From Cymodocea nodosa (taxonomy: Eukaryota > Streptophyta > Magnoliopsida > Alismatales > Cymodoceaceae), in NCBI GenBank assembly GCA_036874045.1, contig CM072339.1, forward strand, positions 2,797,501 to 2,861,500: a stretch of 64,000 nt of DNA, read 5' to 3'. The position numbers were made by a program, and so were the translations under genes. The stretch's first letter is position 1; each line of letters begins with the position of its first letter. Below are positions 1 through 64,000 of the stretch, piece by piece. The notes beneath the pieces were generated by a model. That model was given only the letters and a program-made list of their open reading frames with translations. It was not told the origin of the DNA and ran no database searches.

Positions 1-1260
1 AACAAACTGACTGAAAGAATTTTCTATAACAGAGGAAACAGAAGTATCATTAGACAAATTATCAACAAAGTTCTACACATCATCAGTTTGAAAATAGATA
101 AATTACTAAGCGCCACATCCTTGGGAATGACGTTTCTGAAAGGAAGGTAAGATTAGTTAAAAATTGCATGCCTTGATATATAAATCCTCCTAGATTGCTA
201 GCGAAAACATCTATAATCTTTATAATGAACACCATAACTGAGAAAAACACAAGGAAGGATCTTGGGTTGAATTTATTTTTAACATAATCACGAAGATAAG
301 GAAAGCAAAGAAAAACAGATTGTTACAGAAGAATACTAAGAAAGCCTTTCAATTAAGAATTTCAAGGGAGATTCCACATTAAAAACAGTAGAAAAATGTC
401 TATTAATTAAATAAATAGCAGTAGACAAAGCTTTAACCTAGAATTTTTTAAGAATATAAAAATCAATTATCATTTATAAACTAAGTTCAACAATATATTT
501 ACACTTCGCTCAACTAAATCATTTTGTTGAAAGATATGGAGGCGAGAAATTTGATAAGTAAACCATAAAATTTCAAAGTATTAGTCAGTCTAGCCTTAGA
601 AATAATCCAGTCAAACCACGGTTGCTTCATGTAAGTGTGACACCAAGGTAAGAGTGGCACTTGCAAGTTTTACCAACAGTTCCATGTAAAGTGGATTGAA
701 ATGATGAATAGATTATGACCCTCCTTTACTCCTACAAATTGACATTTTGTCTGTTTTATAAATGATTCCAAATTAATCAAGTCAATTGGTTCAAATTGAT
801 GGAAGACGTCAAAACCAACCAATGATCTCCTCTACTGCCTCCACTCTTTTTCCATTTGTCCTTGTCATTTTAACAGTAGCAGCATACATAGCAAAGAAAA
901 CATTACCACAATATTATAAATTCTATCATAAATTCTGAATTATAATGTCTACTATTATTATAAGCTTGACCACAATCTCAAAAAACTGAAGAAAAAAAAA
1001 AACATAATTCAAGTGGTTGAATAGGATTGTCAATTCCTAGTGCCCAATATTTTCTCACATTTTTCCATCAAGAAAAGGTTCCAAGTGCCCACCATGGAAA
1101 AGTGAGAGGAAGCAGACAAGCTGTTGGCTATTGGACGCTCATGAATGACCTCTCACAGGTCCCTCCCATAAGCAGTGGGAAAAAACAACAGTGTTGCAAG
1201 TTATCAAGTATCTGCTGTTTCCATGCCTCTTCTCTCTGCTTCGAAACTTTCCAACCTTCT
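1..1260. other. AT-rich gene-free flank
   Basis: I see no gene or recognisable element here. The stretch is AT-rich with stop codons in all frames. Its last 250 bases are the upstream region of the CCT-motif gene. Confidence 0.6.
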
Positions 1261-1267
1261 TCTCCTC

Positions 1268-1275
1268 TTATATAG
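1268..1275 (+). promoter_or_regulatory. TATA box of the CCT-motif gene
   Basis: TTATATAG lies about 160 bases before the chosen ATG and is followed by a pyrimidine-rich leader (about 1320-1410), a usual plant arrangement. The transcription start would fall near 1300. Confidence 0.5.
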
Positions 1276-1434
1276 CCGGCTTATACTTCATGGCCCTTTT
1301 GTAGGAGAGTTTTAGCTCCCACTCTCCACCAGTGTTTCTTCAATCCAAGTTTTTTCCCTGCTTCTTCCTCTTTCCTCTTGTTCTTCTCGCCGTTTCTGTT
1401 GATGTTGCAGTAGCAAAGTGTTGCTGGAGGAAGA

Positions 1435-3708
1435 ATGTATGCCAAAACAGAGCTGTCGATGTATCCATACCTGCAGGAGTTGGGGTCGGGTTTCATAACC
1501 GAGGAGGAATACCAACAACATCACAACCACCTCCTGGCTCAGCTCCGGAAGGAAGAGGAGGAGGAGGAGGAGTTCCTTCCCCGTCTCTATGACCAGAACA
1601 TCTCCTTTATCTGCAACAGCGACAAGAGTTTCGTTGATGATCAATATTACTACCACTTCAATAACCAGGCATGTCTCGCTCTTGATACTTCCCACTTGAT
1701 TCGTCTTTTTCCGATGAACTTGTTTCTTTTCCGATTACGAAGACCTATATTTCCAGATCGTGCCATTTGTTTGCTGTCTATTAGTAAAACATGATTTTCC
1801 AAAGATGGCTTCTTGTTTTGGGCCTTTTTTTTCACTTTCTATTTCTCCCGTTGTGCTTGAAACTATTCTGCTTCTGCTGGCTATTGTTCTTCACAGAAAA
1901 GGAGAAGAAAACATTTGTACAAATATTACTGCCCCGTTGTTTTATTCTCTCTTTCTTTTTCCTTTACGAATTAGGAGTAAAAATTAGTGAAACAAAAAGC
2001 TTCTCCCCTTGCTTACGCAAAAGCATACAGTATTGCTCTCTGCTTACATCTTCTGCCACTCGACTCTGCAAGAGAAAAACAAAACACATCTACCAAAACC
2101 CACCGGGATTTGGGTGATTTAAGGTTTTTGTTTACTCCTGATGAAGCTGAAGCCATAACAATTACCGGGTCAAGGTTTTTGTTTAAGGTTTTGGGTTTGT
2201 TTTCTTCTGGTTGTACAAACCCCCGCAATTAAACTTTGTGCAAGGCAGAAAAGAGCATCCTGCAATAGTTTCTTCCTCATGCGAAAATCGCAACAATACC
2301 ATGACGAAAGATTCTCTTATGATGAGATAGCAATGAGAGATGCACGCTGAATGGGAAATTTGGTTTCTAATTTAGCCCTTTTATTTTTCAAAGAAAACTG
2401 ACCATGTATGAGAAACCGAAGGAGAAGGTATTTGTCATCTTCCAATGAACCTTACAAATCAGTGAGAAACTGCTCATCTTTTTTTCTTTTCTTTTTTTAA
2501 ATGTTGATTCTGTAATGTTCTTCTTCAACTTCTCCAAATATAACCTGTCTCTGTTGTACCTCCAAAGAGCAATACCGCAAGAACTCCTGCTGTATCAGAT
2601 TATGACCTGGGAGGAGAGGGTGATCTGTTCAAAGCCCCCAAGCCCATCATGGACCAGAAGGATCCATTTCCAACAAGTGGTCATCATCATCAGCTCACAG
2701 CTGCCTCTTGCATGTTACCACGTGGTGAGGACGACGCTCTCAACACAGAGACCATCGGAGAGAACCACCAACAGGGCGACGTTTTCCACGACGGCAAGAT
2801 GGATTTGTTCGAGATGACCGTGATCGAGGAGACGTTCCCGGAGCTGGCAAACATGGAGTTTCCAACACTCGACATGGGTGACAACCATGCTACGGCCAAG
2901 GATGACCTTGGAGCGGATTTGGGTTCCAAGGATGGCCCACTGCAGAAGAGCATTAGCTGTGAATGCCTTAGTAGGAATGAGTGGAGTAGTGAAGGGTCTC
3001 AGAGGTCGAGCACTGTCGACTTCCAGGCCGTGGATTTGGGGGCTGCTTTTGGGTTGCGACGGGCATACAGTGAAGGAGACATTGAGGTTAGGAGGATTAT
3101 CTCCTCAATTATCTTCTGATTTCTGTGAACTCTTTTTCTCGTGGAAGATTATTAGTCCCATATCGGCTGGTGTTGTTTTGCGAGTGCCAATTCCTTGGTA
3201 TATATATATATATATATATTGAGAGACTTAACAGTTTTTGTCGGTGGTGGTGGCAGACGCTAGGAAGGGGCAATGTGGCTGCCGGCCAAGCGAGCTTCGC
3301 TCGTCTGACGAACGAGCGTCTCAGGAACGTGGACGATGTCAAGATGGAAGAGAGAAGGCAAAAGCTTTCTAGATACAGAACGAAGAAGACCAGGAGGAAC
3401 TTTGACAGGAAGATCAAGGTGCTTGTGGTCCATCCTTTTCTTTCTGAATGTTGTGGTGATTCCTCTTTGATCTAACCTCTTCAACACTGTGGACGACAAA
3501 TACATCACCTCTCTTTCACTCGTGGGAATGGTTATTTGCAAGTCCAAGGATGATATATAAATATACATCAATCGCCTGTGGGCATAACGATGAATCTGGT
3601 TTTGGCATGCAGTACGCTTGCAGGAAGGCGTTGGCCGACAACCAACCAAGGGTGCGCGGGAGGTTCGCAAGAACACAAGGATATCAGGTTGGGAAGACGT
3701 CGAATTAA
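1435..3708 (+). CDS. CCT-motif family (CMF) transcriptional regulator
   Basis: Four exons, 1435-1668, 2568-3086, 3257-3418 and 3613-3708, all joined in phase 0, give 336 residues. The protein opens with MYAKTELSMYPYLQ, like plant CMF proteins that start MYAET. It carries the family block YDLGGEGDLFKAP at about residues 90-102, a serine-rich middle with GLRRAYSEGDIE, and a C-terminal CCT domain (about 284-326) read as KLSRYRTKKTRRNFDRKIK then YACRKALADNQPRVRGRFA. No B-box zinc finger is present, so this is a CMF rather than a full CONSTANS-like protein. CCT domains bind DNA with NF-Y partners in the nucleus, and relatives act in flowering and sugar responses; the exact role here is unknown. 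Exon 1 seems to use a GC donor (CAG|GCATGT), since no GT donor nearby keeps the frame well. The domain is complete and the gene looks functional. Confidence 0.9.
3199..3219. repeat. (TA)n microsatellite in intron 2 of the CCT gene
   Basis: About ten TA dinucleotides lie between exons 2 and 3. There is no sign of function. Confidence 0.85.
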
Positions 3709-4912
3709 TTCAAGTGGTGGGTGCTCGAGGTACTGTATTGCATTGTATTGTATATATTCATTCCATCGATCCAATGGAATTGGTATCTGCCTCAAGACGG
3801 ACACGTGCATGATATATAAACTGGTGTGTGTGTGTGTGTGTATGGCAAAGATTATGTAGAATGCCTTGCACTGTACTGCTTCTATCAGCTTTTCATTCCC
3901 TCTCTATTGTGAAAGAACCATAAATTAGTGCTGAAATCGAGCAGATTTTACTTCAAACCTATCACATCATACCGATTTGGATATGATTTGGCATGCCACT
4001 AAAATCATATCTAAATACTATCTAAACACGAAATTAAAAGAAAGGCAGTGTTTGTTAGATGGAAATACAATGATTGTTTCATTGGATACAAGTACAAAAT
4101 CTCTCTTCCTGGATTTTTTTCATATCGGTTTCAAACATTTACCACCTTTATTCATTCACGCTCCATTACATCTAGGGTTTCAATTATCTCCTCCCGTTAT
4201 ACACGTAGAAGGGATCTTTGTACGTGCCCGTAGCGTTTCAGGGGCAACGATGCTCTCTACCATAGCTATGAATTCAGGAAGAATTTACAAAGAAGGAAAC
4301 GAGCAGGAATCGTAAAAACTGTGCTTCGAATTAACCTATTCGAAATAAATAAAGATGAAATATTTACTAAACGACATTAGCCCATGGACAGCGACGAGTA
4401 CTTGCCTAACCCGCCTCTCATGGCAATTGTGACCTACCACCCTAATAGAAATATGAGATAATTCCAACCGCAACCCGTACCATAGGCGATTGTACAATGG
4501 AGCCGCCAGAGCTTCGTCAGCTGGGCTAACCTCTCTAGCTAGATATTTGATTATCTTCAGCGCCACGGACAAGTATCCCAGATATGCGGTAATTAGAATA
4601 CGAGAAACAGACGTTAACCACCGAGAAAAGAGGCTTTACGTGGATGACACAGGAGAAATTCGCATCTGATGTAAATTCAACCCAACTCCACTACGGTACT
4701 TCAATAATTGAAATAGGCCGCTTGTAAAGCGACGTGAAAAACGGACGCTACGTGACATCCTCAAGCTATAAACAAAGCGGAAGCATTTCGTAAACAAATA
4801 GCCTTTAACAGAAAAGGAAAGCAAGCTCGAAATGACATTGAGAAGAACAGTGAGCAAGCATGCTTCCACCTCTCCCATTCAGCGCACCTCAATGAACTGG
4901 AAGCACGGACTG
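3709..4912. other. Convergent intergenic region (two 3' flanks)
   Basis: This lies between the stop codons of the CCT gene (+) and the export-factor gene (-). It holds a (GT)n run near 3820-3841 and presumably both 3' UTRs. Open frames on both strands between 4048 and 4880 have moderate GC but match no family I know, and none is joined to convincing splice sites. I call no gene here. Confidence 0.5.
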
Positions 4913-7900
4913 CTAGTACCTTCCAAAGTCACGGACAGGAACGGGAACGGCTCCACGTCTTGCGCGCTGCTGTTGACGGCGTCGCTGCAGTCGAAGACGT
5001 CGTGATGCATTCACATTGAATCCACCACGAGCAATCTGCCGAGACATCACCCTCATCCTCTGTTCCTTCATGTCAGCAAATCTAGCATCCAACGTTTGTC
5101 TTTGCCTTGACACGGCCATGTCCTGCATTTCATTAAATTACCAACAACCTGTCAGGTAAAATATCTGGCAAAAAAGCTTAACTGCTATTCTATCCAATGT
5201 ACACTTGATTAGCAGGTAACAGATTAGGTTAGCAGCTTAAATTGTTATCTATTACTAAATAAAAAATCAACCTATTTAATGAACTTATTTATCTTAAAAA
5301 TTTCTAAAAACTATAAATCACTACTAATAAAAGAAAATTGGGTGGTCTACATGTTTTGGTTTTTGAAATTACATGTTTAAAAAATAAAAATGTGTTGCAT
5401 AACTAACATTAGTGCATTAGCATATCTTACATTCTTTATGTTAGTACATTAGTACATATATTACATTAGCATGTTTTCGTTTACCCAAATTCAACTAGCT
5501 TCAACCACAACACTGTAATAAGCATGGGAATCTCATGGTTTTGAATGCAAGACACGTGTCAAAGTCAACAAACTAACAAATAAACACGAGTCAGCAAAAT
5601 GTTGATATCATATTGTGTTAGCAGAAACATGGAAATTTCTCCACAAATCTTCAATGTCAATATGTTATAGATCATCATCCTCCTCAATCGTGGATGTAGA
5701 AAATATTGGAAGGTGAGGCATAGAAAGTCCAGTTTAGCATTTTTATTCACAAGTCTCTTATAGTGTCATAGAATTTTGGAAAATGAACCTTTAAGATCCA
5801 ACTGTACACAAATATGGACTTTTTTGCGACTAACGTGGATGAATGGGTCATATGACCCACCTTAACACATTGTAGCTCCACACTAGTCTTGGACTCATGT
5901 CAATATATTGAAAACATGACAAGTACTAGTGAAATGTTAATGGCATGCACTACATGCCATGATTAAATCATATATTAGTGTCACTTATGAATTATCTTAG
6001 GCCTTTGTTGCATTCTTCTATGCATGGTGCTGACATATGTTAAGTGTGTCCTTGTTTTCATGGTATTTTTCTGGTGCCATGATGTAGAGGGGGGGAAAAG
6101 GTAATTGTTTCTACAAAAGTCACTTGATGCTTAGCAAATTCTTCAAAAAAACCTGGCAAGTAAAATCAAAGACTAATTAAGGGTGAACGGATTCAACTCA
6201 AATAGAATTGTAACTAAATCCATATCCATTTAATATCCAAATAATTCAAAACCATCCAATTAATATTTAAATAAATATTTAATTACCTGAAACAGTATCT
6301 GATGGATTTATCCAAATTTGGATAATACCTGACTATAGGACTCGATTCAAATGTCTGAATCTAAATATTGATATTTGAATAATATTTAAATCTCCGAAAA
6401 ACTCAATCAGAAACTAGAAATCCAAATCCAAAAGTCTAAATTTGAATATAACTATTTGACAATAATATGCAATAATTTTTCTGTAAAAAACTTAATCCAA
6501 TATCTGAATCAAAATGCCTGAATGCAGATATGATTATTTTATGTCAAAAACTATAATTATAATTACACTGTGAAAATACTGATTAGGGTAAACAAATTCA
6601 AATCAGACTTTAATCAACAGATATCATATATAAATATTCAAATTTGTTTTGAATATCTTTCATATATGAATTTCAAAATCTGATTAATGCCTGTTGAATT
6701 TCAGATTTGGATAATTTCATGTTAAATGGATTGAAAACCAAATTGAATTTTGAATTCTCAATATCCATTTGCAGGCCTAAGACTAATAGTCTAATGCATT
6801 ATAGTAAAGCACAAGTATCTTAAAAAGATGAAAAATGAAAACTCCATATATGAATCAACAGATATCATATATAAATATCCAAATTTGTTTCGAATATCTT
6901 TCATATATGAATTTCAAAATCTGATCAATGTCTGTTGAATTTCAGATTTGGATAATTTCATGCTAAATGAATTGAAAACCGAATTGAATTTTGAATTCTC
7001 AATATCCATTACAGGCCTAAGACTAATAGTCTAATACATTATAGTAAAGCACAAGTATCTCAAAAAAAAAGAAAACTCAATATATAATTCAAATCAAGGT
7101 ATAAAAAAAATATCAATATATTGTTAAATATTGTCAAGAGTTAGATAGATGACTGTATTCCTGTAAAAAAATCATTAAGCTTAAAGTTTGCCCGTTCAGG
7201 AAGTTTCCCACTAGGATCCTTCTTCAGCATTGGTGCAGCTCTGCATCATAAAATAGAACATTATCCACCAAAAATCACTCAAATTTGAATTAGATAATCT
7301 GCGAAATAGTAATGGTAAGACAACCCTATGTGCAGAACAACCTGAAAGCAACAAGTCCAAAATGAAGTTACCCATTTTCAGGTGCAAACTAGTAAGAGTA
7401 CAGAAAACAAATCATGACAATAAACGTCAAAAGCAAATTATCTCCACTGTTGATGACTACAATCTTCAGAGTTTGTAGTTAATTCTATAATCTTGACATT
7501 ATAAGTGAAGTTTAATGCTTGTAAACCTTGAACATCAAGTTATCCCCCAAACAAATTGCAACTCTCAATACCACAACTGGAATTCCATCCCAACAAAAGA
7601 GGGCATGACAAAACATGATCTCCTCATTATTCAGTTAGATGATTTCACAATATCAGCTGACATCAGAAGCACGTGCATGGAAATCTTCAGCCAATCAACC
7701 ATAACAATAAACAAAGGTTTTGTTGTCTTCTGAGTACCATGGCATGCAGACGCCATAACTACTGCTGATTGCAACCATTATAAGCTACATAAATTTTCTA
7801 ATTTTCTGTGGGAAACCGGTCCATGCCAATCGATTTAACCATGTAGTAAGTCTAAATAAAAACCACTCCATAGTGAATGTTTCAATGTTTGACTACTCAG

Positions 7901-9495
7901 TAGTAAACAACACTGAAACTTCTAACAAGTTCCACAAAGTTGAAGCAGCACTGAACTTATTGAACTGAGGAAGGCATACAACCAATGTATCATGATCTTT
8001 GGCACTTGAATCTTTGCAGTGGAAAATGGATGGATAAGGATCTTCCTGTTAGAAGAGATGATAATTTCCCACTGTCACACGTACAAAGCCAGCCCGATCC
8101 ATATGACTAGGTGTCAACACATCTTCTAGGACACAACATTTAAGAAAACTACCATAGTCATTGATTTCATCACCTCTAATCATTTTAGAAGTCAACTGCC
8201 CAACCAGATTGGTCAACTTCTTCTGAAGTTAAAGATGACATCCAATATCAAATTTTTGATCATAAATTTTATAAACCTGCATCTTGGATAAGCTCAATGC
8301 CCAAAACCACATATGAAACAACAAGCAAAAATGAAACTTCTGGTTTTCTAGATTTACCGATGAAAAGGTTCATGTGGGATCTTCATCAAAGCTGAACCTC
8401 ACAATGATTTCTGTAGCCATAAGAGGATCCCTTTTGAATGAATTGAAAGAAGATCTGACCATTGCATGGTTAACTAGACAAAAATGAAAATATATGACCC
8501 TTTAGTTGAAGAATATGTTGCCTCCTAACCAGTAAGGACCACAACGGAATTCTATATTGTAACCTTGATACAGCTACTTTCTGACGCATCATTACAGAAG
8601 TTTGTGAATCTGGCAGGTTACAATTAAGGATGCACTCAACAACTGTCTGTGACCAAAGCTATTGGTTTTGACATCATAATCACCCATGTAAACAATCTTT
8701 CATACTGGTAAAATAATCTCATGAATTACATCTCAGATTAAAGCTCTCCAAGCATTGGCAGAATAAACCAGTATTTACCTAGCAGGAAGAAGAAAATTAC
8801 AAAAAAGAAAACCATTCTTAACTTTGATAAAAATATGTGAAAGAAAATCAACCAAAAACATAAAAGATGCAAAACTACCTTGGCCTGTAGGAATTTATTC
8901 CCATGTTTTGTATTGGTGCACTGGCAGACCTTCTAGCAGCTTCTTTGGTTAGAGAGAACTGACTGCCTGGTATACTGGATCTTTTTCGTGCAAGAACTCC
9001 CTATTTACAACAGAATAAAAATTAAGTATATGAAACTATAAATAGAACATGATCTTTGAAGGTTTATTGGACGGAAACCTACCTGTCTAATGGATGGTTT
9101 AGAATTCAAGAAATTCTGAACCTTGTGGGAATTTGCCTGAGACCGACACCCATTTCTAAATCCTTGTCTTTTATTCTGTCCAAGTAAATTTATTGTGACT
9201 CTACATGATTAGAATAACCAGTACTAGAATTACAGGAAAAGAAACAGAGAAAAAATTCGATACCGGAACCCTCAGAGGTCTCTGGCCTTTCCCCTTGGTA
9301 GGCGCATTCTTCTTGGACATTTTGATTATGTCCTCTGCACGGACGCAACCACACCAAAGGAAATCAAGTTCATTCAAACAGAGCAACGTGATTTAACGAG
9401 AAAGAAGAAGAAGAAGAAAATTTTATACCCAAAGACATCACCATCTTCTTCTCGGTCAGGGAAATCGAATCAGTCGACAGGTACTTGGAGGCCAT
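4913..9495 (-). CDS. UAP56-binding mRNA export factor, UIF/UIEF-like
   Basis: Six exons on the - strand, 9429-9495, 9264-9334, 9083-9175, 8879-9000, 7192-7240 and 4913-5122, give 203 residues rich in Arg, Lys and Gln. Residues about 20-32 read MSLEDIIKMSKKN, the UAP56-binding motif known from ALY/REF, UIF (FYTTD1) and plant UIEF proteins. Near the C-terminus LDARFADMKEQRMR (about 145-158) resembles the RF..LKEQR motif of animal UIF. The tail is an Arg/Gln-rich RNA-binding type sequence ending RDFGRY. The expected role is linking the helicase UAP56 to spliced mRNA for nuclear export as a TREX adaptor. The start ATG follows directly on the acceptor of a 5' UTR intron. The exon 5 donor is uncertain: only a GC donor (CGG|GCAAAC) keeps the frame into exon 6, so a small extra exon is possible. 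Intron 5 is about 2 kb and repeat-bearing. Confidence 0.8.
6613..7077. repeat. Tandem duplication of about 241 bp
   Basis: Two copies about 90% alike begin at 6613 and 6854, each starting ATCAACAGATATCATATATA and ending near a run of A. Both lie in intron 5 of the export-factor gene. The flanking sequence is also rich in repeated AATCCAAAT-type words, so this may be the end of an old element that I cannot name. Confidence 0.85.
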
Positions 9496-9770
9496 CTACA
9501 TATGCCGCAGCAAACAACACAACAATATAATCTTTCCGCATGAAATTAAGAAAACAACAAAGAAAGATAAAGGTTAATAAAAGAAAGAAATTAATCAAAC
9601 ACGAAATACAAATCTCACCGCAAGAAAATCCCCAAGAATCGACTTCACCGCCGAGTGCGAGGTAGACGCAATTCGAATTCGACTGCTCTCGGAGAGATAT
9701 CCTCGCCCGAAACCCTGGCAGATGAAGAGAGAGAAAAAGATTGCCCTTCGTTTCCGAAACGAAACCCTGC
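9496..9770 (-). promoter_or_regulatory. 5' leader of the export-factor gene with UTR intron
   Basis: On the - strand a non-coding first exon (about 9770 to 9619) ends with a good donor, GCG|GTGAGA. A 123-bp intron (9496-9618) then ends TATGTAG directly before the ATG. A (TA)n run at 9793-9815 sits about where a TATA box would be. Confidence 0.6.
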
Positions 9771-9792
9771 ACCCCGAAGTGCCAGCCCTATT

Positions 9793-9815
9793 TATATATA
9801 TATATATATATATAT
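9793..9815. repeat. (TA)n microsatellite upstream of the export-factor gene
   Basis: An uninterrupted TA run of about 23 bases, about 300 bases upstream of the start codon. It may serve as the TATA element. Confidence 0.8.
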
Positions 9816-9819
9816 GTTT

Positions 9820-10918
9820 TTCTACAGTGTAAATATTTTTTATGTGATATAAAAATAGTGTTATATGTGATAAAAGAAGACAAAAATTATCTTAATGGTT
9901 GAATTTGGTTTATTTACAATAATCATTATATGATTATAACAAATATCAGTCATTCGAAGAAGCTGGCTATGATATGTCATTACAGTAGAAATATCTAAGT
10001 TTTTGTATTTTTTTCAATGATAGTGACCTGGTCCAAATAGAATTATCATGAAGTATACATTTAAAAATAGCATATGGTATACATTGAATAATGATCTATC
10101 TTCCATTGAATCGAACCGTCTAATTGGGATTCGTTGGAACTTACCAAAACTCTCACTCTACGAAACAACAAATTCGTTGGGAATGCTTGAGTCCAATGGA
10201 TGAAGGTAAATTAAGTTTTGGAACAGGAAAATCATACCATCACATCTAATTGATGTTAACTAACACTGCGTGATTGCCACCATATCCGGTAAGATTCATC
10301 TTGGAACATGTCGGAAAGGAAAGAGTTCGACTTTGGTGGAACCCATAACTTATCACTTGTTTATGTCGTATCAATCAATGACACATTTCTTTCATTTATG
10401 CTGGGCCATTTTTCTAACATCAAATCCAGAAAGGTGGTAACTGATAAACAAGAATATCGCCAATTTGGTTCAGAGCGTAGCTTTTGTTTTTTTCGCATGG
10501 GGTGTAAGATTCAAAGGAAAGAAACCGACGACATATGGAAGCTTTAACTTTCTAATCTGTTTCTCACAGATGAAAAAATAAACTGAACATTTCTACACAA
10601 GGGCCAGCGATGGCTAAAACCCATTGCACTTAAGAGAAGAAGGGGAAAGTGAAGGGCTCTGGTTACACACATCATCGTCTCTCCCAACTGCCAACCACCC
10701 ATGGAGAACGCCGGCGGCCGTCGGCACATAACGCCGGAAACCGAAATCACGGAGGCTGAAACCATGCGATCTGGAAGAAGACCAGACCCCAAGCGATAGG
10801 TGGCGACTGACTGACTAATTCGGCCTTGGAATTTGTTTGTGGTGGCATGTCATCTCCCTCCTCCATTCCATGTGCCTTTTGCTTTTCCCTGGCCTTTGAT
10901 TTGATGGTCCACAGGTTT
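9820..10918. other. Intergenic, including the 3' flank of the DUF1639 gene
   Basis: AT-rich with no recognised gene. The open frames here (for example 10308-10547 on + and 10544-10792 on -) lack family similarity. The part near 10600-10918 is probably the 3' UTR of the DUF1639 gene. Confidence 0.5.
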
Positions 10919-13900
10919 TCAATCCGAATCGCTGTCCATGCTCTCCATCGCCTTCAAGCCCCTTTTCTTCTGCACGATGAAAAAAGTTGGGCAAGCAAAG
11001 GATTAATGACCGTAGCCTCAGCTGCATCTCTTTTCTAACACGCCAAACATGTATAATGTTGTTGGCATCAAAACCCACTAAAGCAGATCAAGGTATGTAT
11101 AATGTTTATTCTTTTTCTGATAGATGATGAGGTGTGTATAATATTCAATCAACTTATTTGTTGGAAAGGCTTCTTCTGAATGTGGCGGCCATGGACGTTT
11201 ATCTGAAGGAAGAAAGGAAGGAAGGAAGGAAGCACAGCTGGCGCAGGTGGAGCCATCGCTGTCATCTGTTTAATGCTTGATGATGATTACGAAGGTTAAT
11301 TGTTAAAGAAAAAAAAATGAAACCAGTAGCAGCACCATGATACTGCATATGTGATTTGTAGGACACAGGCATCTGTAGATCTGGAAGGTGGGTAGTACAG
11401 AGCCAAGTCGCCTGATCGAGTTGCTTCGATCAAACGATCAATTTATCAAGAAGGATGACCATCACTGATTAAAGACCCAAAAGAGTTACTTGAAATTGGA
11501 AAGAAAGAGCCAAGAAGTGGTGAATGAGTCAAAGTTCGCATCTTTACCTTCTTCACGCATTTCTTCTCCCTTACTTCGTACCGTCCTCTCGTCAAATCAG
11601 AGAGCCACATGCCTGGGAAACAGTACTGCACACAGGGGACACATGTGAGAAAGCAGAAGCTGTTGCAGATCCAAGAACGAGAGAAATGAACGAGAAACCA
11701 GATGCCGCCTTGGTATTTATTATACCTGGAGGGTTTTGTCAATGTTCTTGGCCCTCTTCTTCGGCCTCTGGGGGAGCTTCGTGCCCTTCATCGCAAGGAA
11801 GTCATCTTCCTTCTCTTTCCTTGACAAGGACAAGTAGATCCTCGGCCACTCGAGCAAATCCAGATTTACCTTCCCAGACGGAGCGGTGGTCGAGCCACTG
11901 CCGCCGGCGGCAGCCTCCTCCTCGGACGAAGGTGTGGAAGACTGGTTCAAGGAGTCCATCTGTGCAGCTGAGTTGTGGCCGTAGGAGGCGGTCGAAGAAG
12001 GCTTTTGTGTCTTCTCCGCCGTTGACGCAGACCGCCTCTCCGGCCGGGAGACGCCGGTGGGTCGCTCCTCTACGTTCCTGATGATGGTCAACATGACGAA
12101 TACAGAAAAAGGTGTGATTTTTTTTTGTTTTCACTTGTGTGTCGGGAGATGACAATTTACAAAAGCTTTATAATAATAATAATAATAATGATAATATATT
12201 GTTGGACTCGGCGTTCGTCTTTGGAAAACAGATTCCATGAACAAAGCAGTCAGGTATGACAAGGGCGGGCAAGGAAAACGGTGTTGAAATTGTTCAAATG
12301 GAAACAAAAACAAAAAAAAAGAAATCCCAAGCAATAATAAATTAGTTGGATGGGCAGATTACAGATAGGTCTTTAATCTAGTCGCAATCAAAACATGTAA
12401 AAGAAAAAGAAGATGACTGTTCTTCTGTTGATCTATAGTATATTTGATTTATTTATTGGGTTTTCTGTGAAACGAGTGGAGGGGGGGAGGAGGTGGTGTT
12501 GGTGCCAAAGGTTTGGTAGGTGGAGTTGATCGTCACAAACCAGAAAAGGCAGAGGAACAGAGCTGGAGATTAAAAAGCGCATGAAGAACAAGTCGAATTT
12601 CTTGAAAAAAAAGCAAGATCTACTCAACGAACGCGATCATCATTCATGAGATCTAAAATGTGAAAGAGCAGCAAATTTGAAAATAGACATGGCAAGAACG
12701 AACACAGAAATGGCAAAAAAAAAGGAGATTTATTAATGGAAGAATCGGCTCATACCTTTCTTTACAGGAAGGGAATTGGGGAAATTTCTAACATACATCT
12801 TTTTAATAGGAAGGAAATGAATTGATGGCGTGAAAATTGAAATCCAGAACATGTGGGTAGACATTAAATTAACACAGTAAAGATCTAAGAAACTAACAAT
12901 GGAAAAGAAATTTGAAAACGATTGAGGCTCATCGTCGTGAGGTAGATCCGGCACCTGTGCCGGACGGGGAAAGCGCATCTGGACGACGGAAACGGCCAGA
13001 GCACATCGGAGGAGGGCATTAAACAATGGTGTTGATAAACACGCAGGGGCAAAATCGACCAACAACCACCATTGAAAAATAACGCCGATAAAAACGCCGG
13101 CTACGATTATTACCGTCGGGAACAAACAAATGGGAAAAAACCAGAAATAGAATAAGAAGAAAACGGCAAAATGGAGCGATCGTGGTCAAAAACGAAGGCC
13201 GAGGAGAGATGAGATGAAATGAGATGAGGAGTAGAACTGTGGATGTAGACCTGGTGTGAAGAACACCGGCGGCTTCCCGGGAGACCACGGTGCAGGCTCT
13301 GGGGTTGGATACTCTGCCGTATGGTGCAGGCGCACATGGTGGCGGCATCGTGGCCATTGATTGCTTATCCGACCCACCTACGGACCGCCGTTGTATCTTC
13401 GCCGGATGCTGCTGCTGACGGGGCTTTCGCTGGCCGGAAGCATCGTCCCCGCTCGACCGGCTGTCGGACCTCGACCCACGGGGCCTCTTCTTGTGCCCCC
13501 ACTGCGGGAGGGTGGAATCAACTCTGATTGTGGTGGTGAAGGCAGCGGGCATCACGCTGTTGCCGTTGGGCTCGTAGGTCTTGGCCTTCAAGGTGGTGGT
13601 GGGTTCTGGGGTGGATGGGGGATAAGGTGGCAAGTGTTGAAGGTGGTGGTGGTCGGGACTGGTGGTGTTGGAGGGGTTGGAGGTTGACCTGACCCGGAGG
13701 GGAGCCTTGCTTTCGTAGGTGGGAAAGGAGGGGATTCTTCCGTTTGCTTGGTGGTGTTGGTGGTGATGGTGGTGGTGGCTGTGGTTGGTGTTTTCCTTGC
13801 AGGTGGTTTTCAAGGTGGTGGATTTTCTTCCATTGGGCAGAGGAAGGCATTCCGGGCTTAGCCTCTGGTATCTGCACAATACAAAACAGATGCTGAGGAT

Positions 13901-14976
13901 CAGTACTCTTTTCCCCCAGATCGAAGCATTCAGAAAGTAAAGTTAGTGATTGAGATCAACACAACAGGATCTCATTGTCGTCTTCGTCTGCAAATCAGGA
14001 AAGCAACCAGGGAAAAAAAAATTTGGTTAAAACAGTTGAATCATTCCCAAAAACACCGTGGAAACCAGTGTAGAGGGATTGAAGAAAATCCTTCCTTTCT
14101 CCAAATTCCTCAATCTGTAAGAATCCGAAGAACGAAGAAGCAGCAGCTAATGGCCAGATTTCTCACACCATTAACTGGACGAGAGAAGGAAAAGAACCAT
14201 AAAAAAGAAACACATGAGATAGACCTTTCCGCGTCAGATCCTCTGGAGGAGTACAAACAATAGAGAGGTGAATAGGATTTCCGACGGCGAAATCGTTCAT
14301 ACGAGGTGAGAAGATTTTGACAGCTATCCCATAACCCAAATCCTCTTCTTCCATTCTATCGGCCTGCGCCTTCCACCAACCACCTAAATCCGGATTCGGC
14401 GAGAACTCCGTGCTTCATATATACTAGAAAAAACCGCAAATCACTTGAATTGACCACCGGAATCAAAACCAAAACTCGAAAACCAGAAGAGATTGTCGAC
14501 AGGAGATTGCTGTGACGGATTTGGAAGGAAAAACAAAAGAACATAGCAGGAAATCGGAGATTAGAAATCGAACCCTAAAATCTTCAAAAGCAAAAAACGA
14601 AACAAACAACAATATCGTCACTGCCAAAATCCACAGTCCCACAGCAGCATAAAAGCACAAATCGTCGGGAACAGGCGATCTCCGACCACCCAAAAATAAA
14701 AACAAGAAAGAGAATTGAACAAGAGAAGAATATATCTGCGAAAACGGACGACAACAGAGCAAATCAGACGCATCCCGAAAATCGAACCAAAACGAAAACC
14801 AAAAGGCCATCCATCTCCGTCATGCTGCTGCAAAATCGGGCTACGCAACAAGCGAAGCATTCTCCAAAGGCAGCACACAAGAACCAACGACAGATCTCGA
14901 CAAACCTCATCATGTTCGAACACTTCTCCGTCGCTTACGTGTAACTTCTCCGGCCACGGATGGTCGGAACCAGCAT
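10919..14976 (-). CDS. DUF1639 family protein
   Basis: Five exons on the - strand, 14939-14976, 13251-13871, 11726-12077, 11548-11625 and 10919-10969, give 379 residues. The C-terminal third is the plant-specific DUF1639 region: WPRIYLSLSRKEKEDDF, KLPQRPKKRAKNIDKTLQ, then YCFPGMWLSDLTRGRYEVRE, ending in KKRGLKAMESMDSDSD. The last 16 codons sit alone in exon 5. The N-terminal half is basic and low-complexity (a His-rich run near residue 45, Pro/Ser/Thr-rich) with QWGHKKRPRGSRSD. The function of the family is unknown; the composition suggests a nuclear protein. Exons 2-5 are well supported. Exon 1 (12 codons, MLVPTIRGRRSY, donor ACAC|GTAAGC) was chosen because it is the only nearby ATG-bearing exon with the phase that exon 2 needs, and it is less sure. 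The 5' leader holds short upstream ATGs. Confidence 0.82.
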
Positions 14977-15277
14977 CAATGGCGACCGCTTTCTCTTACT
15001 TCTCTCGAAGAGCAGAGACAACAAGCACGAAAGAAAGCCGAATCAAATCGACCGAAAACAGCCAAAACTGATATCGATCAATCCAAGTGACCGACGACGG
15101 CGACGAGGGAGAAGAGAGGAAGGAAGGAAGGAGTTCTCCGTCCCAGAGAGGAGGCCGGGGTTAGAAATAGAGCGGCTCCATGCTCCTACCATCGAGCAAT
15201 CTTTCTATTCCCAAACTACCCATAACTGCTGCCGTTATTACGAAGGGCATCACACGTAAATAAGTAGCCCGACGTGG

Positions 15278-15286
15278 CTATATATC
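15278..15286 (-). promoter_or_regulatory. TATA box of the DUF1639 gene
   Basis: On the - strand GGATATATAGCC lies about 300 bases before the proposed ATG, followed by a CT-rich leader. Spacing to a start near 15250 is typical. Confidence 0.5.
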
Positions 15287-15299
15287 CGGAGAGATGCGA

Positions 15300-18200
15300 G
15301 ATCTGTTGGCTTGCCGTTTCGCTTGTATCGTTCTCTGTACGCTTCGGCTCGGCAGGAAACCATTTTTACCAAATCAAAAGAGAACGAGAAATACATTTTA
15401 TTGTAAATATTTTACTTTTATACCATAAAAAAATTTTGTAGTTATTTTTACCTCATTTAAAAATTCGTATTTATTTCTATGTCACTAAAAAGTTATCGTT
15501 CCCACGAGAATATTTTCGCAGAAATTTTTTCTGAAAGCACGTAAACAAATATAAATTGCAAACGACAGACATACAAGTAATTAATATATCGAAATCCTTA
15601 AGTAAAAATTGACCATAAATAATAATATTTTCACCCTCTTCCCGTAGGCATGTACGTGAAGAAATTTAAATATTCACTTTAATGACTATTTTTCTATTAA
15701 TTAGTCGACATATTCAAATTCTTGGATCTGGAATTGGAATAGGTGATTTTTTAGAATATATACACCTGAAAAGGAAAAGGAGAGGCAGACATGTGTGTTG
15801 AGATTCTGCGGTGGTTAACTGGTGTGGGACAAGCAGCAAAGAGGCGACGACGATGGGGCTTTTCCGTGACGACGATGAGCCGGACGTCGGATCCTGATCG
15901 GAGAACGTGCCGAGATGATCGGCGAGCTTGAGAAACGGAGCACGGAAGAGATCCACCGTCGGCTCGACCAGAAATGGAGTCGAGATGAGGTTGCCTTGGG
16001 GTTCGTTCTTACCCTCTTTTTTTTTTCTTTTCTTTTTTTAAATTTTCGAGGCGGTTCGTATTTGACGTTTCCTTGGATAATCGTTATTTTCGCAAAGTCT
16101 AAATATGCTTAGTTTTGGACGAGTGCGAGCAGTCCATCTTAATCCCAATGGAGTTGCAGAGATGCCCTAGGCCTGCTCTTTGGGGTCGTCCGTCCCTGTT
16201 CTCCTCTATCATCATCCGTGGAGGCACTGTTCATCTCTCCCGTCCAAACGGAAATCATTGGTTGGATGAGCCACCATCGACACCAGTGATCCTGGCCTCT
16301 TCACAAAAAAGAAGAGCATTCTTTTCAGAATGAATGTTGGTATGTGCTTGGAATTTATAGACTCGATTCTATGGAATTTAATTGATTCAATATAAGTGTA
16401 CGTAAACTTGTCTTGATATTATGTAAAACTTTAATTTAAAATAGTTAATGATGTTATTATATAAACATTGCTTCAGTTTACACATCTTTCGGACTATTTT
16501 GATCACAATTTTTTTTTACTGCTAACTGATCAAGATCTCACGAATATTCCTTACAGTGGATTGACTTATGCTTTAGTAACAATAGGAAAGATATTAACTA
16601 GTTGGAGCAAGAATGAATATAGGCTTTTGTTTTCCAAGGGCTAGGGTGTCACATCTCCTGCCCTTCACAACAATCATAATCCAATCCTCCTCAGTTTAGA
16701 GACACAACAATATATATATATATATCTTTAGGTAAGAACAATATTGTTACTACTTTCCTCCCTTCTTGAACACTGACGTCTACTTGCTTGGAACATGTAA
16801 GAGACCTAAATATAGTAAATACAGTAATAGTTGTTAAAGATAATATAAACAAATGGAAATGGTCTTCCACTAATACTTGGAAGAAAAGATTAGCTTCACT
16901 TGGAAATACAATTAATTAAACTAGGGTTTGAAGAATTTTGATGAGCCTTACTTTGTATGAAGGTCAATGGGCTGCCCAACTAGCTTTGTCTATTAAATAA
17001 AAGGTAATGGCACTCTTATAGAAAGGATTGTGTTATTTCTGAAAGAGGTCTTGGGTAGGGCTGTCCTCTATGTTCTGTGTTATTTAACAAAACAATGGAA
17101 GTTTTATCACATACTCTCAGAATAAAGCAAGTATAGGAGTGTGTTTAAAGTACCTCAAGTTTTTAGAAGTATAGAACTCATTACTCACCTACTATTTACC
17201 GGTGATCTACTGATTTTATTGGCTAATTTGTGGCATAGAGTGGTTTGACGATTCTTAAATAAGAATCTTCTTTAGTATGTTATTGTCATTCCACTTTCAA
17301 TGTATCAAATTTTAAATTCTATCATTTTTTTAACATACATAAATATCTAAATTTTAAATTTTATTACATTTCAAGAAGTTTAAATTTTGTCACATTTCAT
17401 TTTCAAATAAAATTTAAATTTCATCAAATTTCTTTTTAACCAATTTTAAGTACACAAACACTCACTTAATATAGAAGACTATTATTTCAGAAGTTGTATC
17501 TCAAAAAATAATAAGAACCACTTTAAAAAGAGAGGGAGAGAGAGTGTGTGTGTTTGTGTATGCTAAACATTATAAGGTTAAAACTTTATCATATACAGAC
17601 AAAACTATTATGATAAACTTTATTCTTATTAAAAATTAACTCAAAATCAATTAACTATGAGTGAAAGGTTTAACCCAATATAAGACTCTGAATTTTCACA
17701 TTTTAGGTAATGCATTCTTCTCACTATCACTATCACTATCAAAGTAAAGTACATCAAATCGTCAAATAACAACTTATAGATACATGTAAGATGTTGAAGT
17801 TTTGATATTATGTTAAAATTTAACTTAAAATCAATGAATGAAGTGTGTAATCTCATATAAAAATCTTGTGATATCATAATAATGAAAAGACTATTTTGAT
17901 GCATCTAGAAATAGAAGAGGCCTTAATATCAAGGGTTATATCTCTACGACATGCCCATGTAGGTTTGCACAATTACCAAGCTGCAGACTCATCATTTCAT
18001 GAAGCAAATACTTATCAACAAATACATTCACGGTGGACTGTTACAAGTCTGTGCAAGAAAATCCAAAACTTTGGTGGGCCTTGCTTCATTGCTTTAATGC
18101 TCTTGCTAAGACCAATATTCGAGATTTCTCTATCGTAAATATCTACAAAGACCTACAGGTGTAAAGAAGGGTATATCTACGAAGACCTATATTGCCAAAA

Positions 18201-18959
18201 AGATCATTACACATGATTGCTTTAAAATTAATACTAAGTGAGTTTAGCACAAATTGATTAGTCGAATAAGGTTGATTATGACGAGTAGCACAAAAAAATT
18301 AGATATATACTTATTTACGACAATGTCAAGTATGTTATTAACAGTTTTTTGAAACTTAACGCAAATGTCTCTAAGGCAAAGGTCTAGAAATGGAAAAGGT
18401 AAAAAGTTAAGAAGTCTAATAAATCTTTTTAAAATATTACCACACTTCACAAAAAAGGAGAAATATGACAAGATAAATGAAACAGATATTATGTTAACCA
18501 TATGATTACTACGGTTAGAGGCTTATCTGCAACAAAATAAATCAATTCTATACAATAATACTTGATACTTCGCCAAAAAACTTTGATACAATGACCACAA
18601 CTATTAGATGGACCCCATCTCTTCAACTTTTTGAATTTCTGGAGATGAGAGAGTGATAGATCATGACCAACTACAAGAAACATGAATGAAAATCCCCAAG
18701 AAACAAAGTTAAAATTTTAAAAGCTATGGAACTAGAATAACAAAAGCCGAAAGAAGAAAACTAGACCAAACAAAGCATAGTTTAAGCAAATCAAATACAT
18801 ACGATTTTGTTTATTGATCATTCATTGTTCCACCTGGACTTCTGCATTTACCCATTTCAATTTTGTTGGTCGATCATTCATTATTCCACTGCACTAAAAT
18901 TCTTTGAATGTTGCGAGTCTCGACTTAGCCTTATGTAACTTTAACATAATTGTTGAACC
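15300..18959. other. Gene-poor AT-rich stretch with one GC-rich island
   Basis: No gene is recognised. A GC-rich island at about 15790-16010 has open frames on both strands; the - strand reading around LFRAPFLKLADHLGTFSDQD looks somewhat protein-like but matches nothing I know and has no clear splice sites. It may be a worn gene fragment. The rest is AT-rich with many TTTAAATTT words and a probable MITE near 17.1-17.5 kb. Confidence 0.4.
17137..17468. mobile_element. Possible MITE with GTGTTTGTGTACTTAAA-type end
   Basis: The right end read on the - strand is GAGTGTTTGTGTACTTAAAA, and the left end begins GAGTGTGTTTAAAGTACCT. These look like worn terminal inverted repeats of a 330-bp AT-rich element. 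A similar end occurs at 35951. No target duplication was made out. Confidence 0.3.
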
Positions 18960-19225
18960 GTTAACTTAATTGAATAAAAAGATAGATTGTAATCCACTGA
19001 TAGAACACTGAATAACGATAAGATTTTAAGGATTCATATGCTTAAAGTACGATTAGTCTTTAGCAAAGATAAATGAAGCACTTTTAATACGAGTAGATTT
19101 TCGCTTTGGATGAAAATAATGTAACAAGTGATTTGCTTCTTGTACCGTACGAAAACCGCTTCCGCAAATCCAACAAACTCGGCCTCGCACTTTTTGTGAC
19201 CGTCGATGAATTTAGGGTTGTAGAA

Positions 19226-19605
19226 ATGGAGCTTGTTCAGCCCGACCACGTCCAAACCCTCGTCGACGCCGCTACGTCCAACCAACCGCCCCACGCGTCC
19301 TCCTTCCTCTCCCTTTGCCTCTGTCCCCACCGTAGACCTCTGCAACTTCGATCCCGCCTGCTACTCCTCCTTACTTCAACAGATCTCAGCCGCCTGCTCT
19401 GACTGGGACGCGTTCCAGGTCCTCAACCATGGTGTTCCCTCCGCACTCCTCCGCCGCGTACAGGAGGTCGGGTTGGGGTTCTTCCGCTACACCCCCGCCG
19501 ACGCCAGGATGAGCTACGCCTGCTTGCGGTCCGAAGGCCGCTGCCTCCGAAGGATATGGGATGACGGCGTTCTCGATTGGAGGGATTACTTCGACCGTCA
19601 TACCT

Positions 19606-19645
<40 letters not shown>

Positions 19646-19688
19646 AACGGAATCCCCTCAACTGGCCCCACTCACCGCACAACTACAG
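19226..19688 (+). pseudogene. Broken exon-1 copy of the 2OG-Fe(II) oxygenase
   Basis: From ATG 19226 the reading matches the start of the intact gene (MELVQPDHVQTLVDA). It then loses frame through a small deletion and regains similarity in another frame: SPFASVPTVDLCNFDPACY, then CSDWDAFQVLNHGVP and DWRDYFDRHTFP. A second indel removes the SEGYGSRMLL segment, and a (CT)n run is inserted at 19609-19643. Exons 2 and 3 with the iron ligands are absent, so it cannot encode an enzyme. It keeps a copied promoter and points toward the 3' end of the intact gene, about 400 bases away. Confidence 0.88.
19609..19643. repeat. (CT)n microsatellite inside the pseudogene exon
   Basis: About 17 CT units sit where the intact copy reads a short Ser-Arg-Arg segment. 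The run therefore expanded after the duplication. Confidence 0.9.
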
Positions 19689-20105
19689 GTGATTGATGTA
19701 AACTTTTTTTTCTTTTCTTTTCTACTCTCAATATCATACACCACTAGTGCTCTAGTGGTTGGAACTTCAGTGTTGGTTTCTTTGCGTTGAGCGTTGAACG
19801 TATTGTTTTCAGAACCGTCTCAGATTCTTCTAAGCTCCCACACATCTCCACCGCTCGGATGCACGTCATTACCGCTGCCCCAAGAGATCTTCACTGCAGG
19901 TCCAGGGGAAAGCTGGATGAAAATCATGGAGCTAGGAGAATGACAACAATTATTTGAGAAATACACAAAGTGCAAAACAGCTTTGTCTGAATATCGGCGG
20001 TTGAAAGATCAAGGACCTGAATGCCAAGACATACATAATTACATAAAATGTCGTATAAAAATATCTCAACGTGCACGGTCGAAAGATGCTGAAACCAGTA
20101 ACTGA

Positions 20106-23100
20106 TTATGAGTGCAGCAGAAGGGCATCAATGTTGCGCTTGCCGTCTGGACCACTCCCATACCAATTTGAGACATAATCACCATAAACTACTTCACGGT
20201 ATCGACAAGGAGACATTCCAGTGATGAGTTCTGTAGCAGGAGAAATCTTCCTTGACTTTGGTGGGTCGTAAAATGTGGCAACAGAAAGACGAGCTTGATG
20301 AGAATTTACAACAGCACGATGCACAGCACTCTTGTATCTACCATTGGTGATGATCTGAAAAAATATATAGTCATTCGGTTCGTGGAGTCAGGACAAAAAT
20401 ATGAAGCAAAGAAGTGAGGAATAAAACTTCAACGGACCAAATTAGACAATACACGACGAAAACAACAGTTGGAGCAGAAAAAACCAATAAGAGTGGAGAA
20501 CAAAGGTTCAGCAAAACACAATTTATTCCATTTGAATGATACGAGCTTCCAACTTCAAGAAAGACAGCCATATGGCAGAAAAGGCAAGAACACATGCCGA
20601 CAGCTAACAAAGAATATTTGCATAATGTGTAGCCAAAAAAGATAATACAACAATAACAAAATTATAAAAAAAAACAGAAGATTTTCATTTCATAGTGAAA
20701 GGAAACGTAAAAGAAACCCTCTCTTGCTATTTTTCACTTCAGAAACAGTTGCAGGAAGACGTTATTTATGATAAAAATCATCCAAGGATAGAAAGTTGAG
20801 TTAAAACAAAATATTGAAAGCAATTAATGCATACACCTCTTGCTAGTCAATTCAGAATATGTACTTCTCGTGAGAGAATATCATCTCTTGCTAGATTTTG
20901 AATTAGCGATCTCCCTTTCAAAGTTCAGGCAATTGAACAGAAAATCAAGATAGAATACATTTAACAATGAAGGTATTCCAATACCAAAACTGCCAACAGC
21001 ATTCTTATTGGATTTGTTCTCCCATAAACCCAAGACATATTGGCAAAACGTCAATAATGTCTCAATACTGAACTCCCTGTTAACAATCGAGAAACAAGTC
21101 TGAATCGGCACTTTATCCCCATATTCTCGTCACACCATATTCATTAGATTCCTCCTCTTTAAGCCCGAGAAATCTGTTCTACCAGTCAAGGACAACTAAA
21201 AGACAGCAAAATATACAAGGGACCTTGGATCTGTAGTATGTCATTCCTGACCTCATACAAGAACCCACTTTCATTTGCTTCTCCATGTTCTCCTTTAACC
21301 ACATTCATTTGCTTCCATTCCGTAGAACCTACAAATCTTGTATACCACTTGAGACTTGGGAACACAACTCAACTATATGCACCTTTCAAAGGTTCAATCT
21401 AATGTGATCACTCTCTTTTCCCAAGCTTGGAACCGACTTTGTTAAAGTTAAAAGCGTAGATAAACAAAATTATATAATAGTGTGAACCACCCAATCAAAA
21501 GCACACTACTCCAATAAAAAAAAACAATAGGCCGTTCAGATGCATGGTTCATGATAATTTCTGAGGTGTATAATTTATTTTACATCACAAAGGACACATG
21601 TTGGGGCAGAGACACCCATTGGACAAAGCTTCTCTCTCATTGTTTTACTATGTAGATTCTGTGTAGCTACCAAAGGCTTTGAGTTACTAGCCCCTAAGGA
21701 AGTAAATAGGTTATGCTACTGATGCGTCAATGTTCCTTTAGTTTAGGTAAACTCCAGAAATTAATTGATAGGGATCCTCCTTCTGATGTAGATTAATTGG
21801 ATTGTAAGGTCAAGAGTTATTAAAGCTGCTTTGTTTTCAGGGGTTCTCAAATCATGATTGGAAATTTCCAGAAAGTTGGTGAACCAACAACAGGAAAGGC
21901 AGACAGACTTGTTTAACATAACACTACTCTCAAATCGTGACCCTATTTAATTTCTAAAACTTCACTTAAAACGATAATCACTGGATAGGTTCAATAAAGA
22001 ATCATAAATAAACTTACTAGAGAATGTGAAAGAGTGCACCTTTTTTTTCATTTTTTCAAGATAAAGGAGAGGGTTGCTATAAGCGTTTCCTTCAAGGTGA
22101 AGATAAGGTCCCACATTACCACTTCAAAGAGAGCCCGTCTGACATTCCAACAAGGTTCCTTTCAAGGCAGATTGTGAGTGCACATGGCAATCTTCTTCAT
22201 TGCTACTTGGGAGTGATTTGATTGAAGACTCGCAGCACAATGGGGATTGAAGAAACTATGCATAATTTATTTGTAGAAATTCCAACGATTTTGATGTCTG
22301 ATGTTATTTTCAAGAAGATTTCATCCATTATTCAAGTAATGTGTTTTATATTTTGATGAAAATTTTAATTACCTCATGCGCTAGTTTCCTCTTGTTTTAT
22401 TGTATCAACTATCAAGTCCATTATCATAATTGTATTTTGCGATTTGCAACAATGGTGGATGGGCCAACATATAACTGCGAAGGACGAATCCTCCATTAAG
22501 ATGACCCATTGGTGGGAAAATTAATAATTTATCCATGTGAATAGAAAAACAGTGTCAAAGGTTGTATCCGTTCTGCCATTAAATAAAAGGTATCTATCAT
22601 GTGGAAGGACCAGGGATAAAGCCCTGCGGCAACTAGAGAGAAAAAAAAACAGACAATTACACGAAGTAACAGTAGATACCTCTGTTTGATCGGCCAGGAT
22701 GACGACAATCGCATCCGACGTGGGTTCCACAAGCACCCATTCCTCACCCTTCAGGACCTCCAGCCCTCCCACATCATCCTGTATCAAGAGCGTAATCGCA
22801 CCGATATCAGAATGTACCTGCAATCCCAGCGCAAGCTCTGGCTGCGGGCATGGTGGATAATAGCTGATCGTTATATTCTGGTGCACGTCTCCCACCGCAT
22901 CCACGATGTAGGTCGACTCCAACCCAAGACTCTCGCATATATAACCCAGCATCTTCTCTGCAAGCCTCTTCATCTCATCGCCGTATTCTGACACCACTTC
23001 TCTGCCCCCAAATTCCCGGATTTCAACACTCAACGCAAAGAAACCAACACTAAAGTTCCAACTACTAGAGCACTAGTGGTAAGTGATACTGAGAGTAGAA

Positions 23101-23610
23101 AAAAAAAAAAGTTCACATCGATCACCTGTAGTTGTGCGGTGAGTGGGGCCAGTTGAGGGGATTCCGTCGGGAGAGAGGGAAGGTATGATGGTCGAAGTAA
23201 TCCCTCCAATCGAGAACGCCGTCGTCCCCCAAGAGCATGCGGCTCCCATATCCTTCGGAGGCAGCGGCCTTCGGAGAGCAGGCGTAGCTCATCCTGGCGT
23301 CGGCGGGGGTGTCGCGGAAGAACCCCAACCCGACCTCCTGTACGCGGCGGAGGAGTGCGGAGGGAACACCATGGTTGAGGACCTGGAACGCGCCCCAGTC
23401 AGAGCAGGCGGCTGAGATCTGTTGAAGTAAGGAGGAGTAGCAGGCGGGATCGAAGTTGCGGAGGTCTACGGTGGGGACAGAGGCAAAGGGAGAGGAAGGA
23501 GGACGCGGACGCGTGGGGCGGGAGGCGGGTAGTTGGACGTAGCGGGGGGGAACGGAGGAGACGCCGGCGTCGACGAGGGTTTGGACGCGGTCGGGCTGAG
23601 CAAGCTCCAT
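20106..23610 (-). CDS. 2-oxoglutarate/Fe(II)-dependent dioxygenase (plant DOXC type)
   Basis: Three exons on the - strand, 23126-23610, 22680-23001 and 20106-20354, give 351 residues, the usual length. The N-terminal DIOX_N domain contains ACSDWGAFQVLNHGVP. The catalytic jelly roll has NITISYYPPCPQPE, iron ligands His225 and Asp227 (in HSDIGAITLL) and His281 (in AVHRAVVNS), and the 2-oxoglutarate-binding RLS at 291-293. All key residues are present, so an active soluble oxygenase is expected. Relatives act on hormones, flavonoids and other specialised metabolites; the substrate cannot be told from sequence. The start is the ATG of MELAQPDRVQTLVDAG; an upstream GTG in the same frame is not used. 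Exon 1 is GC-rich. Intron 2 is about 2.3 kb and may hold unrecognised insertions. A broken inverted copy of the 5' part lies at 18960-19798. Confidence 0.93.
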
Positions 23611-23885
23611 TTCTTCAACCCTAAATTCATCGACGGTCACAAAAAAGTGCGAGTCCGAGTTTTTTGTATTTGCGGATGCGGTTTACGTACGGTACAAGAA
23701 TCAAATCACTTGTTATATTATTTTCATCCAAAGCGAAAATCTACTCGTATTAAAAGTGCTTCATTTATCTTTGCTAAAGACTAATCGTATTTTAAGCATA
23801 TGAATCCTTAAAATCTTATCGTCATTCAGTGTTCCATCGGTGGATTACAATCTAACCTCTTCTTTTTCTTTTTATTCGATAAGCT
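23022..23885 (-). repeat. Right arm of the inverted duplication
   Basis: This arm contains the promoter, leader, exon 1 and most of intron 1 of the intact oxygenase, matching 18960-19798 on the other strand. The outer end fades near 23885. The inner end stops about 20 bases before the exon 2 acceptor. Confidence 0.9.
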
Positions 23886-25032
23886 ACAACTTAACATTTA
23901 TATTAAAGTTACATAGGACTAAGATCAAATCTTGTTAAAAGATATGAATGTCCCAACAATGATCGATTTAGCGAAATGAAATAAAAACGGGTTTCAAAAT
24001 CTTCTTTTAAGATTAAATGTTACCATAACATTCAATCAATCGAATTTATTATTTTAAAACCATCAGATTCTGCTTGACCTTTGAAACAGAGGTAGGAATG
24101 ACATCAATTAAAAGCTGAACATGGGAACAACAGTACACCATCTTTTCAAAAAGGAAAAAGAAAAGTGCAGTGGTTAGCCATGGAAGCAGCATCCACTGAT
24201 TTCCACACTTTACAGCCACCACCTCTCACAAATCCCAACTTCAAGACCATACACTTTCTCCTCCTTATCCTTGTTTGCAGTTTGATGGCAGCCAGTCACA
24301 GCAAACAACACAGTTACAAAAACAAGTACCAAGTGAATAAATAACATGCAAACAAGAGATAGAGCACAGCTGTGCAATAGGAAAGAAAAAAAATTAAAAT
24401 GTTTCTAAAGTGAAAAGAATGCTCTGGCAAACTAATTCTAATGCTTCTTTTCACATTTCATTTTCTCTTTTTTCTGAATGAAAAGATAAACCAAGAACAC
24501 TTGTCATGCAACAACGTATTGGACTCCAACAATGGTGCCAAAGCCCACTTGCACAACTTTACACCCACTGTTAGTAAAGTAAAATACAAGTAGAACAAAG
24601 CATAGTAGAGCCCCCACCAGGTTCACAGAGGCAACACCCCCAATCAACCATCCCTAGACAGAAAATGGTTGAAGAAACTAAATATAAAAAGTAAAGAGGT
24701 AGAGAACCACTTAGACCCAGTTAGAAATCGGTGTCACACTATCTCAAACACCTGAACAAATTTGCAGTCCTGTGGACACGGCCTTGAAGGCCCCTAATCA
24801 TGGTCCACTGCTCATGGAGGCATCCTTCTAGACAGGCCCTTGTTGGTCATGTACATACAGAGCGATATATTTTTCTCCCAGCAACATTGTGCCCCTCCAA
24901 TGAAAATGGTGTGCATTAGGATAGCAGCTCATTCTCCATTGTAAATCATGAAAATCAATATGTTCCAAGCCTACTTAGCACCTTCACAGAGTAGATGCAG
25001 GTAAATGCCTTCCAGCATAGAGGAATCATAAC
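23886..25032. other. Intergenic, with the 3' flank of the YTH gene
   Basis: No gene is recognised. The part nearest 25032 is presumably the 3' UTR of the YTH gene. Confidence 0.5.
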
Positions 25033-27976
25033 TCATTCCACTGCAGTGACCAGATTCTCATTCTCAACCGTCTTCACTGAACCCAAATTTATGGCTTCCA
25101 TGCCAGAAATAATTGGCTTGACAACATCAGATTCTTCTACTTGTGCTGCTTCCTCTACCTTAGGCTGAAAATAAAACAGGAAGCAAAAACCATCAGAAAA
25201 CATGGAAACGCAATTTTCAATTTTTCACAGCTTTTTTAAAGATGACAATTCTGAAGCAAACATAATTCCAGAGATCCCCACTGGATATCAATATTACTAC
25301 GTAATACAAAGTATGTAAGAAAAAGAGCAAATGAACACAGTTTTTAATGTATGAAATAATTTGAGATGCACATAAAAACTTGGTAGCATTACCGGAAGTT
25401 GCTCTAAAGTAGCAGCACTCATCTTCATCTTCTTCACTTGCATGACTTTCTGACGATTCTCATAAAAGCTGAAGTCATCCAATATGGAGGTTTTAGAAGA
25501 AAATGACTTGAAAATATTTAGCATTTCAGAACCTTGAGGAAATCCAACCTGGAACAAAAAGGTCAGAAATTGTAAGAAATGCATCAAATACAATTGTAAG
25601 CAATATACAAGTAACTGTACAAAGAAATATTACCAGAGAAGAAAAATACAAACACAAGAACAAGTCAGAAAAACATAATGTGAGTCAGGTTGATAGCTAG
25701 ACTAGTCATTGGCATCTAAGCAACAAGACAAATTAGAAGATAACAAAATAAAGTAACGTTTGGAAGGTCGGAAAGCCATTAGCATCAGCGTTGACCAAAT
25801 CATGAGGAGCACCATAAACCAAAAGTTGATTACACGTTGTCTAGAATTCTGTCATATATATTTTTGTAAGAGAATCTAATATGAGATGTACAGTATTACC
25901 TCTTGTGTATCTCTACTATTGGTCACTGGTTTGTTATCATTGTTCTGAAGAATTATATGACGAAATTGGGGATTTGGAACGTCCTTTATGAAATGCCACT
26001 TTACAGGGAAAAAACCACTCCATTTGTCCTGATGCCAAAAATTCATGTTCTTGTTGAAATCCACTTGGCCAATCATCTCAGCCACACCACAGAATTGTCC
26101 ACTGGCGTTGACCTGCCATAGAAGAAATTTGTCAAAAACAAAGATTGCAATCACTCTCTACTCAATGAGACAATCATAAAAAGTTGTCGCTAGCGTCAGC
26201 TGAGCAATATAATTAAAATATAAAACTTACCGAGAAGAACAAGAACACAGGACATTTGCAACCCTTATCACTCATTTTCTCCTGTGCAGTTTGATAAGCA
26301 TGGTCCAGCCTCTTATTTCCATTTGGCGTGCTTGCCCAAACATTATATTTTATGCTCTTGTGAATATCATCCTCACTGTATGATTTGATGACGAAGAACA
26401 AAGCTTGTTCATAATTTGTTGGAAAGCCAACAAGGTTGTAGTCATCCCTACTTATGACAATAGTCTTGCTACTAGGCTTATCTTCCATCTTGGTAGCTGG
26501 AACTCCAGGATCAGTCCCAGAAATTGAAGTATTTTTTGAGTTAGTTCTTGGACCACGGTTTTGCTCATTGAGCAAGTCAGGATCACCAAAACCATTGACT
26601 TTGTTTTGTGCTTTCTTCTCAGTGTCAATCCAACTTCGTCCATTGGCTTTATTATTGACAGGATGGTTTGGATATAGCAAACCATCCTTTCCTTGATATC
26701 TGCAACCAGGCAACTTCATAACAGGGAAGTAACCTTTTGCTGGAATAGAAGACTGGAAACAAGACAATCATTGAAAGTTTTGAAGATGAAAGTCAGGGTC
26801 ACAATGCATAAGTCAAGAAAATTCCTCAAAAAAAAAAAAAACTGAAATGCTCGTTAGTGTCATAATACCTTATTCAAAGGCTTCAAACAATGATTTGGAA
26901 TTTTTATCTTTGAATGAAGATCAAGAACAGGAGTTGAACCTTTCAGTCCAGTAGTTGTGCCTTTTGAGGTCAATGGAGGTTTTGAAGTCTGCATCTTTGC
27001 AGAACTTTTAGGCTTTATGGTTGACCCTATGAAATTCCCTACAAAGCCATTTCCACCGTTGAAATTCCAATAAGAGGGCTCCCATCCATATGCAGGCATC
27101 GTCTCAGGCTCGTAACACGTTGAAGGTGGAAAATATACGTGGCAAGCAGGCTGTGGAGTCACTGGGCTTGGAGGATATGTCTGCTGACCTGCAAACTGTC
27201 CATCCACTCCAGCCAGAGTTCCAGGCATGTAAGAAGTGTAGGAATTGTAAGCTGGTTGAAATCCAGGTATATAATATAAAAATGATCCATTTTCTGGTTG
27301 GGTGACCTGAAAATTAGAAAAAAAGACAAAGATATTCCAATCCTTCTTTGCAGTAATATAGCTTAATGTATACAAGCCAATTTTCTGTGGACAAATCACA
27401 AGATTATCTAATTCGACTCCACATAAAGAAAAGCAAGAACAGTATGGCATAAAAGCAAAAACTTACAGGTCGTGGCATGTCCATGCCATCTGCTCCCAAC
27501 ATGGAACCCTGATCGCTCCATTCCGCATAAGGCATCTCACAACCTGCCCATACTCCACTATCCGTTGGAGAGAACAAAGAGGAAGGAAGAAATTTAAAAA
27601 GAGAGGGAGAGCCAATGATTTGAGATGAACCTGGGTAGTAGTATCCATAGAAGCCATTCACAGGATAATACGTGGGTTGCTCTACCACCGAAGGATCTTG
27701 GTCCAAATCAGCTTCCTTGGTGTCACATGGCGCCTTCGTGGACGATATGCATGATGTTGCATCAGACAAGCTTGCACCTACGGAAGAAGACTAGCAAAAC
27801 CAACAACCACCAGGTAATCAACAAAACAGGCATAACCCAATCGGGTTCTTATACAGTGATATAAGGGGAAAGAATCGCAATCGACAAAAGCAACGTCAAA
27901 ACAACTAGGTTCTCCAGCTTACCAGATTGGCAGAGTCCGTACTGGGAGAATTATCCTGTTTCAAGCTCTTAACCAT
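25033..27976 (-). CDS. YTH-domain m6A reader, ECT family
   Basis: Eight exons on the - strand, 27923-27976, 27631-27790, 27467-27543, 26869-27306, 26231-26752, 25900-26112, 25393-25548 and 25033-25164, give 583 residues with every phase consistent. The N-terminal half is a disordered Tyr/Pro/Gly-rich region ([23 protein letters not shown]), as in plant ECT proteins. The YTH domain spans about 350-490: [53 protein letters not shown] and [15 protein letters not shown]. Trp382, Trp443 and Trp448 sit where the aromatic cage that holds N6-methyladenosine lies in ECT2. The protein should bind m6A-marked mRNA in the cytoplasm. The first coding exon has 18 codons and follows an acceptor (TTTAG), so the 5' UTR is split. 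The C-terminus is a short acidic tail. Confidence 0.95.
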
Positions 27977-28860
27977 TTCTCCAATGGCTAAACACAGTCA
28001 GGTCAAGGCTCACCGATAATAAATACAGGAGTTGTTGAGAAATAGAGTAGTAAGCTTATTATAGTTAATTTATAAACCCAGCACCGAAAAATTCACTTCA
28101 CAGATACAAATTCAAAGAGGGGAAAAAAAAGATCATGTCATCCTCTAGAAAGCTCTACCAACCACACAAAATCAAAGATAACCCAGTCTGCGAGATCCAC
28201 ACAAACGACTAGAGAAGACTGGCACAAGCAACACGCCCAAGTACAGGTCTGGAAACAGCGGTGTCCACAAAAAGACAATCCTTTTGGTAATTAAACCAAA
28301 TAGATAAAAAACAATTACGAGAGAACCTCAGATGCGAAGCTACGGCAGATCTAACCCAAAACCCAATCCTAAAAAAGGACGGTAGACCCAACTCCAGCCC
28401 AGCAGAACCACGACCACCGACGACACCAAACCACCTCTCTCCGTCCCACGCTAAACCCACCTATATCTCAGGAAAAACAGATATATATAATATAAAGCCC
28501 GAACCAAATAACTTAATCCACGGAAACGTTACTGAAAACACAATCCCGGACGCTCAGACAAGTCCACCGTCTACCTATTCAAAACTCGAAATAGATAGAA
28601 CCCGAAAACGAGACGTACAATCCTTACACCTACTCCGAGGGAAGAAGGATCAAATCCAAACCATTTTAACACTAACAAAAATCCGGAACAAGGATACGCT
28701 TGTCCGCAGCAGCCATGAGACCAGAACCACGCCGAGAAAACAAGTCCTCCAACCGTAGAAACAATCCGAGGTCCTTCCAGAAAACGTCCTCCGATCAATC
28801 CAGGCAGCGACGGGAGGGAAGGGTAGGAGGAGGGAAATAGAAGGCATCACCGCAGAGGAC
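27977..28860 (-). other. 5' leader and UTR intron of the YTH gene
   Basis: The acceptor TTTAG shortly before the ATG implies at least one upstream non-coding exon. The pyrimidine-rich sequence near 28800-28850 (- strand) fits the transcribed start. Open frames here are not protein-like. Confidence 0.5.
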
Positions 28861-28999
28861 CCATTTTTCTACGTTTGCCCGCCGCTTTCCTTTGCGGAAA
28901 CAAAAGGAACGGCGGTCCTCTCGCCACGTCATACGTTGGGAGCAATCGCACGGTCCCCACCGCCTCCTCTAAGCTTTCGGAGCTTGTGGGTAATGGCGG

Positions 29000-29660
29000 G
29001 ATTCTTTTTTCTTTAATAATAACTATATTTTTATTCGTGAAAAGCGAAGACGAAGACGAGAATATTCGCAGTCAAAAACGTCGTAAATATTCATCATACG
29101 ATTTAAACAACTAATTTAAAATCTATAAATAATGAAAATTACATATAAAGCAGGCATTTTTTACAAAAAAATTGATAGGTGTCTGTCTCGCCTTCACGTG
29201 CGGTCGAGGAAGCAAAGCCTCCCCCGGCGTTATGATATTATATATCTCTGGTACGCATGTCGCTTAATTATATTTGTGCGTGAAAGGAACGATGCATGAT
29301 TATCGACGCGGCTTTCACTTTCGTCGTCACGGCCGGAGCAGAACGTTGGATCGAACGTAAGCGGTGACGATCGTCGTCGTCGTCGTCGTCGTGTTCGCAG
29401 AACCGTCGAGGAAGTGTGAGCTGGGGGGGAAAGGGAATTCAGAACGCAAAAGTGCAGGTTCTTCTCTAACACCGCACCATTCACACATCCTCCTCCTTCC
29501 TTTTCCTTCTTTTCTTGGGCGATAATGGCTTGGTGAGACCTTTGTTATTTTTATTTTTTGCAACCCATATATGATTTGGTGAGACTTTTCGAACGAGGGT
29601 TATCTTTATTTCTTTGTCGGTAGATGATGATTTGAGGGTCCGGTCGACCGTATATCATCG
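29000..29660. other. Intergenic with (CGT)n run
   Basis: A CGT/ACG triplet run of about eight units lies near 29370-29392. Open frames on the - strand here read it as Arg or Thr runs and match no family. No gene is called. Confidence 0.5.
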
Positions 29661-30038
29661 GTCCCGTAGGGTCCGTTTGTGTACATTTTATAACATAAAA
29701 TTAAACAACGGAATATCTAGGTAATAGTGTGAAATATAAAGAAGAATAAATTATATTAAATGATATAAAATAAAATAATGTTTGTGCACAGTATGAAACA
29801 AAAGGAAATGATAGAAAAATTTTAGTTATTTGTGTATACTAGGAAATGACAAGAAATTTTTTTAAATGATTTAAATTTACCTTTATAAATTATTTTAAAT
29901 ATATATTATTAATATTTCTAAATTTTTAATGTATTGACTTCAAATAATTATACAAAATGTACATATCAAATAACTTTTTCATCAAAAGTAAAATTCATTA
30001 AAATTACATTGAATATATATTTTTACATATTATCCCTC

Positions 30039-31432
30039 TCACATGGAATACATAATTCTTTCACGCATTATATCAGCTACTACTTTCCTTTGTTCCATGC
30101 TCAAATTAACAAAACAATGTACATTATCTTCTTCAACATTGTTAACAAATTCTTCATTTAATACAACATTTTCTTCCCGCAATTCATCTGCCAGATCTTG
30201 TAATAAGTCTTCTCGATCTGCTCTTCTAATGAAATTATGGACAAGAAAACATGCTAAAACAATTTTAACTTGTGTTTCAAATGGATATGGCATGTAACCT
30301 CGTAAAATTGTAAATCGATGCTTGATCACTCCAAATGTACATTCTATAACATTTCTCAATTGAGAATGTCTATAATTGAAATTCTCTACTGCGTTACTTG
30401 GAACTCGATTTTGATCATATTCTGATAAATGATATCGTACACCTCGAAATAGAGAAATAAATTCTGGACGATTTAGGAATCCTGCATCTACCAAATAATA
30501 TTTACCTGCACAATATACATAACATTTAGCACTTTCAATATTATGATTTATATAAACAAATAATTTGAATGACAATAGTGTTGTCATACTAGGTGGTACT
30601 TCAAGCCTATGCGGTCGAGAAGTCGCATCTTGTAAAATCCTTGCATCTGCAGTTGATCCTTCCCAACCAGCAAGTACATACGTAATTTCCATGTCAAAAT
30701 TACAAGCTACCAATACATTTTGTGTTAATTCTCCTTTTCTATTCCTGTATTTAGCAGTTTCTTATCCATAAATTGTGGCATTGACATGTGTACCATCGAT
30801 AGCGCCAATGCAATCCTATATTGAGAACATGCAAAAAATGTATTTTTAAACATCTATGCAAAATACATTCAATAAAATAGAAGAATATAATAATATAATT
30901 CACATTTTACCTTAAAATATGTGTAGACATTTGGATCATTACGAATTCGGTTTGACGTTGAAGATGAAGGTTTTGCTATAAGTATATCATGTAATCTTAT
31001 TATAGCATTGACAACCTCATTGAAATATGTGCTAATCGTCCAAGCAGATCTCCGAAAACGCTCAGTAGTTACTCCATATCGTTGGTTCTGACCAACTGTA
31101 ACAAGAAAAATTGCTAATTTCTCTTCTACACTTATATCTCGGCTATCTTGTATAACTTTTTCTCTTTTAAGCAACTCACAAAATTCCATAAAAACATATT
31201 GACTCATGCGATATATTTTTCGACAGTTATATGATTGGTGAGGTATTGATAAATCTAATAATGTCCTAATATATCGTTCTCCCTCCCTACTATATATTCG
31301 TTCAGTAGAATTCCTTGTAATATGTGTAATAATATGTGCAACTCCTTCACACGCTTGAGTAATTATGTTGCATATTTGCCTTTGTCTTTACCTCTGTAAT
31401 CGTCGTTGAGAACTTTCATCATAGTTGTCCAT
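30039..31432 (-). pseudogene. PIF/Harbinger DDE transposase with two nonsense codons
   Basis: Two exons, 30911-31432 and 30039-30815, join in phase 0 through an 95-bp intron and would give 432 residues. The catalytic triad is visible: first Asp in DCIGAIDGTHVNA, second in YYLVDAGF, and Glu in RNVIECTFGVIKHRF, with AGWEGSTADARIL between. Two in-frame TAA stops break it, at 31388-31390 (codon 15) and 30762-30764 just after AIDGTHVNATIYG. At both places the context suggests an original CAA, which is inference. Apart from these the frame is open over its whole length, so the copy is fairly young. The family makes the nuclease that cuts at TTA/TAA targets and needs the Myb-like partner. Confidence 0.88.
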
Positions 31433-31509
31433 GTAGAGGAAAACTATATGTAAAAAAACAAATATGTCAAATATAAGCAAAGAAGGTAAATATTCAATAA
31501 TATTAATAA

Positions 31510-31905
31510 TGTTCAAACATCATAATAACAACAACAAAGTCCAACTACAAATTATTATAACATCACAATAAAATATTTTTTCAATAACAACATAACTCGC
31601 AAACATCATAATAACAACAACAAAGTTCAACTACAAATTATTATAATATCACAATAAAATATATTTTCAATAACATAACTCGCAAACATCATAATAACAA
31701 CAACAAAGTCCAACTACAAATTATTATAACATCATAATAAAATATTTTTTCAATAACAACATAACTCGCAAACATCATAATAACAACAAAGTCCAACTAC
31801 AAATTATTATAACATCACAATAAAATATTTTTTCAATAACATAACTCGCAAACATCATAATAACAACAACAAAGTCCAACTACAAATTATTACATCACAA
31901 TAAAA
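31510..31905. repeat. Tandem repeat, about 84 bp x 5
   Basis: Units begin with CAAACATCATAATAACAAC at 31514, 31600, 31683, 31769 and 31849, so the period is 80-86 bp and copies are nearly identical. It lies between the two genes of the Harbinger element. Confidence 0.95.
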
Positions 31906-32010
31906 AAGGGGGATAACTATATCCACCCTTAACATTACAATAAAATGTCCAAACAGAGGTGCATATAACAAAGGGAAAAAATCCAAAGAATGCATATAAT
32001 AAATAGTAGT

Positions 32011-33604
32011 TCACATTCTCCCAATATGATGTCTTATCCATGTAACTCGTACAGCATTAGAAGGTAACCCTAAAAAAATAACTCTTTTCACAGGCTGCTC
32101 TAGCAAATCCAGAGATAATATTTTCTCTACTTCTGTAAGACCCTCAAGATCCCATATTTGGGGAATAACTTCATCAATTTCTTTTCTGAGTTCTGATTTC
32201 TGCCACTTCTCATCATTTTCTGCAATCTTCGCCATACTTTTACTCAATTCATTCATTGATATAGCAATTGAATGAGATGATTCAGCATGTGGTCGGGCTC
32301 TTTTCCTTGACTTTCTATTGACATTTTCACCTGTATAGGGGCTTGGTGAATGTTCATCCTCTCTACTATTAGGAAGTACCGGAGGAACTTGAGTACTGAA
32401 TACAGGGAAGGTGTCCACAGGTTCTTCGAGTTCCACATGTGGTGTTGTGAAATCATGGGGAATGCGACTATTCACTCCAGTTGCCATATTTCCATCAAAC
32501 ACTATATACAGATCATCATATATTGTGCATGACTTTCCCCAGCATGCTTTACATTCTGAATGTTGCTATAAGAAATAAATGAAGAAATTACTTAATATAT
32601 GAAAGTTCAAAGAAATACATGAATATCGTTAAATAAAATAACATACCTGCACAAATTCATCCCAAATTTCTCTGGGAATGTCAGTATGTCCACGAATGTA
32701 GTCCCACCCCCATCCACTTTGTTTGGAAATTTTTGTATAATTCTTATACATTGTCCTCCATGTTTTCATTCTACTTTCTACATGTTTTTTCTCAACATTG
32801 GCATTAGTTTTATCATTGTATTCAGCAATCACTTTTTGCCATGTCTCAGCTTTGATCTTCCTATCATGTGCTTTTGCATTTCCCTCTCTTATTTCTGATG
32901 TTAAGGGCGTGTTAGTGCATGATGGAAAATTTTGACGGAAATGAAAAGGAAAATTTTGACGGAAAGGAAATGTAAAATTTGTAACGGAAAGGAAAAGGAA
33001 AATTCTGAGAGGGGTTTAGTGCAGGACGGAAAATTCTGATGGAAATTCTGACAAAAGTTTATTACAACTAATATTCGAAAAATACAAATACATCTTAATT
33101 GAAATATTACAATACGAAATAATATCACCTAGTTCTTCCATCCCACATTGCCATCATCATATCTTCTCGCATCTTATCTATCATTTCTTTTCTTTGTTCT
33201 TGAGTCATTCGAACTTGGGCATTGCTTTCTATATGTATCTCTCCCATTGGTTGTATGTCATCAATAATATTTAACTCTTCCAACTCATCTAGCAGGTACT
33301 CAAGTAAATATTCCTTATCAGTCTTACAAATTCCGTCAGGCACGAGAGAGGGAGAAAAATTTTCTGAATGGGGGCGATCGGAAATTTTCTGACGGTAAAG
33401 AAAATTTTTAGATTTTATACAATGGTAAAATCCGACTTTCCTTTCCGTCAAGTGTAATGCACACTAACAGCATTCTGACGAAATTCAATAATTTTCCTTT
33501 CCGTCAGCTGAATTCCGTCAGGCACTAACCCCCCCTAAGATACCTAAAAAAATTTTATCTTGTCTGATGCTCCAGTTCACGTACTTTTTTCTCTCAGAAG
33601 TCAT
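32011..33604 (-). pseudogene. Harbinger Myb/SANT-like gene split by a MITE
   Basis: The gene starts with ATG at 33604 (MTSERKKYVNWSIRQDK) and is cut after codon 23 by the insertion at 32905-33535. It resumes in the same frame at 32901 (TSEIREGNAKAHDRK) and runs to a donor at 32647, with a second exon at 32011-32565. Without the insertion and one target copy it would have 292 residues. The N-terminal part is a Myb/SANT-like DNA-binding domain (YVNW, KTWRTMYKNYTKI, GWGWDYIRG, IWDEFVQ). The C-terminal part has a basic RKSRKRARPHAES stretch and a helix of the type that binds the transposase. No stop codon is seen outside the insertion. Confidence 0.85.
32905..33535. mobile_element. Nested Harbinger MITE, 631 bp, TAA target duplication
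   Basis: Ends are GGGCGTGTTAGTGC at left and the complement of GGGGGGGTTAGTGC at right, both running on into GACGGAAA-type repeats. TAA flanks both sides (32902-32904 and 33536-33538). It retains on the - strand an open frame (33125-33451) ending RMTQEQRKEMIDKMREDMM, which resembles the C-terminal end of Harbinger transposases, so it derives by internal deletion from a different autonomous element. Extra copies of the terminal word inside (near 33018 and 33460) suggest internal rearrangement. Confidence 0.9.
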
Positions 33605-35139
33605 ATTCCTATATTATGTACATTAACAAAGCTAGAACAAGTATGAGAATATCATTTTTCCTTTTGCAAGTATATTCAATTGTATACATAATTTTCTTGC
33701 AAGTAAGAGTACATGCATTCACAATAATATAATAATAAATCAATGAAACAATGAATCAACAAATCAATCAAACAATAGAACAAAACAACAATGACACAAA
33801 TACCTTGATAGTTCATTTAATTGGTGTTATGCAAGCTATCAACCAAATTTGAGCTCAAAGAAAAAAATATAGAGCTCAAGTCAGAAGGAAAATTTTGGTA
33901 TATGAAGATCAAACTTTTTCAAGAAAAGGCACCATCAAACAATATTTTCACAATGTAATTGTAGGAAATTTCAAAATATTGATTTCTTATTCACTTAACT
34001 CAAGTATGGTAAAATTTCTACCTCAATTGTCTTACGCCATCTTAACTAATTTCAGAGATTTCAATAAATATAGTTTCGTATTGCAGGGAAAACTTTGAAG
34101 ATTTACAATGCATCAAATTGATAGGAAAGCTTATGTACCAATGAAAAAGCTTCAATAATCCAACAAATCAAATGGTTTTTTCTATTTCTAAATATCTCCT
34201 CATTGCTAAAGAAGGTTCATACAAGGAATGGCATGTTTAGCTTCTAAAAGGTAATGATGCATTTTCTTACAAATTAAGATTATATGCATTCACAATAATA
34301 TAACAATGAATCAATGAAACAATGAATCAACAAATCAATGAAACAATAGAACAAAACAACAATGGAGATATAGGAACTATATATATCACAATCCACAATC
34401 CAATACATATCATTTGAACAACTAAACAGTAATCCACAAAATAAAATTTAACAGTAATCCACAAAATAAAACATGAACATGCATTCGGATCACCAAAATA
34501 ATTGGTGTGATAATTTGAGGAAAAAACACAAAGCAAACACATCATAATTTGCACAGAATAAATTGCTAATTTCATATTGGTTCGTCTACAAAGTATTTAC
34601 ATACAATGATACATATAACAGGAACACAACCACTTTAATACATATTTATTCTAATCCCACATTGGCTGGTATCAACGTTACCTACATTGAACAACTTTAT
34701 TTAAAACCGATTTTTCTACATAGCATTTACATACAATGAAAATCATGTTTTGTTTTGACATTCCTACTTCCATCCAACCCACCTTCCATAGCTAGTATAC
34801 AAGTGATAAAACATGAAAAGAAGAACATGTCGTAAGACAAACAGAGAAGCTATTAAAGAAGCTGCAAACAGAGAAGCAATTACATGGATCAAAATACAAA
34901 CAAAGAAGCTATTAAAGAAGCTACAAACAGAGAAGCTATTACATGGATAAATCTCACCAAAGCTAGAGAAGAACAAACACCGTGACTTCGATAAATCTCA
35001 CCAACCGAGAGCTCTACACAAATTTGCTAGGATCGTATTTCAAATGCATAGTTTCAGAGGAAATGCAAAAAATCGGGTTAGGGGATTACTAGTGACGGAG
35101 ATGGCGAACTTTACCCAAGATAGTATTTGCTTAAGGGTT

Positions 35140-35485
35140 GGGCGAGAGCGTCAATCAACCGATGATGACAAGGCAAGCGCAAACAAGTGAGAGTGTCGGT
35201 CGAGGCGAGAGCGCTGCGTAGTGCGACGAGGTCGAGGCGAGAGTGCTACGTGTTGCGGCGAGGTCGAGGCGAGAGTGCTACGTGTTGCGGCGAGGTCAAG
35301 GTGACGACGAGAGGGCAGGCGCAAACAGGCAAGAGCGTCGGTCGAGGCGAGAGCGTTGTGTAGTGCGGTGAGGTCAAGGCAAGAGTGCTACGTAGTGCGG
35401 CGAGGTCGAGGCGACGATGAGAGGGCAGGTGCAAACAAGCGAGAGTGTCGGTCGAGGCGAGAACGTCGAGCCCCACCGCCTTCTT
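35140..35485. repeat. GC-rich compound tandem repeat
   Basis: Units of about 35-40 bp built on GGTCGAGGCGAGAGTGCTAC are arranged in a larger unit of about 160-200 bp that includes GAGAGGGCAGGYGCAAACA. The array lies upstream of the Myb-like gene within the Harbinger element and contrasts sharply with the AT-rich surroundings. It could act as promoter or transposase-binding DNA, which is inference. Confidence 0.85.
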
Positions 35486-35950
35486 CACCACACCCTACAG
35501 CCTGACCAGCACCGACTTCGTCCTGTTGTTCCCTATCAATAGAGCGCGTGGCGGTAGAGTGTCCGGCGAGGTCGAGGCGACGAACAGGTGACAGAGCATA
35601 TGACGATCCTTTCCCCTTCGTCGATTTGTCGATTTGTCGAGCTCGAGGGAGGGAGGGAGGGTTTCTCTCGACGCGGGAGGGATTCGTCAATCAAACTCGT
35701 CGGAAATGTTTTCCGTCGATTTCGAACGGGTAGAGCGACGAAATGAATTTGTTGTAAGTTTTTATATGAAGGTAATAAGGGGAAATGTTTTCCCCTTGTT
35801 TCCTTTGTGCACAAACAACAGAAATTCCGGTAAATGATTTCCTTTCCTATAGTTTCTGCATGCACAAACAGTTGGGTACGAGCGTGGCGATCCAACGAGT
35901 GAGTTGTCAAAATGCATTGCATACGTAGAAGTAAATATAATATCAAGAGA

Positions 35951-36513
35951 GGGGTGTTTGTGTACTTAAAATAATAATAAAAAGGATGTTTTACCATTTT
36001 TTTTTAAGTATTTTTACATAAAATGAGTTTTTGAAAGATTCTTTCATTTTTCTTTGATATATAAGAAATATTTTTTCATTTTTTGACATTCAAAATTAAC
36101 AAAAAATAAAGGAATGAAAATATAATTTATCATTGAATATATTAATAACATATAATTTTAATATACAAATTATTTATATCTTTAATAAATGAAATTTCAT
36201 ATTACGAGAAATATGTAGAATAATAAAAATATGTGAAATATATTTTATATTATAATTATTGTTATAAATGTCTCTATTTTATATTATTTATGATAAATTT
36301 TATTATTCTCTATCTTGTAGATAAATATAAAAAATATTTAATTTATTAATTTTAATATTTTTTATTTTATAAATAAAATATATATTTTACATTCTATGAT
36401 TTTCTATCATTTTCTATTTTATGTACAAATACATTGATTTTCTACTAATTACTTTTTGTTATTTTCTGTGATATTTTATTATTTTCTTTTTTATCATTTT
36501 CTTTACCAAACAT
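35951..36513. mobile_element. AT-rich MITE, copy A
   Basis: About 560 bp, beginning GGGGTGTTTGTGTACTT. Read on the - strand it aligns over most of its length with 54381-54961, including the shared words TATTTTTTGTATTTATC and CTCGTAATAT. It has no coding capacity. Confidence 0.75.
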
Positions 36514-37026
36514 AATTTATCAGTTACCAACTATTTTCAATTATCACTGTTGACCATAAATACCATAGCAAATACAATATTATGATATACTTGTCCAACC
36601 CATGAAAATCTGATCTTCCTTCACTTGTGTGACTTGAGCGTCAGAAGAGGCTCAATCAAACCCCAAGCCAATCAGTCCAACCCATTGTTTTATAGACCAG
36701 ATAAAAAAGGAAACTGAATCTAAAATCACATGACATTGATTTCTCCATTTAAATTAGATTTTCACATGATATAAGAGTAAGTAAATTTACGGTATGAACA
36801 TTTATAGGTACATAAATAAAAGTCAAAATGAAAGAGGCATGGTTTGAGAAAAGCCTCCCATTAAATAAAAAGAAACGTTAAACATAATGGTGGTGGGATT
36901 TCCAAATATGGTTGTGGTCTAGGAAGCTTTTGCAAAAATATAAATATATATCCGGTAGAGATAAACATGCAAAGTTTATTTATTCCATGGTCCACGCATG
37001 CTGTGACGTCAAACCCCATATATATT
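36514..37026. other. AT-rich intergenic stretch
   Basis: I see no gene or repeat of note here. Confidence 0.5.
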
Positions 37027-37230
37027 TCAATAGAATCGATGCCTGAGACCGAATCCGGTCATCCACAAGAAGCCATACGCCAATCCTACAAGGAAAGCAT
37101 AATAATAGTGATGATGATGATGATGACGATGATGATGGCGATATATTATTTTTTTATGATAATTTTGTGTAATGAAATTATGATTGACGACGTTATCATC
37201 ACCACCGGACGCTCGTCTCAATGCCGGCAT
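37027..37230 (-). CDS. Possible two-exon micropeptide gene (28 residues)
   Basis: This is weak and offered as a candidate. ATG at 37230 opens MPALRRASG. A donor GGTG|GTGATG at 37203 and an acceptor TTTCCTTGTAG before 37085 match in phase and join it to GLAYGFLWMTGFGLRHRFY followed by TGA at 37027. The result would be a basic head plus one hydrophobic segment, like some very small mitochondrial membrane proteins. Upstream on the same strand (about 37320-37400) stand two TTGGGCC boxes and a GGGGTTTGGGT word, elements common in promoters of nuclear genes for mitochondrial or ribosomal proteins. The intron contains a (CAT)n run. I know no named homolog, and chance cannot be excluded. Confidence 0.25.
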   Translation of the reverse strand: MPALRRASGGDDNVVNHNFITQNYHKKIIYRHHHRHHHHHHYYYAFLVGLAYGFLWMTGFGLRHRFY

Positions 37231-38100
37231 CGGAGTTAGGCGCCGAGCTATTGCCTGCAAACGAGTAGAATAAACCCGTGATCCGAAAAATAAATTGAGT
37301 TAGAAAAAACCAGAAAGACGGGAGGGTACCGGCCCAATCCCGGGCTGAAGACCCGACCCAAACCCCTAATGAGTCCAAAGTGGCCCAACCCAGGCAAAAA
37401 GATTCTTAGGCCGTTTTGGGATATTAGTGAATTTTATGACATTGAAGTAGTTGTGTTCTTGCAATATCGTTTATTTAATTTGATTGGAGATTGTGCAGAT
37501 ATGGATTTTTCTGGAGACACTTCTTCTTCTTCTTTTTATGTGGGTAAATATGACATTTTATGATGCTAAATACGAGATTCACAAAGAAGATATAAGATAC
37601 CGCTTGTAGGATTCATGTAAAGGATGAAACGACATATTGAAGATAAATTTGATATATCATTTTTAAACAACTATAGTTAAACATACTGTGAACGTCTAAT
37701 CATATAAAATAAAAAAAGGGTGCAGACGACACCGCACTTCAAACCTCATGTGGCCATGTCACCAATCAAAAGCAACACAGGAGAAATCGTAGCTCACAAG
37801 ATTTGGAAGGAACCACCTCACGCAGATGACTAGAAAATTCAGATCCATCAGCAATCATTAATTTAATGCAGGCAAAAGCAGTGGTTCACAGATAACGAAC
37901 CTTTAAAGTAGAGAAGGCACTCGGTTCTCTCAAGCATCTCAGATGCTGATTTCGTAAAGCGCTTCACTGATTCATTTAATCAAAATGGAATCAGAATGAA
38001 TACCAAACATGGCAAGCGGCCGGAAAAGGTGAAGTTGGGATCACGAAGTGGGTAACATGTACAAGAAAAAGGAAAAACAAAAGGCAAGAGATGTGCACTT
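37231..38100. other. Intergenic with TTGGGCC-rich patch
   Basis: A patch at about 37320-37400 is rich in GGCCCAA and AAACCC words. The rest is unremarkable and no further gene is seen. Confidence 0.4.
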
Positions 38101-38104
38101 GCTT

Positions 38105-40335
38105 TTAGTTGTTAAGGTAATTGTAGGAGCCGGCGGCCTTCTGCTCTCCGTCCTTTGTTGATTTGTGGCCTGTAGTTGGTGGGAACCCTCCTGAGCGTGA
38201 TGTCAAGATGCTGCAACCAAGCAAATATTCATAAAAAAGCTAATAAATTGCCCAATAATAAGTTGACACATCAAGTGCAGATAGAAAAATTCAGCATTAT
38301 TAGTTTATGGTCAGAAGAATTTCTTGCATCCTTTTTTGTATTCTCCTGAATGTCTAGATGCTGCAACCAAACTAATTATTACCTACGTCCATAATTTAAT
38401 CCGCATCCTTCATTTTGATCATTGGAAATTCATCAATGTTATGGAATTCACTAATGTAACTTACAGAGTTTCAAGTTTAAAAAAAAAAGTGTAAGGGTAA
38501 AGGGTGATGTGGGTCAGTAGATGATCAATCAAAGAAAGTGTACGACTGGAGTTTCCAATTAAGGACTTGTTTTGCAACTCATCAGGTCCGGGATAAGCCA
38601 CACATCACACAGATTAAGACTCGTAAGTAGGTGAATTAGACACGCCAGGAGCTCATAGAGTCCAAGCATGTTAAGTAACATAACTCAAATAAAATTAACA
38701 GGAGCCTAAAGGCCACTCCAGAGAATCCAAGCCCAAATTTCAGGGTAGGCTGCGGGTTTACCAGGGGACATTAAATTGACTCCTACAACTAATATCATAT
38801 AAAAATATCAGAAAAGCATAATATCCATTCATGCCTTTCCAAGACAGACACAATGCTACTCGTTGCAGCTCTCCTCCATAGAGATTCACAACCTCCTGAT
38901 CTATCAATTGCTAAATCTGTAAGGGTTTCATGGCATCTGATGTGAACTGAGGATGCATATATGAATCCAGAATCTCTTGATGTAGCAGAGCCCTGAGAGT
39001 ATTTTGAAATTTAGGACTAATTTTTTGGGGCTTGCATGAAACATTAAATTCAGTGACTCCAACATCAGAATCATTAACAGAATCAAGCTTCAGCAATCCA
39101 GGCTGAAGGTAAGTCAATATTAAGAATTTTGTCTTCAGATTTGATGATTGAAAGCATTTCTAGTCCCATTTTCTCCAAGCATTGCAATAATCTGAGAATC
39201 AGTAAATTCCCCCTCCATAACACTAATGCAATATCCTCCCTGAGTTTTGTTCATGGTTGGGTACTTGTATCATGCATATGTTTCAATATCCTCGGTGTTG
39301 GGGAATCTAATCTTTCAACACTTCTTCTCAACGTTAAATTAACGTAGAAAATTAACCAAAAGCACAAATGCAAATTACAATAACAAAGAAATTTACATAA
39401 AAAATCTCTGTGGTGTGAGGAGCAAAAATTAAGGGACTTTAAAATCTACTTTCAAATCTTCCACTATAATGATAATAGATACAAAACAAGTCCTCTCTAG
39501 TGTTCAACTAAAAAATCATTACATACATCATCAATCAATCTTAAGGTACAATGACAAATCATTGTAACAAGAGAAACAACAAATTAACAATCACAACTGC
39601 CTCAAATGTACTGTTGCTGCAATCATCACACACCACCAAAAGAAAATATGTATGATCATTTTACACAAATGGTCTATACAAAAAATCCTTTTATACATCA
39701 TCCTCCATGTAGAGGGAAACTCAATGTTCAAAACTTTCTTAAGGGGTCTCGAAACTTGTGAAGTACTGAGTGCATCATAATGGATTTTCTGAATGCATGA
39801 CACATTTGAAAATAGGAACCTCACCTTGAAGATAAGAGAATCATCCCAGAAACACAGATCTTTTGTGGAAACAAAACCAGATAAAAAGATGTTGATTCCT
39901 TCCCTTACCAAGAAGGGGAGAGTAACAAATCCATAAGCTCCAGGTTTCCCATATAAACAACAAATGCAACCAAACAAGTAATCTAGGACACTCAAGTCAT
40001 GCTCCACCACAATCACGTAAATGAATGGAAAAAAGGGTTGCTGAGTAAACCTCTATAATTCAACAATAAGGAAGAACATGACATAATATAAATTTCATAA
40101 CTTGTGCGGTTTTAAGCCTTTGTTTGATAACAAGATAACTTGGCAGTTCATCAAACATGTATATCTCAACATTCTGTATGGCAACAACAGCAATAGCAAA
40201 CCCTTGCAACTCTCCTCCTGACAAATCACCAACATTTCTGTCAAACACTTGATGTAGTTCAAGATCCAAACAAAGTTCAGCTTTCATGTCCCTCTCAACC
40301 TTTTGGTCAAGTACTTGGTCAACATTTCCCTAGTT
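38105..40335 (-). pseudogene. ABCE/RLI (ABCE1-type) ATPase pseudogene, C-terminal two thirds
   Basis: Order on the - strand: VLDQKVERDMKAELCLDLEL and NVGDLSGGELQ with FAIAVVAIQNVEIYMFDE (40065-40335), [10 protein letters not shown] and [16 protein letters not shown] (about 39830-40015), VMEGEFTDSQIIAMLGENGT (39130-39210), NVSCKPQKISPKFQNTLR (38911-39115), and the C-terminus HLDITLRRVPTNYRPQINK (38105-38215). These match ABCE1, the ribosome-recycling ATPase. Damage includes a Walker A that breaks off after GENGTR, a TAG at 38911-38913 after MKPLQI, and a frameshift before the final KDGEQKAAGSYNYLNN. Material is missing between 38215 and about 38830. Splice-site remnants such as the acceptor before GNVDQV point to a duplicated gene fragment rather than a retrocopy. 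The Fe-S N-terminus is absent. Confidence 0.88.
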
Positions 40336-42328
40336 AAAAGTGTAAATGGGTAAGAAAAAGCAAAAATAGAAACAATTAACCGAAATAAAAATCATTTGGC
40401 TACTGCTAGATCATCTAGAATCTAATGTACAAGCTCCCTTTGTGCCCATGTTGTGCTTAAATATGCATAATTTGTTGACAAAGAACAAGTTAATAGAACT
40501 AAAAGGTGCATATCCAAGTGAGGGCAAGTGGGGGCAAAGCTCCACCTAAATTTGGAAAAACGTTCTTATTGAAGGGTCAATATATTTTTTGTTTCTAGTA
40601 AATGATTTTCAAAAATACGTTAAAAAATTTTATTTACCTTCATTTATTTATTTCAAGTTCTTTGGAAAATTCCTAATTAAGAATGTGTTCGATTTGCACA
40701 AATTAAAACCAAGAAGCTTCAAAGAACTCTTTACAAATAAAGTTATTTGCTTTTTAATGATCGAAATTCCATAAATTTGATCTAAATATTCACCACTAAT
40801 TTTAAAATAGTGTCCATTAAAATTTAGAAAAAAGATTAATATTAACCATTATCTATCTTAAATTTAAATTTTAAAACAGATTACTTTATAGATTAACTAT
40901 ATTATTAAGTTTTTAAAAAAAAATTAATAAATGGTGTATATATCTAAATAATTTATCTTATTATCATATAAAATAATACTTTTGATTTTTTTTTACACAT
41001 GATAAAAAATCTCTAGGTCCACTGGGAACTACTAATAAAGATATCAAAATAAATATAAAAAAGTATCTAGTAGTACATATGTTTATCCTGGTGGTAGGAC
41101 ATTATATCAAGAATGCCAATTTAATCATCTCATCCTATTATTCTTTTTTACTTTAGTGTTCTCAAAAGTTGTGTTTGTCCTATTGCCCGGGTAGAAGGAA
41201 AATGATGATAAAGGATAAAATGGCCACACAGCCCATCCTGTTTCTTGTTATACATATATTATTTCATTACATCAATTCTTTTCAGTAATGCAATAATCCC
41301 TGTGTGAATGTGAAATTATAAACATAACATCTTCTCATCCACCAAACAAAGCTAAAATAAAGGGAAAGGAAAGTGGAAAAAAAGGGTGTTAGTGCGAACC
41401 AGAAATCCATCAGTGCGCACTGTTTTTCAGAAGCATATTGATTTACATAATTACAATGATAATAATAGCAACTACCTTTTAGCAATATACAGAATGTTTA
41501 AAAGTTTAAGCATTCAAACTGTATATGCAGTGGTTAGTAAAACAATTAAGCATCTCATAAAATATTCAGTGCAAATAAAATGTAGAAAAAAACATCAAAT
41601 GTTAGAAATTGTGATATTTATAAAGATCTGTGCATTTACTTTTGATATCTACAAAAAAATAGAAAAAAATAAGCAAAAACTAAGATCCATGCATTTAATC
41701 TTGAAATTTGTACAACACATTATTTGTAGAAGTTTTAACAAGTAAACATAGTCAGGAACTAAACAGATCCTATTGTAAGCCTGTAACACGGATAAACGAA
41801 AGACTTTCCATCATACATTTCCATATACAATCACTTTCTAGTGGATGGGTAGAGGAACGAAGAAAAACAAGGGGGAGAGAAAATAGCAGCAGTAGTTCTA
41901 CGACTAGTTTAAACACCAGCTGAATTTATAAAATTTTGATCAACACACTCACCAATAGTGAGAAATTTACAAAGTTTCCATTGACAAAAAAATGAAACAT
42001 CAAAATTTAACAAAGCTTTGCATCTAACCATATTCAAGTGAATATCATTTTGACCATTATGATTTCTGACTTTATTCAAGTGACTATATTTAAGAAAGGT
42101 TGCTGTATCAAGAACCACGAGAAAAATAACATTGGCCAGATGAATTATCATCTTCTTTTCTCCAATAATATTCATAGTCCCTACTAATCTACACGATAAT
42201 CATACAAGTAATGATAGAAAAATGTGTATAATCTACATACAAATGTTATAGATTACCTATGCAAAGAAGGTTCAGGCGAATCACTGTTTGTCGATGATGG
42301 TCGACTATCTGCAGATGATCTTCCCTCT
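40336..42328. other. AT-rich gene-free stretch
   Basis: Long open frames (for example 41386-41745 on +) are Lys/Ile-rich translations of AT-rich DNA. No family is recognised. Confidence 0.5.
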
Positions 42329-42470
42329 AGGTTCGGGCGTTCGAGGGTGGTCAACACTCTAACGGGGTTCATCGACTATTGTGCAGAGATTCCAAGCATT
42401 TGAGTATGACCAGCACATTAACGGGGTTCGTCGACTATCGAGCAGAGATTTCAGGCATTCGAGGGTGGGA
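42329..42470. repeat. Tandem repeat, about 59 bp x 2.3
   Basis: The unit contains AACGGGGTTCRTCGACTAT followed by GCAGAGAT and a GGYRTTCGAGGGTGG-like word. Only the first two copies are complete. Confidence 0.8.
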
Positions 42471-43256
42471 AAGGAATCGACGAGACTGGAATTTTGAGTT
42501 TTTATACTAACAGAATTTGGCACATTCCTCCCCATTGTCTTGCACATTAACGGGTCCATCTGTGTCATTTAAAAAGTTAAAAAAATTTAAAAAGTCAAAA
42601 AAGTTAAAAAGTAAAATTTAAAAATATATATAAAGTAATTTTAATTAAAATAATATAATACATTAATTAATATACTTTTAATGAAATAAAATAATATATT
42701 ATATTTTAATTATAATTAATCTTAAATAATAATATAATTAATTAATTAGTAATAATTCCTATACTACTTTTCTAACTTTTAAATAAAGAGAAGTCTAAAA
42801 GTTTAAAATCTCTGACCTTTTGTATATAGAAAAATTAAAATTTTATTTTCAATTTTCTTATATGAAACAAACACCAAAAAGTTAAAAAAAAATTTCTTAA
42901 CTTTATAGGTAGCACAAATTTTCCCTAAACTTCATCTACCAAAAGTTAAAAACTTTTCGACATAATACATTCCATTAGACACCACAGTGAATAATGGAAT
43001 TCATAGTATAACCCTAAGGTTACGAAAAATAAGCACTATTTCTCCAACGGTGAAATGATGATCATGCTCTTTTATTATAATTAATATATTGATATTAATT
43101 ATATTATTATTATACTAATTATCGTATTATTAATAATATAAGTAATATACGTAATATGTTGATTATTATATCATTATTATGTATTGATATTAATTATTTA
43201 ATTATTAATATATATATATATATATATATTAATTACTATTACTAATTGTTTATTAA

Positions 43257-43763
43257 GTTAATTGTCCAAATACTTCTACTGTATCTAACAATTACCTCAA
43301 TATCTAAACTATAGTGAAATTATCTTTATACCCCTTTATGCAAGTTTGATTGTCTCTATCGTCACTTACCGTCAATTGTTATTGGTAAGGACTCTGTTAA
43401 ATATTTTTTAAGACCATTTTATCCTCTACCATGATTTTTTTCAATAATCATAAAAATCATAAGTTTATAATAATAATAAAGAGTTATAATATTCTCTAAA
43501 TCAACATTAATCAAATTAGAAGACTTAAACAAACACAAAGCTCATTTGTACTATAATTAATTTATACAAACTAAGATTAATATGAAGAGGGACAAAATAG
43601 TCAAAAAAAATTAACAAAGTCGTTAATGATAATAAGAGATAACAAGTAACGATAAGGACATATAGGCAACCAAACTCGTATAAAAAGAATATAGAGACAA
43701 TTTTGCTATAATTTGGATATTAAGGTAATTATCAGCTATAGTAGGGATATTTGAACGATTAAC
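43257..43763. mobile_element. Fold-back MITE with about 180-bp inverted arms
   Basis: 43257-43433 and 43580-43763 are imperfect inverted repeats, for example AATTACCTCAATATCTAAAC against the complement of ATTTGGATATTAAGGTAATT. They enclose a 145-bp centre. Long arms are seen in Mutator-type MITEs and fold-back elements. I could not define a target duplication. Confidence 0.75.
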
Positions 43764-45078
43764 TCTTTCTTATTATATATACTAATAATATATAAATTTA
43801 TATTTCTTTAAAAACTTCACTTGAATGGTAAAGTTCAAAAAGAGAAAAAGATCTGAAGCTCTTGTCAAATAACACTTCTGAATTATTACTATTTTTTAAT
43901 TCATAGTTATAGTATCGTTCTTTTATTTCACAACTACAGTACCATTCTTTAAAATTTTGATCTTAAAATCACACTAAACAAACACACCCTTAGTTGGTAA
44001 GTATTCTTTCTGTTTAAAATAAGTGAAAAGATGAGAATAAATTTAAATTTAAATTTTGATAAAAAATGAAATCGATGTGATTATTTTAGCTACTTAATTG
44101 GTTATTGGTATTTGTATCAAAATTCAAAATCCTGTGAGAATCTAAAAATATGTATTTATTTACCTGTATTTGTTGGGGATTGCATCTTGCACTAAACCTT
44201 TGTTTTTTAAATGGCGTGTGGCTTTTACCTTAAAAGGTGATTTCTATTTCAAAGAACACATTCCTAATTTAAAATAAAATTGATTTTTAGTTCAAAAATA
44301 AGAATTTATCATTTCAAAAGTACCGTCAAAATTGTCTTTTATAGTTTATATATTCCATTAAACATGTGATTTTTTATTTTTCTTATAAAAAAAAGACACT
44401 ACCGCCGCCACGGATTTCTTCCAGAGATAACGAATTAGATGTGACGAGGAGTAATCACGGACAAAGAAACAAGCTGTAGCAATTGGGTATCAACAATACA
44501 TGTATTTTTTTAATGTAAGGTGCAGAATGATGAAAGAAGAACCAACAAGCCTTCATAAATCATCTTGCCAAAGAAGATACTTGGCATCCTCATTTGCTTG
44601 CCAAGAAACTTGGGAGAGGGTATGAGTTTAAGCTATATTTGCAAGCAAGTCATGAATCTTTCGGAGAAAACCTATCCATTGGACTGTTCAAAGAGAAATT
44701 CTCATCCCACTGTTTTTATGTGAAAGTTGTCAATGCTCCAAACAAATGAAGAACATGCTTTGAGACAAATGAAAATAATATCATTTCATCAAAGTAAAAT
44801 CTGATTGATAATATTATTGTTATACTGTTGTTGTTGTTCCAGAGCAAGTATGTCTAAATGTATACCCCAATAACAAAACTCTGGCGCTATTTACTTTGAA
44901 GGGGTATTTACATAAAAAATTTAGCTCAGAAATGTTGACATTTCCTCGTGGAAAGAATATACATATTTTGTTCTCACCATGAATAAACTAATGAAAGGCT
45001 TTCTGCCTTGATATACCGGCACTGCAATGAATGATTATGGGGACAAATGGGTGAGGAATATGTCTAGTATGGAAATAA
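43764..45078. other. AT-rich stretch, 3' flank of the DUF616 gene
   Basis: No gene is seen. The part from about 44500 to 45078 may include the 3' UTR of the DUF616 gene. Confidence 0.4.
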
Positions 45079-48000
45079 TTAAATTTTCTCTTTGCCGTTG
45101 CTAGTTTTTGAACGATGGTGTCTTGAACCTGATCTTCTATCCCTGCCACGTCTCAGAGGTGATTTCTTTCGTGGAGGTTTCGCATCTCCATCTGGAATCA
45201 TTTCTGGCGATTGTTTCTGGCGAGGAGTACTCGTTGGCTTTATCCATAACGGTGGAGGAGGCGATTGAATTGACTGCATCCTCTGCAATAATAAATCTCT
45301 ATGATATGCCTGCACGAAACGAACCAAAACCATCTTGATGAAATCCCCATGTTCTAATCTGGTACAATTTAAAATTAATAGACACTATTGCTACTCTCTT
45401 TAAAGGCATCTAGTTAAGGAGAAATTTGGATTATATTTCAAAATTAATAGGTTCAGAAATGGAGCAATCCCAACGGAGTTTACACTCTTCCATTGATGGG
45501 GTGAATTCGGTAGAAATAGGCACCACTGAACTGTGGCGGAGCCACATATAAGCAGGATGGATCATATGGCCAACCTCATTTAAAATATATATATATATTA
45601 ACACATATACATATATGAATTTTGATCCCAATTAATCTAACATTTATGTATCACCTCATAATTTTATGTGACCCATCTAAAAAAGATTTATGAGAAAGAA
45701 AGATTAAATTCATACACTCTCTCATTGATTTGATATTTTCAACATTATGATTGACTTCACATTTTCGACAGTGATTGATTTGCTAATTAAGAATCATAGC
45801 GACCGTTTTAGTGAGAGATGCATTAATTAATTTTAAATGTTGCATGTTTTGACCTAAATAATAATTATCTCTTTTGATCAAGAAAATTTAGTAATACTTG
45901 TAGAATTTTATCTTTGTAATATATATAATGGAAATTTGATAGATTTAAAAATCAACTAGATACAAAAACGTTCAAGATTTAAAGCAATCTCAATTTTTCA
46001 ATGCCAAAGATATGTCTGAACTTCTTCCAATAAACTTGGATTTGTTTTCAATTTCTTAAGTATAGTTATTTGAAGTTTGACATTATTTCTTCTGTTTTCT
46101 CCTAATTCTATGGTAAGAGTATCTACAACAAAAATGATAAAAACTCACACGATTTTATGAGTGATGAATTATTGTTTAATTGCTTATATTGAGTTGGACA
46201 GTCAATAGAATGGATAACAAGGAAATTATAAACTTGTTATTGAACTTTGTAATATAATTTTTATTGTTATATTGATATATAATATTAACATAATGTATTA
46301 CTATTAATTTTTTATTTTACCTATGACACTAACCCTTTTAAATTTTCTGCTACCGCCACTAAAATGAGAGAAAGAGGATACCTGAACAACAAAATTGCGC
46401 CTTTCACAGTCCATAAACATGTGGACTGTCCAATTTACTTTAGACATAACTTTATCTCTTACAGTGGAAAAGCTGATCTGATCCCTGGAGGTAAAGCGAT
46501 CAACTTCATTGAACCAAAGACAAGTAAATAGATTTGTAATTGGTATATGTTCTCTAACGATGACGCAACCTTCGGGAACATCTGCAAAAGCCGTTCATTG
46601 CCAAATTGATCAACTGTTTCACAAATTTTCCAAAAAAAAAAGAACTGAAAATGTGAGGCACCCACCACTTGTAATAGGAAGCTTGGCTTCAGAATAATGT
46701 GTAAGTCCCTCATTTTTATAGAATTCAATTTGATGATCAATGGAAGCATTGTCGTACTTTCCAGCAGCTTTGTTAGCCTCTGCCTCTACAAATACATCAA
46801 AGCGCCTATAATGCCTTGAGATTGCAAACGTTGCATTCTTCCTCCACAAGAATCTGTGTGAACCAGAACACATGATATCTGAGGATGACATCTAACAATT
46901 ACATTTATTAAATGATGCCAATGCTATATAAGACAATGACTCAAATATTTTTGATAAGCAAAAGCCAATTTTCATAACACCCAAATTAATGCAGTTATGA
47001 ATGATTACAAACTTGTTTCACGAAGGTAATATCTAGGATGAGCATTCCTCACAATTCCAGAACTTACAAAAGATTTACCATTAGAATACAGCAATAGCAT
47101 ACCTCTCAAGAATTTGGTAGGGATCCACAACTAGCTCAAGCTTTCCATCAATCCACAAAGAATATCGAGCATTTGGAAAAAGTCTGTGAAGAAGAAGTTT
47201 GGGGACCTGCAAAAGATAATCAGGAAAGTATCAACCCATTGTCAACCAGATTAGCATGATCAATGCTCACCACAAATTCACAAGAAATACAGCATGTTCA
47301 ATGCAACACAAGCTATGCATAGAAGGTATAGATTACAAAAATCCTCTATACACATAATTTACCAATGCCAAACAAAGACATCTAGTTCATACAAACCTTA
47401 TTTCTAATTATTCTAAAAAAAATTAGCTTGGACTTGAAGGAGAAATCCTTATTTGAATTTATAGTCATTTAAGAGAAAACTTAAGTACATAATATAGGCT
47501 GTTAGTATTAGATGTTAATATCAAGATTAAAAAGAAAAAGGCTAAAGTACATAAGAATTCAAAACCAGGTAGTGGAATCTAAAAAGTAAAAAAAAATATT
47601 TATAGATAATTATTAAAAGAAAAAAATATGAGGACTAGATGGAGAGGTAAATAAACTTTAAAATGAAATGACTACTTGTATTAAAAACATTGCTAAGGAA
47701 ATTTTAGGAAAATCTTACAAGGTAGTTTGGCTAGGTAAAGAAAGTTGGTGGTATAATGAACATGTGCAAAAGACAATAAAAGAAAAGAAAGAATACCATA
47801 AAACCTATCATAAATGCAAGAATGAGGAAAATTTAGAGAAGCATAAGTTAACAAAAACGAATACTAAGAAAATCATTAACGGAGTTGAAAAAAATCTTAT
47901 AAAGAATTATATGATAGTTTGAATACAAAACAAGGATAAAATAGAATATATAAATTGGCTAAAATTAGAGAAAGAAAATTTAAAGATTTAAGTCAAGTAA

Positions 48001-51000
48001 AACATATTAAAGACAAGGATAATATAGTTTTAGTAAAAGACAATGAAATAAAAGATAGATGGTGTAGATATTTTAGTAAACTTTTTAACAAATCTATCAT
48101 AAAAAATTCTTACATGCAAAATCTAGGTAGCAATACAAAGGATATAAATTATAATTATTTTAGAAAAATTACTAATTTGGAGGTTATTAAGAAAATGAAA
48201 TATAGGAAAGCTATTGGACTAGAAGGTACTCATATTTAAGTATGAAAGTTTAAGAGTGAAGTAGAGATTAAGTGGTTAACTAAATTTTTTAATATATTTT
48301 AAAGACAAAGAAGATGTTAGATGAATAGAGAAAAAATTCTTTAATAGTTATCTTTAAGAATAAGGAAGACATAGAATTGTAATAATTATTATAATATTAA
48401 GTTAATAGGTCATAATCTGAAATTATAGGAAAAAAATAATTAAGCAAAGACTACGTCATGTAACTAAAATTTTGGAAAATTAACTTAGATTTATGTTGGA
48501 TAGGTCAACAATGAAAGCTATTCATTTACTTAAATAACTAATAAAAATTTTAGAGTTAAGAAAAAGACACTTTATATGATTTTCATTGATTTTAAAAAAG
48601 CTTATAATAAAGTACTTACGAACTTATTGTGGTGAGTTTTAAAAAGAAAAAAGTATTCATTGAATATATAAGTAGTAATGGTGAAATTATAGAGAATATT
48701 TTTCATAGGACTAAAGCAAGATGGATGAAACGGAGAAATACTTCTAAAGTTTTATGTAATAAGAGGATATCCTCAAAATTAAAAGGAAAATTTTATAAAA
48801 CTACAACTCTACCTAATTATACTTTATGACTTAAAATGTTAAGTTGTAAAATATGATCATATGTAAAAAATTAGTGTTAATAAAATGTAAATGCTTAAAT
48901 AAATAAGTGGTAATACTATAAGGAATAAACTAAAAAATAATTTTATTAGGAATAAAGTAAGAGTTGCATTAATTAAAAATAAGATAAAAGAAAATTAGAC
49001 ATTAACATGCTTTCTGTCCATAATTTTTTCAAGTACATGTGTATAGATTTATTCTAGTTGATGAGAAAGCAAAAAACAAAGCACCTTTCCATTGCGTCTA
49101 GGATCAACATAGGGAAGGTTTTTAACAATCACAATTCTCCATAATCCAATTCTTTTGCCATCAAAAGAGGTGTAGTTCTTCATGTAAGTTTCTGTCTCTT
49201 CATCCAAGAACATATAGAAGCAGACATACTTTTTGGCATACTCACTAACATTTTTGGGCTGTTGCAGTATATCATAGTTTCCTGATTGAGATCATGAAAC
49301 AGACATTATATCAGTTCTATTTATTCACATGATAGTAAGAACATAGCACTGTAGGACAATTTAAATCATTAGAGTAGAGTATACCAAATATGGCAGAGGC
49401 AACAACCACACCACGACATTGTTCCATTTCAACAAGATTTGTCACATCAATATCAAACCCACTGCCCCTCCCAGGCCCATTTCCTTTGAAAAATCTGACC
49501 ACAAAGAATAGATCCTCAACAAGAGCTCCGTGTCTTACTTGAAAAGCAAATGAATAGTATGGTAACTCCTGATTTCAGAAAATTTACCAAAGAATGCCAT
49601 AAATGCAGAAATAAACATACCCACAGTGCACAGCCATTGATTTAAATGTAGAAATAAACATACCCACAGTGCACGGTCATTGATTCTTTTATGTTGAACG
49701 AGTCATCTCTCTGCTGCAGAGATGGATGCCCACCAAAAACTGAGCCACCATTTGATTCATCTATAAGAGTATTTCCTTCAGAAAAATAAGTTAAATACTT
49801 GAGGACTGGTGAGACTGATGGTGAAGTTGGCATAAGTGTCATGGCATATTCCATGGGGATATAACAAACCCTGCATGCTAAAAACATGGGAAAATAAAAA
49901 GAATCAGTATATACAGAGAAGAATATGGTAATTTCAATTGAGATTTAATGAAGTTAACATCTTTTGAAGAAGTAGCATACGTCGTGGGCCAGTGCGCTTC
50001 TTATCAGCTGGTGGTGGTGAATAAGCAAAATGTTTACAATATTTGCTTGAAGAAAACCCACTTGCGTTAATAATTGGATGATGACCCTGTAGCTCGTGCT
50101 CTCTACTAGCTGATGGTCTATCGGTCACAAGTGTTGCATTCAAATGATGTCCATCTTTTGGAGGGTTTAAGGGAAAGACTGAAACAACTGGGTTTTTAAT
50201 ATCCATGAAAGGAGGTAAAGGCTGCCAATTCATCTCAGGACCTTCTGGCATGCCTTCATCTGGAATTTATCATGACCAATTATGTCAAACTTTGCTTTAC
50301 CAAAAAGAAAAGCTGCTAAAAAAGGAGATACAACATCATAAGAGATGATAGAAATCCCCAAAAACGGAGAAAATAATTGATTTAGCAAGCCATAGTAAGT
50401 GAAAGTGATATGGAGTGCATTCCTTGTGAGCAAATACATGTTAATGGTAACAATTAATAAATATGCAGATAAGATAGATAATGATTTTCATTTTTAGAAA
50501 AAGTAGCAAAAAATAACATCTTTAAAAATGCAAAGAGCAGCACTTTCTTCAAACAAATTAGTAGTAAATATTGGCAGTTAAAACAGGTGTCAGGACCCAA
50601 CCAATGGGAGGTCCAACGGCAAGATCAAAAATAAAATTATTAGCAATGTCATTGTTCCATTTAAAATTTTGTGATTGAAAAAAACGTCAAGCATAAACTT
50701 GCCTCTCTTGAGGTAAGATTGAAGTCAAATTAAGGTTAAACCATGATGAAAGAGAAAACTTCCCTTGTCACGGCACTACTTCCTCTTCCAAATCTTACGT
50801 AATCACATACAGATTTGTGATCAGGATTGGTAAGAAGCCAACAGTGTCGATCGAGTGATTTGAACATGTACAAAATTAACAAATTCAATATGTCGCAGCC
50901 ACAATCGAAATTAGATCAAAAAGGAGGATTGGAATTGGATGGATGGATGAGCACGCAATTGATATAAAGAAAAATACAGTGTGGAAACCGGTGCGAAAAA

Positions 51001-51411
51001 CAGAACACAACCGTTGCAGATGATATAAACTTCTTCTATGGAACGCAACCTAAATAACCTTAAATGGAAGGAAGAGACCAAAAGGAAAAGAAAGAACAAA
51101 CCTTTGCCAAAAATCGCCAAAATCGATACGAACACGACGATCGAAATGATGGCGAGAAGAAGCATGCCGACACTTCTTCTCCCGGCAACCTTAAATGCCC
51201 ACGGAAGAAACTTCTCCTTATCTCTGGACCCGGGAAGCATCGCCTTGGCCTGCTTCCTTCCTCCACCTGGCGCCGCGCACTGCACCGACACTGCAACACT
51301 CCCCTGCTGAAATAACTGCTGCTGCTGCTGCTGCTGCTGCAGTGATCCGAGACTCCCGGAGCGGAACCCCAGAGACGCCGTCGTACCACCCCCATTCATC
51401 GCCGCAGCCAT
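45079..51411 (-). CDS. DUF616 putative hexosyltransferase, MUCI70-like
   Basis: Nine exons on the - strand, 51102-51411, 49981-50259, 49664-49877, 49385-49494, 49085-49281, 47103-47206, 46666-46853, 46382-46581 and 45079-45309, give 610 residues with all phases matching. It is a type II membrane protein: a short cytosolic head with SLGFRSGSLGSL and a Gln run (25-32), one membrane anchor (about 81-101), then a lumenal stem. The DUF616 domain spans about 255-535: FDIDVTNLVEMEQC, VPKLLLHRLFPNARYSLW, WIDGKLELVVDPYQ, ISRHYRRFDVFVEAEANK, PITNLFTCLWFNEVDRFTSR. The tail is basic and Ser/Arg-rich. MUCI70 of Arabidopsis, named as a probable hexosyltransferase, is needed for seed mucilage polysaccharide. 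The expected site is the Golgi; donor and acceptor sugars are unknown. Intron 5 holds a LINE and intron 8 a DNA element. The protein appears intact. Confidence 0.93.
45533..46360. mobile_element. Non-autonomous DNA element in intron 8 of the DUF616 gene
   Basis: The left end reads GTGGCGGAGCCACATATAAG; the right end read on the - strand reads AGTGGCGGTAGCAGAAAAT. GTGGCGG-AGC ends of this kind are frequent in plant non-autonomous elements. The inside is AT-rich and non-coding. No clear target duplication was seen. Confidence 0.5.
47560..48990 (+). mobile_element. Decayed RTE-type LINE in intron 5 of the DUF616 gene
   Basis: The + strand, opposite to the host gene, keeps fragments of a non-LTR retrotransposon: WWYNEHVQKTIKEKKEYHK in the linker after the endonuclease, then WCRYFSKLFN, KKMKYRKAIGLEGTHI (usually KAxGPDGIP) and MIFIDFKKAYNKV (usually FIDLEKAYDKV) of the reverse transcriptase. 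Stops and frameshifts are many. The FADD catalytic box and the endonuclease were not seen. The composition has drifted strongly toward A and T, so the copy is old. The host splice sites on both sides are intact. Confidence 0.82.
51316..51341. repeat. Coding CAG repeat (Gln run) in the DUF616 gene
   Basis: Eight CAG codons on the - strand encode Gln at about residues 25-32, before the membrane anchor. Such runs commonly vary in length between individuals. Confidence 0.9.
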
Positions 51412-53200
51412 CGTCTACGCCCGATCGTCATGGTCTACCCTGCCCCGTGCACCCCCTACCCCCCCCTCCTCTCATCCACCCAACCGATAGCCACGATCTT
51501 CGGGATCAGGAACAGATCCAGCGAACTCCGAAACAATCACGATGTCTTATCTGGAACGGGGCCCGACGAATCCAATGTGGGTCTGAGATCCCGTGCTCCT
51601 TCCAGCCAATCCCTGGGAAATGCAGATGGTGGGGGAGCGGCGACGGCGGTGGCGGCGGCGGCCGTGCACTTTTGTAGGATTCACGAATTCGGGATTCGTG
51701 ATCAGTGGGAGAAGGGGTTGGATGGATTGGTCGGAGTCATTCAATTGCAGGAACATGCTTTTGTTTCCATGTCCCCCGCTGATGTAAAACGAGTCGTCCT
51801 GTTCTTAACACACTGGAATTCTTCTTCTGTTTCGTAAGTCGTAACGCTTCGTTTTTTCTTATATATATATACGTATATGATAAGCTCTCACCCTCAAGCT
51901 TTCTTTTTTTATTATTGTAATTTTATTTTCCATCCATCTTCTCGTTAAATTTAACCATTACAAATAATAATAATAGCTTCGTCACATCTCATACGTGAAA
52001 TAAATAAATAAATAATCGCATCTTCTTTTGACGATTGATGCCTGATTCACCACCGGTGACGTTAGAAGATATCCTCTTTTTTTCTGACTTTAATTTCCGA
52101 GAACGCAGAGATGATCAACTAGATTTTACCATCGAGTGTCTGTCTTCCGTCAACTTGATTTCACTTGAATTAAATAAGCATTGCTCTCTGATCTAAACGT
52201 CATGAAATTTAATACTTTCCTATTAATTTTTAATCATTTTTTAAAATAATAATAATATATATATATAGCTCTCATTAAATTAGAATTCGAATATGTAGTA
52301 GTTATGTTATATATTAACTAATTATCTAGTTAAATTATAATTTTAAATATAAATTATTTTGAAAAAAGTGGTCCCACCAAAAATTGTTCGGATAACACTT
52401 TCCCATTTACAATTTACGTCACATTTGATATTTTTGGAAAAGAACATTTTTAAACTGAAGTGGTTTTTTTAAAAAAAAAAATTAACATGTGAAATTATGT
52501 CAGTGAATGAAAAGTATGCCTTATCCAAATTTAACACAAGGGAATCACAGAATATTCCTTCTTCTTTTTTTTACGTAAAATAAGGGAGGTCTTCTCCGCA
52601 CCTATCTAACGTAACGTCGTGCTCATGACATGATAGATAATAAAAGAGTCTTGACTTTTTTTTTATATTATTTATTATAATTTAAATTTTACTAGAAATT
52701 ATAAATATCAATATTTTACAATCAGTTCAAATAACATTAACATTAAAAGCTAATTATATCTGATAGAGTTGTTTCAGACACACAATCTTATTTTACTCGT
52801 AACTTTAATTAAAATTTTAAGTTGTTACTTATAAATTATAAGATATGTATTTACGATTTTATTGTTTTTAAGTGTAGGTCGTTGGTAAAGAATTGTGATT
52901 GTAAATTGAATGAAGTGGGTGGCGTAATAAATTATTAATAATAATAAACCTCACAAAACATTCCAAAACCGGTGGCGTCGTGGACCGGCGACGTGAGGAC
53001 GTGAGCCGAGTCGTGACCACACCCACGTCAGCGCATCAAAAGGCGGTCACAATCTTCTTTTACTCGTAACTTTTTTCCCGTCGATAATAAAAAAAGATTT
53101 CCATGTGACGAGAAATCATTTTCTTTTTTATAATTTCAACCTACGCTAACTCTACCACGGGCTTGGGTCAAGTCATACGTGGCGTGATGTTTATTGCGGT
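51412..53200. other. Promoter side of the DUF616 gene, then AT-rich DNA
   Basis: The first 400 bases are GC-rich and probably hold the 5' UTR and core promoter of the DUF616 gene; open frames on + here are shadows. From 51840 the DNA is AT-rich without genes. A small GC-rich island near 52970-53045 holds several ACGT cores (CACGTCA). Confidence 0.5.
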
Positions 53201-53204
53201 CGGT

Positions 53205-53560
53205 TATGATTAAAGATATTATAAAAATTTATTTTATGATTTAGATATATTAATTTAAAATTTAAAAATATTAAATATTACTTTTAGACAAATATTTATA
53301 AACAAGAGACATTATATAATTTTCATTATTAATAAATTTTAAATTAATGTATCTAAATTAGAAGATAAATGTTTGTAACATTTTTAGACGGAAGTGTTTA
53401 TAATTAAAAATATTTTATTTTATGATTTAGATTTTTTTATTTTAAATTTTAAAAATATTAAAGATTATATTTATAAACAATAGACATTATATAATTTTTA
53501 TTATTAATAAATTTTAAATTAAAAGATAAATGTTTATAAACTTTTAGTTGGAGTGTCTCT
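53205..53560. repeat. Imperfect tandem duplication, about 195 and 160 bp
   Basis: Both copies contain TTTATTTTATGATTTAGAT, then GACATTATATAATTTT and ATTATTAATAAATTTTAAAT. The second copy is shortened. Confidence 0.8.
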
Positions 53561-54380
53561 AATATGTTATAAATTACCATTTATAAAAACTTAGATTTTT
53601 TTTTTTTTTGCCGGAAGTGTCAACCTTCGTGGACATGCATCTCTCAAAATCTATGTTTGGTTATATATATATATATAATCGTTATTATTCATGGGTTTAA
53701 TACATTATGATTTCAAAACTTAACCTTTCATTATACTAATCATGCTCTCGTACGTAAAAATCCAATTCAAATTTAATTAATAATTAGCAGACGATCTTCA
53801 ATCATATAAGATTTTATTCCCCTTTTTTTTAATAAACTCCGTCTCAACATACTTTTATTTATAATTTTTTATATTTTGTATACACGCAAGTACGTAGTTC
53901 ACGTTAGAGTCTAATTCAAAACTAATTAATAATACATAAAAGACTTCCTTTGATACGAAGGTTAATTCTCCACCTTTAATTTCTATTAATGCGTAAATTT
54001 ATCCCTAACTTTCAATCATGTGGTCATAAAGTTTGGAATCTTGGAAAAGTCCCATCCAACGTTTGAGAATACGAACGGTGGAGATGGCGTGCGTCAGCTC
54101 TTAAGTCAAAAAATGTGGTCTAAGGGTCGATCTGTGGGACGACTCCGTGGATTATATTATAATCCACCAGTAATTGTTTTAATTATTGGTAAACTAATTA
54201 AATTACCATCTTGTTCAATGTCAAATCCATGTTATCTTCAGGTAAATCCATGCCAATTATTTCAGCCATGATTTCTTTTTTTAACAGTGACGTGCATTGG
54301 ATAAATTTTCTACTGATGTATATTGTGATATCATCTATTCTTCTTCTTTTTGATAATTAACACCCGAAAGAGTAAATGTA

Positions 54381-54961
54381 GGGGGGTGTTAGTTGTATAT
54401 AGAAAACGATGGGAAGAAAATGACAGAATATCATAGAAAATAATGTAAATTAAAATGACATAAAATAACGGAAAATTAGTAAAAAATCAAGGTATTTGTG
54501 TATAGAATAGAAAATAATGAAATTTGAAATACATGTATTTGTGTATAGAATATAAAATGATGAAAAATCATAAAATATAAAATATATATGTTTATTTATA
54601 AAATAAAAATATTAAATTTAATAAATTAAATATTTTTTGTATTTATCTATAAGATAGAAAATAACAAAATTTATTATAGATAATATAAGATAAAGTTATT
54701 TATAATAATTGTTACAATATAAAATATATTTTACACATCTTTATTATTTCACATATCTCTCGTAATATCAATTTTCATCTATTAAAGATATAAATAATTT
54801 TTATATTAAAATTACATATTGTTAATATATTCTGTGATAATTCATATTTTATTTTCCTTCATTTTTCATTAGTTTCAGAAATCAGAAAGTAAGAAAATAA
54901 AAGAAAATTTTTCTTATATATCAAAGAAAAATGACATAAAATCATTTAGTGTACAGACACC
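54381..54961. mobile_element. AT-rich MITE, copy B
   Basis: Ends are GGGGGGTGTTAGTTGTATA and, at right, the complement of GGTGTCTGTACACTAAATG. TAG adjoins both sides, a possible short target duplication. It is related in inverted orientation to the copy at 35951-36513. No coding capacity. Confidence 0.78.
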
Positions 54962-57640
54962 TAGAAAATGATGGAAAATTTTTTTTTGACGTTTTTCGTC
55001 ATTTTATAGGTTCACGAGTACCTTTGTAATTACATAAATTTTATTATTACGTACGTGATTATAAATATATGAAAAAGAAATTTACTTAGATTAAACAAAC
55101 ATTAATGGTCTCAACCGGCTTCCACTTGGTTTCATTTTAATCAGAGATATAAAAGCTTGCATGGGTAGCTTGAGCCCGCAAGGTACGCACGCACCCTCTA
55201 TTATATAAATTTTCTATAACTACACCTATTAATTATCCAGATCTAACATTATTGTCTTTGTTATATGTAAGTTGCACCTAAAAGCTAATCTGTAATAAGT
55301 ATGAAATATCAAGGACAAAAAAGGTAATTTTTGCATTTATTTATTATGGATTGAATTTTTCCGTCGACCCCCCCCTGCAGGTCTATTTGCAATTGACGAC
55401 CGCTTATTTCATCAAATAGACGAGCAGGGAGGAGAGTCAGCGTGACGAACGACGAAAGGAGGTGACGCAGTCGGCGAATTTTTTCGTAGTTGCGCGGCGA
55501 TCGTCGGCTGTCATGGTTGGTTGCGCAGCACTGAAGTAAGAATAAATAAATAAATAAATAAATAGAGAGAGAGACAGAGGAAAGAAAAATGAGTTATTAA
55601 AGGGGAAATAAGAAAAGTAATAGACTTTTTGTAATTTCCTTGTGTTTAGTAATTCTTTCTTTTCATTTAGTTTAAAATTATTTTATTTGGGAATAATGCA
55701 TGATTATGGATTTTAAATTCATAAATACGTGCATATTAGTGTTGATCATGTTACAGAACTTTTGGAGATTAGTGCACACGATGGATTTTACACCATATAT
55801 CAGGAATAATTGTTATTCGCTGTAGAAGGTTTATTTATTTTGCATGTGATTATTTGACATTAAAAGTAATTGTCGTAGAAAATACATATCATTGTCTACG
55901 TCTAATGTGAAATTTAATACTTATTAAAATGAATAAATGTTTACCTATAAAATTTGACAATAAAAACCTGGTACTATGATATTGTATATAATAGAAACTA
56001 GATGATACTTTTAACTTTGTCTCAATTATTTGAGATATTTGACTCAATCTCAAGGTGATTTGTAATAGTTGGACCTTGTTATAGAAAGTATAATACCTAG
56101 TCATAGTTAAATTGAATAGGGAAATGTATGAGTATATTTGATATTGTAGTCCAAGCTATTATTACAATTTATAGGATTCGTTTTTTATTTTGATAAGATT
56201 GCATATTTTATATTATTGCATTGAATTGATAGTATAACACTTCTTTTTATATGCATGATATATTAATATTTATTTTATTTTGAACTTATGATATATTAAC
56301 TTATTAGATTTTAGTTCACATGTTGTTATTATTCTTTTTTAATATATTCAATAGACACTCAAGGTGAGTGTGAGTAATATAAGATGCATTAGTCACCATT
56401 TTTCTAACTACGATAAATAAATTGTAAATAATAGATTTATAAATATTTAATTTCTTATTATCATACCTCTTAGCAAGTATCAACATTGTAATATTAAATA
56501 TATTTATTTTTTTTACAAGTTAAAATTTTTATTTATGTATATTTTTTTCTCTTTAATATTACAACGATTATCATTTCCTTTTTTGGACGTGACATAATCA
56601 ACACTCACCTCTTGTGATAATCTTCACTTAAGTTGTTACGTCGTGATTACACTAATTTTTCAGCATTTAGTTCAAACTAAATTTAAGCAATTATTTAGAA
56701 AGGTCTCTAACCATGAATGTAACATGAATAAATTTGAATGATGGAAGATATTTCTCAAGTAATTAATTTTAATGATGTAAAATTTAACGATAAACTTGAA
56801 ATTTGATGTATGCATTAAATTTATTATATATAAGACATAAACAATGAAAAATAAAGTAAGCATAATAAAAGATCAATGAATGAAGATCAAGAGAAAAGGA
56901 AGAAACGTTGGAAGATCAATTGTGCACATTTAAGGGGAGAACTTCAACAAGGGAGATGTAACGTAACACTCTAAGCTTGTAAATAATCTATGAACTTAGC
57001 TTAGTAGGTTATGATGAGGTATTCTTGGGTTATAATTAAGGAGCCAGGCAAAGATTAGTAGATTTGTTAAGGAATTTGTAATGATGAGAGATTGACTTGA
57101 AACAACACCAAATTAATGGAAATCAAACAAGAGGCTTGAGGGGTGATTGTATTAATTAATCTAGATTTTTATTGAGCAATTCTCAATTTATCATGCAATT
57201 CTCATATCTTCACATATCTTAAATTGCTACAACTTCAATCGGTGTTTTTACCATTTAACCCCTCCATCTAATGGAACCAAGCGATCTTAACAGATTAGTT
57301 AATGATAGTGTTCTTTAAATAATTGAGATTACGAAAATCTCTCCTTCTCTCTATTTTCTCTTTAATTTGTGACATGGATCCTTGCTTAAACGTGGATTTT
57401 TTTCATTATTTTTTAAATACATTTATTTTATTATTATGTATTTAAGGACATCTCAAGAATTGTCCTGTAATTTTGCACCTTACACGCTCATTTGGAAGGA
57501 TATTCATCTATCTCATATCTATACATCAAAATACACAAGGAATTTCAAATTTAAATGATTTTGACTATTTATAAAATAAATTACAAAATTTTGTTATATA
57601 ATCAAATTTACAAATAAAATTTGTCAACAAATGTAAAGAA
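54962..57640. other. AT-rich intergenic stretch
   Basis: A GC-rich patch at about 55370-55510 is followed by (AATA)n at 55530-55565. No gene is recognised. Confidence 0.5.
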
Positions 57641-60580
57641 TCTACCACCAGGATTTACAAATTGTGTGTGGAGAGTTTATACTTATATCAAAGTATATTA
57701 AAAAAATTAAACTCATATCTAGAAATGATATGATATTTTTTTATATTTTAGATAATTTAAATTCTTATATACAAACATTTGATGACTAACCTACTTAGGT
57801 ATAGAGATATTTTGGTCATTTCCGCGTGGAGGGCATTTCAAGTTTTTTTCTTTTAATATCTTGACACTCATGGTTGTTTACTCGTCAGGATATATTTTTC
57901 AAATAGTTTAGACTTATATTTGGAAATACTTTATAATTTTAGATAATTTAAGCTTATATCTATAAGCAATATAATATTTTTTATATTTCAAATAAGTTAA
58001 GTTCTTATTTAGGACCAACATGATATTTTTCCATATTCCAGATAATCTAGGCTATTATCTAAGAGCAACATAATATATATTTTTTATATTTTAGATAGTT
58101 TAGCTATTATCTATAAGTACTTTACAACTTTAGCATAAGCAATAGTATTTTGATAATTTTGCTTATTTATAAGAGCAATTTTAGAATCTTCTTGAACAAT
58201 ATATCTTTAGATAGTTTAAACTCCTATTTAGAAGCAATATGATATTTTTTCATATTTCAAATCATTTTAACTCTTATCTAGAAATAACATAATATTTTTT
58301 TATATTTCAGATAGTTTAAGTTCATATCTAGGAGTAATATGATATTTTTTATATTTCAAATAGTTTAGACTATTATTTAAAAGTAATATGTTATTTTAAC
58401 ATAGGTAAGGGTATTTTGGTAATTTCAATTATGTATTAAGGCATTTTAGGATCTTACCCTCAATATTTTGACATTCATATACATTCATGACAAAATATAT
58501 CTTTTAGGTAGTTTAGACTTATATTTAAAAACATTTTGATATTTTAGTATAGGCAATGATATATTGGTAATATTACTCATACGTAAGCACATTTTAAGAT
58601 TTTACCTTTAATATATTGACATTCATATACGTTCATGTTAAAATATATCATTTAAATAGTTTTGGCTCATATCTAGAGTATTTCATAATTTTGACATAGT
58701 AAGGGTATTTTGGTCATTTTTCATATGCACGAGAGTATTTTATGTTTTTTTCCTTGATATTTTGACATTCTATATGTTTTCATGTCAAAATATATTTTTA
58801 GATAGTATAAGCTCTAATCTAAAAGTATTTCATGTTTTAACATAGGTAAAGGTATTTTGAAAATCTTGTCTATGAAAAGACCTTTGGATTTTAATAATGT
58901 AAAAATCAACATGAGGAATCAACTTGTATTTCATAGGTCAAAAAAAATAGATAGTTCAATTAAAGTTGCCAGATAAAAGAAAGAGCTTCAGAAAGCTTAA
59001 AGGTTAATTGTCTAAAAGAAGAACATTTTCAGAAGGTTCAATGAAGTTAAAGAAAATAAACATAAGTCAAAAAGAAGCCATTTGGAATGTTATAGAAGTG
59101 TAATTATCTGAAAGTCAAGTTAATTTTGAAATGTTTCAAAAATAATATACCAGGAGTGAGAAGGGTTGCATGAAGAACTTAAAAGACTCATGTGACTAAT
59201 AGAAATAATAGTTCATTAAGTTACAAGCTTAAAGGCTGAAGAACTTATTGAGTAACAAGCTTAAAGGCTAAAGAACTCATTGAGTTAGCATAACTCAACA
59301 TGTAAATATAGAAGGAACAACTTGTTGAGTTACAAGCTTAAAGGCTAAAGAACTCGTTGAGTTAATATAACTTAATGTGTAAATATAAAAGGAATAATTC
59401 ATTGAGTTATAGGCTTAAAGGTAGTGTAATTCGCTTAGTTAGCACAACTCAATGTATTCATAAAAAGTCAAATAGAAGTCATATATCGAACTCGTTAAGT
59501 TAACAAAAACTCACATGCAGAACTCGTTAAGTTAACGAGTAAAAGGAAAAACAATTCGTTAAGTTAACAAGTAAAAGGGAAAGCAACTTGTTAAGTTAGC
59601 AACAACTTAATGATTAGGGAGAAAATAATGAAAGATTGACATCACGTGCATAACAATGAAATTCATGTGATAAAATTTATTGAGTTAGCATAGCTCAACA
59701 TGTATTTATAGAAGACAAGAAAGAACAACTCATTAAGTTAGAAATAACTTAACGACCTAGAAGAAGATTGGTAGAAAAGCATTTGACAGTATATCAAACG
59801 GTAATTTCCTATTTATAGGGCTATCAAGATCAAAGTATAGTAGAATAATATTGTTGAAAGATAATATAATTGTTGGAATTACAAATATAAATATAACTAG
59901 ATCATTTTATAAGTACACGGAGATCAATATATATACAGTGAGAGCTATTGAGAAAAATTAGAATTCATACAAACACATTTAGTCAAAGTGCAAGAATCTC
60001 TTAAGCTAATACATGTGAAAAAGCCTTTTGTGCCTAATAGAAGAAAAGATTGTTGGTTTGCTAAAGTTTCAACTAAAAAACTTCTCTTAAAGGATTGGTT
60101 AGAGCTAGGACCAAAAAGCTCAAAATTATGATTGATTCTTGCTTCAACCTGAAAGTAAGTGTGTAAGTGAAAGTTAATAGTAAAGCCCAATGTGTATATA
60201 AGGGGTGGACTAGCTGTTAAGGGTAAACCATTTAAAATTCTTTATGTGTTTTAATTGTGAAGTTTGTCTACATTATCATAGTTTAACTCATTAGTATATT
60301 ACTTACTTAGTTAAGCTTCAAATAGTAAAAAGTCATTTAGAAATAATATAGTCTAAAATTCTTAAAATTACCATTCACCTCCTCTCTCGTAAGTTATTTA
60401 GTCTCAATAGTCTATGAATAAAGGTGATTTATATTTTACAAATGATATTTTTACATTTGTATATATTGATGTCAAAATATATTTTAAATAGTTTAAACTT
60501 GTGTCAAGGACAATTTAATATTTCAAATAGTTTATATTTATATTTAGAAATATTTTACATTTTAGAGAGTGATATGATTT
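57640..60580. repeat. Degenerate AT-rich repeat region
   Basis: A unit of roughly 55-60 bp built on TTTCAAATAGTTTAGACTTA and TATCTAGAAGCAATATGATA recurs many times in 57700-58400. It is embedded in larger units that add AGGTAAGGGTATTTTGGTAA and TATTTTGACATTCATATAC. The same words return at 60430-60570, on the far side of another repeat type. Copies are strongly diverged, so boundaries are loose. Confidence 0.65.
59200..59780. repeat. GAGTTA-rich repeats
   Basis: Repeated blocks such as TTACAAGCTTAAAGGCTAAAG are followed by CTCGTTGAGTTAGCATAACT and CAACATGTAAATATAGAAGG. TTGAGTTA-GCA-TAACTCAA is itself a short palindrome that appears in several copies. Confidence 0.75.
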
Positions 60581-60599
60581 ACACCTAAAATACTTAAAT

Positions 60600-62175
60600 T
60601 TCTACTTTGGCTATTTGTATTTTAAATCCAAAGTATTATGATTTTATCTTAGATATTTGTATTTTATATCTAAAATAGTTTCAAATTTTTTATTTTAGAT
60701 ATTTTTATTTCATATCCAAAATATTTTAAATTTTATCTTATTATCTTGGATATTTATACTTTACATCGAAAATATTTTAATTTTTAATTTTTACATTTCA
60801 TACCTAAAATATTCTTGAATTTTAGATACTTAATATTTCATATCTAAAATATTTTTTATTTTAAATATTTATATTTTATCTGAAATATGTTATTTTTTAT
60901 TTTAGATATTTATATTTCATATCTAAAATGCTTTAATTTTATTATTGATATTTATGTTTCATATTCATAATATTTTAATTTCCACTTTAAATATTTATAT
61001 GTCATAACCAAAGAACTTTAATTTTTTATACATTATTTTAGATATTTATACATTATATCTAAAATATTTTTATCTTGGATATTTATGTTTCATATTCAAA
61101 ATATTTTAATTTCTATTCTACATATTTATATATCATATCCAAATTACTTTAACTTTTCTTTTCATTTTAGATATTTGTATTTTATATCTAAAATATTTTA
61201 ATTTTATTTTAGATATTTTATATCTAAAATGTTTTAATTTTTATCATAGTTTATTTTAAATATCTATATTTCATGTACAAAAAATTTTAACTTTGGATAT
61301 TTATATGTCATATCCAAAGTACTTTGATCGTTATTTTAGATATTTATATTTTATATCTAAAATATTTTGATTTTTATCTCAGATATTTGTATTTTATATT
61401 TAAAACATTTTGATTTTTTTTTGATATTTATGTTTTATATCTAAAATATTTTAATTTTAGATATTTATGTTTCATATCTAAAATATTTTAATTATTACTT
61501 TAAATACTTATATTTTATATCTAAAATATTTTCTAATTTTTATTTTAGATATTTATATTTTATGTCTAAAATATATTAAGTTTTTTTAGATGTTTATATT
61601 TCATAATTAAAATGTTTTAAATTTTTATTTTTGATATTTACATTTTATATCTAAAATGTCTTAATTTTATTTTGGATATTTGTATTTCATATCCAAAAAA
61701 TTCTTGAATTTTAGACATTTATCTTTTATATCTAATATATATATATAATTTTATTTTAGGTGTTTATATTTTATCTCTAAAATGTTTTAAATTTATTTTA
61801 GATATTGATACTTCATATCTAAAATATTTTAATTTAAAATTTAGATATTTATTTGTCACATCCAATATACTTTGATTGTTGTTTTAGATATTTATATGTT
61901 ATATCTAAAATATTTTTATTTTGGATGTTTTTGTCTTATATCCAAAATATTTCAATTTTAGATATTTATATTTCATACCTAAAATAATTTAACTTTAATT
62001 TTGGATATATGTCGTATCTAAAATATTTAACTTTTTATTTTAGATATTTATATGTTATATCTAAAATAATTTAATTTTAGATTTATATTCTAAGATATTT
62101 TCATTTTTAAGCATGTTAGATACTTATCTTGAAAATATTCCATTTCATTTTGGATACTCATATTTTATATCCAAT
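60600..62175. repeat. Hairpin-unit satellite-like array, about 43 bp x about 35
   Basis: The core of each unit is TTTTAGATAT, a spacer of about 9 bases, then ATATCTAAAA, so each unit is an inverted repeat with 10-bp arms. Units are separated by AT spacers such as ATTTTAATTTTTA. The copy at 61334-61362 is perfect. Other copies carry matched changes in both arms, for example CTTTGGATAT with ATATCCAAAG at 61291-61319. Spacing varies between about 35 and 50 bp. There is no coding capacity. Confidence 0.9.
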
Positions 62176-62179
62176 ATAT

Positions 62180-64000
62180 ATATATATATTTCTTTTTTTT
62201 CCCTCTCCTTTCCTTTTCGTTGCTGGACTGCTGAAAGTCCGATCAAGTTCACAATTTTTCAATTTTTGCAGTCCAGCCCTCTCGTCTCAAAACCAGGCCC
62301 AATTTGAATTTTTTTTTTTTTTTGAATGATGGGCCACCTCAATATCAGTATAGTCCGGTCCACCATCCTTTTTATCAATTTTCCACGGTCCTTTTGTTAA
62401 TGTCGGTAGAGCTCTACCATCTTCGATGATCACTGATCTTCGGCAATCGTTGACTGGTACTGCAATACCCATTCGCCTTCCCTTCTGATTGTGTTAGATG
62501 ACTCCAGTGGTCAAAGCCCACTCTTCACTTACTACTCGATAATTGGACGAAGCCACCTGAATAGATAGAAAGAGGAGGGGAGAACCATGAACTGAGGACG
62601 CGCAAAGCCGACGACGATGTCGTTATTTATTTATTTAAATTTTACAGCCAACAATCCTTAGGTACACTTGTCTGTGTTTATATTGCAGGTTTATAATTAA
62701 GATTTTTTTATTAATATTAATATACAGTTCCTCGGGAAGTGCGCTGGAAGGCCAGCGGGGTTTGGGTCCGCATGAGAGGGACCTGGAAGAAGAACAACAC
62801 CTTTGACAGGCACACCCCAACGGACATTCTTTTTATTCAACGACGATTTAATTAATTAAATTAACGAAATTCATAATTTCCACAGATATAAAATTTATCC
62901 TCATTAAAATAATTTAAAAATATACATATTTTTTTTACAAAGAACAGCAACAATATCAACCACCTAATCAATCATATGAATCTTTTGTTGACAGATTTAA
63001 TCGGTTATTTATCTAATATTATTCGAACATGACGTCAACTAGGATGTCGCCTTCAATTTTTAACTTTAACGAGAAATAGTATTGCAGTTGTACCTTAGGA
63101 GATTAATTTGAGTAAAAAAAAAGTTAGAGTTTAAGAGTTATATTTATTTTACAGAATAGCGCAGTGTGTATATTTTTAATTTTATCCTTGCTTTACTTTT
63201 TAAAAATGTAGTGTAATTAATATTTGTGCTAATATTTGAGTATAGTAAATGATTTTATAGGATTCCTTAAAAATTACTATTTTGAATTTTATACGTAGAA
63301 AATATTTTCCAATACTTAGAAAGATAAATCTCTAAATTAAATAAATAATATTTTAAATCGACAACAACTGTTCAAACATATGAACTCAAAGGACATATAC
63401 TGGGCTTCGATCGATAATTATAAATATAGGGGTGATTTAGTAATTTATCCACTGGAAGCTGTCGAGACTTTATTGTTGTAAATAAATAAAAAGCTTGTTG
63501 AAGCATGTAATTTTAGGATGCTTGGAAACATTTTTTATTATGCCAACTTATTTTAAAATAAGTTATAATTGAATAAGTCTTCTTAAATGCAATTAAAATA
63601 ATTAAGGACTTTTATGATTTGTTTTATAGCTTATTCAATAACCTATACATTCCCAGATTGTGTATTTAAAAAAGCCACATTTTCAAATAAATAAATATTC
63701 GAAGATAAATGATTTTTTTGTTGTCACCACTGGTCGCATGAAAATAATGTTACCAGGAGATAAACACATACATGAATGATCGCCTATTAATTTATACGAA
63801 CAGATCGATCAATATTATAAGTAAACGACGTCGAGGATGAAATCTTAATGGAGTAAATTGAAATCGAATGCTCTTATAATTTAACTTTACATCGTAATGA
63901 ATAATAATAATATTTTTTTTATGATTTTAATTTAATACCTAATTTTTGTTTGAAATTTTACTTTTTTATTCGTTAAATTTGCGTATCATGACATACGACA
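62180..64000. other. AT-rich right flank
   Basis: A mixed-composition patch at 62215-62560 and another at 62730-62825 contain open frames. In the second, + strand reading after TATACAG gives VPREVRWKASGVWVRMRGTW, which looks protein-like, but I cannot place it in a family. No complete gene is seen. Confidence 0.4.

Follow-up and report, generated by a model that had tools for sequence, protein, structure and literature searches.

Covarying hairpin arms in a minisatellite of Cymodocea nodosa, carried by an element most likely of LTR type, are mostly inherited

The two arms of the hairpin units in a tandem array of Cymodocea nodosa change together, and this co-change is mostly inherited from a few old compensated unit types. 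We consider it probable, with good confidence, that the array is an internal minisatellite of an old LTR-type element without recognized genes, and that its double changes mainly represent such inherited types. The array lies in the window, which is the whole 64,000-nucleotide stretch of DNA that was analyzed. The original prediction had explained the joint changes by repair or copying templated by the folded strand or by selection for the fold. Our results bear out the covariation on which that proposal was built, but do not support ongoing templated repair or present selection for the fold as its source.

The hairpin monomer is 43 bp long and consists of a 10-bp arm, a 9-base loop, a second 10-bp arm, and a 14-bp spacer, the arms being TTTTAGATAT (5') and ATATCTAAAA (3'). 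The array predicted at 60600..62175 is real, as both the alignment and TRF (period 43) indicate; its left limit in Table 1 is the start point set for wrap-around alignment. Double changes had been predicted at 61291, 61670, 61919, and 62148 and were found at each, with more at 60605, 60985, and 61073. The arms of the unit at 61291 are CTTTGGATAT/ATATCCAAAG, while the unit at 61919 has an additional G/T pair at pair 8 and the unit at 62148 has mismatches at pairs 1 and 9 beside its pair-4 compensation. Single hairpins (n=6) folded with z = -1.9 to -4.2 relative to shuffles.

Table 1. Positions within the window of the host element, its parts, and the units with compensated changes
Feature	Position	Strand	Basis
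Left target-site duplication, ATCCT	57378..57382	.	
Whole element, 5271 bp, TG...CA, GC 23%	57383..62653	+	Termini and duplication
Left terminal domain common to other copies	57435..57617	+	nhmmer E=1.1e-8, left-end profile
49/50-bp tandem repeats, left part of element	57941..58397	+	TRF
Probable nested insertion with ends TG...TA, flanked by direct repeat GTCTA	58873..60409	+	Sequence only
Array of 43-bp hairpin units	60561..62196	+	40 alignment rows, ending in a 4-base stub
Unit, compensated changes at pairs 0 and 4	60605..60633	+	Array alignment
Unit, compensated change at pair 0	60985..61013	+	Array alignment
Unit, compensated change at pair 4	61073..61101	+	Array alignment
Unit, compensated changes at pairs 0 and 4	61291..61319	+	Alignment, single-hairpin fold
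Unit, compensated change at pair 4	61670..61698	+	Alignment, fold
Unit, compensated change at pair 4	61919..61947	+	Alignment, fold
Unit, compensated change at pair 4	62148..62176	+	Alignment, fold
Right part of element, end GCCAACA then duplication	62197..62653	+	Placed by duplication
Right target-site duplication, ATCCT	62654..62658	.	

A search of the 375-Mb, 28-contig genome for further arrays, which the original prediction had proposed, returned at least 86 matches to the array query in dozens of places among the best 40 of 749 candidates. Twenty-four further loci were fetched, and their units were aligned with the window array. Locus L027 is a segmental copy of L025 and was left out of most counts, but it was kept in the hairpin-to-hairpin co-change and wobble sums. 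The within-array shuffles and the conservation counts used 953 units with at least 29/43 identity. The partner-slide, lineage, nearest-context, and mixture-model counts used 696 units of 1,414 rows from 24 arrays, selected first for readable arms (1,185 rows) and then for at most six arm differences. Two local features of the copies were also observed. In L012, units 42-49 and 50-57 form an eight-unit duplication with 0.991 identity, the closest repeat block found. Within C2:8736736-9189999, identical hairpin sequence recurs at a spacing of mostly 19 to 39 kb, with one 11-kb gap and one 91-kb gap among the matches listed, which suggests a large-scale tandem repeat.

Transitions at both true partners were observed 195 times versus 65.4 expected in the 696 units, with the arms read directly from the sequence, and partners slid by 1 to 3 gave 0.73 to 1.09 times the expected number. 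The arms co-vary beyond independence, as had been predicted, and among the slides tested the true partners alone do so; the contrary outcome, in which doubles would be no commoner than single-arm rates predict, was not what we found. Strong co-change is confined to four of the ten pairs: pair 0 (46 observed versus 10.2 expected), pair 1 (54 versus 22.2), pair 4 (40 versus 11.3), and pair 9 (33 versus 6.7). Shuffles within arrays matched the observed co-change in 0/500 trials for pairs 0, 4, and 9 and in 2/500 for pair 1, with weak hints at pair 2 (18/500), pair 5 (13/500), and pair 7 (21/500). Pairs 2, 3, 5, and 6 were at chance level in the 696 units, and pairs 7 and 8 were marginal (6 versus 2.3 and 5 versus 2.0 expected). 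The window array by itself (L001, 43 units kept of 48 rows) contains 11 compensated doubles, 6 other doubles, and 75 single-arm changes, with a significant excess at two pairs only: pair 4, where 6 doubles are compensated and 2 are of other kinds (p=1e-4), and pair 0, which has 3 compensated doubles (p=0.01). Across the genome, when all other arm bases were kept constant, pair 4 was A-T in 329 hairpins, G-C in 8, and changed in a single arm in 37 (obtained by subtracting the rest from 374); the 8 doubles compare with about 1.9 expected if singles split evenly (p=1.7e-4), and the 329 A-T hairpins are non-independent, given that near-identical copies at C2 8.7-9.2 Mb are included.

The compensated changes fall into two lineages, C1-G27 and C9-G19 in lineage 1 and C0-G28 and G4-C24 in lineage 2. 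In the first of two groups defined by right flank only (6 arrays, 149 units), doubles were in excess at pair 1 (43 observed versus 22.6 expected) and pair 9 (20 versus 5.6), with none at pair 0 (0.4 expected) or pair 4 (0.1 expected). In the second (7 arrays, 206 units), the excess was at pair 0 (16 versus 4.1) and pair 4 (14 versus 4.0), with 1 versus 2.5 expected at pair 1 and 2 versus 0.6 expected at pair 9 (p=0.11). Nine other arrays, including that of the window, resemble the second group and had 3 doubles at pair 9 versus 0.8 expected (p=0.04). A wider set for lineage 1 comprises eight arrays, six of them placed by right flank, together with L019, assigned by a weak flank match, left domain, and arm pattern, and L023, assigned by a collinear match. 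Given that the placement of L019 and L023 is partly circular, the split was repeated with the flank-defined arrays alone, and it held. Outside lineage 1, pair 9 shows a small excess (5 versus 1.4 expected, p=0.01). In two arrays, L019 and L028, lineage 1 doubles occur in alternating units, whose majority types are TTTTAGATAC/GTATCTAAAA and TCTTAGATAT/ATATCTAAGA. Hairpins two units apart also co-change (230 versus 145 and 212 versus 147 expected, compared to 395 versus 217 for the same hairpin), which is compatible with what dimer amplification would give.

Several observations show that the co-change is mostly inherited through a few old compensated unit types. Identity is equal within and between arrays (0.797/0.792 and 0.756/0.760, 22 of 24 arrays compared), and the best 8-unit blocks are collinear between insertions with identity up to 0.93. 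When the focal arms were masked, the nearest contexts drawn from other arrays carried the same double in 47% of cases for pair 1, 37% for pair 9, 22% for pair 0, and 13% for pair 4, compared to base rates of 8%, 6%, 7%, and 6%, respectively. The doubles at pairs 0 and 4 are linked to loop bases 16 and 18 and to each other, and in the mixture model they form one class found in 17 to 19 arrays, although K=6 gives pair 0 only; BIC favors K=4, where this class is the only compensated one. The ancestry signal at pair 4 is only twice the base rate, and 380 units lacking the linked markers still contain 12 doubles there versus 3.1 expected. Pair 4, at which the original prediction had noted most of its double changes, is therefore the least clear case for inheritance, and some of its doubles may be independent. 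A single founder for all doubles was rejected, given that the data call for four or more compensated changes and that the pair-4 excess persists outside the marked class. The original prediction had named an amplified ancestral variant as the finding that would speak against it, and this is largely what the data indicate, except that at least four ancestral compensated changes, not one, are required.

The closest sister units give no sign of ongoing co-change. In rows with readable arms, 34 pairs with a context identity of at least 0.90 contained 48 single changes, 3 uncompensated doubles, and 0 compensated doubles. At an identity of at least 0.85 (91 pairs) there were 159 single, 12 other double, and 2 compensated changes with 10.1 doubles expected, and at 0.80 or more (235 pairs) there were 457, 37, and 24, respectively, with 39.6 doubles expected; 24, 5, and 0 misaligned pairs were skipped at the three thresholds. 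In the 953 units, the arms match the consensus at 0.856 and 0.834, the loop at 0.838, and the spacer at 0.824, and each arm today seems to drift on its own, at about the rate of loop and spacer. Given the lineage split and the lack of compensated doubles in these sister units, we conclude that the few compensated unit types are of old origin and have been passed down. We propose that a few unit types would have been amplified by unequal exchange or slippage in active master elements, that transposition would have carried the arrays to dozens of places, with each insertion inheriting its array, and that the arms would have drifted independently since the death of the family. Because of amplification and inheritance with insertions, the doubles would mainly be old compensated unit types present in many copies rather than repeated events.

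How the founding types came to be compensated is a separate matter. Doubles at pairs 0, 1, 4, and 9 show an ancestry enrichment of 2 to 6 times the base rate, compared to at most about 1.5 times for single variants, and the mixture-model classes that differ in their arms carry compensated changes, the exception being an indel-rich class that appears at K=6 and K=8. That the arm variants bearing ancestry are all compensated hints at a past pairing constraint or at hairpin-templated copying in the living element, a hint that rests on about four events and on a comparison in which recurrent mutation would dilute the ancestry signal of single variants. We tentatively suggest, as quite possible if somewhat short of probable, that the arms were kept complementary while the family was active, either through selection for the hairpin or through fold-back copying during amplification, so that the variants that spread were mainly self-complementary, and that the dead copies still show four lineage-specific compensated pairs amid otherwise free drift. 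A functional version of this idea, which would supplement rather than replace inheritance from old types, is that the hairpin served the active element as a folded RNA or as a palindromic site for a protein, such as an enhancer array would contain, so that it was mainly units with matched arms that were amplified until the constraint ended with the death of the family. The enrichment of doubles over singles and the compensated classes favor it, but the independent events are few, amplified single variants would be diluted by recurrent mutation, and conservation of the arms today barely exceeds that of loop and spacer. Single transitions were of wobble type in 507 cases and of non-wobble type in 523 (hand sums over ten pairs), so no RNA-strand preference is apparent, and Rfam had no match at gathering score in 56000-64000. 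We regard such a function as possible but doubtful.

The compensated types could instead have come about through plain chance and transition hotspots common to the two arms, which are the same sequence on opposite strands, followed by amplification. All four covarying changes are transitions and position 5 has many single transitions, as hotspots would give, but pair 5 does not covary (8 doubles versus 8.5 expected) despite its 71 and 67 single changes, and it is unlikely by chance that four changes were amplified and every one was compensated. We consider this origin unlikely. Less likely still, and in our judgment very improbable, is that hairpin-templated copying through quasi-palindrome correction by template switching keeps the arms alike to this day. 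Such quasi-palindrome correction is known in yeast (PMC3820800) and would give arms changing alike; the restriction of covariation to true partners and the small within-array shuffle excess at pairs 2, 5, and 7 also agree with it. However, the process described there as active in yeast is not matched by the closest sister units here, which have single-arm changes and no compensated doubles, six pairs are at chance or only marginal, and the strongly covarying pairs are lineage specific.

The inheritance of old types is tied to a mobile element. The array sits inside a TG...CA element with a 5-bp duplication, the borders of which are shown in three copies. Outside the TG...CA ends, the duplication is ATCCT in the window, ATACT in L026 (4,979 bp), and ACTCC in L028 (3,812 bp), and random 5-mers near the same starts recurred behind such an end in 2/2000, 19/2000, and 51/2000 trials, respectively. 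A canonical duplication was found in three of ten loci tested (the window and two of nine others), the other seven having no canonical pair; pairings with non-canonical starts (L016, L023, and L028) were set aside. The window element starts with TGCTTAAACGTGG, similar to the left terminus of other copies, whose left ends are mostly like TGTTGAACGTGGGTTTTTC and whose right ends mostly read ...TCAAC(A) or nearly so. Of the 21 array loci that have long flanks, 9 match the left-end profile (the window, L013, L014, L016, L019, L021, L023, L026, and L028), and for the 12 array loci without a match we infer element membership from the array. Several arrays have similar right flanks, and flank searches of the genome (best 40 of 520 and best 40 of 490 candidates) gave sharp outer limits. 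The right-end profile did not match the window element at 62197..62653. In L036, L037, and L053, the right ends are alike for a few hundred bases past the supposed end (ATTGCCCCTCC or similar), which may represent a longer variant or an internal region. An autonomous satellite without relation to a mobile element would fit the varied surroundings of the arrays and the loci without a left-end match, but the left and right domains common to copies and the target duplications make it hardly tenable.

The element is most likely of LTR type, as solo LTRs or a non-autonomous LTR-derived unit. This assignment rests on the termini and the length of the duplication, given that no primer-binding site, polypurine tract, or junction match was found: visual inspection of 14 left ends (three with a common flank) and 10 right ends showed neither of the first two, and one exact pattern for a tRNA-primed LTR junction had 0 matches. 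No paired LTRs were recognized among the ends inspected, and neither they nor an autonomous gag-pol relative emerged from the flank searches of the best 40 of 520 and 490 candidates. The longest stop-free frame of the window element is 98 codons, and two frames of this element and one of the L026 array had no match in Pfam. A foldback element with long terminal inverted repeats composed of tandem units was rejected, as the main arrays run one way in the strand map; weak opposite-strand blocks occur at a few loci, e.g., L020.

Other repeats accompany the array. The repeats at 57941-58397 also hold AGATA/TATCT inverted pieces, and by eye the left domain of L028 and L036 contains sub-repeats resembling them. 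The segment at 58873-60409 is probably a nested LTR-like insertion, judging from its ends and direct repeats; it is rich in AACTCATTGAGTT-type repeats, and similar sequence was seen by eye to the left of the array in L012. At L023, inverted copies of about 1 kb with 80% identity stand on either side of the array and contain kinase-like frames, one of which Pfam identified as a protein kinase. Elsewhere in the window, a frame at 30042-30761 (-) matches the transposase families DDE_Tnp_4 and Plant_tran in Pfam; like the kinase frame, it agrees with a plant genome.

The system has partial parallels elsewhere. The plant LTR retrotransposons Ogre/Tat and Retand carry tandem-repeat arrays between pol and the 3' LTR (PMC7004042, PMC11963269), and the present arrays are likewise family specific, variable in length, and carried and spread by an LTR-type element. 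Unlike those, the array here lies inside a TG...CA unit in which no genes were recognized, and its monomer is a hairpin. Tetris, a foldback DNA transposon of Drosophila virilis, has repeats in its terminal inverted repeats (PMC4079207) and resembles the present family in its apparent lack of autonomy and in having internal tandem repeats from which satellite-like arrays are seeded; it differs in that the element here has a single main array, long terminal inverted repeats were not seen, and the duplication is 5 bp. Our literature searches found no account of a hairpin monomer in a TG...CA unit with lineage-specific compensated types, which is no proof of absence.

In summary, the record of two lineages separates inherited from recent covariation within a DNA repeat. 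It also carries a caution, in that arm covariation in a tandem array can be mostly ancestral, and counts of paired changes then make the events look more numerous than they were. Should the founder-level pattern recur in other families, it would mean that hairpin structure influenced which of the repeat variants spread.
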